Shown here: positions 1 to 40,055 of the stretch, in pieces | Numbering within the stretch: the stretch's first letter is position 1 | Layout: the number at the start of each line of letters is the position of its first letter | Virus record (IMG/VR): IMGVR_UViG_3300024520_000185 | Coordinates: 1 to 40,055 of that record | Source: a virus | Length of the DNA: 40,055 nucleotides | Reading direction: 5' to 3' (one strand) | Position numbers and translations under genes: made by a program | Notes under the pieces: model-generated | The model's database searches: none | Told to the model about the DNA's origin: nothing | What the model saw: only the letters and a program-made list of their open reading frames with translations

Positions 1-126
1 AGAAAGAATTAAAAGGTCTGAGGGTTGGCTCATTATTTAACGAGAACAAACGTGCTGAAATGTATGTGGTTATTGCTAAACTTGCTAAGGGATCGCAAAC
101 CAGGATGAGAAGGAAGGTTAAGAAGA
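1..126. repeat. Terminal direct repeat (assembly overlap), left copy
   Basis: This stretch is identical to 39921-40046 at the other end of the window. The match stops at 126/127, where the right copy turns into adapter sequence. It lies inside a coding frame that reads through the join, so it is best explained as the overlap of a circular assembly, not as two genomic copies. A genuine terminal repeat of a linear virion genome is possible but less likely. Confidence 0.9.
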
Positions 127-356
127 TATCTCACAGGTTAAGCTCTTATGGAATTAAAGATGAAAACGGTAGAGCAGATTTAAAGCAACTACTAAGTATT
201 GATACCGAGTTTTTAGACAAGAAGTTCCCTCCAATATATGAAGAGTCAGGTGATAAGATTAAGAGGGCTAAAAAAGTTCTTGATTCTGGTGAAGGTGATC
301 CATTTGAAGGAATGACCGATGCAGAAGTTGAAGCAATAAGCCAGGGGGGTGAGTAA
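1..356 (+). CDS. C-terminal part of 581-aa internal virion protein (starts at 38531)
   Basis: Base 1 is the second base of a codon in the frame that begins at 38531. Joining 39920 to 1 gives one 581-residue protein ending with TAA at 354-356. This part carries about the last 118 residues: a Lys/Arg-rich stretch, then an acidic tail. The ATG at 60 is internal, not a start; no ribosome site precedes it. The stop overlaps the next ATG (TAATG), so the next gene is probably translationally coupled. See the entry at 38531 for the rest. Confidence 0.85.
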   Translation, partial: KELKGLRVGSLFNENKRAEMYVVIAKLAKGSQTRMRRKVKKISHRLSSYGIKDENGRADLKQLLSIDTEFLDKKFPPIYEESGDKIKRAKKVLDSGEGDPFEGMTDAEVEAISQGGE

Positions 357-2860
357 TGATTGAAGGATTAAATGACGATCCATTGGCTAATGCTGCAAAA
401 GTTGAACTTATTAAAAGAAGGCAAAGAAAGGCACAGGGAAAGTCTACATTTCAAGAGGCTGCTGAAGATGAATTGCAAAGAAGAAAAGACAAGAAGGCTG
501 AATCACCTTGGGATCACTCTCAAGATTGGGAAGGCTTGGGTGAGTCATTTGCTGATTCACTAACCCTTAGTGGGCGAAGGTTAGTTGCAGATTCATTAGA
601 AGGTGGCAAATCTGGTGATGATATCAAGCAACAGATATCCGAGTTTGCTTCAAGGCATCCTAAGACTAAGTTTTTCCTTGGTGATATCGCTGGAAGTATT
701 GCTCCTGGAATTTTAATAGAGAAAGCTCTTGTTGGTGTTGCTAGAAAGCTTGGCGTTGCAAAGGTACTAGGCAAGTTTAAAAAGACCCCTGGTGTTGGTC
801 AAAGATTAAGAACAAAGCAAATATTCGATGGAGTTAAATCCGCTGAAGAGGTTCCAAAATACTTAGCTGCTAGAACTGGAGCTACTGCTGGAACTGAAAA
901 CTTAATACAAAATGTAAACAGAGGTGAAACTGACAACCTCGGCACATCTGTTCTCATAAGCAGTATTGCTGGTGGTTTATTGGGCAAGGGATTAGACAAA
1001 TATGGTGATAAAGTCGCTGATGCTGCATCCTCTGCTACTGCTACTGCTGGTAGATATGTTGAACCAATTACTGAACACGCCAAGAGGCTTATTCCTGGAA
1101 ACTTGAGTAAAGCCAATAGAATCGCTGGTGAAGTATTTGGAGACTTGCTGCATGAGGTTAAGGGTAAAGTGGTAAAGAACTTTACTGAAGTTGCTGACAA
1201 GTTTAATTTATGGAAAGTCAGAGGTGGTGGCGTAAAACACGCTTACGAGAAGTTAACTGGTAAGTCTATAAGAGAGGCAGTTGACGATGTTGGTGTCTAT
1301 GAGACTAAGATATATAACAAGAATGGTGACTTGGTTCCATTGTCAGATGAGTTTCCTGAGTTAGTTGGTGAAGCTACAGGTTCTGGTGGAATAATTGCTG
1401 AATTAGGTGCAGAGACAAAGCGTATAATTCAATCAGTTAACAAAAAGTTTAAAAACCGTTATATTGATCAAGATGCCATTGTAGAAGAGTATTCAAGAAG
1501 AGTTAGGGAATCTCTTAATGGTGTCACTACTCACGTATTAAAAGGTAGGAGTCGATCTGATGTTCACAGACAAATGGTTGAAGATTTCGCAGGGGAAATT
1601 ACTCCATACAATCATATTACTAGAAAACTAAAGAAAAGGGGTGAGGATTTAGCTAGTGAGTCTCATAGGCTAACCAAGGATAGAGATGAGATCTATTCAA
1701 AAATGGTTGAGCTGAATAAACTTTGGGAGTCGTTTAGGAAAACACCAGGAACTCCAGAAGCAATAAGTTTTACCAAGAAGCTTCAAAAAGCAGTTAGGGA
1801 AGGTGACGCAAGGGTAAAAGAATTAGAGGCAAGTATCGGAAAACTAGACGCGGAGCATAAAATTGTCTCTGCTAAACTTCGAGAAAAGACTGTTGAGAAT
1901 TTAAGTTACGAACAAGCCTTTAATGAAAAGAGACTTATATCTAAGCAAGCTAACAAGATCTTTTCTGTTGAGAAGATTGGGGAGGCTGGGGAATCAAGTT
2001 TAGATGCCATTCATATAGGCTCTGCTTACATGGCATATAGAGACTTGATTATGAAAGGCGCAAAAGAGGCTAGTGAAGGTGTATCGAAAGAGGGGGATCA
2101 TTTCCTTCAAGAGATCACTTATCACATTGCTGGAAAAGAATATAGCGCACCAGCCCATATTGCCCTAAGTCATTTAGATGACCTAACTTCAGGTAGCCTT
2201 GGCGCAGTGAAGCATATAGTTAAAAGATCTAAAGCTGGTGCTGGCTCAAAGGTTAAAGACTTTATGCGCAACGCCAGTTACGGTAAACAGAGCACTCGAT
2301 CAGCTTCAATAGCTTTTGGTGCTAGTGCGGGAACAGGACTTGGAGGACCATTCGGAACTTTAATTGGTGCTGGTATTGGTCTTGGGTTAACTGGGAGTAA
2401 CACTTGGAACAGATTTGTCACACAAACGCTATCTCCTAAACGAGCACTTAGAACCATGAGAGAAGGCGTGACCGAGGTACAGGGCGTAGCCGCTGCTGAC
2501 GCATTAATGCCACGTGACATTAGAGCCCTCTGGGGAGCCCGTGAAGCCGTTGTTGCTAAGTTGGCTAGTATGACAGGTGATGATGCCTCTGGAGTCGTTA
2601 CAGACACTCTCAAGGGTGCTATAGAGTCTACTAACATACAAGAGTTCCAACAGTATATAATGGGCTTCTTTCTTACCAATAACAAAGCGTTTCAAGATGG
2701 TCACTTTGGCAGTGATTTTATTGATAAAGATGGCAAGAAAGTTATCCTTAATCCTGAAGAACAAAAGCAACTTATCAAGTCAACTATGAAGAGTGACCAA
2801 TCAGAGACTGACAAGTTTGATTACATTCAGTCTATGAATAAGACCGGATATCCTGCCTAG
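356..2860 (+). CDS. Large internal (ejected) virion protein candidate, 834 aa
   Basis: An 834-residue protein coupled to the preceding gene by a TAATG overlap. It has a charged N-terminus and hydrophobic Gly/Ala segments near residues 100-125 and 195-212. A charged, probably coiled-coil region covers about 425-525. A glycine zipper-like segment lies near 648-682 (rich in GxxxG and GIG patterns). Podoviruses place such long, helical, partly membrane-active proteins after the tail nozzle genes; they sit inside the capsid and are ejected into the cell envelope. That role is inferred from place and composition. I recognise no enzyme motif, and no lytic transglycosylase signature is visible. Confidence 0.6.
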   Translation: MIEGLNDDPLANAAKVELIKRRQRKAQGKSTFQEAAEDELQRRKDKKAESPWDHSQDWEGLGESFADSLTLSGRRLVADSLEGGKSGDDIKQQISEFASRHPKTKFFLGDIAGSIAPGILIEKALVGVARKLGVAKVLGKFKKTPGVGQRLRTKQIFDGVKSAEEVPKYLAARTGATAGTENLIQNVNRGETDNLGTSVLISSIAGGLLGKGLDKYGDKVADAASSATATAGRYVEPITEHAKRLIPGNLSKANRIAGEVFGDLLHEVKGKVVKNFTEVADKFNLWKVRGGGVKHAYEKLTGKSIREAVDDVGVYETKIYNKNGDLVPLSDEFPELVGEATGSGGIIAELGAETKRIIQSVNKKFKNRYIDQDAIVEEYSRRVRESLNGVTTHVLKGRSRSDVHRQMVEDFAGEITPYNHITRKLKKRGEDLASESHRLTKDRDEIYSKMVELNKLWESFRKTPGTPEAISFTKKLQKAVREGDARVKELEASIGKLDAEHKIVSAKLREKTVENLSYEQAFNEKRLISKQANKIFSVEKIGEAGESSLDAIHIGSAYMAYRDLIMKGAKEASEGVSKEGDHFLQEITYHIAGKEYSAPAHIALSHLDDLTSGSLGAVKHIVKRSKAGAGSKVKDFMRNASYGKQSTRSASIAFGASAGTGLGGPFGTLIGAGIGLGLTGSNTWNRFVTQTLSPKRALRTMREGVTEVQGVAAADALMPRDIRALWGAREAVVAKLASMTGDDASGVVTDTLKGAIESTNIQEFQQYIMGFFLTNNKAFQDGHFGSDFIDKDGKKVILNPEEQKQLIKSTMKSDQSETDKFDYIQSMNKTGYPA

Positions 2861-2866
2861 TAAGAT

Positions 2867-3268
2867 ATGAAAAAACACTTTATAATTAAGCCTGAAGTTA
2901 GCGCGGAGGATTTTACGATGCTTGACCCAAGGCTTGTGGGAATGTTTGCCCACTTCTTAACATACGCTCTAGATCTAGGGCTTCCAGTGACCATTACATC
3001 TATGATCTCTTCTGAAACCCCCCGCGTTTCTAGATCCCACGTTGAGGGGAGGGCAATAGATGTTTCAGGTAAAGGCTGGTCACATGAGCAGGCTAAGTTG
3101 TTAGAAGGAAAATTTAACAAATGGTATAAGCCAATTGGGGCAATATCTTCTAGCACGGGTTTATCCAATGCTATATATTACCATAACGCGGGATCTGGAT
3201 GGCATTTCCATCTACAGGTTAGACCGTTTAACAGTAAAACGTACGCAAGTACATGGGATGCAAAATGA
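2867..3268 (+). CDS. Endolysin, zinc D-Ala-D-Ala carboxypeptidase-like (peptidase M15)
   Basis: A 133-residue protein with the M15 zinc signature: SHVEGRAIDV gives H58 and D65, and GWHFHLQV gives H113 and H115 near the C-terminus. M15 phage enzymes cut the peptide stems of peptidoglycan. No signal peptide is present, so release would need a holin or a similar factor. It starts six bases after the internal virion gene and overlaps the next gene by ATGA. Size and a single catalytic domain suit Gram-negative podovirus endolysins. A virion-bound role is the alternative, since it lies among structural genes. Confidence 0.8.
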   Translation: MKKHFIIKPEVSAEDFTMLDPRLVGMFAHFLTYALDLGLPVTITSMISSETPRVSRSHVEGRAIDVSGKGWSHEQAKLLEGKFNKWYKPIGAISSSTGLSNAIYYHNAGSGWHFHLQVRPFNSKTYASTWDAK

Positions 3269-3630
3269 GTGATGAAAGTAAAGTAGATGCACTATTAGAC
3301 AAAGCAGATGAAGCTCTAGGTAAAGTTAAGCCAATAGCTGACCTTGCCTTTCCTGATAAATCAGACTTTGGCTTAGTTGAGTTAAAGGAGCTAGTTCATG
3401 CCCTTGAGTTACTTGGTGTAGCTGGTGGTAAGATTTGGGCTGACAAGAAACTAGGCTTAGACGACCTGGCTTCTCTAAAGGATCTTGTCGATCAATCTGG
3501 GGAGCTCTTAGAGGGCTTTAAGGGTTTAGACGATGCTATGGTAGAGATCAAGGATTTAGACGCTGGTGAAGCTGTAGAGCTTGCTCAGGAGCTTGTAAAG
3601 GCTGTTAAAGCGATTAAAGCTTCTCTCTAG
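3265..3630 (+). CDS. Small acidic helical protein, unknown
   Basis: A 121-residue protein. The ATG at 3265 overlaps the endolysin stop as ATGA and is preferred over the in-frame ATG at 3253, which lies inside the endolysin. The sequence is rich in Asp, Glu, Leu and Ala with regular heptad-like spacing, so mostly amphipathic helix is expected. A mildly hydrophobic stretch sits near residues 40-60. There is no signal peptide or clear membrane segment. Its place between an endolysin and a lipoprotein-like gene suggests a lysis or virion role, but I do not recognise the family. Confidence 0.7.
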   Translation: MSDESKVDALLDKADEALGKVKPIADLAFPDKSDFGLVELKELVHALELLGVAGGKIWADKKLGLDDLASLKDLVDQSGELLEGFKGLDDAMVEIKDLDAGEAVELAQELVKAVKAIKASL

Positions 3631-3866
3631 TGGAAACAAGTTTATTAGTAACAACTTTAATGAATCTATTGGGGCTTTGGGGTACGAAGGAAGCAAGAAA
3701 ATATGCTGATCGTGCAATCAAGCTCCAGAAGATTATAGATAGGAGTCTTGATAATGACGATCCGTTCGATATTGATGGCATTGAGTATGTCGCTTCTGTT
3801 CGTGAGTTGCGCAATTTGGTCAAAGTTGTCAATTCCACCTTTGCACAGACAGTATCTAAGGATTAA
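3630..3866 (+). CDS. Short protein with N-terminal hydrophobic segment; possible inner spanin or holin-like
   Basis: A 78-residue protein starting with GTG at 3630, whose G is the last base of the previous TAG stop. Residues 4-18 are hydrophobic (SLLVTTLMNLLGLWG), followed by a charged helical part with Lys/Arg and then Asp. The next gene, a lipoprotein candidate, begins inside it in the +1 frame, the same relation as lambda Rz and Rz1. The hydrophobic stretch is short for a membrane span, so the inner-spanin idea is only a candidate. Confidence 0.6.
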   Translation: METSLLVTTLMNLLGLWGTKEARKYADRAIKLQKIIDRSLDNDDPFDIDGIEYVASVRELRNLVKVVNSTFAQTVSKD

Positions 3867-4017
3867 TCCAAATAAACCTGGATTGATTTTCCCTTACAAG
3901 GAAAGACCTAAGTATAAATGGAAGAAGAGAAACAAATACGTTGATTATGATCTTCACGATGCTGAGACTAGGAAGTTATTAGCAGGGTTTGAATGTCGTC
4001 ATATAGGAGAATGGTAA
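3754..4017 (+). CDS. Lipoprotein-like protein, possible outer spanin
   Basis: An 87-residue protein. AGGAG at 3741-3745 lies eight bases before the ATG at 3754, so that start is chosen over the TTG at 3748. The N-terminus has Arg4, a hydrophobic core, and LLFVSC ending at Cys19. This resembles a lipobox except for Phe at -3. The mature part is basic and aromatic-rich. The gene overlaps the 3' part of the preceding gene by 113 bp in the +1 frame. Overlap, short length and the lysis neighbourhood favour an outer-membrane spanin; a secreted basic protein is the alternative. Confidence 0.55.
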   Translation: MTIRSILMALSMSLLFVSCAIWSKLSIPPLHRQYLRINPNKPGLIFPYKERPKYKWKKRNKYVDYDLHDAETRKLLAGFECRHIGEW

Positions 4018-4301
4018 TGGGAATGGATTTTAATGAAACAGCACATAACAAGATCAACTTTAAAAAGTTCAGAGAGAATCACGACAAGATTGATTGGAAT
4101 GCTTCAAAGAAAAAGAAAGAAGAGAAGCGCATGGCTACTGAAGATGATCTAGCTAATATGTTGGCTGAAGTCTATAAGAATGACAAATGCAGATTACTTG
4201 ATAGAGTTAAGGATATGGGTAATGTTCCTGAGAGAGATCAAGATAAAGAGTTGCCTGAAGAGATTAGTGAGCCTCAAATTGAAGTTCTGGAAGATGAGTA
4301 G
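4017..4301 (+). CDS. Small charged protein, unknown, last gene of late operon
   Basis: A 94-residue protein. The ATG at 4017 overlaps the preceding TAA (TAATG), with AGGAGA about seven bases upstream. In-frame ATGs at 3993 and 4011 are less well placed. The sequence is a basic, Lys-rich N-terminal half followed by an acidic C-terminus rich in Glu and Asp, with no membrane segment. It is the final plus-strand gene before the strand switch. I do not recognise it. Confidence 0.65.
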   Translation: MGMDFNETAHNKINFKKFRENHDKIDWNASKKKKEEKRMATEDDLANMLAEVYKNDKCRLLDRVKDMGNVPERDQDKELPEEISEPQIEVLEDE

Positions 4302-4318
4302 AGGTAAGTCATATTCAA

Positions 4319-5104
4319 TCATTCGTTAATTCCCCAGGCTTTAAAAATTGGATCATTCTGGCGGTAAAATATGCCCATTAAACTTTGCCCAACATAACCG
4401 CTTATGGTTCTTTTCATACACCACATAACAATCTTCCAGCTAAGTCTCATGTTGTGACCCTGTAACCCCAGCGCATGTAGTCTATGAAGGGTAAGTATCT
4501 TCCCATCAGACTTATAAAACCTTCTGGTAAAATACCAACCTGAATTATCAATTGGAGCCCAGGTTTTTATCGCCTCTACTACGATAGTTTCTTCATTTTT
4601 ATTCGTATATATGCGTTGCGTTTCCTTAATAAAACCCACCCTATATCTGATTCTTAGCCATAGATGATCCCACCATTTCTTCTGGTAAAATGTAGGTCGA
4701 ACCTTCTTAGTGGTGATCGCTGATACTATCATTATCCCCAAAAGAATCGGATACAGAAGCCACCATATACCGCCATGGCGGATAAGTTTATCGAATATAA
4801 ATACCCTTGGCTCCCAGTAACGTCTAACGCTTATGGAAGGCAGAGGGAGATCGCAAAGAATACAAACGGAGATAACCCCAACATGATTATCGTGGCTATT
4901 ATTGCTGTATTTAACATCTGGATAGCCGTTTGCCTGGAGGAATTTAACCGCCAATTCTCTGAGTTCTTTACTAATGCTCCCAGTATTATTGCGAATACCA
5001 AGAAGGTAATTAGCAAAATTAAGTATGTCATTATCAGTTGCAATGCCTTTCTCCCCTAGCAGACCACCTTCAGTCATCCACCCTTTTAGCTCAGTCACAA
5101 TCAC
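4319..5104 (-). CDS. Membrane protein with one central transmembrane segment, unknown
   Basis: A 261-residue protein starting with GTG at 5104. The start overlaps the 3' end of the 57-aa gene upstream, with GAGG in range. A single hydrophobic segment covers about residues 112-131 (GIWWLLYPILLGIMIVSAIT). It is flanked by basic residues, with Trp/Tyr/Arg-rich soluble parts on both sides. The N-terminal 60 residues look helical and charged. It is the most distal gene of the minus-strand recombination module. No family recognised; a host-envelope or exclusion role would be a guess. Confidence 0.6.
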   Translation of the reverse strand: MIVTELKGWMTEGGLLGEKGIATDNDILNFANYLLGIRNNTGSISKELRELAVKFLQANGYPDVKYSNNSHDNHVGVISVCILCDLPLPSISVRRYWEPRVFIFDKLIRHGGIWWLLYPILLGIMIVSAITTKKVRPTFYQKKWWDHLWLRIRYRVGFIKETQRIYTNKNEETIVVEAIKTWAPIDNSGWYFTRRFYKSDGKILTLHRLHALGLQGHNMRLSWKIVMWCMKRTISGYVGQSLMGIFYRQNDPIFKAWGINE

Positions 5105-5264
5105 TGTTATCCTCGATTACAAGATCACCTTTAATGGAGAATCCTGCCGCTAATAATAATCTTCCCATGGCTTCTATTATTGCACTTCTGTTTGCGCCAA
5201 TATGAGTTTCTATTGAAACTGTGAATAGATCCTCTCTAATTGATGCTTTAACTATTTCATCCAT
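5091..5264 (-). CDS. Small acidic protein, 57 aa, unknown
   Basis: A 57-codon frame that begins MDEIVKASIRED and ends in acidic residues. It overlaps the end of the upstream gene by 13 bp and the GTG start of the downstream membrane gene by 14 bp. AGGTG stands a few bases before its ATG. It closes what would otherwise be a 150-bp gap in a tightly packed operon. No motif recognised. Confidence 0.6.
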   Translation of the reverse strand: MDEIVKASIREDLFTVSIETHIGANRSAIIEAMGRLLLAAGFSIKGDLVIEDNSDCD

Positions 5265-5491
5265 AAACACCTACTTGGTATGTCTGCTGTGATTAGCTCA
5301 ACAACACGCTTTGCAATCTTCTCAATAGACTCCTGGCAAACTATAACCCCGTCTGTTTCAAGTCTTTCAATTGCCACTGCCGCTGGATTGTAAAAGTTGG
5401 TAAAACATATTGGGCAACCATGCTTATATGTTGTGGCGTTATACACCTTGCCACAAGCACCACACTCACCCACAATTCTACCCTTTGCCAT
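5252..5491 (-). CDS. Zinc-ribbon small protein
   Basis: A 79-residue protein with two CxxC pairs, CGAC at residues 10-13 and CPIC at 26-29, spaced like a rubredoxin-type zinc ribbon. A helical part follows. The start is well set by AGGAGG eight bases before the ATG at 5491. It overlaps the 3' end of the gene upstream by 14 bp. Zinc ribbons of this kind often bind nucleic acid or partner proteins; the target here is unknown. Confidence 0.7.
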   Translation of the reverse strand: MAKGRIVGECGACGKVYNATTYKHGCPICFTNFYNPAAVAIERLETDGVIVCQESIEKIAKRVVELITADIPSRCLWMK

Positions 5492-5687
5492 ACATATCCT
5501 CCTGCGATGGAATCCACCGCTCTATATGATATTTATATTTCTCTAGTCTTGCTAAGGCAGTTTTAAGAACAAATTTCTCCCCATAAGCATCGAAGTCTTT
5601 ATCATATAACTGTGCTTCTAAAGCATTAATCTCTCTACTAACTGCCGTTTGAAAGGCATCGATACGATCTAGTGACTTGTTTTTCAT
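5478..5687 (-). CDS. Small helical protein, unknown
   Basis: A 69-residue, charged protein with a probable coiled-coil pattern in its first half (alternating Glu, Ala, Leu). The ATG at 5687 overlaps the upstream stop as ATGA, so it is coupled. No motif recognised. Confidence 0.65.
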   Translation of the reverse strand: MKNKSLDRIDAFQTAVSREINALEAQLYDKDFDAYGEKFVLKTALARLEKYKYHIERWIPSQEDMYGKG

Positions 5688-5902
5688 CGTAATCCCTCGA
5701 TTATATCTTCTAGTTGTGCATTGGTTTTTTCTAGGTAGTCAATGTAATTGCTGTTTACGTGATAGGCGCAATCAAGCCATATCCATTTATCAGTATGGTA
5801 ATTATCCTCTACTGTTAGGAACATTTCATCAGCCCAACTTCTATAATCCATGCGAACTGGTGGAGTCACCTTTAGTGTTTTAGACTTCTTTTTAAAGAAC
5901 AT
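5684..5902 (-). CDS. Small Trp/Tyr-rich protein, unknown
   Basis: A 72-residue protein. The ATG at 5902 follows GGGAG by eight bases and is chosen over an upstream in-frame ATG at 5926. It begins with a Lys cluster (MFFKKKSK) and contains many aromatic residues, including WIWLDCAYH. It is the first of a coupled set of small genes after an 80-bp spacer that follows the resolvase gene. Function unknown. Confidence 0.65.
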   Translation of the reverse strand: MFFKKKSKTLKVTPPVRMDYRSWADEMFLTVEDNYHTDKWIWLDCAYHVNSNYIDYLEKTNAQLEDIIEGLR

Positions 5903-6006
5903 TATAACTCTCCCAGGTAAATGCAACTCTTTGAAAAATAGTTCTTGCCATGTTGAAAAGACAAAAGAAAAATCTTATCAAAAAATATATTGTAATAAAC
6001 ATTCAT

Positions 6007-6405
6007 TCAAAGCTCCCATAACTCGATAATGATTCTACCTTCTCCGCGCTTTGCTTTAGCTTGCCTGTAAATAGGCATTTTAGGAATGTTAGTAATCTTG
6101 TCATCATGTAATACCCTTGCCTCTACCAAACCATCTTGAACTGATTTAAAGCTAATAGCCAAATTATCCCAATCCATAGAATTACTAGAGCAACGAGTGT
6201 ACCGGAGCTTAACCCGCGATAGTGGCTTAGACGGGATTCCTTTTGACGATCTAAGTGCATCAAATATCGCTCCCTTCCACTTTTTAATCTCTTGGTATTT
6301 TGCTCGCCAATGTTGTCTTGAGTTTCCACCTGTGGGCAATCCTTTTAGTTGAATCTTGCAATAATATTTTGGTTTAAGAATAACTTTTGCTGATATAACA
6401 GTCAT
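6007..6405 (-). CDS. rusA: RusA-like Holliday junction resolvase
   Basis: A 132-residue protein. The motif MDWDN (D78, D80, N81), K87, D91 and then HDDKI (D101, D102, K103) matches the acidic active site of RusA-type resolvases. Length fits the family (about 120). Such enzymes cut branched DNA before packaging and during recombination. No Shine-Dalgarno precedes the ATG. Instead TTGTTT, 17 bp, TAGAAT ends six bases before it, so the mRNA may be leaderless and separately controlled. It sits beside SSB and the exonuclease. Confidence 0.8.
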   Translation of the reverse strand: MTVISAKVILKPKYYCKIQLKGLPTGGNSRQHWRAKYQEIKKWKGAIFDALRSSKGIPSKPLSRVKLRYTRCSSNSMDWDNLAISFKSVQDGLVEARVLHDDKITNIPKMPIYRQAKAKRGEGRIIIELWEL

Positions 6406-6411
6406 GGGCTA

Positions 6412-6440
6412 ATTCTAACCCACGACCATAAAAGAAACAA
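6412..6440 (-). promoter_or_regulatory. Sigma70-like promoter giving a predicted leaderless mRNA for the RusA-like gene
   Basis: Read on the minus strand: -35 TTGTTT (6435-6440), 17-bp spacer, -10 TAGAAT (6412-6417). The -10 ends six bases before the ATG at 6405, so transcription should begin at or next to the A of ATG. Confidence 0.55.
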
Positions 6441-6445
6441 TACCA

Positions 6446-6784
6446 CTAGAATGGTACTACTTCCGCAGTATTCTCTTCTGCAAAGTTCTTAGATCCAAAT
6501 CCAAAGTTAAAAGTCTTAACATAAGTTTTATACTTCTTAACTCCGTCTTTCTCCCAACTGTCAGTTTTTAGCTCCCCACTAACCTCAACAGATGATCCCT
6601 TTGCAAGCAACTCTCCAGCCCTGGTAGCAGACTTACCAAATAGAGTTACGTTATGATAATCACGCACAGCTTCTTTCTTGACTCCATCGTAACCTCTAGT
6701 AGAGATCTGGAATGATGCTACTGTGCCACCCTCGTTTAATTTAATGTCACCAGCTACATTTCCTGCTAATACTACGTTGTTCAT
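6446..6784 (-). CDS. ssb: Single-stranded DNA-binding protein (SSB)
   Basis: A 112-residue OB-fold protein of the bacterial SSB type. It has an N-terminal MNNVVLAGNVAGD strand, the central YHNVTLFGKSA region, and a short linker ending in Pro-Phe. The terminal VVPF keeps the PF tip by which host SSBs recruit partners, although the tip is less acidic than the usual DDDIPF. The start at 6784 follows TAGGAG by six bases. It coats single strands during recombination-driven replication. Length is shorter than E. coli SSB because the linker is minimal. Confidence 0.9.
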   Translation of the reverse strand: MNNVVLAGNVAGDIKLNEGGTVASFQISTRGYDGVKKEAVRDYHNVTLFGKSATRAGELLAKGSSVEVSGELKTDSWEKDGVKKYKTYVKTFNFGFGSKNFAEENTAEVVPF

Positions 6785-6793
6785 TTGCAACTC

Positions 6794-7555
6794 CTACGTT
6801 GTTCTCCCACTTAATTGTGGGCAGTATGTTTTCATTAAATAGTTTAATATATATTTCATTTTAGCGGGATCACCAGCGGTATGCTCTGAGATGTAAATAC
6901 TACCGCAACCATTAATAGCAAGATACTTACCATCATAGATTATTTTTTCATCAATAGGAGCGACACCCTCTTCCATTCCAAGCAAGGAGGCTTCAACAAC
7001 AGTATCATCAACAATAATAGTTTTCAGTTTGTTGTCTAGGTGGATCGTCGCCCCTATATCAGAAAGAGCATTATGAGCGTTGAGCTCTATATCGTATTTT
7101 TTACATAAAGATTCTAGTTTATAACTTCCTTTACCAATTTTCTTTTTATTGGCAAGTACCACCTTGTAAACGTCATAGATCTTTTCGTTTACCTGGAAGT
7201 TCTCAGCGTACTTGCCTTTTACATCGCACTTAACCATCCACTCTTCTATGAATCGCTGATCGAAGGCAACATTGAATCCGCATAATTGTTTCTGACCTGG
7301 AAAGCTATCTAGGAATTTAACAAAGTCATGTGAGGCAAATATTGGCTCTGGATATGACATTATGGTATCACGGGTGATACCATGGATTTTTATGGATTCT
7401 TCGTTTATATAAGTAGGGTTATGAGGTCTACAATTGGCTTCAAACTGACCAAGGATAGTATTGTTGCTATCAGTAACTATTGCCCCAATTTGAATAACAT
7501 CATTATGCCTATGAGATAATCCAGTAGTTTCAGTATCTAGCCAAATTCTATTCAT
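6794..7555 (-). CDS. DEDDh 3'-5' exonuclease (DnaQ-like)
   Basis: A 253-residue protein. Exo I motif LDTETTGL gives D7 and E9, Exo II GFNVAFDQ gives D99, and Exo III HNALSD gives H161 and D166, the full DEDDh set. The last 80 residues form a separate small domain of unknown role. No polymerase is encoded, so this is more likely a stand-alone nuclease for recombination or repair than a proofreading subunit. It overlaps the gene upstream by 8 bp and lies ten bases before the SSB start. Confidence 0.85.
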   Translation of the reverse strand: MNRIWLDTETTGLSHRHNDVIQIGAIVTDSNNTILGQFEANCRPHNPTYINEESIKIHGITRDTIMSYPEPIFASHDFVKFLDSFPGQKQLCGFNVAFDQRFIEEWMVKCDVKGKYAENFQVNEKIYDVYKVVLANKKKIGKGSYKLESLCKKYDIELNAHNALSDIGATIHLDNKLKTIIVDDTVVEASLLGMEEGVAPIDEKIIYDGKYLAINGCGSIYISEHTAGDPAKMKYILNYLMKTYCPQLSGRTT

Positions 7556-7769
7556 CGCAAATTACCTCTCCAAAGGTTTCTATCCAAACTCTTGCACCAC
7601 AAGATAAAGGCTTGTCAGGTCTGTAAACAACAGTAGACTCGCCCTTAATTGATACTGAGTGACAATAATCATTACTCTTATAAGTTTTAACTGTTATCAC
7701 CGGATTTCTCTCCCCGGTCTTTTGGTTCTTCTTTATTATGTGCTGATTTATGTGAATTATCTTTTTCAT
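7548..7769 (-). CDS. Conserved small phage protein, unknown
   Basis: A 73-residue protein beginning MKKIIHINQHII. The start at 7769 follows AAGGCG. From memory this N-terminus, together with a CGARVWIET stretch near the end, resembles an uncharacterised protein found in many phages of gamma-proteobacteria. It is basic, mostly beta by pattern, with no catalytic motif. It overlaps the exonuclease gene by 8 bp. Confidence 0.7.
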   Translation of the reverse strand: MKKIIHINQHIIKKNQKTGERNPVITVKTYKSNDYCHSVSIKGESTVVYRPDKPLSCGARVWIETFGEVICDE

Positions 7770-7860
7770 AACACGCCTTGGAACAGTGGTGGCAAACACC
7801 ACAAGAAAGCTCCAGGTTATTAGTTAATTCAGAATAACAACCTGGAACCTCGCATCTCAT
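7687..7860 (-). CDS. Cys/His-rich small protein, 57 aa, possible zinc binder
   Basis: A 57-codon frame whose ATG overlaps the stop of the annealing-protein gene (TAATG). Its first 30 residues hold six Cys and two His (CEVPGC, then CGVCHHCSKAC), a plausible zinc site. The C-terminal half is charged and overlaps the next gene by 83 bp in another frame. Coupling and the Cys pattern support it; the long overlap lowers confidence. Confidence 0.5.
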   Translation of the reverse strand: MRCEVPGCYSELTNNLELSCGVCHHCSKACYEKDNSHKSAHNKEEPKDRGEKSGDNS

Positions 7861-8468
7861 TATAAAACTTTAATCGCTACTGCAAGCTTATCATCATCCC
7901 AGGCTTTTAGATCTGCCATTGTTTTGATTCCCAACTTGCCCTTAATCTCTTTAATTTTGGCTTTATCCTCTCCACCTTTAGTGATTAGATTAACCTTGGC
8001 AACGATCTTTTTGTATAAGTCGTCACCAATTGGAGCTTTTACCGTGGCTTTGCCTAATGACCTCTTATCCTTTACGTGGGGAAAATAATCTTTTGGCTTT
8101 GGCATTGCTACTGGTGCATCAGCCAAGCGATCGCCCTCAGCCATATCGCCGCCGTCAAACTGAGTACCATAACCACACACAGCAAGCGCGCGCCCAATAG
8201 CACCAGTCTCTGCTTTTTCGAGATGGTCAGCGAAGTGTTTCTTATCCTCTCGCTTACTACCGCTAGATAGCAATGAGCCGTCAGCGTAAATGTCAGCGCG
8301 AACAACTGAGTAGTTATCGTCATGGCTTACAATCTCCGTTTTGATTGTTCCGTTTGGATGATTCTCTCGAAACCATACCAGCCTCCACTTTACCTCTAGA
8401 TAATCCTTCCCTTTCAGGTTGAGTATTGGCATGGTCGTGCCTTTTGTTGTTAACTTTGTTTTCGCCAT
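7860..8468 (-). CDS. Single-strand annealing protein, Rad52/ERF-like
   Basis: A 202-residue protein containing EKAETGAIGRALAVCGYG at about residues 84-101. This AETxAxGRALxxxGYG signature is found in phage single-strand annealing proteins of the Rad52/ERF group. The N-terminal half should be the beta-rich annealing core; the C-terminal 70 residues are Lys-rich and variable. The start follows TAGGAG by six bases. It sits with a RecE-like exonuclease and SSB, the classic two-component recombinase set. Exact subfamily is uncertain. Confidence 0.7.
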   Translation of the reverse strand: MAKTKLTTKGTTMPILNLKGKDYLEVKWRLVWFRENHPNGTIKTEIVSHDDNYSVVRADIYADGSLLSSGSKREDKKHFADHLEKAETGAIGRALAVCGYGTQFDGGDMAEGDRLADAPVAMPKPKDYFPHVKDKRSLGKATVKAPIGDDLYKKIVAKVNLITKGGEDKAKIKEIKGKLGIKTMADLKAWDDDKLAVAIKVL

Positions 8469-8526
8469 TGTAATCTCCTACAGTTGAATATATTATTATT
8501 AATACTAAATATGCTGCTATTGCCAT
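8320..8526 (-). CDS. Possible membrane microprotein overlapping the annealing-protein start
   Basis: A 68-codon frame with GAGAGGG six bases before its ATG at 8526 and an N-terminal hydrophobic helix (MAIAAYLVLIIIYS). The remaining 49 residues are read from inside the annealing-protein gene in another frame and are low-complexity hydrophilic. The membrane part and ribosome site look real; the overlap of 149 bp may mean it is only a coupled leader. Low confidence. Confidence 0.3.
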   Translation of the reverse strand: MAIAAYLVLIIIYSTVGDYNGENKVNNKRHDHANTQPEREGLSRGKVEAGMVSRESSKRNNQNGDCKP

Positions 8527-8537
8527 TAGATACCCTC

Positions 8538-8753
8538 TCACTTGTTATTGCAGTACATTCCATTACCACGATGAACACAAATTAATGTGTCACTTTCACA
8601 ACGGAGAAGTAAGCCTCGCGAACCATTGCAATTAAAGTCGTAACTTGAATTAACTAGCACTTCCTTCACTGTCTCTTTCTCTTCTTTCTTCCCGCAACTC
8701 AGGCATAGTACAACTACACCAAGCAACATGACTCTCAAATTTCTTGTTAACAT
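8538..8753 (-). CDS. Early small lipoprotein with four extra cysteines, possible superinfection-exclusion protein
   Basis: A 71-residue protein. CAGGAG lies seven bases before the ATG at 8753. It has Arg4 and Arg7, a hydrophobic core, and VVLCLSC followed by Gly-Lys-Lys, a lipoprotein-type signal. The mature part of about 50 residues has four more Cys (FNC, LRC, LIC, MYC), enough for two disulfides in the periplasm. Its 5' third lies inside the coiled-coil gene upstream in a different frame. Phage T5 Llp is a similar-sized, early, disulfide-bonded lipoprotein that blocks the receptor. The analogy rests on design and timing, not on sequence identity. Confidence 0.6.
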   Translation of the reverse strand: MLTRNLRVMLLGVVVLCLSCGKKEEKETVKEVLVNSSYDFNCNGSRGLLLRCESDTLICVHRGNGMYCNNK

Positions 8754-8937
8754 TTTCGATCTCCTGTTTAGACTTCTCCCTCATGTGGGTAGAAATATTA
8801 CTTTCCATAATGATATCATCACTAGCTCTATTCATGTCTTTTTCCAAACACTCAACGCGCTCTTCCAAACACTCAACGCGCTCTAAGAGCTCGCCAACCA
8901 CTATGACAACTTTCTCTAGTGATCCTAGCCTTTCCAT
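8650..8937 (-). CDS. Coiled-coil small protein, unknown
   Basis: A 95-residue protein that overlaps the stop of the RecE-like gene by 13 bp. Its first 40 residues form a clear coiled coil containing a tandem heptad repeat (ERVECLE twice). The DNA repeat behind it spans 8859-8882. The C-terminal part is charged and overlaps the lipoprotein gene by 104 bp. There is no transmembrane helix, so despite the Rz/Rz1-like overlap it is not a normal inner spanin. Confidence 0.6.
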   Translation of the reverse strand: MERLGSLEKVVIVVGELLERVECLEERVECLEKDMNRASDDIIMESNISTHMREKSKQEIENVNKKFESHVAWCSCTMPELREERRERDSEGSAS

Positions 8938-9734
8938 ACCATTTCCTGCATTTCACTTTGAGCAAGGTAATTGCCAGTGATCTTTGCATTTTTGATATTG
9001 TCACAGCCTTCCAGGTATTGCTTCATTCCCATGTCAAGACACTCCTTGCTCGCCTTATAAACGTAAGTATCGTGAGGGGCAATGTTGCCAGTGACAACCC
9101 AATAGAAGTCATAAGCATCGCCTGTGATCTCTTTTAAAACGTGGCAATACATTGAAGCGGAAAGACCATAGTTAAATCCACGGGAAACATTCCACATGAA
9201 CTTATTAAACTCTGGATCTTTCGCTGACTTTAAATCAACAATGATTTTGTTTTCAGTATCAAGCCAATCTGGTCTGACTTTAATATCAAGCCCGGTTAAG
9301 CTACAAGTGGTAGCAACAGATAGCTCTGGCTCGCCAACTTTAAAAAGATTAGCAGCTACTGGATACTTAGAAATCATACGAGACATTTCTTCTACTTGGT
9401 ATAACTCGCTTTTCTTAATGTAATCGTGTTTGTTTTTTAGCTCTTCCTTGAACTCTGCAAACAAAGCTTTACCAACTTTAGTAGTTAGTTTGACTTCTCT
9501 ATTGTCGAACACTGGAAATTCTTCCTTGAATTTCTCTGGTTCTAACACTAGACAATGAAAAGCTGACCCCAAACGCATAGCATCTGATGGTGACTTTTTA
9601 TTACCGTCTAGGTATTGATCGCGATACTTCCCCATGGATTGGAATGCGGTCTTAATAACTGATGATGATAAATACTCTTGGTCGCCGTGATAGAGATTAT
9701 TCGATAATCCCCGATTGATTCCCTGCTTCAACAT
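8925..9734 (-). CDS. RecE/exonuclease VIII-like PD-(D/E)XK nuclease
   Basis: A 269-residue protein with the RecB-family nuclease layout: GSAFH (H60), a conserved Glu near 136, VRPDW (D156), VDLKS (D167, K169), then an aromatic helix with FNYGLSASMY. The opening LSNNLYHGDQEYLSSS is typical of phage exonuclease VIII-like proteins. It resects double-strand ends 5'-3' so that the annealing protein can load. The start follows GGAGAG. The gene overlaps the preceding one by 38 bp and is co-transcribed with the annealing protein. Confidence 0.85.
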   Translation of the reverse strand: MLKQGINRGLSNNLYHGDQEYLSSSVIKTAFQSMGKYRDQYLDGNKKSPSDAMRLGSAFHCLVLEPEKFKEEFPVFDNREVKLTTKVGKALFAEFKEELKNKHDYIKKSELYQVEEMSRMISKYPVAANLFKVGEPELSVATTCSLTGLDIKVRPDWLDTENKIIVDLKSAKDPEFNKFMWNVSRGFNYGLSASMYCHVLKEITGDAYDFYWVVTGNIAPHDTYVYKASKECLDMGMKQYLEGCDNIKNAKITGNYLAQSEMQEMVWKG

Positions 9735-10320
9735 TTTTCTCTCCTGTGTAGATGGGCTCTTTTAATTCTTCAAGCCCTATTAATTCCTGTTCTATCTTTT
9801 CAAAATGTTTTTCCATACCTATTATTAACTGGTGTAAAGCTTCTGCCAAGTCTGGTCGCGTCACATGGCGACGATAATCTTTTCCCTCTTCTAAAAACTG
9901 AACTTGACTACGAGTAACCTCTATACCTTTATGGTCTTTTAAAACACTGGTTGAAGTTATTGATCGATCAAGCTGTTCAATAATACATTCGAGCTTTGGC
10001 ATATCAACTGTTATTTCAACCAGGGCTTCGAGGTCGTCAAAATTTGCATCGGTTCCAGTTAGTTGATTGGCGGCTTCGACTAGCACCATATCTTTTTTCT
10101 CTGGCACTCTTCTATAGTCTTTATCAATTACTAATTTTTCTTTATCAATCCTTGCTTGAGTTAAATGTTTTCCTTTTAAGGAAACACAAGTCTCTCTTGA
10201 AGTTACAAAGCGCATTAATTCGATCTCTGTTACTGCTAATGCTCCTGAACTAATCATCATTGTTACTGGTTGTTTAATTAATTCTTTTGCTTGTTTTTGA
10301 TATTCGGCGAACTGCGACAT
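9697..10320 (-). CDS. First gene of recombination module, unknown helical protein
   Basis: A 207-residue protein starting at 10320 after GGAGGG with a short three- to four-base gap. An in-frame earlier start at 10347 would lie inside the promoter. The sequence is helical and charged, with a repeated short element (KDYRRVP and KDYRRHV) about 80 residues apart that hints at an internal duplication. As the first gene from the divergent promoter it should be made early. No family recognised; a recombination accessory role is inferred from place. Confidence 0.65.
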   Translation of the reverse strand: MSQFAEYQKQAKELIKQPVTMMISSGALAVTEIELMRFVTSRETCVSLKGKHLTQARIDKEKLVIDKDYRRVPEKKDMVLVEAANQLTGTDANFDDLEALVEITVDMPKLECIIEQLDRSITSTSVLKDHKGIEVTRSQVQFLEEGKDYRRHVTRPDLAEALHQLIIGMEKHFEKIEQELIGLEELKEPIYTGEKNVEAGNQSGIIE

Positions 10321-10342
10321 AATCCCTCCAGATAAAAGTGCT

Positions 10343-10376
10343 TGCAAAGATTAACCGAAATCACTAATCTTGTAAA
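10343..10376. promoter_or_regulatory. Overlapping divergent promoters with palindromic core
   Basis: Plus strand: -35 TTGCAA (10343-10348), 16 bp, -10 TAATCT (10365-10370). Minus strand: -35 TTTACA (10371-10376), 17 bp, -10 TAATCT (10348-10353). The two -10 boxes are the arms of an inverted repeat, AAGATTA (10347-10353) and TAATCTT (10365-10371), 11 bp apart. Both promoters cover the same 34 bp, so polymerase should not occupy both at once. The repeat could also be an operator. Confidence 0.55.
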
Positions 10377-10392
10377 CCAACAGGAGGAAAAT

Positions 10393-10785
10393 ATGGAAGT
10401 CTATACAATAGATCAAGTAATCGATCTATGGAATCAAAAAGTCAAAGGTCAACACAAAACAGTCGTAGTGAGAAGAAGGTTCAAACAACCTGATTTTATG
10501 AAGAAGTTCGATGAAGCGGCAGAAGATATTAGCTCTCTACAGGATTGGGGTGTTATAATCGACGAATCCCTAAGAGTATTCGATGACCCATGGTGGGAAA
10601 GAAGAAGGCTAATGCAGGGATTTAACTGGCTATTTCAAAGAAGAAATAAAGGTGAAGGTGAACTGAATTGGGTACACTTTTACGAGCTCGCTGCCTCTCG
10701 TGATGAGAGAAGTAAACTCGACAATGAAAAGAAAGATCTCTTTAAATTATTCGCCACCAGTAACAACACGGAGAGTTTACCATGA
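10393..10785 (+). CDS. Probable replisome organiser / helicase loader
   Basis: A 130-residue protein. AGGAGG at 10382-10387 precedes the ATG at 10393. It is basic in its first half and has an aromatic C-terminal part (DDPWWERRRLMQGFNWLFQ), then NWVHFYEL. Phage replisome organisers often end in such a WLF motif near a helical DNA-binding domain. It is immediately upstream of, and coupled by ATGA to, a RecA/DnaB-fold ATPase, which supports a loader role. The call is by context and pattern. Confidence 0.5.
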   Translation: MEVYTIDQVIDLWNQKVKGQHKTVVVRRRFKQPDFMKKFDEAAEDISSLQDWGVIIDESLRVFDDPWWERRRLMQGFNWLFQRRNKGEGELNWVHFYELAASRDERSKLDNEKKDLFKLFATSNNTESLP

Positions 10786-11663
10786 AGCCAATACAGTATA
10801 ATAGAATCATCAAGGAGTATCCATTGCCAATTTATCACAGCGCCCTTGCTTCTATGTCGAAAGATGAGAAGTCATACCTTGAGATGCAAAAAGATCAAAA
10901 GTATTTCAAAACTAGATTCAACTTTATGAAATCCCACAATGGTTTAAGACCTGGGAAAGTTCATATGTTAATTGGTGCTACTGGTTGTGGGAAGTCATCA
11001 TTAATGAGAGCTATGGCAATAGACTGCGCATTAGATTCCAAAACTATGATTCATTTATCAGAAGAGAATGATCGTGACTACGCCTATGCAATTAATGTTC
11101 AACTTAACAATAAGGAGATATTAGATCGCATTGCTATCTACTCTGAAAAACACGTTAATTCGAAGCTAGGATTGGGTAGTTTAGATGAGTGGTTTCACAT
11201 GATGGAATGTAGGATTGATGCCTTTGAGCCTGACGTTCTCTTTATAGATAACTTATCAACTAGCCATCTTTATATTTCTTTATCATTCCAGGAGCAGAAC
11301 GAAGCTATTCAACGCCTGGTAGATCTTGCCCAAAAGAGACAAATTGCTGTCGTTGTCGTGATTCATACAAAAAAAGATGTAAATGACAACCATAAGGCTT
11401 TGATCCAGCCTGAAGATGTTCGAGGAACTGCTATGTCAGCATTAACTTTTCCATATATCTATGTATTCCAAAACTTTCGCAATGAGTCAGGATATAATCC
11501 AACGGTAACAATTAAAAAAGCCAGGATGCACCAATGCACAGGTTTTCGTTATGCGTTAGAATATAATCCAAGGGTTGCCACATACAGTTCAGATGCTAAG
11601 ATAGATCAAGAGGAATTTAAACAAATGTTCCAAGACAGGTTTAAGTTGGATGATAAGCGTTAA
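10782..11663 (+). CDS. RecA/DnaB-fold ATPase, probable replicative helicase-like protein
   Basis: A 293-residue protein. Walker A GATGCGKSS at residues 65-73, Walker B DVLFID at 151-156, and a sensor-like VVVIHTKK near 190-198 define a RecA-type ATPase of the DnaB C-terminal kind. The N-terminal 50 residues replace the usual DnaB N-domain, so it is short for a full helicase (over 400). It could be a helicase, or a RecA-like recombinase; the lack of a DnaG-type primase means host primase would be used. It is coupled to the gene upstream (ATGA) and overlaps the nuclease downstream by 14 bp. Confidence 0.75.
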   Translation: MKPIQYNRIIKEYPLPIYHSALASMSKDEKSYLEMQKDQKYFKTRFNFMKSHNGLRPGKVHMLIGATGCGKSSLMRAMAIDCALDSKTMIHLSEENDRDYAYAINVQLNNKEILDRIAIYSEKHVNSKLGLGSLDEWFHMMECRIDAFEPDVLFIDNLSTSHLYISLSFQEQNEAIQRLVDLAQKRQIAVVVVIHTKKDVNDNHKALIQPEDVRGTAMSALTFPYIYVFQNFRNESGYNPTVTIKKARMHQCTGFRYALEYNPRVATYSSDAKIDQEEFKQMFQDRFKLDDKR

Positions 11664-12273
11664 AAAAGACTGTGCAGAAATAACTCTCCCTTCATCATGT
11701 TGGGAGAGATCTTTTAAATTCGCCAACGAAGTAATAGACACCAATATTGATAAATACCAGAAGCGAGGACAAGGTGCTAGGGATAAGATTATTGACCAAA
11801 TAGCTCAGGGAAAATTAGCTGAAATAGCAGTTTCTAAATTTTTCTCTAGTATTGGTTTAACTGTGACGCTTCCAGATTTTAAGATTTATAGCAAATGGGA
11901 GAAGAGTTATGACGCAGACCTCGATATTCAAATGGGTAAGATCTTCTACCCTATCCACGTTAAAAGTATTAGCACTGACTCTGCTAGTCATTTCGGTCTT
12001 TCTTGGATATTTCAGCGTAGCGATCCTTTGTATTTTGCCTCTGCAAGAATTGATCTCAAGTATGATAAAATAGCGTTGTGTGAGACTCTGAGCCGCTCTG
12101 TGGTGCGGTTTTATGGTTTATGTAACCCAACGACCCTGAGATCTAATTCTAAGCCTCTGAGGGTTGAGTCTCTGCGTGATAACAAGGTTGCTCTGTACCA
12201 CAAGGGAATAAGCGAACAGTTATCTCTTCTTCCTCAAATAGATGCAATCACCACCTTTCACTCCCATGAATAA
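11650..12273 (+). CDS. PD-(D/E)XK nuclease-like protein
   Basis: A 207-residue protein. QGKLAEIAVSKFF gives E58, YDADLDIQ gives D88/D90/D92, and YPIHVKS gives K105, in the order and spacing of a restriction-endonuclease-like fold. The residue two before Lys is His instead of Asp/Glu, an unusual variant. It lies last in the replication module, overlapping the ATPase gene. It may be a host-DNA-degrading or recombination nuclease; with the altered motif an inactive structural role is also possible. Confidence 0.6.
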   Translation: MISVKKDCAEITLPSSCWERSFKFANEVIDTNIDKYQKRGQGARDKIIDQIAQGKLAEIAVSKFFSSIGLTVTLPDFKIYSKWEKSYDADLDIQMGKIFYPIHVKSISTDSASHFGLSWIFQRSDPLYFASARIDLKYDKIALCETLSRSVVRFYGLCNPTTLRSNSKPLRVESLRDNKVALYHKGISEQLSLLPQIDAITTFHSHE

Positions 12274-12315
12274 TATGATAACCTTTCTTATGTTTTACCT
12301 CCAAGTTGAACATTT

Positions 12316-12360
12316 ACTGCTAGGAGAGTGGGAGTTCCTGTTCTCTACTCTTCTAGTGGT
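12316..12360. terminator. Long hairpin between convergent genes
   Basis: Arms 12316-12332 and 12344-12360 pair over about 17 bp with several G-U pairs, around an 11-base loop. The hairpin sits between the plus-strand nuclease gene and the minus-strand 85-aa gene, overlapping the end of the latter. There is no strong U-tract on either side, so a two-way terminator or an RNA end-protecting hairpin are both possible. Confidence 0.5.
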
Positions 12361-12602
12361 TCCTTCATTACATCTTTAAATAATTTATAACTTTCTACCC
12401 GATCAACCAGACTATACTCCTTTTTGGGGTAGTGTAGTTGCTGCCAAATGGCATAAATGGCATCCATGGCATCGAACATATCAGCATATTCGTCTAAACC
12501 ATCTTGTTCCCAAAGCTCTAAAAATGAATCAATTAAGTATGTGATGCGAGCTTCTACTGGGTCAAATTCTTCAGTATGAATTATCTCGAATACTTTCGCC
12601 AT
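12345..12602 (-). CDS. Small acidic protein, solitary gene, predicted leaderless mRNA
   Basis: An 85-residue, strongly acidic protein with few basic residues, helical and rich in aromatic and Asp/Glu (for example WEQDGLDEYADMFDAMDAIY). Its charge and length resemble DNA-mimic inhibitors, but no family is recognised. There is no ribosome site; a perfect TATAAT ends six bases before its ATG. It stands alone on the minus strand between the replication module and the Lys-rich cluster. This isolation and private promoter are typical of accessory anti-host genes. Confidence 0.65.
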   Translation of the reverse strand: MAKVFEIIHTEEFDPVEARITYLIDSFLELWEQDGLDEYADMFDAMDAIYAIWQQLHYPKKEYSLVDRVESYKLFKDVMKEPLEE

Positions 12603-12608
12603 AGGTTA

Positions 12609-12614
12609 ATTATA
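12609..12614 (-). promoter_or_regulatory. Consensus -10 box, predicted leaderless start for 85-aa gene
   Basis: TATAAT on the minus strand, ending six bases before the ATG at 12602. No good -35 stands 17 bp away, so an activator may be needed. An AGGTTA box (12603-12608) fills the six-base gap. Confidence 0.45.
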
Positions 12615-12701
12615 CGCATTAAATCCAAAATTAATGTGAACAAATTTACCCAAGGTTATTGTATATAGGTTATGACGCGGAGAAGCTGGCATTTACTAAA
12701 C

Positions 12702-12730
12702 TTTACTTGAGGTAATTCCCGTGATAAAAT
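12702..12730 (+). promoter_or_regulatory. Sigma70-like promoter of the Lys-rich gene cluster
   Basis: -35 TTTACT (12702-12707), 17-bp spacer, -10 TAAAAT (12725-12730). It points to the five Lys-rich genes and would leave a leader of about 165 bases. AGGTTA-type boxes flank it on both sides. Confidence 0.55.
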
Positions 12731-12904
12731 ATTCTTTTAAATCTTCTTATATAACCTTTTATAACAAATTACAGTAATATATCATCCGTTTTTACCGTAA
12801 CGAAGTGAAGGGAAAAATGTATACTAACGGTAAGTACCTAATTCTTTAAGTTTTGTACTTATTGCACAGTTTTTATTTATCAAGTGATACTCAAGGGAAT
12901 AATT

Positions 12905-13183
12905 ATGTCTAAAAAAAGTCAGATCCACGCTTTAAAAACAGGCAGAACAAAAAGAAACTCAAGTAAACACAATCATCACGCTGCCGAGATGGTTCGGTTG
13001 ACCGAGGAACTATACAACGGGAGAAAGAAACCTGATTATCTAGAGAGTGACTTGAGGGGTAGTGCTATGAGGAAGATGAAACTTGCAGGTTTTAAGGTTA
13101 CTGATGAAACCCATAAATCCAAAACGTCTTTAAGGGAGCAAAAATCTATTATGAAAGGTAATAGTTACAAGGGTAAAAAGTAA
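12905..13183 (+). CDS. Lys/His-rich basic protein 1 of cluster
   Basis: A 92-residue protein. The start at 12905 follows AAGGGA by about eight bases; an upstream in-frame start at 12884 lacks a site. It is basic throughout, with a His-rich patch (SKHNHHAAEM) and no hydrophobic helix. It is the first of five plus-strand genes joined mostly by TAATG overlaps. Composition suggests nucleic-acid binding or packaging in the virion. I recognise no family. Confidence 0.65.
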   Translation: MSKKSQIHALKTGRTKRNSSKHNHHAAEMVRLTEELYNGRKKPDYLESDLRGSAMRKMKLAGFKVTDETHKSKTSLREQKSIMKGNSYKGKK

Positions 13184-13620
13184 TGCCAAGTAGAACTCCT
13201 TCATCAGCTAGACTAGCCGCCGCCGCTGCAATGGCTGTCAGGATGCTGGGGAAGCTCAAAAGAAAGCCAGAGAAATATCCCAATCCTAACGCAAGGATGG
13301 CAGAAGTTGTGAAACGAATGGTTAAGAATAAAAACAAAAAGACAAAAATTGAAAACAAGAGAATATCTAAAGAGCCAAAAATCAAAGTAAATAAAACAGA
13401 AGCAAGGAAACATTCAAAAAACTGGAAATCAAAGAATAAGAAAATGTCTAAAGAAGCAAAGAAAGTTGACAGGGATTACTCTAAAGCCGCAACATTTCCA
13501 GGTAAAAAAGTATTTAAAAAGATAATGACCAGGAAAGCTATAGAAACCCTAGAGGAAGCACCAATTGGTAAAGCAATTATAAATTCTCTGAGTAGCAAGA
13601 AAAACAAGGATAAAAAGTAA
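13183..13620 (+). CDS. Lys-rich protein 2 with N-terminal Ala helix
   Basis: A 145-residue protein, about one third Lys plus Arg. Residues 8-24 form an Ala-rich amphipathic helix (ARLAAAAAMAVRMLGKL), followed by a long Lys-rich tail with KKNKDKK at the end. Helix plus tail is like the 125-aa virion-region protein at 38145. It is coupled by TAATG to both neighbours. Histone-like DNA compaction or membrane binding are both plausible; neither is shown. Confidence 0.65.
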   Translation: MPSRTPSSARLAAAAAMAVRMLGKLKRKPEKYPNPNARMAEVVKRMVKNKNKKTKIENKRISKEPKIKVNKTEARKHSKNWKSKNKKMSKEAKKVDRDYSKAATFPGKKVFKKIMTRKAIETLEEAPIGKAIINSLSSKKNKDKK

Positions 13621-13889
13621 TGGCAATGTATAAAAGTACTTCAAAAGATGGGAAAATGACTCACTTTGCTGCCGAAATAGAATTAAAAGCACCTAAAAAA
13701 GTTAAAAAGAAAGCCAAGAAAAGAAGCTCCCCCAATCGTGCTATGACTGAAAAGAAAAGGGTAGCCGAGAACAAACGCCTAAACGCTAGAGAAGATAGGG
13801 CGAAGGCTTATAGCGAGGCATCTAATGAAAAAAAAGCCGCTATGATATATAAAAGTATGACAGCATTACGTGAAGGCGAAGGTTTATAG
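13620..13889 (+). CDS. Lys-rich protein 3
   Basis: An 89-residue protein whose central part is almost pure basic (KKVKKKAKKRSS). It then has an Arg/Glu/Ala helical stretch. Its 3' end holds both copies of a 34-bp direct repeat (13799-13832, 13875-13908); the first encodes KAYSEASNEKK, the second forms this gene's stop and the next gene's start. Coupled upstream by TAATG. Function unknown. Confidence 0.6.
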   Translation: MAMYKSTSKDGKMTHFAAEIELKAPKKVKKKAKKRSSPNRAMTEKKRVAENKRLNAREDRAKAYSEASNEKKAAMIYKSMTALREGEGL

Positions 13890-13908
13890 CGAGGCATTTA
13901 ATGAAAAA
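13799..13908 (+). repeat. 34-bp direct repeat pair with two mismatches
   Basis: Copies at 13799-13832 and 13875-13908, start-to-start 76 bp, differ at two positions only. The first is read as protein; the second spans the stop of one gene and the ATG of the next. A local duplication seems to have supplied a new gene start. Confidence 0.8.
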
Positions 13909-14311
13909 GGGTAGAAAAGTGAAAAATAGAGAAAAAGTAACATCAAAGAACAGCAAAAAATTCTATAAAGAAATGGCTCTAAAGATGCTAGACGATCCGT
14001 ATGGTTCGAGAGAATCCAAGCATAATGCTGAACAAGAGTTGTCTGACAATGAGTGGGAGGGTGTTCATAGAGGTCTAAAGAAAACCATTGAGAAGAGATC
14101 GCAAAGCCTTAAAGGCTCTATGAAAAAATGGAAAGCTGATAGGAAGAACCAAACAGATGAAGAGGCAAAGAAAACTCTCAAGAAATTTAAAGACCATAAT
14201 TTGAAAACATATAAACTTAAAAGACTGTATCAAGACGAATCAAGCTCTGAAGAATATGACGATATGAAAGCCAGACAATACGAAAGAAAGAGTAAAAGGA
14301 AAGGGGTTTAA
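13901..14311 (+). CDS. Lys-rich protein 4, shares GVHR motif with virion protein
   Basis: A 136-residue protein, basic with acidic interludes. EGVHRGLKKTIEK near residues 53-65, followed by a Lys-rich helix with KGSMKKW, resembles KGVHRAFKRKIG in the 125-aa protein at 38145. The start is set by the second copy of the 34-bp repeat and has no strong ribosome site. The shared motif suggests that this cluster and the late basic proteins are related. Confidence 0.65.
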   Translation: MKKGRKVKNREKVTSKNSKKFYKEMALKMLDDPYGSRESKHNAEQELSDNEWEGVHRGLKKTIEKRSQSLKGSMKKWKADRKNQTDEEAKKTLKKFKDHNLKTYKLKRLYQDESSSEEYDDMKARQYERKSKRKGV

Positions 14312-14520
14312 TGAAATCTAAATATGGTATAACCAAGCAGGAGCTAGAAGATTATGAAGGATCATTTAATGATGGGTTCTATCATCGACCAAATATTAGA
14401 AGGGCTAAAGACCTAGATGCTTGGGAGAAGAAAGTTGCTGTCGAGATGATGAAGGCTCGTAAGAAAAAGAACGCAGCCGCCACTGGCGGGAAAAAAGAAA
14501 AGAAAAGGCTTTTAAGATAA
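14311..14520 (+). CDS. Small basic protein 5, end of cluster
   Basis: A 69-residue protein coupled by TAATG to the previous gene. The first half is mixed and aromatic, the second Lys-rich (ending KKEKKRLLR). Its 3' end overlaps the convergent nuclease gene by 9 bp. Function unknown; same composition class as its four neighbours. Confidence 0.6.
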   Translation: MKSKYGITKQELEDYEGSFNDGFYHRPNIRRAKDLDAWEKKVAVEMMKARKKKNAAATGGKKEKKRLLR

Positions 14521-14889
14521 AAGTTTTAACGCTTCAAAATTATCTCTATATTTACTAAACTTTGACCGGGGGTTAACGGTCAGTGAGATCTCATTCTTGC
14601 CCAGACCATACTGACCAGGAATAAACCAGAAGCCACTCGGAGTGATAACCATAAAAAAATCAATCTCACTATAGTTATATGGAAGAGCAACCCGATAAGT
14701 TAGAAACTTCCTCGGCTTGGTTGATGTGGTGTATTTGCATTGGATCTTATAAAAGATATTATCTTTCTCGGCTATCAGGTCATAGTCGCAAGGAGCATAA
14801 GGAAAAGAAATATTGTAGCCTTGGCGCAAAAGCTTTGCCCCAGTTTCAAGCTCAGAAGAATAACCCTTTTGATTGGTAGTTAATTCCAT
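14512..14889 (-). CDS. Small PD-(D/E)XK endonuclease-like protein (QxK type)
   Basis: A 125-residue protein. KGYSSELETGAKLL gives E13, CDYDLIA gives D35/D37, and KIQCKY gives Q50 and K52. This E-D-QxK pattern is that of the short PD-(D/E)XK endonuclease families found alone in phages and in some homing or resolvase enzymes. It has no Shine-Dalgarno and a -10 box six bases before its ATG. Solitary, oppositely oriented to the Lys-rich cluster, it looks like accessory cargo. Confidence 0.65.
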   Translation of the reverse strand: MELTTNQKGYSSELETGAKLLRQGYNISFPYAPCDYDLIAEKDNIFYKIQCKYTTSTKPRKFLTYRVALPYNYSEIDFFMVITPSGFWFIPGQYGLGKNEISLTVNPRSKFSKYRDNFEALKLLS

Positions 14890-14895
14890 TGAAAA

Positions 14896-14924
14896 AGTAT
14901 AACCGAAGATGCGAGATTCCTCAA
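14896..14924 (-). promoter_or_regulatory. Sigma70-like promoter giving a predicted leaderless mRNA for the nuclease
   Basis: Minus strand: -35 TTGAGG (14919-14924), 17 bp, -10 TATACT (14896-14901), then exactly six bases to the ATG at 14889. The -35 sits in the loop of a small hairpin (CGAGGATT with AATCTCG) that could end the upstream operon. Confidence 0.55.
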
Positions 14925-14939
14925 ATCCTCGGCATACTG

Positions 14940-15206
14940 TTATGCGTCAATCTCTATGATTTTGACAGTATCGAATAGGCATTGGAGTAGAAAGACTTTT
15001 TCTTTCCCAATTGATCCAAATATCCTCAAGCCTAGCAGGTAAGTAAAGAACTCCGCTTGCAATGGGCAAATGAAATTCCATCTGGTGTTGGGGTGCTTTT
15101 TGTGCGGTCTTAGCTTTATCACAGAAAAATATTCCTGGAAGCGTTCATCTGTTGCTAAGGTCACCGCTCTATTAAATTTTTTAACTGGAACGTAAATCTG
15201 TGGCAT
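14940..15206 (-). CDS. Small basic protein, unknown
   Basis: An 88-residue protein beginning MPQIYVPVKKF, coupled by TAATG to the gene upstream. It has basic and aromatic residues and a modestly hydrophobic C-terminal half. It is the last gene of the long minus-strand operon. No motif recognised. Confidence 0.65.
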   Translation of the reverse strand: MPQIYVPVKKFNRAVTLATDERFQEYFSVIKLRPHKKHPNTRWNFICPLQAEFFTYLLGLRIFGSIGKEKVFLLQCLFDTVKIIEIDA

Positions 15207-15385
15207 TAAAGCCTCTCGTCGTTATCGTGCCACATTTCCAACCTCAGCAACTTCTCGGCATATTTGATCTTGTCAGTTAGCAACCCAACTTCCAGGTAAT
15301 CGTTTTGCTCATCGGCAACGGCTAACTCGTTTCTCATTGAGTTAACCCATTCCATTAAATTTTCCACTCCTGATTTAAAATTCAT
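15206..15385 (-). CDS. Small helical protein, 59 aa, unknown
   Basis: The ATG at 15385 follows GGGAGG and is preferred to an in-frame start at 15400. The protein is helical and acidic with a central coiled-coil pattern. Coupled downstream by TAATG. Function unknown. Confidence 0.6.
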   Translation of the reverse strand: MNFKSGVENLMEWVNSMRNELAVADEQNDYLEVGLLTDKIKYAEKLLRLEMWHDNDERL

Positions 15386-15386
15386 C

Positions 15387-15695
15387 TTAAAACCTCCCAT
15401 TGGTGTAATCGGTTAATCTGGTGTCGGTAAAATTCCTAATTCTCTTTAGTGAGCCAGCTATCAATTGGGAATCAAACTTAACTCCAGTTTCTAGCATATC
15501 AATTAAGCCATCTAGCTTGCCCAAGGTTTGATCTTTACTGTCAATCGAAGCAACTAGTGCATCAATGTACATTAGCTCCTTAGAAGCTCTCTCAGAGCGA
15601 CCAATCTTACCCAGGCATTCCTTATGCTCAGTCATGTGACTATCTGAGTCAAAGTATTCCCCGCACTTATAGCACCTAACCATTTCTTGGCTCAT
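15387..15695 (-). CDS. Zinc-finger small protein
   Basis: A 102-residue protein. CYKCGEYFDSDSHMTEHKEC near residues 8-27 gives C-x2-C-x9-H-x3-H-x2-C, a C2H2-like zinc finger. The rest is a helical domain with leucines at heptad spacing. It overlaps the upstream gene by ATGA. DNA binding or protein contact are possible; its early position suits a regulator, but no target site is evident. Confidence 0.65.
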   Translation of the reverse strand: MSQEMVRCYKCGEYFDSDSHMTEHKECLGKIGRSERASKELMYIDALVASIDSKDQTLGKLDGLIDMLETGVKFDSQLIAGSLKRIRNFTDTRLTDYTNGRF

Positions 15696-15901
15696 AGCGT
15701 TAACTCCTTATCTTGTAGCCTCATGTATTCTGTTAATAAAAATTCATCGTCACCATTGTAGGTTAGGACCTTGAATCTCCAAGTCATCTCACTGTAAGTT
15801 TGCTCCAATTCGCTGTTAGACATATTATTAATATCTTCGCAGATCATGTTAATAACATCTTCTCGGTCAATGTAGTCGGCTTTTTTGTATCGTAGTGGCA
15901 T
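15692..15901 (-). CDS. Small acidic protein, unknown
   Basis: A 69-residue, acidic, helical protein beginning MPLRYKKADYIDRED. AGGAG lies eight bases upstream. A short spacer with a GCGG/CCGC hairpin (around 15925-15938) separates it from the gene above. Function unknown. Confidence 0.6.
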   Translation of the reverse strand: MPLRYKKADYIDREDVINMICEDINNMSNSELEQTYSEMTWRFKVLTYNGDDEFLLTEYMRLQDKELTL

Positions 15902-15946
15902 AGCGTTAAGCTCCTATTCTTATTGCGGATAATCCCGCATCTTGAC

Positions 15947-15991
15947 TTATTTTGTTACCTTTACGTAAGTTAAAATTATTTCTTTGGACAT
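15947..15991 (-). CDS. Possible 14-codon microgene
   Basis: The ATG overlaps the upstream stop (TAATG) and GAGGTG lies five bases before it. The peptide would be MSKEIILTYVKVTK. The ribosome site is good, but 14 residues may simply be a coupling device. Low confidence. Confidence 0.25.
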   Translation of the reverse strand: MSKEIILTYVKVTK

Positions 15992-16293
15992 TATAGCACC
16001 TCGCGTTGAACATTATTATTATATGCTGTGTTTTGCTCTTTCTTAATTGATTCCAGTGCGGATAAATTCGCCTTTTTAAATAACTCTTTTTTTAAAGCAC
16101 CTTCCATGGAGTCTAGTGCGATTGAAAAATCTTCAGTGGTTTCGATGTATTCAAAGTGACAAAATTTATCATTAGCATGTTCTAAGGTGTCTCTGATCTT
16201 GGCTAAAACGTCACAGTATTCCGCGACTTCTTTGTAGTGGGTTCTAGTGATATCCAAGTCGCTTAATATTGTCTTATCTCCGGTGTATCTCAT
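15991..16293 (-). CDS. Small acidic protein, unknown
   Basis: A 100-residue protein. The ATG at 16293 is chosen over the GTG at 16302 because AGGAGA directly abuts the latter. It is acidic, helical, with Cys, His and aromatic residues in the middle (EYCDVL, KFCHFEY). It belongs to the coupled early operon. No family recognised. Confidence 0.65.
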   Translation of the reverse strand: MRYTGDKTILSDLDITRTHYKEVAEYCDVLAKIRDTLEHANDKFCHFEYIETTEDFSIALDSMEGALKKELFKKANLSALESIKKEQNTAYNNNVQREVL

Positions 16294-16294
16294 T

Positions 16295-16438
16295 TTAATC
16301 ACTCTCCTTTAACGCAGTTTCCCATTCTAAAACTATACGCTTGTTTAGTTCTGTTTCTTCTTCCTTTTCACCTCTGGCAGCGCGCTCGTTATGCAAACGC
16401 GCCATTTCTAAAGCCCAGACATGACTTATTTTTTCCAT
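16295..16438 (-). CDS. Micro-protein, 47 aa, unknown
   Basis: A 47-codon frame beginning MEKISHVWALEM, whose ATG overlaps the stop of the gene above (TAATG). Its 3' end carries the ribosome site of the next gene. It is charged and helical (Glu/Arg/Lys). It fills an otherwise empty 134-bp gap in a fully coupled operon, which supports it. Confidence 0.6.
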   Translation of the reverse strand: MEKISHVWALEMARLHNERAARGEKEEETELNKRIVLEWETALKESD

Positions 16439-16773
16439 TAAGAAAGATGATGGGAAGTGCCACAATGACCACTCCCCTCCGCTAATGACTTGCCAATTAT
16501 CCAGGTAAACGCTGGATGAACCATTTCAATTGATTCCTTGCGCTCCTGATCGTAGTCAATGAACCACTTGCCCTTCCTCTGCGCCACCTTGTAACCCCAG
16601 GGGAGAAGATCATTTATGCAAGTTTTGGTGTGATTGGTCTTAAAAGCCCCTCGGTTAATTGTCACCTTGTCGCCTGTCTGGATAAATATTTTGGTATCAT
16701 ATAACCTGGCACTGATATACCTGGGATCATCACCAACTATAACTTTTAACCCTTTTCTGTTTTTTAACTCCAC
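16438..16773 (-). CDS. Basic protein, unknown
   Basis: A 111-residue protein starting with GTG at 16773, with GGGAGG five bases upstream. It overlaps the preceding gene by 10 bp. The first 80 residues are beta-like with basic surface (GDKVTINRGAFKTNHTK), perhaps a small OB or SH3-like barrel. The C-terminus has a His/Cys/Gly-rich end. Function unknown. Confidence 0.6.
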   Translation of the reverse strand: MELKNRKGLKVIVGDDPRYISARLYDTKIFIQTGDKVTINRGAFKTNHTKTCINDLLPWGYKVAQRKGKWFIDYDQERKESIEMVHPAFTWIIGKSLAEGSGHCGTSHHLS

Positions 16774-16970
16774 GACTGCCTCCCTTCCCAGAATTTAAGC
16801 CCTAGTAAAACTTCAGTGACAGTTAAAGCCACTAAATGCTGATTCTTGCTAACGAATGTTAGAAAGTTAATTAGATCCTTCTTACTTGATTTAAGTAGCG
16901 CAACATAATTAGCTTGTCTGTTGCCGTTTTTGATTGATGTACAAATTTCCATCATTGACTCATTTTTCAT
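16764..16970 (-). CDS. Small basic helical protein, unknown
   Basis: A 68-residue protein beginning MKNESMMEICTS, coupled by TAATG to the gene above. It is Lys/Asn/Leu-rich and predicted helical, with no membrane segment. Function unknown. Confidence 0.6.
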   Translation of the reverse strand: MKNESMMEICTSIKNGNRQANYVALLKSSKKDLINFLTFVSKNQHLVALTVTEVLLGLKFWEGRQSWS

Positions 16971-17158
16971 TATTCCCCCTCAAAGATGCAATTTTCTTCT
17001 TCTATAGCATCAGCAAATGTTTGGTATTGTGTTTCATTGAATTGATAAAATAGTTCCAAGGTACAGCGATCAACCGTGAACCTATCGTTATATAGTGGCT
17101 CAACATTCATCACCATATCAATTAGTGCGCTGTCGTTACATTCTCTTAGATCTTCCAT
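16970..17158 (-). CDS. Small acidic protein, unknown
   Basis: A 62-residue acidic protein beginning MEDLRECND. GAGGAG lies eight bases before its ATG at 17158, which overlaps the stop of the 54-aa gene above. Contains three Cys, not in a clear zinc pattern. Function unknown. Confidence 0.6.
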   Translation of the reverse strand: MEDLRECNDSALIDMVMNVEPLYNDRFTVDRCTLELFYQFNETQYQTFADAIEEENCIFEGE

Positions 17159-17322
17159 TAATAATTCTCCTCTAGTGACTCGCCAGCATAACTAGCATCG
17201 TAGTAGTCATCTTGTTTATATTTATCTTGAAAACATTTGTCACACATACGCCCGCAGTAGATCCCATAATGATCGTCTTGGGGTTCAGCTTGACCTCTTC
17301 CACACTCACATTGATCTCCCAT
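17158..17322 (-). CDS. Cys-rich micro-protein, 54 aa, possible zinc binder
   Basis: A 54-codon frame beginning MGDQCECGRG. GGGAGAG lies seven bases upstream of the ATG at 17322, and the stop overlaps the next start. It has CEC near the N-terminus and CGRMCDKC at residues 23-30, a plausible zinc knuckle, then an acidic Tyr/Asp-rich tail. It is too short for most gene callers but has every sign of translation. Confidence 0.65.
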   Translation of the reverse strand: MGDQCECGRGQAEPQDDHYGIYCGRMCDKCFQDKYKQDDYYDASYAGESLEENY

Positions 17323-17323
17323 G

Positions 17324-17413
17324 TTACTTCTCTCCCATTGTAAATTCGACGAATAAATGCGCCGAGATAATGCTAATTGTTGATAAAACCATAATCATAA
17401 TAATAGTAAACAC
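17324..17413 (-). CDS. Membrane micro-protein, 29 aa
   Basis: A 29-codon frame with a GTG start at 17413 and TAGGAGG five bases before it. Nearly the whole length is one hydrophobic helix (FTIIMIMVLSTISIISAHLF) with a short polar end. Its stop is one base from the ATG of the 54-aa gene. A single-span peptide of this size could act on the host membrane. The strong ribosome site makes chance unlikely. Confidence 0.55.
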   Translation of the reverse strand: MFTIIMIMVLSTISIISAHLFVEFTMGEK

Positions 17414-17422
17414 TGTCACCTC

Positions 17423-17977
17423 CTAAGCGGTTAAATTATAAAACTTCTGCCAATTGCAGTAGTCATTGTTAAATTGGTCTAAGTCGGCTCTAAATCTGGT
17501 CATATCGTAAGTTTTAAACCAGTACGTTGTAGCTGGGAAGCTATGGTCATCGTCGCCTAGCTCCTTTACATGCACTTCGAATAACTCTCCATCTATGACC
17601 TTATAGCGAGTCTTATCGGCTTCTGTGAAATTGTCGATCAAAGACTTGATAAACTTACTGCCACCGTCATGATCTTTATGGTCAATTTTAACCAAATATG
17701 TCTCAGTTTCCCCGGTGTGGGTTCCAGCCTCAATTTTCTCCAATAGTGATAATACTTTAAATCCCATCTCTTCAATCTCCGGTTCTTCATTGTATCGGGC
17801 TAATTCCCGCGCTTCTTGTTCATCGTCTTTCTTTCTTTGCTTCTCCCATATAAGGGATTCTAATTCCTCGGCATCATAATCAATGCCATTTTCACCAACG
17901 CAATTGCTCTCCTGAATCAATATTAGTCGAGCAAGTGAAGTATATTTAGAGGGTGAATTTACGCTCATTTTGTTCAT
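17423..17977 (-). CDS. Acidic protein, 184 aa, unknown
   Basis: The ATG at 17977 overlaps the stop of the 57-aa gene above (TAATG). The protein is acidic, with a charged helical region near residues 38-70 (rich in Glu, Lys, Arg) and a C-terminal half that looks alpha/beta, ending in an aromatic stretch. It is the largest product of this early operon. No motif recognised. Confidence 0.65.
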   Translation of the reverse strand: MNKMSVNSPSKYTSLARLILIQESNCVGENGIDYDAEELESLIWEKQRKKDDEQEARELARYNEEPEIEEMGFKVLSLLEKIEAGTHTGETETYLVKIDHKDHDGGSKFIKSLIDNFTEADKTRYKVIDGELFEVHVKELGDDDHSFPATTYWFKTYDMTRFRADLDQFNNDYCNWQKFYNLTA

Positions 17978-18150
17978 TATTTAGCCCACAATGTAATATA
18001 TTTGCGAGTATTGATATTCTTGAAAGAGTATCCTCTCCCTGGGTTACTTGCCATAAACATCCACTTGCCAGCATACATATTGCTACTGGGATCAATGCTT
18101 AATTCTCCGCAAGCGATTAAAAGTTTGAATACTTCTTGTGCTGATTTCAT
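17977..18150 (-). CDS. Small protein, 57 aa, unknown
   Basis: A 57-codon frame beginning MKSAQEVFKL, with TTGGAGGTCACA before its ATG at 18150. The same leader form (TTGGAGGTAACA) precedes the 76-aa gene upstream. Basic C-terminus (SFKNINTRKYITLWAK). It is coupled to the 184-aa gene. Function unknown. Confidence 0.65.
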   Translation of the reverse strand: MKSAQEVFKLLIACGELSIDPSSNMYAGKWMFMASNPGRGYSFKNINTRKYITLWAK

Positions 18151-18181
18151 GCTGTGACCTCCAAAGTCATAAAGTTAATAA

Positions 18182-18209
18182 ATCAGGAGAAGCGTCAACC
18201 TCTCCCGAT
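18182..18209 (-). terminator. Stem-loop between two early genes, possible attenuator
   Basis: Arms 18182-18190 and 18201-18209 form nine base pairs (one G-U) around a ten-base loop, just after the stop of the 76-aa gene. The minus-strand sequence after it is TTATTAACTTT, only partly U-rich. It could lower expression of the rest of the operon. Confidence 0.45.
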
Positions 18210-18217
18210 TGATAACC

Positions 18218-18448
18218 CTAAGACTGAGAATTGACAGCGTGAAGGTGATATTCAGCAGCAGTTAAGTTGCCGTCTACTGCCTTCATATAGCCAAGAATAT
18301 GAACCAATTCATCAGCACTGACTTCTACAAATTTACCCTTTGAAAGCTCAGCGTATTTGTGTAGTTGACCTATAAGGATTTCTGCTGCTCTTCTGTTCTT
18401 CTCAGCTTTGATTGTTGCGGTTAGTGCTAGTTTGATTGATTTTGTCAT
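18218..18448 (-). CDS. First gene of early operon, small helical protein
   Basis: A 76-residue protein with TTGGAGG well placed before its ATG at 18448. It is the first gene downstream of the divergent promoter region and is followed by a stem-loop, so it may be the most abundant early product. The N-terminal half is basic and helical, the rest mixed with several His. No family recognised. Confidence 0.7.
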   Translation of the reverse strand: MTKSIKLALTATIKAEKNRRAAEILIGQLHKYAELSKGKFVEVSADELVHILGYMKAVDGNLTAAEYHLHAVNSQS

Positions 18449-18487
18449 TTGTTACCTCCAAGGTAGTTAATAGTTAATGTCTAAGGA

Positions 18488-18517
18488 GACAATAATCGAT
18501 AAAGGAGACATTGTCAC
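18488..18517 (-). promoter_or_regulatory. Sigma70-like early promoter with palindromic operator
   Basis: Minus strand: -35 GTGACA (18512-18517), 17 bp, -10 TATTGT (18489-18494). An inverted repeat GACAAT (18488-18493) and ATTGTC (18510-18515) overlies both boxes. AAGGAGACA also repeats at 18483-18491 and 18502-18510. Confidence 0.5.
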
Positions 18518-18530
18518 GCAAACACCCTAT

Positions 18531-18590
18531 ATAATAATTAGATACTGCGGGCATAATAATTAGATAATAGAACTAAATGATTGTTTAGTT
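18531..18590. promoter_or_regulatory. Direct repeats and hairpin upstream of late region
   Basis: ATAATAATTAGATA occurs exactly at 18531-18544 and 18553-18566, 22 bp apart, about two helical turns. It is followed by an inverted repeat AACTAAA (18571-18577) and TTTAGTT (18584-18590). TATAAT at 18530-18535 has no good -35. Probably a protein-binding region that controls the late operon. Confidence 0.5.
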
Positions 18591-18608
18591 TCTAACAAAG
18601 GGGAATCA

Positions 18609-18926
18609 TTGGGTAATGAGTCAGAGGTACTAGAAGATATTGTCAGAAGTTTGAAGCTCAAACTGTTCGGGAAAGATATCACTATAGAGGAAGATAAAAT
18701 GGTTAGAATGGAGTTATCTCGTGCCATATCCTCCCGCCTCTCAGAAGTCGTCAGGTCCGAGCTAACGCGCGAATTAAACCTAGCCGCCCTCTCCCCATTG
18801 AAACTATTAAAAGCCCTTAGAACGCCCGCCAGCCCTATAGAACGGGGTGTGGTGATTAATGAGGTGAAGAAGCGTAAGCCTGCGAAATCACGTAAGAAGA
18901 AGCAGCGCGTGAATGCAAAGCGTTAA
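18609..18926 (+). CDS. Basic-tailed protein with TTG start, unknown
   Basis: A 105-residue protein. The TTG at 18609 follows AAGGGG by about six bases; no early ATG is available. Residues 1-80 are helical; the last 25 are strongly basic (KKRKPAKSRKKKQ). The DNA of its second half is visibly richer in G+C than its neighbours. It is the first plus-strand gene before tRNA and terminase. A DNA-binding regulator or packaging helper is plausible by position; nothing more can be said. Confidence 0.55.
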   Translation: MGNESEVLEDIVRSLKLKLFGKDITIEEDKMVRMELSRAISSRLSEVVRSELTRELNLAALSPLKLLKALRTPASPIERGVVINEVKKRKPAKSRKKKQRVNAKR

Positions 18927-18930
18927 GGGG

Positions 18931-18985
18931 GGTAGGAACCCTGTGAGGGGGCGTTGCAAGTGGAACTCACCTGCCAAATATTTTT
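18931..18985 (+). terminator. Probable terminator after the 105-aa gene
   Basis: Nested stems GGTAG (18931-18935) with CTGCC (18971-18975), and GTGAG (18943-18947) with CTCAC (18966-18970). AAATATTTTT then runs to 18985. It lies between the 105-aa gene and the tRNA. Confidence 0.45.
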
Positions 18986-19025
18986 CCCCCTTCAGATATC
19001 GGAGAGCAAATGAATCAAGTAATAG

Positions 19026-19100
19026 AGGGAGTTCGTTTAATTGGTAAGATGGTAGCCTGTCACGCTATTGCTGCGGGTTCGAGCCCCGTACTCCCTGCCA
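19026..19100 (+). tRNA. tRNA-Asp (anticodon GTC)
   Basis: A full cloverleaf with CCA encoded. Acceptor AGGGAGT (19026-19032) pairs with ACTCCCT (19090-19096). The D arm carries GG in an eight-base loop. Anticodon stem GTAGC/GCTAT holds the loop CTGTCAC, anticodon GTC. A four-base variable loop precedes T-arm GCGGG/CCCGT with loop TTCGAGC; discriminator G, then CCA at 19098-19100. It would read both Asp codons. Confidence 0.93.
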
Positions 19101-19124
19101 ATATAAGTTTAGCCAAGGATAAAT

Positions 19125-19397
19125 ATGGAACATGAAGAAGAGTGGCACTGGGAGATACCCCGGTTCACCAAGGAGCGAATGCACCAGGATCAGTGGGCTA
19201 GATTTATCTACACTGTAGCCATGAGGCTTCAAGAGCTTCATAACCGCAAAATGGATTTCGAGTCTAAAGTACCTGTTGGCTCCTATGCTCATCGTGAGTA
19301 CCTTCAGCGAATCAATAACAACAGAATTTACTATAAAATCTTGTGTGGTGGATACAACAACTACGAGATGATTAGACAAGCCTGGATAATGCACTAA
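19125..19397 (+). CDS. Small protein upstream of terminase, unknown
   Basis: A 90-residue, His/Trp/Tyr-rich protein beginning MEHEEEWHWE. AAGGA lies six bases before its ATG and its stop overlaps the next ATG (TAATG). Predicted helical. Its place 24 bp after the tRNA and coupled to the small terminase suggests a packaging or head-assembly role. No family recognised. Confidence 0.65.
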   Translation: MEHEEEWHWEIPRFTKERMHQDQWARFIYTVAMRLQELHNRKMDFESKVPVGSYAHREYLQRINNNRIYYKILCGGYNNYEMIRQAWIMH

Positions 19398-20050
19398 TGG
19401 CAATAATTGATATCGAGGAAGCAAGATTGCTGAGGGAGAAGGTAGAAAACTATCCTTCTAAGAATCAAGCTGCCAAATTACTTTTTTTCTCTGGTGAGAG
19501 TTTCGAGCAGATCGAGAAGGTAATGGGAATACCCACGGCTTTACTTAAATATAATGCGCAGCGAGTTAATGGTTGGGCTGTTGAGAAGAAGCGTGATGGA
19601 GCAACTGCTGTAAATTATTTTGTTCAATGTAAATCGAGGGCTCTGGAACAGACTGCTGGCAAGGCATTGCATATCCTCGCTACCGGGCTAGATGATTGGG
19701 CTACGATACAAGAGGCTGGTGGGGTTCTCAACGAGAAGCAACTAACTGCCGCTGCTAATATCCTGAATAGTTTAGATAAGATCCAAAGGCTAGAAGATGG
19801 TGCTGCAACTGAAATTGTGCACCGGGCTGGATTATCAGTAGCTGAAGCTAGGAAACAACTCGCTGCTGATCCCATGGCTTATGGCATTATAGATGTGACA
19901 CCACGAGTTAAAAAGAAACCGATAGATGTTGGAACAATTATCACTAAAGAGATGGTCATTGAAAGGGCTAAAGTTGTTGATAAAGAACGGGCAGGATTAG
20001 ATGATGAAAGACCCAATGTGTTTGGTGAAGAGTTTGAGAAGGGTAAGTAA
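19397..20050 (+). CDS. terS: Small terminase subunit
   Basis: A 217-residue protein. The N-terminus has a helix-turn-helix-like segment (about residues 20-60: AAKLLFFSGESFEQIEKVMG, then a second helix), a central helical oligomerisation region, and a charged C-terminal tail. Size, order and position just before the ATPase subunit fit phage small terminases, which recognise the packaging site. Coupled to the gene upstream by TAATG. The call rests on context more than on strong sequence identity. Confidence 0.7.
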   Translation: MAIIDIEEARLLREKVENYPSKNQAAKLLFFSGESFEQIEKVMGIPTALLKYNAQRVNGWAVEKKRDGATAVNYFVQCKSRALEQTAGKALHILATGLDDWATIQEAGGVLNEKQLTAAANILNSLDKIQRLEDGAATEIVHRAGLSVAEARKQLAADPMAYGIIDVTPRVKKKPIDVGTIITKEMVIERAKVVDKERAGLDDERPNVFGEEFEKGK

Positions 20051-20247
20051 TACTCGGTCGTGGGGAGAACAACCCTCTGCGTGTCGTTTGTTTTTGTTTG
20101 TGGTTTTGTTTTTTTGCTGGAGTTTCTAACTCGGATCTCTCAAAGTAAGTCTATCTCTCTAGGTAGGTACACTTAATAACAAACCTAAAAGAAAGAAAGA
20201 GAAAACCCTTTCGGGTAAAAGAGAAAGAAAGAAAGGAATATTATATC
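20051..20247 (+). other. Inter-terminase spacer with T/G tract and purine mirror repeat
   Basis: A 197-bp non-coding stretch. A weak hairpin (GGGG/CCCT) near 20070-20083 is followed by a T/G-rich tract (20090-20119). A purine mirror repeat then runs 20188-20234. The region may hold the packaging start site or a transcription end and restart. No strong promoter is seen. Confidence 0.45.
20188..20234 (+). repeat. Perfect purine mirror repeat around a short hairpin
   Basis: Left arm 20188-20205 (A and G only) is the exact mirror of the right arm 20217-20234, 18 bases each. Between and partly within them, ACCC-TTTC-GGGT (20205-20216) can form a four-pair hairpin. Homopurine mirror repeats can adopt triplex (H-DNA) structure; the right arm also leads into the ribosome site of the 19-aa frame. 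Confidence 0.75.
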
Positions 20248-20307
20248 ATGGAAATCACGATTTGTCATATCGCACAACGCATCATCAATGAGATAGGTGG
20301 AAAATAG
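20248..20307 (+). CDS. 19-codon leader peptide coupled to the large terminase
   Basis: ATG at 20248, with AAAGGAA in range, reads MEITICHIAQRIINEIGGK and stops with TAG at 20305-20307. The last G is the first base of the terminase GTG start. Tight overlap and an A-rich loading site suggest translation that feeds the terminase start. The peptide itself may have no function. Confidence 0.5.
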   Translation: MEITICHIAQRIINEIGGK

Positions 20308-21737
20308 TGAGCAGAATGACTAATGAGGCATTATTATATACTGCTGAGATCATCAAAGACCTTACAATCTCGTGGCAACCTCATGCGGGTCAGGTAGATG
20401 CAGGGAGAGCAATATTCTATGAGGGGAAGACTTTTGTATTTGTGGAATGTGGTCGTAAGTGGGGTAAAACTGACCTCACATTGTATTGTGCTTATCGCGC
20501 TGCAATGACAACACCTAACGCAGCGATCTATTATATAGCTCCATTTCAAACACAAGCAAAAGAACTGACCTGGAGTAATAGTCGCTTCCAGACCTTCTTA
20601 GACGCTTCTGTACGCGATAAATATGTCTCTTCCATCAATAACTCAGAGATGAGGATAAAGTTCAAGAACGGCTCGTTTATCAAGCTTGATGGTGCTGATA
20701 ACTACGAGAAGTACCGTGGAATAAACCCTCATTTCATCATTTACGATGAGTTCAAGGATCACCACCCAATGTTCCATGAAGCAATGGAACCGAATCTGGC
20801 AACATATAGCGCACCGCTTCTAGTTATTGGAACCCCACCAGAAACGGATAACAACCAATTCTGTAGATTGGCAGATGATATCAAGGTTGATCCTGATGGA
20901 GCATATTTCAATCAGCCTACTAGCACGAACCCACATATCTCTAAGAAGTACCTGGAGAACATGAGAGCTCGTTTACAGCGCCGTGGTGAGCATGATGTAT
21001 GGATGCGAGAATACATGGCTAAACGTGTTAAAGGTGGCAGGAACGCGATCTTCCCGATGTTTGATGATACGATGATTAAGGATTACAAGGGGCTTATTGC
21101 TGAAATTAGATCTAATAGAAAAAACTTCGAATTATACATCACCGCTGATCCGGCGACTGCCTCCACATTTGGGGTACTTTTCAGTGCCATCCACAAATAC
21201 ACACGCATCGTATATCATCTCAATGAGCTCTATATTCGAGATACAAGGGAATCATCTGCTAGAAAGGTATGGGAAGAAATCGAGAGAATACAGATGGAAA
21301 TTATGCCGGATCTATCTCGATGGGAGTTGACTTACGATGAAGCTGCCACTTGGTTCTCAAACGAAGTAATGGATATAACCGAGGGTCAAGTATATTTCGC
21401 CCCTACTAGCAAAGCCGCGACCAAGAAAGAGGTGGGGTTATCCCTTATGAAAGACCAGATGTTATATGGGTTTTTCTTTATGACTGAGAAGTGCAAGTTC
21501 TTCCGTGAGGAAGTTGAGAACTATATCAGAGATCAGAACGACAAGATCAAGAAGGTAAACGATCATTTAATTGACTGTTGCAGATATACCAATGCCGCGG
21601 CATACTACACATCGGTTACTTCAAAGGCTCCTAAGAAAGTTGAGTCAGGCAGGAGATACCATACGCTCGAATCCGATTGGGCTGACAACAATAATGATTG
21701 GACCACCAAATTACTAGGAGATGAATATTATGAATGA
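20307..21737 (+). CDS. terL: Large terminase subunit (packaging ATPase and nuclease)
   Basis: A 476-residue protein starting with GTG at 20307 (AGGTGG eight bases upstream); an ATG at 20316 is a possible alternative. Walker A GRKWGKTD at 49-56, Walker B FIIYDE at 143-148, and coupling motif GTP at 175-177 form the ATPase motor. The C-terminal RNase H-like nuclease shows D281 (TADPA), D344 and D419/D423. It pumps concatemeric DNA into proheads through the portal and cuts it. Length is typical. The gene overlaps the membrane protein gene by 8 bp. Confidence 0.93.
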   Translation: MSRMTNEALLYTAEIIKDLTISWQPHAGQVDAGRAIFYEGKTFVFVECGRKWGKTDLTLYCAYRAAMTTPNAAIYYIAPFQTQAKELTWSNSRFQTFLDASVRDKYVSSINNSEMRIKFKNGSFIKLDGADNYEKYRGINPHFIIYDEFKDHHPMFHEAMEPNLATYSAPLLVIGTPPETDNNQFCRLADDIKVDPDGAYFNQPTSTNPHISKKYLENMRARLQRRGEHDVWMREYMAKRVKGGRNAIFPMFDDTMIKDYKGLIAEIRSNRKNFELYITADPATASTFGVLFSAIHKYTRIVYHLNELYIRDTRESSARKVWEEIERIQMEIMPDLSRWELTYDEAATWFSNEVMDITEGQVYFAPTSKAATKKEVGLSLMKDQMLYGFFFMTEKCKFFREEVENYIRDQNDKIKKVNDHLIDCCRYTNAAAYYTSVTSKAPKKVESGRRYHTLESDWADNNNDWTTKLLGDEYYE

Positions 21738-21951
21738 GAGTTTAGCTTTTGCCTTTAGCGTTATTGCGCTTATAATAGCGGTTAGTGCCTTGTTGTTGTC
21801 GATTTACAATACAATAGACACATTAGCCACAAAAAGAAGTACGCATCAAGTTCAATGGCAGAGCATCCCAACTGATGAGTTTCAATCAGCAGAGGATATG
21901 GCTAAGGTTCTTAATGATGAACACATTAATTATGATCGAGATCAAATTTAG
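21730..21951 (+). CDS. Small membrane protein with one N-terminal helix
   Basis: A 73-residue protein. AGGAG ends just before an in-frame ATG at 21721, so the ATG at 21730, nine bases from the site, is chosen. Residues 5-27 are strongly hydrophobic (FAFSVIALIIAVSALLLSIY); the rest is polar. Such small proteins between terminase and portal can be holins or head-assembly helpers. Single-span topology would fit a pinholin-like or class III-type holin, but there is no specific signature. Confidence 0.65.
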   Translation: MNESLAFAFSVIALIIAVSALLLSIYNTIDTLATKRSTHQVQWQSIPTDEFQSAEDMAKVLNDEHINYDRDQI

Positions 21952-21959
21952 GAGAATAT

Positions 21960-24119
21960 ATGTCATACGGCACAACTTTTGACGACTTTGAATTAGAGGG
22001 AGATCTTAACGAACAAGATCAATCCCCATATTGGACAGTGCATAAAAAAGATGAAGAAGAGAAGCTTAAGTGGCTTAAGATGGATTTCGACAATAAGAAG
22101 AAAATGGCTGATCCAAGGATACGAACATACCGGGAGCAAATTGCCCTGTATAAAGGAATCCATTACAGAAGCCAAGAAACTCGTGGTCAGGATTTCCGTA
22201 GGGATTCTGGTGACAGAAGTATCAGGAATCCGAAAATAGTTGTGAACCACACATACGACATGGTTGAGAGTAAGACAGCGAAGTTGACAAGGTTTCGCCC
22301 TGCCATTGCTGTTCTTCCAGCTAACATGGAGTACCATGACAAACAAAACGCCAAGCTAGTTAAGACTCTAGTTGATAACCGTTGGTATGAAGTCGATATC
22401 GATAAATACTTCCGCGATCAGCAAAAGGGTAGCTATATCTATGGTGAAGCATATTTGAAAACAACCTGGGATTCCGAATTAGGTCCAGAGCATCCAGCCC
22501 AAGAGAGAGCGAGAGAGAAGGGTATATCTCTTCCTCTCTTTAAGGATGGGAAAGCTGTTGAGGGTGAAGACGGAGAAATGTTGAGTATCGAGAAGTCAGT
22601 TAAAATTGGCGATGTTAGATACGATGTTACTTACCCAGATAGAGTTTATTTCAATCTAAGTGCTAACTGTTGGGAAGACGCAATGGATTGCACAGAAATT
22701 GAGTACAGAGCAATAGAAGAAGTTAAAATTGATTACCCAGAACTTGCCATGAGAATTAAAAAGACAAGTGGCACTAAGTTTGATTATGAAAGCTTTGAAG
22801 AGAAGAAACTAAAGACTGAAATACCAATTATGACGTATTGGCATAAGCCGACTAAGTATCTTCCAAAGGGGAAGAAAATTGTTTATACGTATGATGTTAT
22901 TCTTGAGGAAACCGATTTTCCGTATTCTCACGGGAAGTTACCATACACAAGACTTACGGATATTGATGTTCCTTCAGAATTTTACGCCAGAAGTTTCATC
23001 AACCTTATTCGAGGTTTACAAAGACACTATAATAACCTGGCTTCCGGTGTTGCTAGGAATCACGGTTTAGCATCGGCTCCTAAATGGATCTTACCTTCTG
23101 GAGCTTGTTCGGTTAAATCTCTAGGTAATGAAGCGACTATCGTTGAATACAAAGGCGGTGTACCACCTAGATTAGAGTCAATGAATCCTACACACCCTGA
23201 GATCTTTCAATACATGGATAAGCTTGAAGAGAATATACAAAAGATTTCCGCTGTGCATGGTATTTCTCGTGGTGCTCCACCTCCATCAATACGCGCTGGT
23301 GTAGCATTACAATTCCTAGATGAACAAGAGCATGAGCGTGAAAACTCAGCTATCTCTAAGAGAAATTCAGCTATACGAGAAGTTGCAAGGCAAACAATAG
23401 CCCTTATGGGTCAATTCTATAAAGATGAAGATGAAAGACTGATTCATATACTTGGTAAAGATAATGGTCATCTTATTAAGTCATTTAAGATGGCAGACTT
23501 CGCTAAGGTGCATGATGTTAGAATCCAAAACTCTTCATCATTACCTGATAGTAAGCCAGCAAAGATTCAGACTATATTGGATCTTAACAATGGCTTTCCA
23601 GATCTTTTTTCTCCAGAGCAAATTATTGACATGTTGGATCTTGGTGTTGATAAAGCATTTAAAGACCAGGCTTCTACTGCTGTTACTGCCGCAGAGTCAG
23701 AGAACGAATCAATCATGTCTCAAGAAGAGGTTAAGGAACCTAAGCCATGGGAAGATCTATTTGTTCACTGGAAAATTCATGTTCAAAAACTACAAGAGCT
23801 ATCATTTAAAGATGCTTCTGATGAAGTTCAAGCCGCTTTCTTAAAGCACATTGGTATAACAGAAATGCTTATGTTTCAACGCGCTGGTAAGAATGCGATG
23901 TTTAGACAGAAGCTTATGTTGCTTGACTCGTATCCAATAATCTTTGTTCTAGATGAAATGTCTGCCGGAACAATGGCTTCAGGAATGTCGCCAATGGCAA
24001 TGCAACAGGCAGAGCAAGGCGGTGCTCCCCCAAGTGAAGGGGCTCCACCACCAGAGCAAAACCCACAGGGAGAGCAAGCGTCACCTGAGCCAGTACCTCA
24101 AGGCGCACCAGTAAATTAA
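21960..24119 (+). CDS. Portal protein
   Basis: A 719-residue protein in the expected place between terminase and scaffold. It has an acidic N-terminus, the wing region with KGIHYRSQETRG, the central stem/clip part, and the FPYSHGKLPYTRLTDID segment typical of podovirus (P22-like) portals. HGISRGAPPPSIRAGVALQF resembles the conserved crown-stem helix. The C-terminal 60 residues are Pro/Gln/Glu-rich and probably disordered. It forms the dodecameric ring at the head vertex. GGAGAATAT precedes the start. Confidence 0.9.
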   Translation: MSYGTTFDDFELEGDLNEQDQSPYWTVHKKDEEEKLKWLKMDFDNKKKMADPRIRTYREQIALYKGIHYRSQETRGQDFRRDSGDRSIRNPKIVVNHTYDMVESKTAKLTRFRPAIAVLPANMEYHDKQNAKLVKTLVDNRWYEVDIDKYFRDQQKGSYIYGEAYLKTTWDSELGPEHPAQERAREKGISLPLFKDGKAVEGEDGEMLSIEKSVKIGDVRYDVTYPDRVYFNLSANCWEDAMDCTEIEYRAIEEVKIDYPELAMRIKKTSGTKFDYESFEEKKLKTEIPIMTYWHKPTKYLPKGKKIVYTYDVILEETDFPYSHGKLPYTRLTDIDVPSEFYARSFINLIRGLQRHYNNLASGVARNHGLASAPKWILPSGACSVKSLGNEATIVEYKGGVPPRLESMNPTHPEIFQYMDKLEENIQKISAVHGISRGAPPPSIRAGVALQFLDEQEHERENSAISKRNSAIREVARQTIALMGQFYKDEDERLIHILGKDNGHLIKSFKMADFAKVHDVRIQNSSSLPDSKPAKIQTILDLNNGFPDLFSPEQIIDMLDLGVDKAFKDQASTAVTAAESENESIMSQEEVKEPKPWEDLFVHWKIHVQKLQELSFKDASDEVQAAFLKHIGITEMLMFQRAGKNAMFRQKLMLLDSYPIIFVLDEMSAGTMASGMSPMAMQQAEQGGAPPSEGAPPPEQNPQGEQASPEPVPQGAPVN

Positions 24120-24139
24120 CAAACCATAGGAGAGATAAT

Positions 24140-25303
24140 ATGGAAGGAAATGCAGAAGGTTTTTACGATGTTCAAATGGATGGAGATAGAGATGCTAATA
24201 TCGATGTTAGCGGTTCTTCTCCTGACTTTGATGATTTTGATTCTGCCGCGGAAGCTCGCGAGGATTACATTGAGGCGAAGAGTGAGGCTTCAAATGCTCG
24301 CAAAGCAGACAAAGCACCAGAGGCGCAGGTATCACCGGAGAGTGAGGCAAAGGTCGAGGCGAAGGTAGAGGAACCTGTTTCTGAAGGAACTGAAGAACAA
24401 GTCGCTGAAGAAATCCGTAAGATGGTTAAGGGAACAAACCTTTCTGGTGATCCTTTTGACCTTCCACAAGATCTAACTGTTCCAGTAAAAATTGATGGTG
24501 AATTAACTGATGTTAATGTTCAAGATATTATCAATGATTATTCGGGAAAAGAGTCTTGGAGTCGCAAGTTTTCTCAGCTTGATCTTGAGCGAAAAGAATA
24601 CGAAGCAGACAAAGAACAGACCATAGATATCATTCAAGGCTTCTCAGAGAGAGCTAACAGCGGGGAAATTGTTGAAGCTATGAAGTATCTTGTTGACATG
24701 ACTGGCGCAGACAGTCACAATTTTCACGTAGAGTTGCGCAACGCCTTAATGCCAGAGATTGAAGAATATCTCTATATGACAGATGAGGAACGCACATCAC
24801 ATGATACAGCTATAGAAGCTCAGTATCTGAGGCAACGATTAGAGACTCAGGAAGAACAGCAGAAGTACACCGCTACCCAATGGGAAACAGAGCGCGAAGC
24901 TACTCGTCTGAGAGAAGAAATCGGAGTTACATCAGAGGAGTATTCTGAAGCACAAGGTTTTCTAAGGGAACAAGGCTTAGAATCAACACCGGAAGTTATA
25001 GGGCAGTATTACCAGAACCTGGCTGCACTTAATAAATCCGATGTGTTGCTTTCTCAAGTTGATGAATCTTTAGCAGACAACGATGGGCTTAAAACCGAAG
25101 TCGCCCAGTTAGTTATGAGTGGTGAATTTACTGAATCAGAGATCTTAGTTCAGTTAAAGGAACTCTACACCCAGCGAGGTGCTAGTGCAGTCAATCAAAA
25201 GATTGCAGAAGCGAACCCTTCCCGCGTAGAAAACACCCGTAGCGATGAGCCACTTAGATCTTTTGAATCCTTCGATGATTATGAAGAAGATGAATATTAT
25301 TAA
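24140..25303 (+). CDS. Scaffolding protein
   Basis: A 387-residue, very acidic, helical protein between portal and capsid. The first 100 residues are Asp/Glu/Ala-rich and low in complexity, followed by coiled-coil-like segments (about 150-290) and a mixed C-terminus. Scaffolds assemble with capsid protein and are then lost. GGAGAG stands upstream of the ATG. The assignment comes from order, acidity and helicity. Confidence 0.8.
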   Translation: MEGNAEGFYDVQMDGDRDANIDVSGSSPDFDDFDSAAEAREDYIEAKSEASNARKADKAPEAQVSPESEAKVEAKVEEPVSEGTEEQVAEEIRKMVKGTNLSGDPFDLPQDLTVPVKIDGELTDVNVQDIINDYSGKESWSRKFSQLDLERKEYEADKEQTIDIIQGFSERANSGEIVEAMKYLVDMTGADSHNFHVELRNALMPEIEEYLYMTDEERTSHDTAIEAQYLRQRLETQEEQQKYTATQWETEREATRLREEIGVTSEEYSEAQGFLREQGLESTPEVIGQYYQNLAALNKSDVLLSQVDESLADNDGLKTEVAQLVMSGEFTESEILVQLKELYTQRGASAVNQKIAEANPSRVENTRSDEPLRSFESFDDYEEDEYY

Positions 25304-25324
25304 TAATTTATAACGGAGGCAATA

Positions 25325-26551
25325 ATGTCTACTTTTAGTTTAACAACTGCACAAAATCTATTTAAGATTAATTATTACAAAAAGTCTGAGAATATGTATA
25401 ACTCAGCAAACGTACTTCTTGGTCGTATCAAGAAGAAATATGACTTCACTGGTCGTCAACGGTTTGTAGCAACTCCCCTAAGTTTTTCTGGTGGTGTTGG
25501 TTCAGGAACTTTGCCTACTGCTGGTGTCGCAACTTACTCCGATGCTTTAATCCTTTCAAAGAAAGTATACGCTGTATGCCAAATTGATCGTGAATCAATT
25601 AAAGCTTCTAGTGATGACAAGGGCGCTTTCGTAAGAGCTACCAAAGAAACAGTACAGAAATGTGTTGAATCTTATATGCGAAATGCTTCACGTATCCTTT
25701 TTGGTAACGGTGATGGTTCACTAGGTACTGGCGATGCTGCTGAAGCTGATACTCCTGTACTTGGTACTGGTGGCTCTGGTGATCCGTACATCGTTGCAAT
25801 GGCAGCTAGTACCTTTAAAGAAGCCAACTGGGAAGAGAATGACATTGTAAATCTTGATGCTGAGACTACTGCGCTAACTGTTGTTGCTGTTGTACCTGCT
25901 ACCTCCACTGTTCACTTTGAAGGTTCTTCTGTACTTTTAGCTGATGATGCCGCTGCTGTAGCGAACTCAACTTCTGAAATCTTTTATATGCAAGGTTCTA
26001 AAGACAATGATCCTCAAGGTCTTAAAGGTGTTCTAGATGCCACAAGTGGTACTCTTTATAACATTAGTGTTGCAAGACGCTGGCAATCAACACGAGTTGA
26101 TGGTTCTGCCTCCAACGTAACTGAAGACAAGATGAATGAAGTTATGCTTTCTGTTGAACGAAAGTTTGGTAAAGCACCTAACTTGATCGTTTGCTCTTAT
26201 GCTCAGTATAGAAAGATTATGCTTTTATTTGAGAGTCTTAAGCGCTACAGCATCAGCCCACGAGATAAACAACTTAAAGGTAAAGTTTCTTTCAGTGGTT
26301 TAGAGTTTATGTCAACACGTGGACCTATCGGGATCTTTCCTGAGCGTTTTTGTGAAGACGATAGAATCTACTTCTTAAATGACAACTTCATTGAATGTCA
26401 TCACCGCCCAGGATTTGGTTGGTTTGACGATGATGGAACTGTCTTTTTAAGAAAAGATGGCATCGATGAGTATGAAGCGAGATATGGTGGCTATTTGCAA
26501 AACTATATTACGCCTAGTGCCCACGGTGTATTATATAACTTAACAAGTTAG
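25325..26551 (+). CDS. Major capsid protein
   Basis: A 408-residue protein following the scaffold, with GGAGG eight bases before its ATG. It begins with a helical N-arm, has a conserved E-loop-like region, and ends with YLQNYITPSAHGVLYNLTS. Residues about 147-222 look like an inserted beta-domain (GTGGSGDPYIVAM, then GSSVLLADDAAA). A similar pattern is seen in the tail adaptor at 33025. HK97-type fold is inferred. A hairpin follows the gene, as often happens after highly expressed capsid genes. Confidence 0.85.
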   Translation: MSTFSLTTAQNLFKINYYKKSENMYNSANVLLGRIKKKYDFTGRQRFVATPLSFSGGVGSGTLPTAGVATYSDALILSKKVYAVCQIDRESIKASSDDKGAFVRATKETVQKCVESYMRNASRILFGNGDGSLGTGDAAEADTPVLGTGGSGDPYIVAMAASTFKEANWEENDIVNLDAETTALTVVAVVPATSTVHFEGSSVLLADDAAAVANSTSEIFYMQGSKDNDPQGLKGVLDATSGTLYNISVARRWQSTRVDGSASNVTEDKMNEVMLSVERKFGKAPNLIVCSYAQYRKIMLLFESLKRYSISPRDKQLKGKVSFSGLEFMSTRGPIGIFPERFCEDDRIYFLNDNFIECHHRPGFGWFDDDGTVFLRKDGIDEYEARYGGYLQNYITPSAHGVLYNLTS

Positions 26552-26552
26552 T

Positions 26553-26589
26553 CTAGGGGAGGGAGTTAATCTCTCCCACCCTTTCCTAG
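26553..26589 (+). terminator. Hairpin after the capsid gene
   Basis: CTAGG (26553-26557) with CCTAG (26585-26589), and GGGAG (26561-26565) with CTCCC (26573-26577), form a two-part stem with a small bulge. There is no U-tract. It may be a partial terminator or a hairpin that stabilises the capsid mRNA. Confidence 0.5.
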
Positions 26590-26601
26590 TAGGGGAGACT
26601 G

Positions 26602-26712
26602 ATGCGCCATGGATGGCAATTTGGTTTCCCTTACCTGGTTTTAAGGAGAGGAATAAATGTCAAGTTCAAACGTAATAGTATTAGTCGCTGGTGTAGCTCA
26701 GTCTTTACCTAA
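26602..26712 (+). CDS. Possible 36-codon frame overlapping the next gene
   Basis: ATG at 26602 follows AGGGGA by five bases, an almost ideal site. It reads MRHGWQFGFPYLVLRRG, then a basic part that runs 56 bp into the next gene in another frame. It could tune translation of the next gene. Low confidence. Confidence 0.25.
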   Translation: MRHGWQFGFPYLVLRRGINVKFKRNSISRWCSSVFT

Positions 26713-26905
26713 TGATGTGGTAGACCTCGTTGTATATACTACGGCAGCCACGGTTATAACTCATTCAAGTGACAACGTAACATTCGTTGCTCTTGCTGGT
26801 TGGGTAGATCCTGGCGCTGGTAATAAGGCAACAGACATAACCACAAGTGTTATGACTTATATCTCGTCTGATGTAAACTGTAGACTTCATTTCAGGAACG
26901 CTTAA
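26657..26905 (+). CDS. Small beta-rich virion protein, possible decoration protein
   Basis: An 82-residue, Val/Thr/Ser-rich protein with AAGGAG upstream. Its beta pattern (VIVLVAGVAQSLP, VVYTTAATVITHSS) suits a small capsid decoration or fibre-base protein. It lies directly after the capsid gene and its hairpin, and is coupled to the fibre-like gene by TAATG. The role is inferred from place and composition. Confidence 0.55.
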   Translation: MSSSNVIVLVAGVAQSLPNDVVDLVVYTTAATVITHSSDNVTFVALAGWVDPGAGNKATDITTSVMTYISSDVNCRLHFRNA

Positions 26906-28815
26906 TGTCTCGCACGAGAGACTCGGTAATAAAGCTTACTAGAAGAGGTTATCCTGATGTTACTGGCATTTGGAACAATGACCTAATTTCTACTCACAAT
27001 GAGAAGAGGCTTGCCATTAGTGTTCGTGACGTTAATGCAGGTAATATCTTTGTTATCACTGGGAGAACTGGTGCAGATTTAGTCTTCAAAACAATTGGCA
27101 CAGTAACTGGTGTAGTAGAAGATCAAATTATTGATGTTACTATTTTCGATTACATTCAAATAAATTTAACAGTAAGAGATCCAGCTAACTCGTCAGCAGT
27201 CTTTGTAATGGGTAGCTCTATTTCTGATTCAGGTGGAACCGGGCAATCATCAAGTGCTGCTTCAACTCCTGTTGTTTTATCTTCAGAGCAAGAGACAATA
27301 CTAAACGCTATTAAAATCGCTACAGAAGCTATTAACATAGACGCTGATTCACTAGCCAAAGAAACGGGTGGAAACTTAGATATTATCTCAGGAGATACCA
27401 CAGAGATAACTGATAAACTTCCTACTATTGGCTCACAAGCTTCGACTGCGAGTTTATCTGTTACCCTTTCAAGCAATGAGCCTGATATTGGAACAACAGT
27501 AACAAGTGGATCAATATCCGTTGACGCTTTACCAGCAAATGCAACGGTTAATCTTTCTCAAGTAGCAGGAACCGCTACATCAGTTGATGGTGGACTCTCT
27601 GATATTGGAACTCAAAGAGTAATTCTTGCAACTGACTCCCCTGGTGGAGCGACTGAATACACCGAGGGCGACACAGCTACGACTATAAGTGGCTTGGCTA
27701 TGATGTTCGAGAGTAATACTACAACAAGTCAAGTTGACGTTGTTAGTAATGCCACACCTCTTCCAATTTCTGATGCAGATGGATCGATTACTGTAGATGG
27801 CGCAGTATCAGTATCCAATTTATTAGCAAACAATCACGATGTAACTGTAAGCAACGCATCTATAGCGGTCACTGGACCACTTACCAATGCAGAGCTAAGG
27901 TTTTCAGATGTTGGTGTAGCTGTTGCCGGGTTACTAGGTGATGGTCATAATGTGAAGGTAGACAATGACGCTACTGATGGTATTCCAATCATTAATCAGA
28001 CAGGCGATACTCTATCTGTTGGTGGTGCTGTTACTGTTACAAGTGGTGCTGTTACGGTTAGTCAGGGTACACGTACTAGCCTTAATGCTAACGCCACTAT
28101 CCAAGTACAAGGTACAGATGTTACTCTAACCAGTGGCTTGCCAATAAAAAATGAAACAGGTGCTAATCTTGGCATCGATGTAGTCAATGTATCAGGATCG
28201 GCAATTAATGACGGCAATGCTATTCATGTTAGCCAGGGTACAGCAGCCAATCTCAAGGCTACAGTAATAGCTGCTGGCGATATAGCCAATAACTCTGCTG
28301 ATTCAGGTAATCCGGTTAAGACAGGAGCTAAAGCAATTGACTTCAATAATTCTGGTCATGCTGCTGATGTAACCGCAGCCGATAGGGTTAATTCAATTGC
28401 ATTACAAAATGGGCAGCAGTTAGTAGCTGACCTAGCTCATAGGAAGGCAATAACGCTGGGTGGATTAGATGATACTTATGATACAACAAATGAATCCCAT
28501 AACTCAGGGGATATTGATGTTACTGGGTTTAGATATGCCAGCTTTATGTTTACAATTGAATCGAACTCCAATCCAACAGATTTTCAGTGGACATTAGAAG
28601 AGAAATCTTCTGGAGGCAATTATTTCCAGGTTACTAGCGGTTTTTGGGCATTTTTTAAATATGAAGATGCAGGAACTGCTACGGCAATTAGTGTTTCCGT
28701 CATGTTTCCGTTAGGTGGAGCAGATACGATTAGAATAGTTGGCACAGTTTCATCCGATGCCTCATTGTCTAAGTATTTCACTATAACTAATTCAGAAATC
28801 GGTTTAAGAAACTAA
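26905..28815 (+). CDS. Long beta-repeat fibre-like protein
   Basis: A 636-residue Ser/Thr/Val/Asn-rich protein. An N-terminal domain of about 110 residues is followed by many short beta repeats. One is LPTIGSQASTASLSVTLSS at about 174-192, a motif also in the 420-aa protein at 30548. A C-terminal beta-domain of about 120 residues ends SEIGLRN. Such repeats occur in phage fibres and decoration proteins of aquatic phages. It probably attaches to the head or tail, with the C-terminus for binding. Coupled on both sides by TAATG. Confidence 0.6.
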   Translation: MSRTRDSVIKLTRRGYPDVTGIWNNDLISTHNEKRLAISVRDVNAGNIFVITGRTGADLVFKTIGTVTGVVEDQIIDVTIFDYIQINLTVRDPANSSAVFVMGSSISDSGGTGQSSSAASTPVVLSSEQETILNAIKIATEAINIDADSLAKETGGNLDIISGDTTEITDKLPTIGSQASTASLSVTLSSNEPDIGTTVTSGSISVDALPANATVNLSQVAGTATSVDGGLSDIGTQRVILATDSPGGATEYTEGDTATTISGLAMMFESNTTTSQVDVVSNATPLPISDADGSITVDGAVSVSNLLANNHDVTVSNASIAVTGPLTNAELRFSDVGVAVAGLLGDGHNVKVDNDATDGIPIINQTGDTLSVGGAVTVTSGAVTVSQGTRTSLNANATIQVQGTDVTLTSGLPIKNETGANLGIDVVNVSGSAINDGNAIHVSQGTAANLKATVIAAGDIANNSADSGNPVKTGAKAIDFNNSGHAADVTAADRVNSIALQNGQQLVADLAHRKAITLGGLDDTYDTTNESHNSGDIDVTGFRYASFMFTIESNSNPTDFQWTLEEKSSGGNYFQVTSGFWAFFKYEDAGTATAISVSVMFPLGGADTIRIVGTVSSDASLSKYFTITNSEIGLRN

Positions 28816-29555
28816 TGGCAAAGGGTGCAGGATTCTACAATGAACAACATGACAGGTATGTTGATGATATAGCTGCACCTCTTATTTTTACTGGTGGCTG
28901 TAGTGATGGTCACAATCATTATATTACCGATCAATATTATCTAAACATAGCTCACGTACTTAATGGAAATTTTAGGGTAACAGCGAGAATTGATCTAAGA
29001 CCAGCATTTCCAGGGCTTCAATACTTAACAGGCATAGCCACTGATGGGATTAACTTATTTGTTGCTTATTATGATGATAATATTATTAGTATGCTATCCA
29101 TTAAAACTAAGAAGGTGGCTGCAATAAACAAGGCTGGGAAACTCCTGGCTAATATGTTTAATGTAAACTTTGGACCTAACCCTTCTTCAGCAATTAGAGA
29201 CTTAGCAACAGACGGAAAGAACCTTTACTTAAATCATAACGATGGATTTGGAGAGAAGGGTGTAACAATTCACATAGGAAATAAACAGATTAGAAGTGCA
29301 GCTATCGGTGGAATAATTTGGTCAGGAATAGCTTATAATGGTGTAGGAATTACTGCGGTTACTACAGCCGGGAAGGTGTATCATTTAAACAATTTATTTC
29401 AACAGATAGATAATGGTGGAACTGTTGCCCCTCATTCCTTTGTTCAATATGCCTACTATGTACCACTAACCGCAGAACATATAACTCATGGCTTTGACCA
29501 GGAGAACGTACATTGCAATCACAATGGAATGCTTATTGTTGGTCATGCAAACTAG
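28815..29555 (+). CDS. Possible beta-propeller virion protein
   Basis: A 246-residue protein with spaced repeats of the form LxGIATDGINLFVAYYDD and IRDLATDGKNLYLNHND, then two weaker copies. These look like blades of an NHL/Kelch-like propeller. No signal peptide. It is coupled by TAATG to the fibre-like gene, so a receptor-binding or fibre-tip role is possible. No family is certain. Confidence 0.5.
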   Translation: MAKGAGFYNEQHDRYVDDIAAPLIFTGGCSDGHNHYITDQYYLNIAHVLNGNFRVTARIDLRPAFPGLQYLTGIATDGINLFVAYYDDNIISMLSIKTKKVAAINKAGKLLANMFNVNFGPNPSSAIRDLATDGKNLYLNHNDGFGEKGVTIHIGNKQIRSAAIGGIIWSGIAYNGVGITAVTTAGKVYHLNNLFQQIDNGGTVAPHSFVQYAYYVPLTAEHITHGFDQENVHCNHNGMLIVGHAN

Positions 29556-29564
29556 GAGAATATA

Positions 29565-29735
29565 ATGACAGTACAAAAGATACAGAAACTAAAGTTTAGA
29601 ATTGGCAAGCAAGAGGCATTAGATTTATTGCTGCCGTCAGAAGGGTTAGAGAGTCTTGATGTTGAGTCTATTCAGCTAGATCCTTCCGATCAATCTTATA
29701 TTGTAATTGAATTAGCAGAGACAGACGCACCATAA
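29565..29735 (+). CDS. Small acidic protein, 56 aa
   Basis: A 56-codon frame beginning MTVQKIQKLKF and ending in acidic residues. AGGAGAAT precedes the ATG at 29565 and its stop overlaps the next ATG (TAATG). It fills the gap between two virion genes. It may be a small chaperone or adaptor for them. Function unknown. Confidence 0.65.
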   Translation: MTVQKIQKLKFRIGKQEALDLLLPSEGLESLDVESIQLDPSDQSYIVIELAETDAP

Positions 29736-30157
29736 TGGGAAGAGATATTCGACCTAGGATTTTCAACGTAAACACTCAGTCAGATGTGATTAAGTTCATG
29801 CTTGAAAGAGTAGATGCACTGGTTACTAGAGGTGAGTATCACTTTGTTGATATTGGAGAAGGTGACGGCTTTGTTACTTCCAGAGTAACAGGTTTTGCTT
29901 CAGTCAATGGTTATGAGATTACCAAGGGTGAGGATTTCTTCGATCAACCAGTGGTTTCCCCAGGAATTTGGTATGCCTTTAACCCTTTTGGAGCAAAGGG
30001 AACTGCAAGGCTTAATGCCCATTTAAAAGACGCTACGGGGTATTTGATTTATTACGATGCCCAATGGGAGAAGCTTCTTAGAAGAAAATTGTTCACCGAG
30101 GTGTATAGTAGGAAGATTATAGGTAGTTGGTTTAAGGTTTATGCGATTAACGCATAG
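29735..30157 (+). CDS. Virion-region protein, unknown
   Basis: A 140-residue protein coupled by TAATG to the 56-aa gene. An N-terminal helical segment (SDVIKFMLERVDALVTRG) is followed by a beta-rich part with Gly and aromatic residues. No membrane segment. By place it may belong to the head-tail joint or the fibre base. No family recognised. Confidence 0.6.
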   Translation: MGRDIRPRIFNVNTQSDVIKFMLERVDALVTRGEYHFVDIGEGDGFVTSRVTGFASVNGYEITKGEDFFDQPVVSPGIWYAFNPFGAKGTARLNAHLKDATGYLIYYDAQWEKLLRRKLFTEVYSRKIIGSWFKVYAINA

Positions 30158-30246
30158 TCGGATTATTAATGATTTATGGTGTAAAAGCCATTAAAATACA
30201 AAGCAATGGCTCCTTATGGGTAACATAGTCAAAGTTAAGGAAGTTT

Positions 30247-30543
30247 ATGAATAATCAGCTTTTTTGGATTTTGATAAGTGTATTTGGAATGTGCTCATCT
30301 ATTATAGCCTATTTCCTTAAAGAGAACGTGAAGCGACTCGATAAAATCGCTAATCAGGTCAGCGAGCTAACTACATCACTGACTTTTCATGCAACTAAGA
30401 CTGATTATATGGAAAAGAGTATAGTTCATAACACCGAGAGTATTGAGGATCTTAGAAAACGGTGTCATGGATTTATAAGCAAGTTTAACGTAATGGATAT
30501 TAAATTAGAACGACTCAAACACGTAGAAGCCAGCAAGGAGTGA
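30247..30543 (+). CDS. Membrane-anchored coiled-coil protein, holin or inner-spanin candidate
   Basis: A 98-residue protein. Residues 4-24 form one membrane helix (QLFWILISVFGMCSSIIAYFL), followed by a charged coiled coil to the end. That layout matches inner spanins (type II membrane protein with periplasmic coiled coil) and some haemolysin-XhlA-like proteins. AAGGA precedes the ATG. It lies among fibre genes rather than next to the endolysin, so it is a candidate only. Confidence 0.6.
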   Translation: MNNQLFWILISVFGMCSSIIAYFLKENVKRLDKIANQVSELTTSLTFHATKTDYMEKSIVHNTESIEDLRKRCHGFISKFNVMDIKLERLKHVEASKE

Positions 30544-30547
30544 AGGT

Positions 30548-31810
30548 ATGAGTACAATGAAAGGGCATCCCACCTCAAATCGGGATTTATCAGAAGTAGC
30601 AGGTGAAACTGGAACAGGGCTAATAACCAACCACGCAACTATTCAAGATATTGGATCTAATCGAAGCGGTCTTGATGTTCTTCAAAAGGGTGTCTTTGTC
30701 GTTGGTAACGACACGGCAGAAGCGGCATCTACTACCAGAAGTATTGTGGCTACTGGTCATAGTGCTCGTGTAGGGGATCAAATTAGATTTACTGTTGGAA
30801 CAAATATTCATCAAGAAATTGCTGTAATCAAGGTTCCTGATGCAAATACAATTATACTAGCTGCTAACCTACTTGCTGTGCCTAATGCGGGTGTTGATAC
30901 CTTTTCAATACTGCGCCATATAACACCCACATTTGATAGTGCCGGGAGTATAAATGCTTCTGTTGTTGCTGGGGATCTGACATTTCAATATAATTCAGTA
31001 AGCACTGATGTTGAAGAAGTAACTGCTACTCCAGCTAACTCTCGACCATTACCTGTGAAAATCATGGATAGTGATGGTGATATTATGGCTATAGACGCGG
31101 GTGTTGCAAGTGTAACTGATGCGGCTGCTGTGGGATTCCTTACAACTATTGATGAAGATACAAATTCTATTAATGATAAGCTTCCTCTTACTATTGGGCA
31201 AAAGGCTAACGCAGCATCACTAGCGGTAACTCTTTCAACTGACCAAGATGCGAAAGTCGATTTAATGGTTGCTGATCTTGATACAGTCGCCATTGATACC
31301 ACTGCGATTAACGGGAAAATACCTGCCATTGGCTCACAAGCCTCTACTGCTAGTTTATCTGTAACTATAGCCTCTGATGAAGGTGATATACCTGTAAGCA
31401 ATGCAATGCAATTACCTGCCTCATTGGGGCAAAAAGCTAAGGGTGCAAGCTTACCTGTTACTCTTGCAAGTGATGAAGATTCAATAAAGACTTTACAGGC
31501 GGGTAAATCGCTTCCGACTAGCGTTGTGCCTTTCAGACATGAACATTCTGTTGCGATTACTACCGCTGACTTTACAAATGTAGATTTAGTCACTGGAGCA
31601 GATATAAATAGAGTTGAGGTGTTTGACTCTTCTGGTGAAACACTAAGCTTCTACGTAGGACCTGTTGCCTCTGAGGTCAGACAGTTTCATATATTTCCTG
31701 GTGGCAATGGTGCAGTTGATCTATTCATACCGTCTGGATCACGAATTGATATAAAGGCAGACTCGGCAAATACGGCTGCTGGGGAATTGATTATAAACTT
31801 TTTTAGCTAA
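30548..31810 (+). CDS. Beta-repeat fibre-like protein 2
   Basis: A 420-residue protein. A domain near residues 64-123 (GHSARVGDQIRFT, then DTFSIL) matches a pattern also seen in adaptor and nozzle. Residues 215-320 contain three repeats of the form PxxGQKAxxASLxVTLxxD. One of these (IGSQASTASLSVT) is shared with the 636-aa protein. A C-terminal beta-domain of about 90 residues follows. The start has GGAGTGAAGG upstream. Fibre or head-decoration role inferred. Confidence 0.6.
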   Translation: MSTMKGHPTSNRDLSEVAGETGTGLITNHATIQDIGSNRSGLDVLQKGVFVVGNDTAEAASTTRSIVATGHSARVGDQIRFTVGTNIHQEIAVIKVPDANTIILAANLLAVPNAGVDTFSILRHITPTFDSAGSINASVVAGDLTFQYNSVSTDVEEVTATPANSRPLPVKIMDSDGDIMAIDAGVASVTDAAAVGFLTTIDEDTNSINDKLPLTIGQKANAASLAVTLSTDQDAKVDLMVADLDTVAIDTTAINGKIPAIGSQASTASLSVTIASDEGDIPVSNAMQLPASLGQKAKGASLPVTLASDEDSIKTLQAGKSLPTSVVPFRHEHSVAITTADFTNVDLVTGADINRVEVFDSSGETLSFYVGPVASEVRQFHIFPGGNGAVDLFIPSGSRIDIKADSANTAAGELIINFFS

Positions 31811-31833
31811 ATACTAACCTTAAGGAGGTTACT

Positions 31834-32550
31834 GTGGGTTCACCTACAATATTTAAAGGATCAAATGTAAAGTTACTCAAAGACAATATTGAGTTTCAAT
31901 CTGGTCAAACAATCATCTCTGGAGTCGCTACTGACCCAACTTCATCGGCTACAAGTGCAGATGCTGGATCAATACTTGTTAATACAGGTGGTAATGTTTA
32001 TGTAAAACAGGATGCTGGCAGTACAACTAATTGGAATATACTAGGTACGCCTCAGCTAGGTATGCCAATAGGATCTGTTATTATATCAGCCTTAACCTTG
32101 GCTCAGTTCCAAACTCAAAACGGTACTGGCTGGGTGCTTATGGATGGTACTAGTTGTGCGGGTACTGCTTATGCGACTCTGACTACCTTCAGCCTTCTGC
32201 CGGATGCCCAGGGTAGATTCTTAAGAAACTATGATTCTGTAGGCGGTACTGACCCGGATAGTTCTGACTTACTAGTAACGGTAGAAGATGGTATTCAAGA
32301 CCATGGTCATAAGATATATGCTCAATCAGGGATCGGACCTAGACAAGGTAATAAGCCCGTGCAAACCAAATCTGGTTTGATGGCGGAGAACGAGGGCGCT
32401 TCTCTCTCAGGATATGTTACTAATGGGGCAAATGCTGAGAGTAACCACATGATTCAAGGGGTAAGAACAGCTACTCCTAATGCAAGAACGAACACTAACG
32501 AAACGCTAGTTAAGAATATTATCATGAACCACTTTATAAGGGTTGACTAA
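31834..32550 (+). CDS. Tail collar-type short fibre protein
   Basis: A 238-residue protein starting with GTG and an ideal AAGGAGG five bases upstream. The C-terminal half has MPIGSVIISALTLAQFQTQN, then GWVLMDG, LPDAQGRFLRNYD and ETLVKNIIMNHFIRVD. These are the hallmarks of the phage tail-collar domain. The N-terminal half is a Ser/Gly/Thr-rich stalk. It would be part of the receptor-binding apparatus. Confidence 0.8.
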   Translation: MGSPTIFKGSNVKLLKDNIEFQSGQTIISGVATDPTSSATSADAGSILVNTGGNVYVKQDAGSTTNWNILGTPQLGMPIGSVIISALTLAQFQTQNGTGWVLMDGTSCAGTAYATLTTFSLLPDAQGRFLRNYDSVGGTDPDSSDLLVTVEDGIQDHGHKIYAQSGIGPRQGNKPVQTKSGLMAENEGASLSGYVTNGANAESNHMIQGVRTATPNARTNTNETLVKNIIMNHFIRVD

Positions 32551-32573
32551 CGAAAATAGCATAGGAGAAATAT

Positions 32574-32807
32574 ATGACAGAGGAAGATTACGACAAGAAA
32601 AAAGCAGCTAAAGATAAGAAGGGTGCAGTTGCTTCGGCAGCAGGAACCGCTGGGGTTGCCGCCGCAGAAATGATTATTAAAGAACGAGCTAGAAGGCAAA
32701 AGAGAAAGCTAGAAGCTATTCAATACGAAAAGAAAAAAAAGCAAGAGGGTTATGCAAATAAGTCTGCTGCTATTAGTAAGCTTTTCAAAAACAGTAGCAT
32801 AGGATGA
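32574..32807 (+). CDS. Small Lys/Ala-rich basic protein, virion region
   Basis: A 77-residue protein with AGGAGAAAT upstream. An Ala/Gly-rich hydrophobic stretch (VASAAGTAGVAAAEMII) stands between two Lys-rich ends. It is coupled by ATGA to the next gene. The composition is that of small internal or ejected proteins. No family recognised. Confidence 0.6.
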   Translation: MTEEDYDKKKAAKDKKGAVASAAGTAGVAAAEMIIKERARRQKRKLEAIQYEKKKKQEGYANKSAAISKLFKNSSIG

Positions 32808-33028
32808 GTGCCGGAGCCGCCACGATGGCACCTGCCGCTATAAAAGCTATCAACGATGCCATGATAAAATCGGCTAAGATGGCTAATGACGAGAAGGTAC
32901 GAATAGAAAACGAAAAGAGGCTCGCTGCAATGAGACTAAGTGAAGAAAAACAAATTGGAGCACAGAACCAGCAACGAGCTATCGATATGCTTCTTAAACA
33001 TAGAATACAAAAAAGGGCTGTTGGATGA
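32804..33028 (+). CDS. Small Ala/Lys helical protein, virion region
   Basis: A 74-residue protein starting in an ATGA overlap and ending in another one with the adaptor gene. Helical, Ala/Met-rich N-terminus and Lys/Arg/Gln-rich C-terminus. With the 77-aa gene it forms a coupled pair just before the tail machine. Role unknown; an internal virion or assembly factor is plausible. Confidence 0.6.
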   Translation: MSAGAATMAPAAIKAINDAMIKSAKMANDEKVRIENEKRLAAMRLSEEKQIGAQNQQRAIDMLLKHRIQKRAVG

Positions 33029-34239
33029 AAAGAATGGGCTTACTATTAGAACACGCTAGAAAGTCTACTGAGAATGAAGGCAGTGGTATTGATGATAGTG
33101 AGTTCTTGCAATATTTTAACGATGGACAAGACAGGATACAGTCTCAAATATTCCAGACTCACCCTGAATCTGATGTGTTTGGTAGAGTTGGGTTTTTAGA
33201 TCTCCTTAGTTCTGAAGATACTTACTCTCTAGAGACATTTAAAGATGAAAGTAGCGCAACATTCTCCTCAAGGATCTTTGCGCAAAACTCTATCTCCCTA
33301 GTGGAAAGAGCTAACAGTAGCGCGTCACAAGTCAGAACCAATGTTGGCTCTGGAGATGTTTCATTTAACGTAACTGGAGCGGGATCAGGTGGCTCTCCTT
33401 ATGTGTTTCAAGTGACAAGCCCAACATGGTCTGCACTTAGGTTCTCTATAGGAAGTGTAATAACACTTGGTTCATACTCCTCTGAGTCATTAACTGTAAC
33501 AGTGATTGACGATGCCAATAGAAGACTATCGGTAACAGGAACAAGCACATTACTAGCCGCAGACACGGGTTCAACTGGATTAGCTGAAGATGTTTTTAAG
33601 ATAATAACTTCTGTTGGAAGTGCGTCATCTTATTACCCACTTAAGTTTATCTCAAACTCTGAAAGGCGCGTTGGTTATGGTTATATGCTTAGAAATAAAA
33701 ATCTAATCATAGCTCCTTTCCCCGGTAGCAGTATAAACCTTGGCTTAAGAGTTACATATTTTAGAAAGGTAGATGATCTAGATATTCGAAGAGGAACCAT
33801 ATCAGCAGTAAGTTCAGGGGCTTCTATCACGATAACTGGTCATTCAGCTACGGAGGCTTTGAATGACGATTGGGTTAGTATTGTGGATATTGATGGAAAT
33901 GTTATACAATCGGAAATCCGCATGGGGGGTTTTGTTAATGGTTCTGGAGTCATTACTACTTCAACTATTCTTAACACTGATGTTGTGGTTAATTTCGCTT
34001 CATACTATGTAGTGCTAGGAAAATACTCAACAAGCCACAGTGAGCTTCCTGATACCTGTGAGCGATACCTCTTGGCTTATGTTGAATACCAAATTGCAAT
34101 GCGTGACTCGGCAATTGATGTTGCTGTTTTAGAGCGACACTTAATGAAAATGGAGGCAGATATTGTTGAATTATTTGCAACGAATCAAGGTGACTCCATG
34201 CACATACCTATTACTAGCACTGAATATTTAATATGGTAA
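33025..34239 (+). CDS. Head-to-tail adaptor (podovirus tail tube A-like)
   Basis: A 404-residue protein. The N-terminal helices (residues 1-50) and the C-terminal LPDTCERYLLAYVEYQIAMRD helix are characteristic of adaptors of the T7 gp11/P22 gp4 type that dock under the portal. Between them lie two beta-domains, about 118-195 and 263-320. The first resembles an insertion in the capsid protein. It is followed three bases later by the nozzle gene, as in other podoviruses. Confidence 0.75.
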   Translation: MKRMGLLLEHARKSTENEGSGIDDSEFLQYFNDGQDRIQSQIFQTHPESDVFGRVGFLDLLSSEDTYSLETFKDESSATFSSRIFAQNSISLVERANSSASQVRTNVGSGDVSFNVTGAGSGGSPYVFQVTSPTWSALRFSIGSVITLGSYSSESLTVTVIDDANRRLSVTGTSTLLAADTGSTGLAEDVFKIITSVGSASSYYPLKFISNSERRVGYGYMLRNKNLIIAPFPGSSINLGLRVTYFRKVDDLDIRRGTISAVSSGASITITGHSATEALNDDWVSIVDIDGNVIQSEIRMGGFVNGSGVITTSTILNTDVVVNFASYYVVLGKYSTSHSELPDTCERYLLAYVEYQIAMRDSAIDVAVLERHLMKMEADIVELFATNQGDSMHIPITSTEYLIW

Positions 34240-34242
34240 ATT

Positions 34243-36519
34243 ATGGGATTAATTAAAAAGTTTGTAAATTTCACGGGTCAAGCAAGCAAGTTATCACCTC
34301 TACTTACCCAAAAGAATAAGCTCAGAGAAGCAACTAATATGATGGTTGAATCTGCTGGCAATCTTATTAAACGTCGAGGAACTTCAGCCAATGGATCAGA
34401 TGTTGGTCTGGGTGATGGTGCGGTCTTCTTTGATGAAAAGCAAGAAGCTCTGTTTATTGGTGACGAGCTTTATAAAAGAAATGGCACTGGGCTAACCCTT
34501 ATTGACAATGGGAAAACTGGTGCTATTAACGTCACTACAACGCAGGCGTGGGGAGCAGGAAGCCTTGGTCAACCAAGCGATACCGCTGAATACGCTGGTA
34601 ACATTTATATTGCCAAAGAAGGTGATAACCTTAAGCGATATGATGGTAATACAATAACTAACGCTGGGATGCACGACTTCTTTCCTAATAGAATTGAATG
34701 GGAAACACCAACTATTCCTGCTGGTGGAGCTGGATTAACAGCACTTCCTCAGTTTATAGTAAGAACAAATTCATTGGATGCAAATGGTAACACAATAGTT
34801 TCAGCAGATAACGAGACTAAGGCTCCCACTTCCTTTGGCTCTATAATAGCTGGTAACGATATGATTATAAATATCAAGCCAGAATCTTTCTTTGGCGGGG
34901 GCGCATCATGGGTTAGTAAATATGCCGTTACCCCTGTCTGTCTAAATTCAGCAGACTTTTCAGTTACCACTACTCCTGGCTACGAAGATCTCGTATGGAC
35001 CTCTGATAGTCACAACTTTGTTGTTGGAGATTGGGTTTACCCTAGAGCCCAATATACAACGCTGCTAGATGGCTCTACTATTCAAACTGCATTCATTGGG
35101 GTTGAAATTGTTAATGTTGACGGAACAGGATTTACCACAAGGGTATTTCAGCCAAATTCAAGAGTAAAAAATGTCACCCTAAGTGGTAGCACTCCAGTTC
35201 ACGACACTGTTCTTCTAATTTTGAGCAATATGTATCTTGAAGTCTTTATGACTAACTCAAATGGAGTTTATAAGGGGATAGCGGAGGTAAACGCATTTAT
35301 AGATACCACTCTCGCTTTGAGTCCTAATGATGAGTTTATAATTGATAACTCAATACAGATTAAGGTCCATAGCACTAATATACAGCGTTTCAACGATACA
35401 TTAGCTCCTAATACTTTTTTCCTTATACAGCAATCAGTAGGCATAACTCTTCCCCCTATATGTAAGCTTGTAGAGAGACACCAGGGGTTGTTAGTTCTTG
35501 GAAATGGCTCGCCTTATATATCTCAGAGATCCGATGCTCTTGATTTGCCCTTAGTAAACGCTATATCAGAAGATGCTAGAACTATATATTGGTCTGACAC
35601 ATCAGGGTTATCCTCTATAAGAGAGATGTTCGCTGGGGTTAATAACTCACTGGTTATTGGGGTTCCAGAAGAGGGAGGGCTTGAAGCACTTGTTAGTCAC
35701 AACGGAATACTTTTAGCCTTTTTAGAAAAAGCTGTTTATCAGATAAGCGGCACTCTTCCTATTAATCCTCGTGTTGACAAGCTTTATGGAAGCGGTGTTG
35801 GTTGCGTATCAAGAGGCTCTATACAGGAAATTGGAACAAGTATCTTCTTTTTAAGCAATAAGGGAATATACTCTGCTCGTGGTGGTAGTTTGCCAGAAGA
35901 AATATCAACAAATATAGATGATGTATTTGAAGACACTGGATTAGATTTCACTAAGGCAGTATCAGCACATGACATTAAAAGAAACCAATATATATTACAT
36001 ATCCCTCATAGCACTCCTGCCGATGCCGTAACCGTAGTCTATGATTATGAGTTTCAAGGCTGGTTTGTATGGAAGGAAATGGATGCTGCTGGTGGAATCA
36101 CTATTGATGATACTGACGATGAAGTTTACTTTGTTCAAGCCGATGGTGCTGTTAAAGCCATGAAGGATGCCAGGAATGACGAATCTGTTGCCATAACTTC
36201 AAGGGTCAGAACTCAACATGAGGATCTTGATGAACCTTCATTGTTAAAGAAGTTCTTGAACTTCAAATTGTTTAATCTTGGTGGCACTGGTCATGTCTCT
36301 ACTGTGAAATCTTACGGTGATTACTCGACTACGGCAGAGACAAATGTGACTATGACTACTAGCGCAACGATACCATTTGAGAAGATTAAGTTTACTGGTG
36401 GTAAGAATAAGTCTCATACTATGCAAGTAGAGGTCGAAAACGCTGTTGTTGATGAAGATATGAGAATTGATGGGATGGAGTTTGAGTTTGAAGCTTCTTC
36501 TAGAAGGATGAAGGAGTAG
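34243..36519 (+). CDS. Tail nozzle / tubular protein (T7 gp12 or P22 gp10 type)
   Basis: A 758-residue protein. Conserved nozzle traits: an N-terminal LTQKNKLREATNMMVESAGNL with RRGT; repeated beta-propeller-like segments; RHQGLLVLGNGSPYISQRSD, with YWSDTSGL and the GSGVGCVSRGSIQEIG stretch; and FFLSNKGIYS near the end. It forms the tube through which DNA leaves. A local domain near residues 250-305 (DSHNFVVGDWVYP) repeats a pattern found in adaptor and fibre. The gene starts three bases after the adaptor. Confidence 0.85.
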   Translation: MGLIKKFVNFTGQASKLSPLLTQKNKLREATNMMVESAGNLIKRRGTSANGSDVGLGDGAVFFDEKQEALFIGDELYKRNGTGLTLIDNGKTGAINVTTTQAWGAGSLGQPSDTAEYAGNIYIAKEGDNLKRYDGNTITNAGMHDFFPNRIEWETPTIPAGGAGLTALPQFIVRTNSLDANGNTIVSADNETKAPTSFGSIIAGNDMIINIKPESFFGGGASWVSKYAVTPVCLNSADFSVTTTPGYEDLVWTSDSHNFVVGDWVYPRAQYTTLLDGSTIQTAFIGVEIVNVDGTGFTTRVFQPNSRVKNVTLSGSTPVHDTVLLILSNMYLEVFMTNSNGVYKGIAEVNAFIDTTLALSPNDEFIIDNSIQIKVHSTNIQRFNDTLAPNTFFLIQQSVGITLPPICKLVERHQGLLVLGNGSPYISQRSDALDLPLVNAISEDARTIYWSDTSGLSSIREMFAGVNNSLVIGVPEEGGLEALVSHNGILLAFLEKAVYQISGTLPINPRVDKLYGSGVGCVSRGSIQEIGTSIFFLSNKGIYSARGGSLPEEISTNIDDVFEDTGLDFTKAVSAHDIKRNQYILHIPHSTPADAVTVVYDYEFQGWFVWKEMDAAGGITIDDTDDEVYFVQADGAVKAMKDARNDESVAITSRVRTQHEDLDEPSLLKKFLNFKLFNLGGTGHVSTVKSYGDYSTTAETNVTMTTSATIPFEKIKFTGGKNKSHTMQVEVENAVVDEDMRIDGMEFEFEASSRRMKE

Positions 36520-37073
36520 TGGAATATCAGTTTAAGAAATTCGAAAGATTCGATCTTCCAATAACTGATGATGTTAAAGAAGTATCAACCTATCTAAAAG
36601 AACAGTTAAATGTAATGGTTGATGATCTGAACACTGGTCTTGGTCAAGATGATCCCTCTGTCTCTGTGTATAACGAGAAAGCTCAAGGAACCGCTGGTGA
36701 TGCAGCAACGTCTAATACCTGGAATGTTAGAACCTTGGATAGAAGTAGTGGGTCATTTACGGTGGAGAGTAATGTTATTCTTCTTCCTAAAGGCATTTAC
36801 GAGGTAAAAGGGTGGGCATTGGCTACTGGAGCTGTTGTATCTCACCAACTAAGACTATATAATGTCACAGATGATTCTACTCTCGTTCTGGGGGGATCAA
36901 TGGAATCCGGTGCTTCTAGCTTGATTAGTGGGGAGTTTACAGTGAATAACGATATTAGAGTGGAGGTTCAACACTTCGCTCAGGCTGGTGGGGCATTTGG
37001 CGTGGCTATAACTGGATCAAATAAAATAGAAAAAGAGCTATACGCACAACTTGATATAACGAAAAAGGGGTAA
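36519..37073 (+). CDS. C1q/TNF-like fibre protein
   Basis: A 184-residue protein starting with GTG overlapping the nozzle stop (TAGTG). After a helical N-terminus, residues 50-180 show the jelly-roll pattern of C1q/TNF-like domains found in phage fibres: VESNVILLPKGIYEVKGWA, SHQLRLYNV, and a final KELYAQLDI. It is likely trimeric, an attachment or tail-decoration protein. Confidence 0.65.
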   Translation: MEYQFKKFERFDLPITDDVKEVSTYLKEQLNVMVDDLNTGLGQDDPSVSVYNEKAQGTAGDAATSNTWNVRTLDRSSGSFTVESNVILLPKGIYEVKGWALATGAVVSHQLRLYNVTDDSTLVLGGSMESGASSLISGEFTVNNDIRVEVQHFAQAGGAFGVAITGSNKIEKELYAQLDITKKG

Positions 37074-37075
37074 TA

Positions 37076-37633
37076 ATGGCATTTTTAAATCTATGGGGTG
37101 ATAAATCAATATGGAAGCACTCCTCAAGAAAGAAGCAAAGACTAGCTTCTAATGAGCAGGGTTATAAAGACTATGCTGAGTCAGAAGAACAAAAAGGTCA
37201 CAACCTAGCTAAGGATCTCTTTGGAGATAAAGAGAAGCTTAAAGGCAATAGAAACTTTGTATATGGCGAGCTTGAAAAGAGGGCAAAAGGCGGTGGAACA
37301 CGCGCTGGTCAAATAGCATCAGGTCAAGCTCAATCATCTGCTCTCTCCTCTGCTAGAAGCACTATGGGAGCCAGAGGCTTACGTGGTGGCACTGCTATAC
37401 AATCAGTAGCTGCTAATCAACGACTAGCTGCTGAGACACTACAAGAGCAATATAAGATCAATGCACAGAAAGACCTGTTCTCCGCTTCATCAAATGATTT
37501 AAGCGCATTTTACACTTTACCACTGGCTTATAAGTCTGCCGCTGTAGGTGAAAACGCCGCTAAAAGAGAACAATACGCTGCAAACAATCAAAAGACAGGA
37601 ATATTGTCTAAATCAATAGGGTGGCTATTCTAA
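37076..37633 (+). CDS. Internal virion protein candidate (small)
   Basis: A 185-residue protein, Ala/Gln/Lys/Ser-rich and helical. GTRAGQIASGQAQSSALSS and a Gly/Arg-rich centre resemble small ejected proteins (such as the P22 gp7 or T7 gp14 class). It ends in a hydrophobic IGWLF. It lies directly after nozzle and fibre, overlapping the next start (TAATG). The role is inferred from position and composition. Confidence 0.6.
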   Translation: MAFLNLWGDKSIWKHSSRKKQRLASNEQGYKDYAESEEQKGHNLAKDLFGDKEKLKGNRNFVYGELEKRAKGGGTRAGQIASGQAQSSALSSARSTMGARGLRGGTAIQSVAANQRLAAETLQEQYKINAQKDLFSASSNDLSAFYTLPLAYKSAAVGENAAKREQYAANNQKTGILSKSIGWLF

Positions 37634-37905
37634 TGATTCTAGATGGTCTATTCAAAAAATTAGCCAAGCATGTAACTCCAAGTAGCGGCAGTCAGGCTTC
37701 TGGGGATATCTTCCAGCAAGTTGCAAAAAGTGCTGCTTCGAAAATCCAAAGCAAGGCAGCACCTCCTGTTCAAAGAAATCAATCAAGAGCAACTATAGCT
37801 GAAGGTGAAGGTGTATCAATGGCTAGAAGGCAAGAAATGGCTAGAAGCGGTGTATTCGATGCAAGCCCACAAAACAAGAGACTAGGCATAAGCTGGTTAA
37901 TATAA
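37633..37905 (+). CDS. Small virion-region protein
   Basis: A 90-residue protein whose ATG at 37633 overlaps the stop of the gene above; an in-frame GTG at 37621 is less likely. Ser/Ala/Gln-rich, basic, partly disordered, beginning with an amphipathic helix (MILDGLFKKLAKHV). Ejected or assembly protein likely; no family recognised. Confidence 0.55.
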   Translation: MILDGLFKKLAKHVTPSSGSQASGDIFQQVAKSAASKIQSKAAPPVQRNQSRATIAEGEGVSMARRQEMARSGVFDASPQNKRLGISWLI

Positions 37906-37916
37906 AAGGAGCAACA

Positions 37917-38135
37917 ATGGCACGAAAGAAAAAACATTTAAAAGAAGGGTTTAAAAAATTCAAGAACTCTCTTAACTCTGATGCTGTTACAGACAGTGAA
38001 ATGGAAGAATCTAAGATGCAGGCTAAAATGTTCAAGGGTATCAAGAGCATGAATGATGGCGCTGTTAAAGATGGTGACATGAAAAAGCATATGAAGAAGA
38101 AAACACTCAAGAAAAAAATGAGTAAACACTTATAG
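37917..38135 (+). CDS. Small Lys-rich protein, virion region
   Basis: A 72-residue protein with Lys and Met as main residues (ends KKKTLKKKMSKHL). AAGGAG lies upstream of its ATG. It belongs to the internal virion protein block and is composed like the Lys-rich cluster at 12905-14520. It may bind packaged DNA. Function unknown. Confidence 0.6.
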   Translation: MARKKKHLKEGFKKFKNSLNSDAVTDSEMEESKMQAKMFKGIKSMNDGAVKDGDMKKHMKKKTLKKKMSKHL

Positions 38136-38144
38136 AGGTCTGTA

Positions 38145-38522
38145 ATGGAAGATAACGGCAGAAAACCAGCATCAATGGGAAAATTCTTAGGAGCAGCATC
38201 ACTGGCTCTTAGATTGTTAGCAAAGGGAAAGGGATTTTCCAAGGCTGCAAGAGCCGTAAAGCTTGGAAGCAAGGCTAAAAAGGTTGCCAATGTAGCTAAA
38301 AAAGCCAATTTAAAAAACCAAGGAACTAAACGATACAAAGAAGTTGGTAAGTGGAATCAGCCAACAGATAAGAGTATGAAGAAGATTGAAGAGATGAAAG
38401 GCGTACATAGAGCCTTTAAGAGAAAGATTGGGGAGTCAAAACACCCAAAAGGCAGACCTGACCTTGCCAAAAGTATGAAGGAAACAAAACTTAGAAAGAA
38501 ATTAGTTAAACACAAAGAATAG
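38145..38522 (+). CDS. Basic virion-region protein with Ala/Leu helix and GVHR motif
   Basis: A 125-residue protein. Residues 9-25 form an amphipathic Ala/Leu helix (MGKFLGAASLALRLLAKGK), followed by a Lys-rich tail. KGVHRAFKRKIG near 84-95 is close to EGVHRGLKKTIEK in the protein at 13901, and the N-terminal helix is like that of the protein at 13183. By place it is probably an internal virion protein. AGAGG stands before the ATG. Confidence 0.6.
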   Translation: MEDNGRKPASMGKFLGAASLALRLLAKGKGFSKAARAVKLGSKAKKVANVAKKANLKNQGTKRYKEVGKWNQPTDKSMKKIEEMKGVHRAFKRKIGESKHPKGRPDLAKSMKETKLRKKLVKHKE

Positions 38523-38530
38523 AGGTAGTA

Positions 38531-40055
38531 ATGGAAGATGAATCAACTGCTAAGTGGAAGAAACGCGTTTCTGAGCTTAAATGGAAGAGAAGGCTTGAGT
38601 CATTAGCTAATGAGAAGAGGGTTAAGGGGTTCACTAAAAGAACCGCTGGGCTTAAGCGTAGGCTAGAGTCTGATGAGAATATATCGGAGCTTGAAGCACA
38701 AGAGGCTGCTCCAACTAAGAAATGGAATGATCGCTTAAACGAGCTATCTGTAGATAATTCTTATGTTGTTCAAGATCGCGAAGGTCAACCACAAAACCTG
38801 CAAAGTATGTTGTCAGGGTTGCCAACTGCCGAACAAGAAGATCTTGTCTCTGCTAATCGTGAAGCTCCTGCTCCTGCAACGCTTAAAGAGAGACTTGCTG
38901 GTATACAAAAAGATCTAGCTCCTGCCGCTCCAGATCAACCACTGTTACCTCAACCAGGATCAGTAGAAGAAAGGATTAAGAACAAAGAAGCTAATTCTAA
39001 AAGTATTAAACTTGATATAATACCCAAGGGTGATATCGCTGCTGCGCCAGTTATCCCTAAAGTTGGATCGGGTAATAAAACTGAATCTGGTGATGATACA
39101 AATCAACCATCTAAAGGAGACATGAATGATACTGCTCTCAAGAATCTTGATGAGAGTGGAAGTTGGTGGGGTGCTGCTCCTGGTATCGTTGCACTACTTG
39201 GTGCTGCTACTGGTGATCGAGCGTTAGTCGCTGGGGCTGGTGCATATCAAAAATCTATCTCTGGATCAAGGAAAGCTGCTTCTCTTGCCGATGCTAAAGC
39301 TAAAGAGGGTAGATTAAATAGAGCTAATAAACTTAAGATCGCTGGTCTTAAGAAGAAAGAGGGTGACGATGGTGGTTTAGCTAAGTCTTACGCATTTCAT
39401 AATACAGGTACATCGGTTACTAAGCAGTGGACAGAGAAACAACGACTACAACAAAAAAATCCTGAAAACTGGGTAAAGACAATGTCTGCCGCAGAAAACA
39501 AGCAGATGGAGGCTTATTCAGAAGAAGTAGGTGAATACAAAGCTCGTGTTTTTGCTAGTCATGGTAAGCATCTAACTACTAGACAAACTAAAGACTTAAT
39601 AGCTTTAGAAAAGACTATATCCCAATCTCCAGATCTTAAGAAAGACATTGCTACTCTTCATGGGTTTCAACAGATGTTAGACGCAATTCCTGGAAAGAAT
39701 AAAGGGAAAACCAATAGAACATTTGATTTTAAAGCTATGACCGCATCACATGATGTTGCTTTTTTATATAAGTTTATAAGGTCACTTGATGATAACGCTG
39801 TTAGGGCATCGGAAATTGATCTAGCGGGAAAAGGAAATCCAGTTATGGATCAACTCTTCCTTTGGATCAAGAACATACGTGGGGCTGAAGGTCCAGGTGG
39901 TAAAGGCAAGAAGTGGGCAGAGAAAGAATTAAAAGGTCTGAGGGTTGGCTCATTATTTAACGAGAACAAACGTGCTGAAATGTATGTGGTTATTGCTAAA
40001 CTTGCTAAGGGATCGCAAACCAGGATGAGAAGGAAGGTTAAGAAGAAGATCGGAA
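38531..40055 (+). CDS. Internal virion protein, N-terminal part (continues at base 1)
   Basis: The frame starts at ATG 38531 (AGAGG upstream). Via the join 39920/1 it makes a 581-residue protein ending at 356. The first 60 residues are basic coiled coil; residues 60-210 are Pro/Gln/Asp-rich and probably disordered. A Gly/Ala hydrophobic stretch lies near 214-236 (WGAAPGIVALLGAATGD). The rest is helical and basic. The last bases of the window (from 40047) are adapter, not phage. An ejected DNA-transfer protein is inferred. Confidence 0.75.
   Translation, partial: MEDESTAKWKKRVSELKWKRRLESLANEKRVKGFTKRTAGLKRRLESDENISELEAQEAAPTKKWNDRLNELSVDNSYVVQDREGQPQNLQSMLSGLPTAEQEDLVSANREAPAPATLKERLAGIQKDLAPAAPDQPLLPQPGSVEERIKNKEANSKSIKLDIIPKGDIAAAPVIPKVGSGNKTESGDDTNQPSKGDMNDTALKNLDESGSWWGAAPGIVALLGAATGDRALVAGAGAYQKSISGSRKAASLADAKAKEGRLNRANKLKIAGLKKKEGDDGGLAKSYAFHNTGTSVTKQWTEKQRLQQKNPENWVKTMSAAENKQMEAYSEEVGEYKARVFASHGKHLTTRQTKDLIALEKTISQSPDLKKDIATLHGFQQMLDAIPGKNKGKTNRTFDFKAMTASHDVAFLYKFIRSLDDNAVRASEIDLAGKGNPVMDQLFLWIKNIRGAEGPGGKGKKWAEKELKGLRVGSLFNENKRAEMYVVIAKLAKGSQTRMRRKVKKKIG
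39921..40046. repeat. Terminal direct repeat (assembly overlap), right copy
   Basis: Identical to 1-126. The identity ends exactly where the adapter-like sequence begins. Confidence 0.9.
40047..40055 (+). other. Residual Illumina adapter sequence
   Basis: AGATCGGAA matches the first nine bases of the TruSeq adapter and replaces the phage sequence that follows base 126 at the other end. It is a sequencing artefact. Confidence 0.85.

Follow-up and report, generated by a model that had tools for sequence, protein, structure and literature searches.

Five tandem genes for strongly basic proteins, at positions 12905-14520 of a viral record, raise the question of whether they form a functional unit and what their products might do for the phage. 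An earlier note had described them as an accessory cassette and as a candidate for an undescribed system. We analysed the whole IMG/VR record IMGVR_UViG_3300024520_000185, hereafter the window (40,055 bases). Bases 1-126 of the window recur exactly at 39921-40046, and nine further bases, AGATCGGAA, end the record; we take these to be the beginning of a widely used Illumina adapter. The exact terminal overlap of 126 nt together with the adapter start indicates that the genome is probably a complete circle of ~39.9 kb, although the record is classed as linear. Given a circular genome, the ejection-type ORF at 38531 probably runs across the record ends. The 70 genes predicted in the window include a podovirus-like set: TerS, TerL, a portal (phrog_156), a scaffold-like protein and a major head protein (phrog_14242). 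A further protein matches phage internal virion/head-closure families. A single tRNA-Asp(GTC) gene lies just upstream of TerS (19026-19100), and a perfect 21-bp tandem repeat in two copies (8842-8884) lies within a coiled-coil-like gene on the minus strand.

The capsid protein, encoded at 25325-26551, has at least 196 relatives in IMG/VR, 80 of which we fetched, and three in MAG contigs, from Epsilonproteobacteria, Alphaproteobacteria and Bacteroidetes. A tblastn search with it against 50,697 records of named phages gave no match. A search with TerL gave 12 loci. Judging from these sequences, the phage is a member of a podovirus-like clade, and since the capsid protein has many relatives in IMG/VR and none among the named phages, we regard this clade as uncultured. 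The relatives examined below, designated by L numbers, comprise ~40 contigs, each examined over its full length or nearly so.

Layout and composition of the cassette

The cassette consists of five tandem genes on the plus strand, which is also the strand of the late genes:

12905-13183, plus strand: c1, 92 aa, 26.1% K+R, net charge +15
13183-13620, plus strand: c2, 145 aa, 31.7% K+R, net charge +34; only helices predicted, with a hydrophobic N-terminal helix at residues 8-27
13620-13889, plus strand: c3, 89 aa, 28.1% K+R, net charge +14
13901-14311, plus strand: c4, 136 aa, 30.1% K+R, net charge +18; predicted all-helical
14311-14520, plus strand: c5, 69 aa, 29.0% K+R, net charge +10; basic C-terminal tail

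Three of the four junctions are TAATG overlaps (13183, 13620 and 14311), and c3 and c4 are separated by 11 nt. A gene finder based on codon usage and trained on the long genes of this phage picked all five ORFs with high scores, and their ribosome-binding sites are mostly plausible. Hence, the ORFs, junctions and composition described earlier were all confirmed, and the statement that one protein is about a third Lys plus Arg holds for c2. The proteins have pI values of 9.9-10.8, contain 8-17% acidic residues and lack cysteine altogether. Our criterion for strongly basic genes was passed by eight of the 70 predicted genes of the window, five of them consecutive. This run of five is not due to chance (P ~1e-4 by permutation, shuffling the eight basic labels among genes of up to 250 aa). 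In relatives, just 5% of the genes of up to 250 aa encode proteins with at least 25% K+R. Structure prediction, which the earlier note had proposed for each protein, was run on c2 and c4 (AlphaFold2, single sequence) and gave only helices for both (pLDDT 77 and pTM 0.29 for c2, pLDDT 73 and pTM 0.56 for c4). A fold search with the predicted structure of c4 found no match at E ≤ 0.001.

One copy each of the five proteins carries a charge of +91, and ~100 copies each would neutralise ~11% of the phosphate charge in a 40-kb genome, a figure that speaks for the packaging reading proposed below. The charge also bears on whether the proteins compact host or replicating phage DNA in the cell, in the manner of protamines or histone H1. 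The high lysine content, the net charges of up to +34 and the pI values are what such a role would lead one to expect. However, protamines do not resemble proteins with 8-17% acidic residues and predicted helices. Furthermore, the chromosome of a few-Mb host carries ~1e7 charges, which at +91 per set would take ~1e5 copies of each protein. Compaction of host DNA, one of the roles suggested when the cassette was described, is for this reason unlikely, and we regard intracellular compaction in general as quite improbable.

The junctions between the genes contain two duplicated segments:

13167-13189, plus strand: first copy of the 23-nt junction repeat, ACAAGGGTAAAAAGTAATGCCAA, at the c1 stop/c2 start
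13604-13626, plus strand: second copy, at the c2 stop/c3 start, identical to the first at 21 of 23 positions
13799-13832, plus strand: first copy of the 34-nt repeat, within c3, 94% identical to the second
13875-13908, plus strand: second copy, containing the c3 stop, the c4 SD (GAGG) and the c4 ATG

The core of the 23-nt repeat has two matches in the window, against 0.10 expected by chance. The duplicated segments suggest that the cassette grew through local duplication. Scores for paralogy among the whole genes c1-c5 remained within the shuffled null, and an apparent likeness between c2 and c3 was rejected because it was equalled in 33 of 500 shuffles. One may then ask if the site is a functional unit at all, or a nursery of fast-evolving orphan genes produced by small duplications, each under weak selection. 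The duplications at c1/c2, c2/c3 (23 nt) and c3/c4 (34 nt) would fit the latter, as would the lack of detectable homologues and of significant paralogy between whole genes. Yet all five ORFs are intact and score as phage-like in codon usage, most of their ribosome-binding sites are plausible, and three couplings are tight, which makes a mere nursery very improbable in our view.

Flanks and occurrence in relatives

The cassette lies between two genes on the opposite strand, an acidic protein and a nuclease, both of which were confirmed as previously described:

12345-12602, minus strand: acidic protein gene, 85 aa, net charge -13, divergent from the cassette; probable conserved left-flank gene
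12603-12904, no strand: divergent intergenic region, 302 nt, 29% GC, with presumed promoters and the cassette leader
14512-14889, minus strand: PD-(D/E)XK nuclease gene, convergent with the cassette and overlapping c5 by 9 nt; PDDEXK_5 (PF11645), E 3.5e-12

The match of the nuclease to PF11645 exceeds the family cut-off, and the protein also matches phrog_5018 (E 1.3e-13). The intergenic region, common to the cassette and the divergent acidic gene, is the largest gap in the window. The proposal of a promoter and a long leader specific to the cassette is plausible in view of the gap, and gains no support from promoter-like matches, whose number upstream of the cassette (13) is at chance level (10.1 ± 3.1 in shuffles). 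The best of these sites, TTTACT-17-TAAAAT with an extended -10 (12702-12730), is not above chance either. Terminator-like matches were also at chance level (2, versus 2.7 in shuffles), no Rfam family matched the region, and the regions upstream of the cassette and of TerL have no common motif and no word of at least 9 nt in both. It is the 302-nt layout that makes a predicted promoter of the cassette's own plausible.

To the left, the gene order is p130, a DnaB/primase-helicase-like ATPase and p207 (for which no family was found), followed by the acidic gene on the opposite strand. Two relatives, L015 and L018, keep p130, the ATPase and p207 at 31-46% identity and encode an alignable acidic protein at the same place and in the same strand relation. 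The homology of the acidic proteins is weak by itself (phmmer E 0.25) and is supported by position; the gene is probably a conserved left-flank gene outside the cassette. Both relatives lack the cassette at the matching site despite having the same left flank, which indicates that the cassette is accessory, in line with its original description. None of the window genes at 14512-18448 was matched in L015 or L018. Hence, this entire interval is variable, and the insertion site can be delimited on its left side only. We also considered a toxin-antitoxin pair formed by the basic cassette and its acidic neighbour, and rejected it because L015 and L018 have the acidic gene without the cassette.

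We then come to the claim that no known family fits these proteins, which withstood all our searches. The family libraries (Pfam, PHROG and NCBIfam) gave no fit for any of c1-c5. No relatives were found by tblastn against the 50,697 phages, by iterated HMM searches of the ~40 clade contigs, or by peptide-pattern scans of IMG/VR with four of the five proteins, c1, c2, c4 and c5. A search of the relatives' genomes with c2 and c4 also gave nothing, albeit without a positive control. Close relatives carrying the cassette may exist beyond the records searched. A match of c2 to Cas11a, the small subunit of type I-A systems, was rejected: it came from PADLOC only (18.2 bits, E 6e-4), appeared composition-like and had no support from Pfam or NCBIfam, and no cas gene was recognised nearby.

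How much does this orphan status tell? The proteins of the ejection region of the window (p185, p90, k72, k125 and proteins of 508 and 834 aa) have no detectable homologue in relatives either, and genes of similar size occupy their places in the relatives inspected. Scans with the ATPase and the ejection proteins gave no new relatives. Since the phage's ejection proteins are orphans too, the orphan status of c1-c5 is weak evidence of novelty. The idea of an undescribed system is not upheld: orphans are expected in this clade, and the five proteins need not act together as one system.

Basic genes elsewhere in the phage and its clade

Strongly basic genes are not restricted to the cassette. Two adjacent ones occur in the ejection region of the window:

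37917-38135, plus strand: k72, 72 aa, net charge +13, of the same class as the cassette genes and with no detectable homology to them
38145-38522, plus strand: k125, 125 aa, net charge +28, directly before the large ejection-type gene

Their mutual resemblance (z ~5 over shuffles) indicates that k125 is possibly related to k72. In the clade set, in which some contig pieces overlap, 80 of the 2,233 predicted genes are strongly basic. In the window and the relatives examined, all runs of at least two such genes outside the cassette are in the late block:

Window, 37917-38522, plus strand: ahead of the ejection genes
L158, 11357-12513: run of four, with a 4-nt overlap between its last gene and TerS
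L158, 15266-15719: between TerL and portal
L115, 3616-4064: likewise between the TerL and portal genes
L120: ahead of the p404/stabilization genes
L083: upstream of TerS
L021: upstream of TerL

As 41% of small genes are near late genes, the chance that five independent runs are all late is 0.41^5 = ~0.012, a post hoc estimate. Single basic genes of relatives show no significant enrichment near late genes (25/50 versus 381/942, odds ratio 1.47, P 0.19) or on the late strand (P 0.54). The early blocks of relatives yielded no run of basic genes. Sequence scores between the cassette and the late-block basic genes stayed within the shuffled null, giving no homology between them. In composition, size and tandem coupling, the Lys-rich small genes of the clade (L158 11357-12513, L115 7574-8194, L083 2188-3648 and L020 17449-17679) are like those of the cassette; they differ by their location in the late block, with one run overlapping TerS, and by the lack of detectable homology to the cassette.

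We also observed that the Lys-rich genes of L158, L115 and L083 just cited lie immediately upstream of TerS and overlap it in L158 and L115. Two neighbouring ones in L158 have the motif KRYNPxxRKVE in common. A further coupled pair of small basic genes, for proteins of 77 and 74 aa, occupies 32574-33028 of the window, flanked by a tail gene and p404; L112, L120, L123 and L099 have small basic genes in comparable positions.

Since runs of basic genes in relatives abut TerS, TerL and portal, the cassette proteins might be helpers of assembly, packaging or RNA binding, whose basic tails would act on terminase, portal or mRNA instead of protecting the genome. We find this improbable. The proteins were undetected in relatives with the same terminase, portal and capsid, so they are not essential to packaging, and in this phage the cassette is not beside the terminase and portal genes.

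Another reading is that the proteins are never packaged and serve host takeover or anti-defence by binding host RNA, DNA or acidic proteins, the variable site having gathered several independent effectors. The site is indeed variable, lies beside a leftward block of small genes, and all genes to its right are unlike those of relatives; moreover, no packaging signal was seen in c1-c5. A precedent in style is TifA, by which T4 inhibits the toxin ToxN: like the cassette proteins it is small and accessory, and positive residues cluster in its centre (PMC9391042). On the other hand, a single composition common to all five proteins would be odd for unrelated effectors, basic runs are missing from the early blocks of relatives, and the models of defence systems gave no match beyond the weak Cas11a one. 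This reading is possible, and on balance somewhat unlikely.

A proposed role in the virion

The cassette is a real and unusual accessory operon, for which we propose a mechanism by analogy with the internal proteins of T4. The packaged DNA of that phage contains about a thousand small internal proteins, whose lysines contact phosphates and which are then injected; a type IV restriction enzyme is inhibited by one of them, IPI*, and phages differ in their set of internal proteins (PMC3012670). Ip1-3 inhibit distinct type IV restriction enzymes and are encoded by three genes in two loci (PMC12373910). The internal proteins are highly diverse and non-essential (PMC3012670, PMC12373910). The cassette proteins are likewise several, small, Lys-rich, variable and accessory, and the window also has basic genes at more than one locus.

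Our preferred reading is that c1-c5 are DNA-associated proteins that would be packaged and injected, acting like T4 internal proteins without implying membership of that family. The cassette would be an accessory operon for small, helical, lysine-rich nucleic-acid-binding proteins. These would be made late in infection, packaged with the genome through electrostatic binding of lysines to DNA phosphates, and injected together with it; acting jointly, they might then protect the DNA on its entry or block a first-response defence of the host. We favour packaging because all other basic runs in the clade set are found in the late block; the coupled run of five beyond chance, the strand in common with the late genes and the accessory placement also speak for it. 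The reading remains tentative, somewhat short of an even chance, because these runs speak for it and the tests on single genes gave no enrichment. The location of the cassette counts against packaging, as it is ~5.8 kb from TerL and adjoins leftward, probably early genes. So do the negative results for a motif in common with the TerL upstream region, for homology to the late-block basic genes and for a common N-terminal targeting sequence. Among the three roles originally suggested, that of internal virion proteins encoded at a second locus is therefore the best supported, by the late-block runs and not by the single basic genes.

The analogy with T4 has clear limits. T4 internal proteins have an N-terminal capsid-targeting sequence, whereas by inspection c1-c5 have no common one (MSKKSQ, MPSRTP, MAMYKS, MKKGRK and MKSKYG); because of this, we do not file the cassette under T4 internal proteins, to which c1-c5 also have no sequence match. 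No prohead protease was noticed among the window genes scanned, which were part of the gene set. Preceding the capsid gene is one for an acidic, scaffold-like protein (phrog_3927, E 0.004). A bolder version, which we hold to be unlikely, is that five co-made and mutually unrelated lysine-rich proteins form a detachable DNA-coating layer in a small podovirus-like virion. This layer would parallel the T4 internal proteins independently, would do without targeting and proteolysis of the T4 type, and would be encoded outside the late operon. If the proteins are packaged, they would show that injected sets of basic proteins are not peculiar to T4 and also occur repeatedly among small podovirus-like phages whose bacterial hosts are uncultured; such sets could then be sought by composition and coupling in cases where sequence search fails. 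If they are not, c1-c5 would be candidates for new proteins with a host-directed or anti-defence action.

Finally, relatives of this phage encode DUF6321 proteins (PF19846), which like the cassette proteins are small, Lys-rich phage proteins. The model finds the genes of relatives and differs in giving no match to c1-c5 at E ≤ 1. A literature search yielded nothing useful on DUF6321 or on lysine-rich proteins of virions. DUF6321 proteins, or proteins very like them, are encoded in L148 (7302-7601), L157 (2642-2956) and L145 (12432-12686), and in L148 and L157 these genes adjoin an ejection-type gene of ~720 aa. The domain also occurs at the C-terminus of larger proteins in several PHROGs (phrog_727 and phrog_3477), hinting at a role in the virion.
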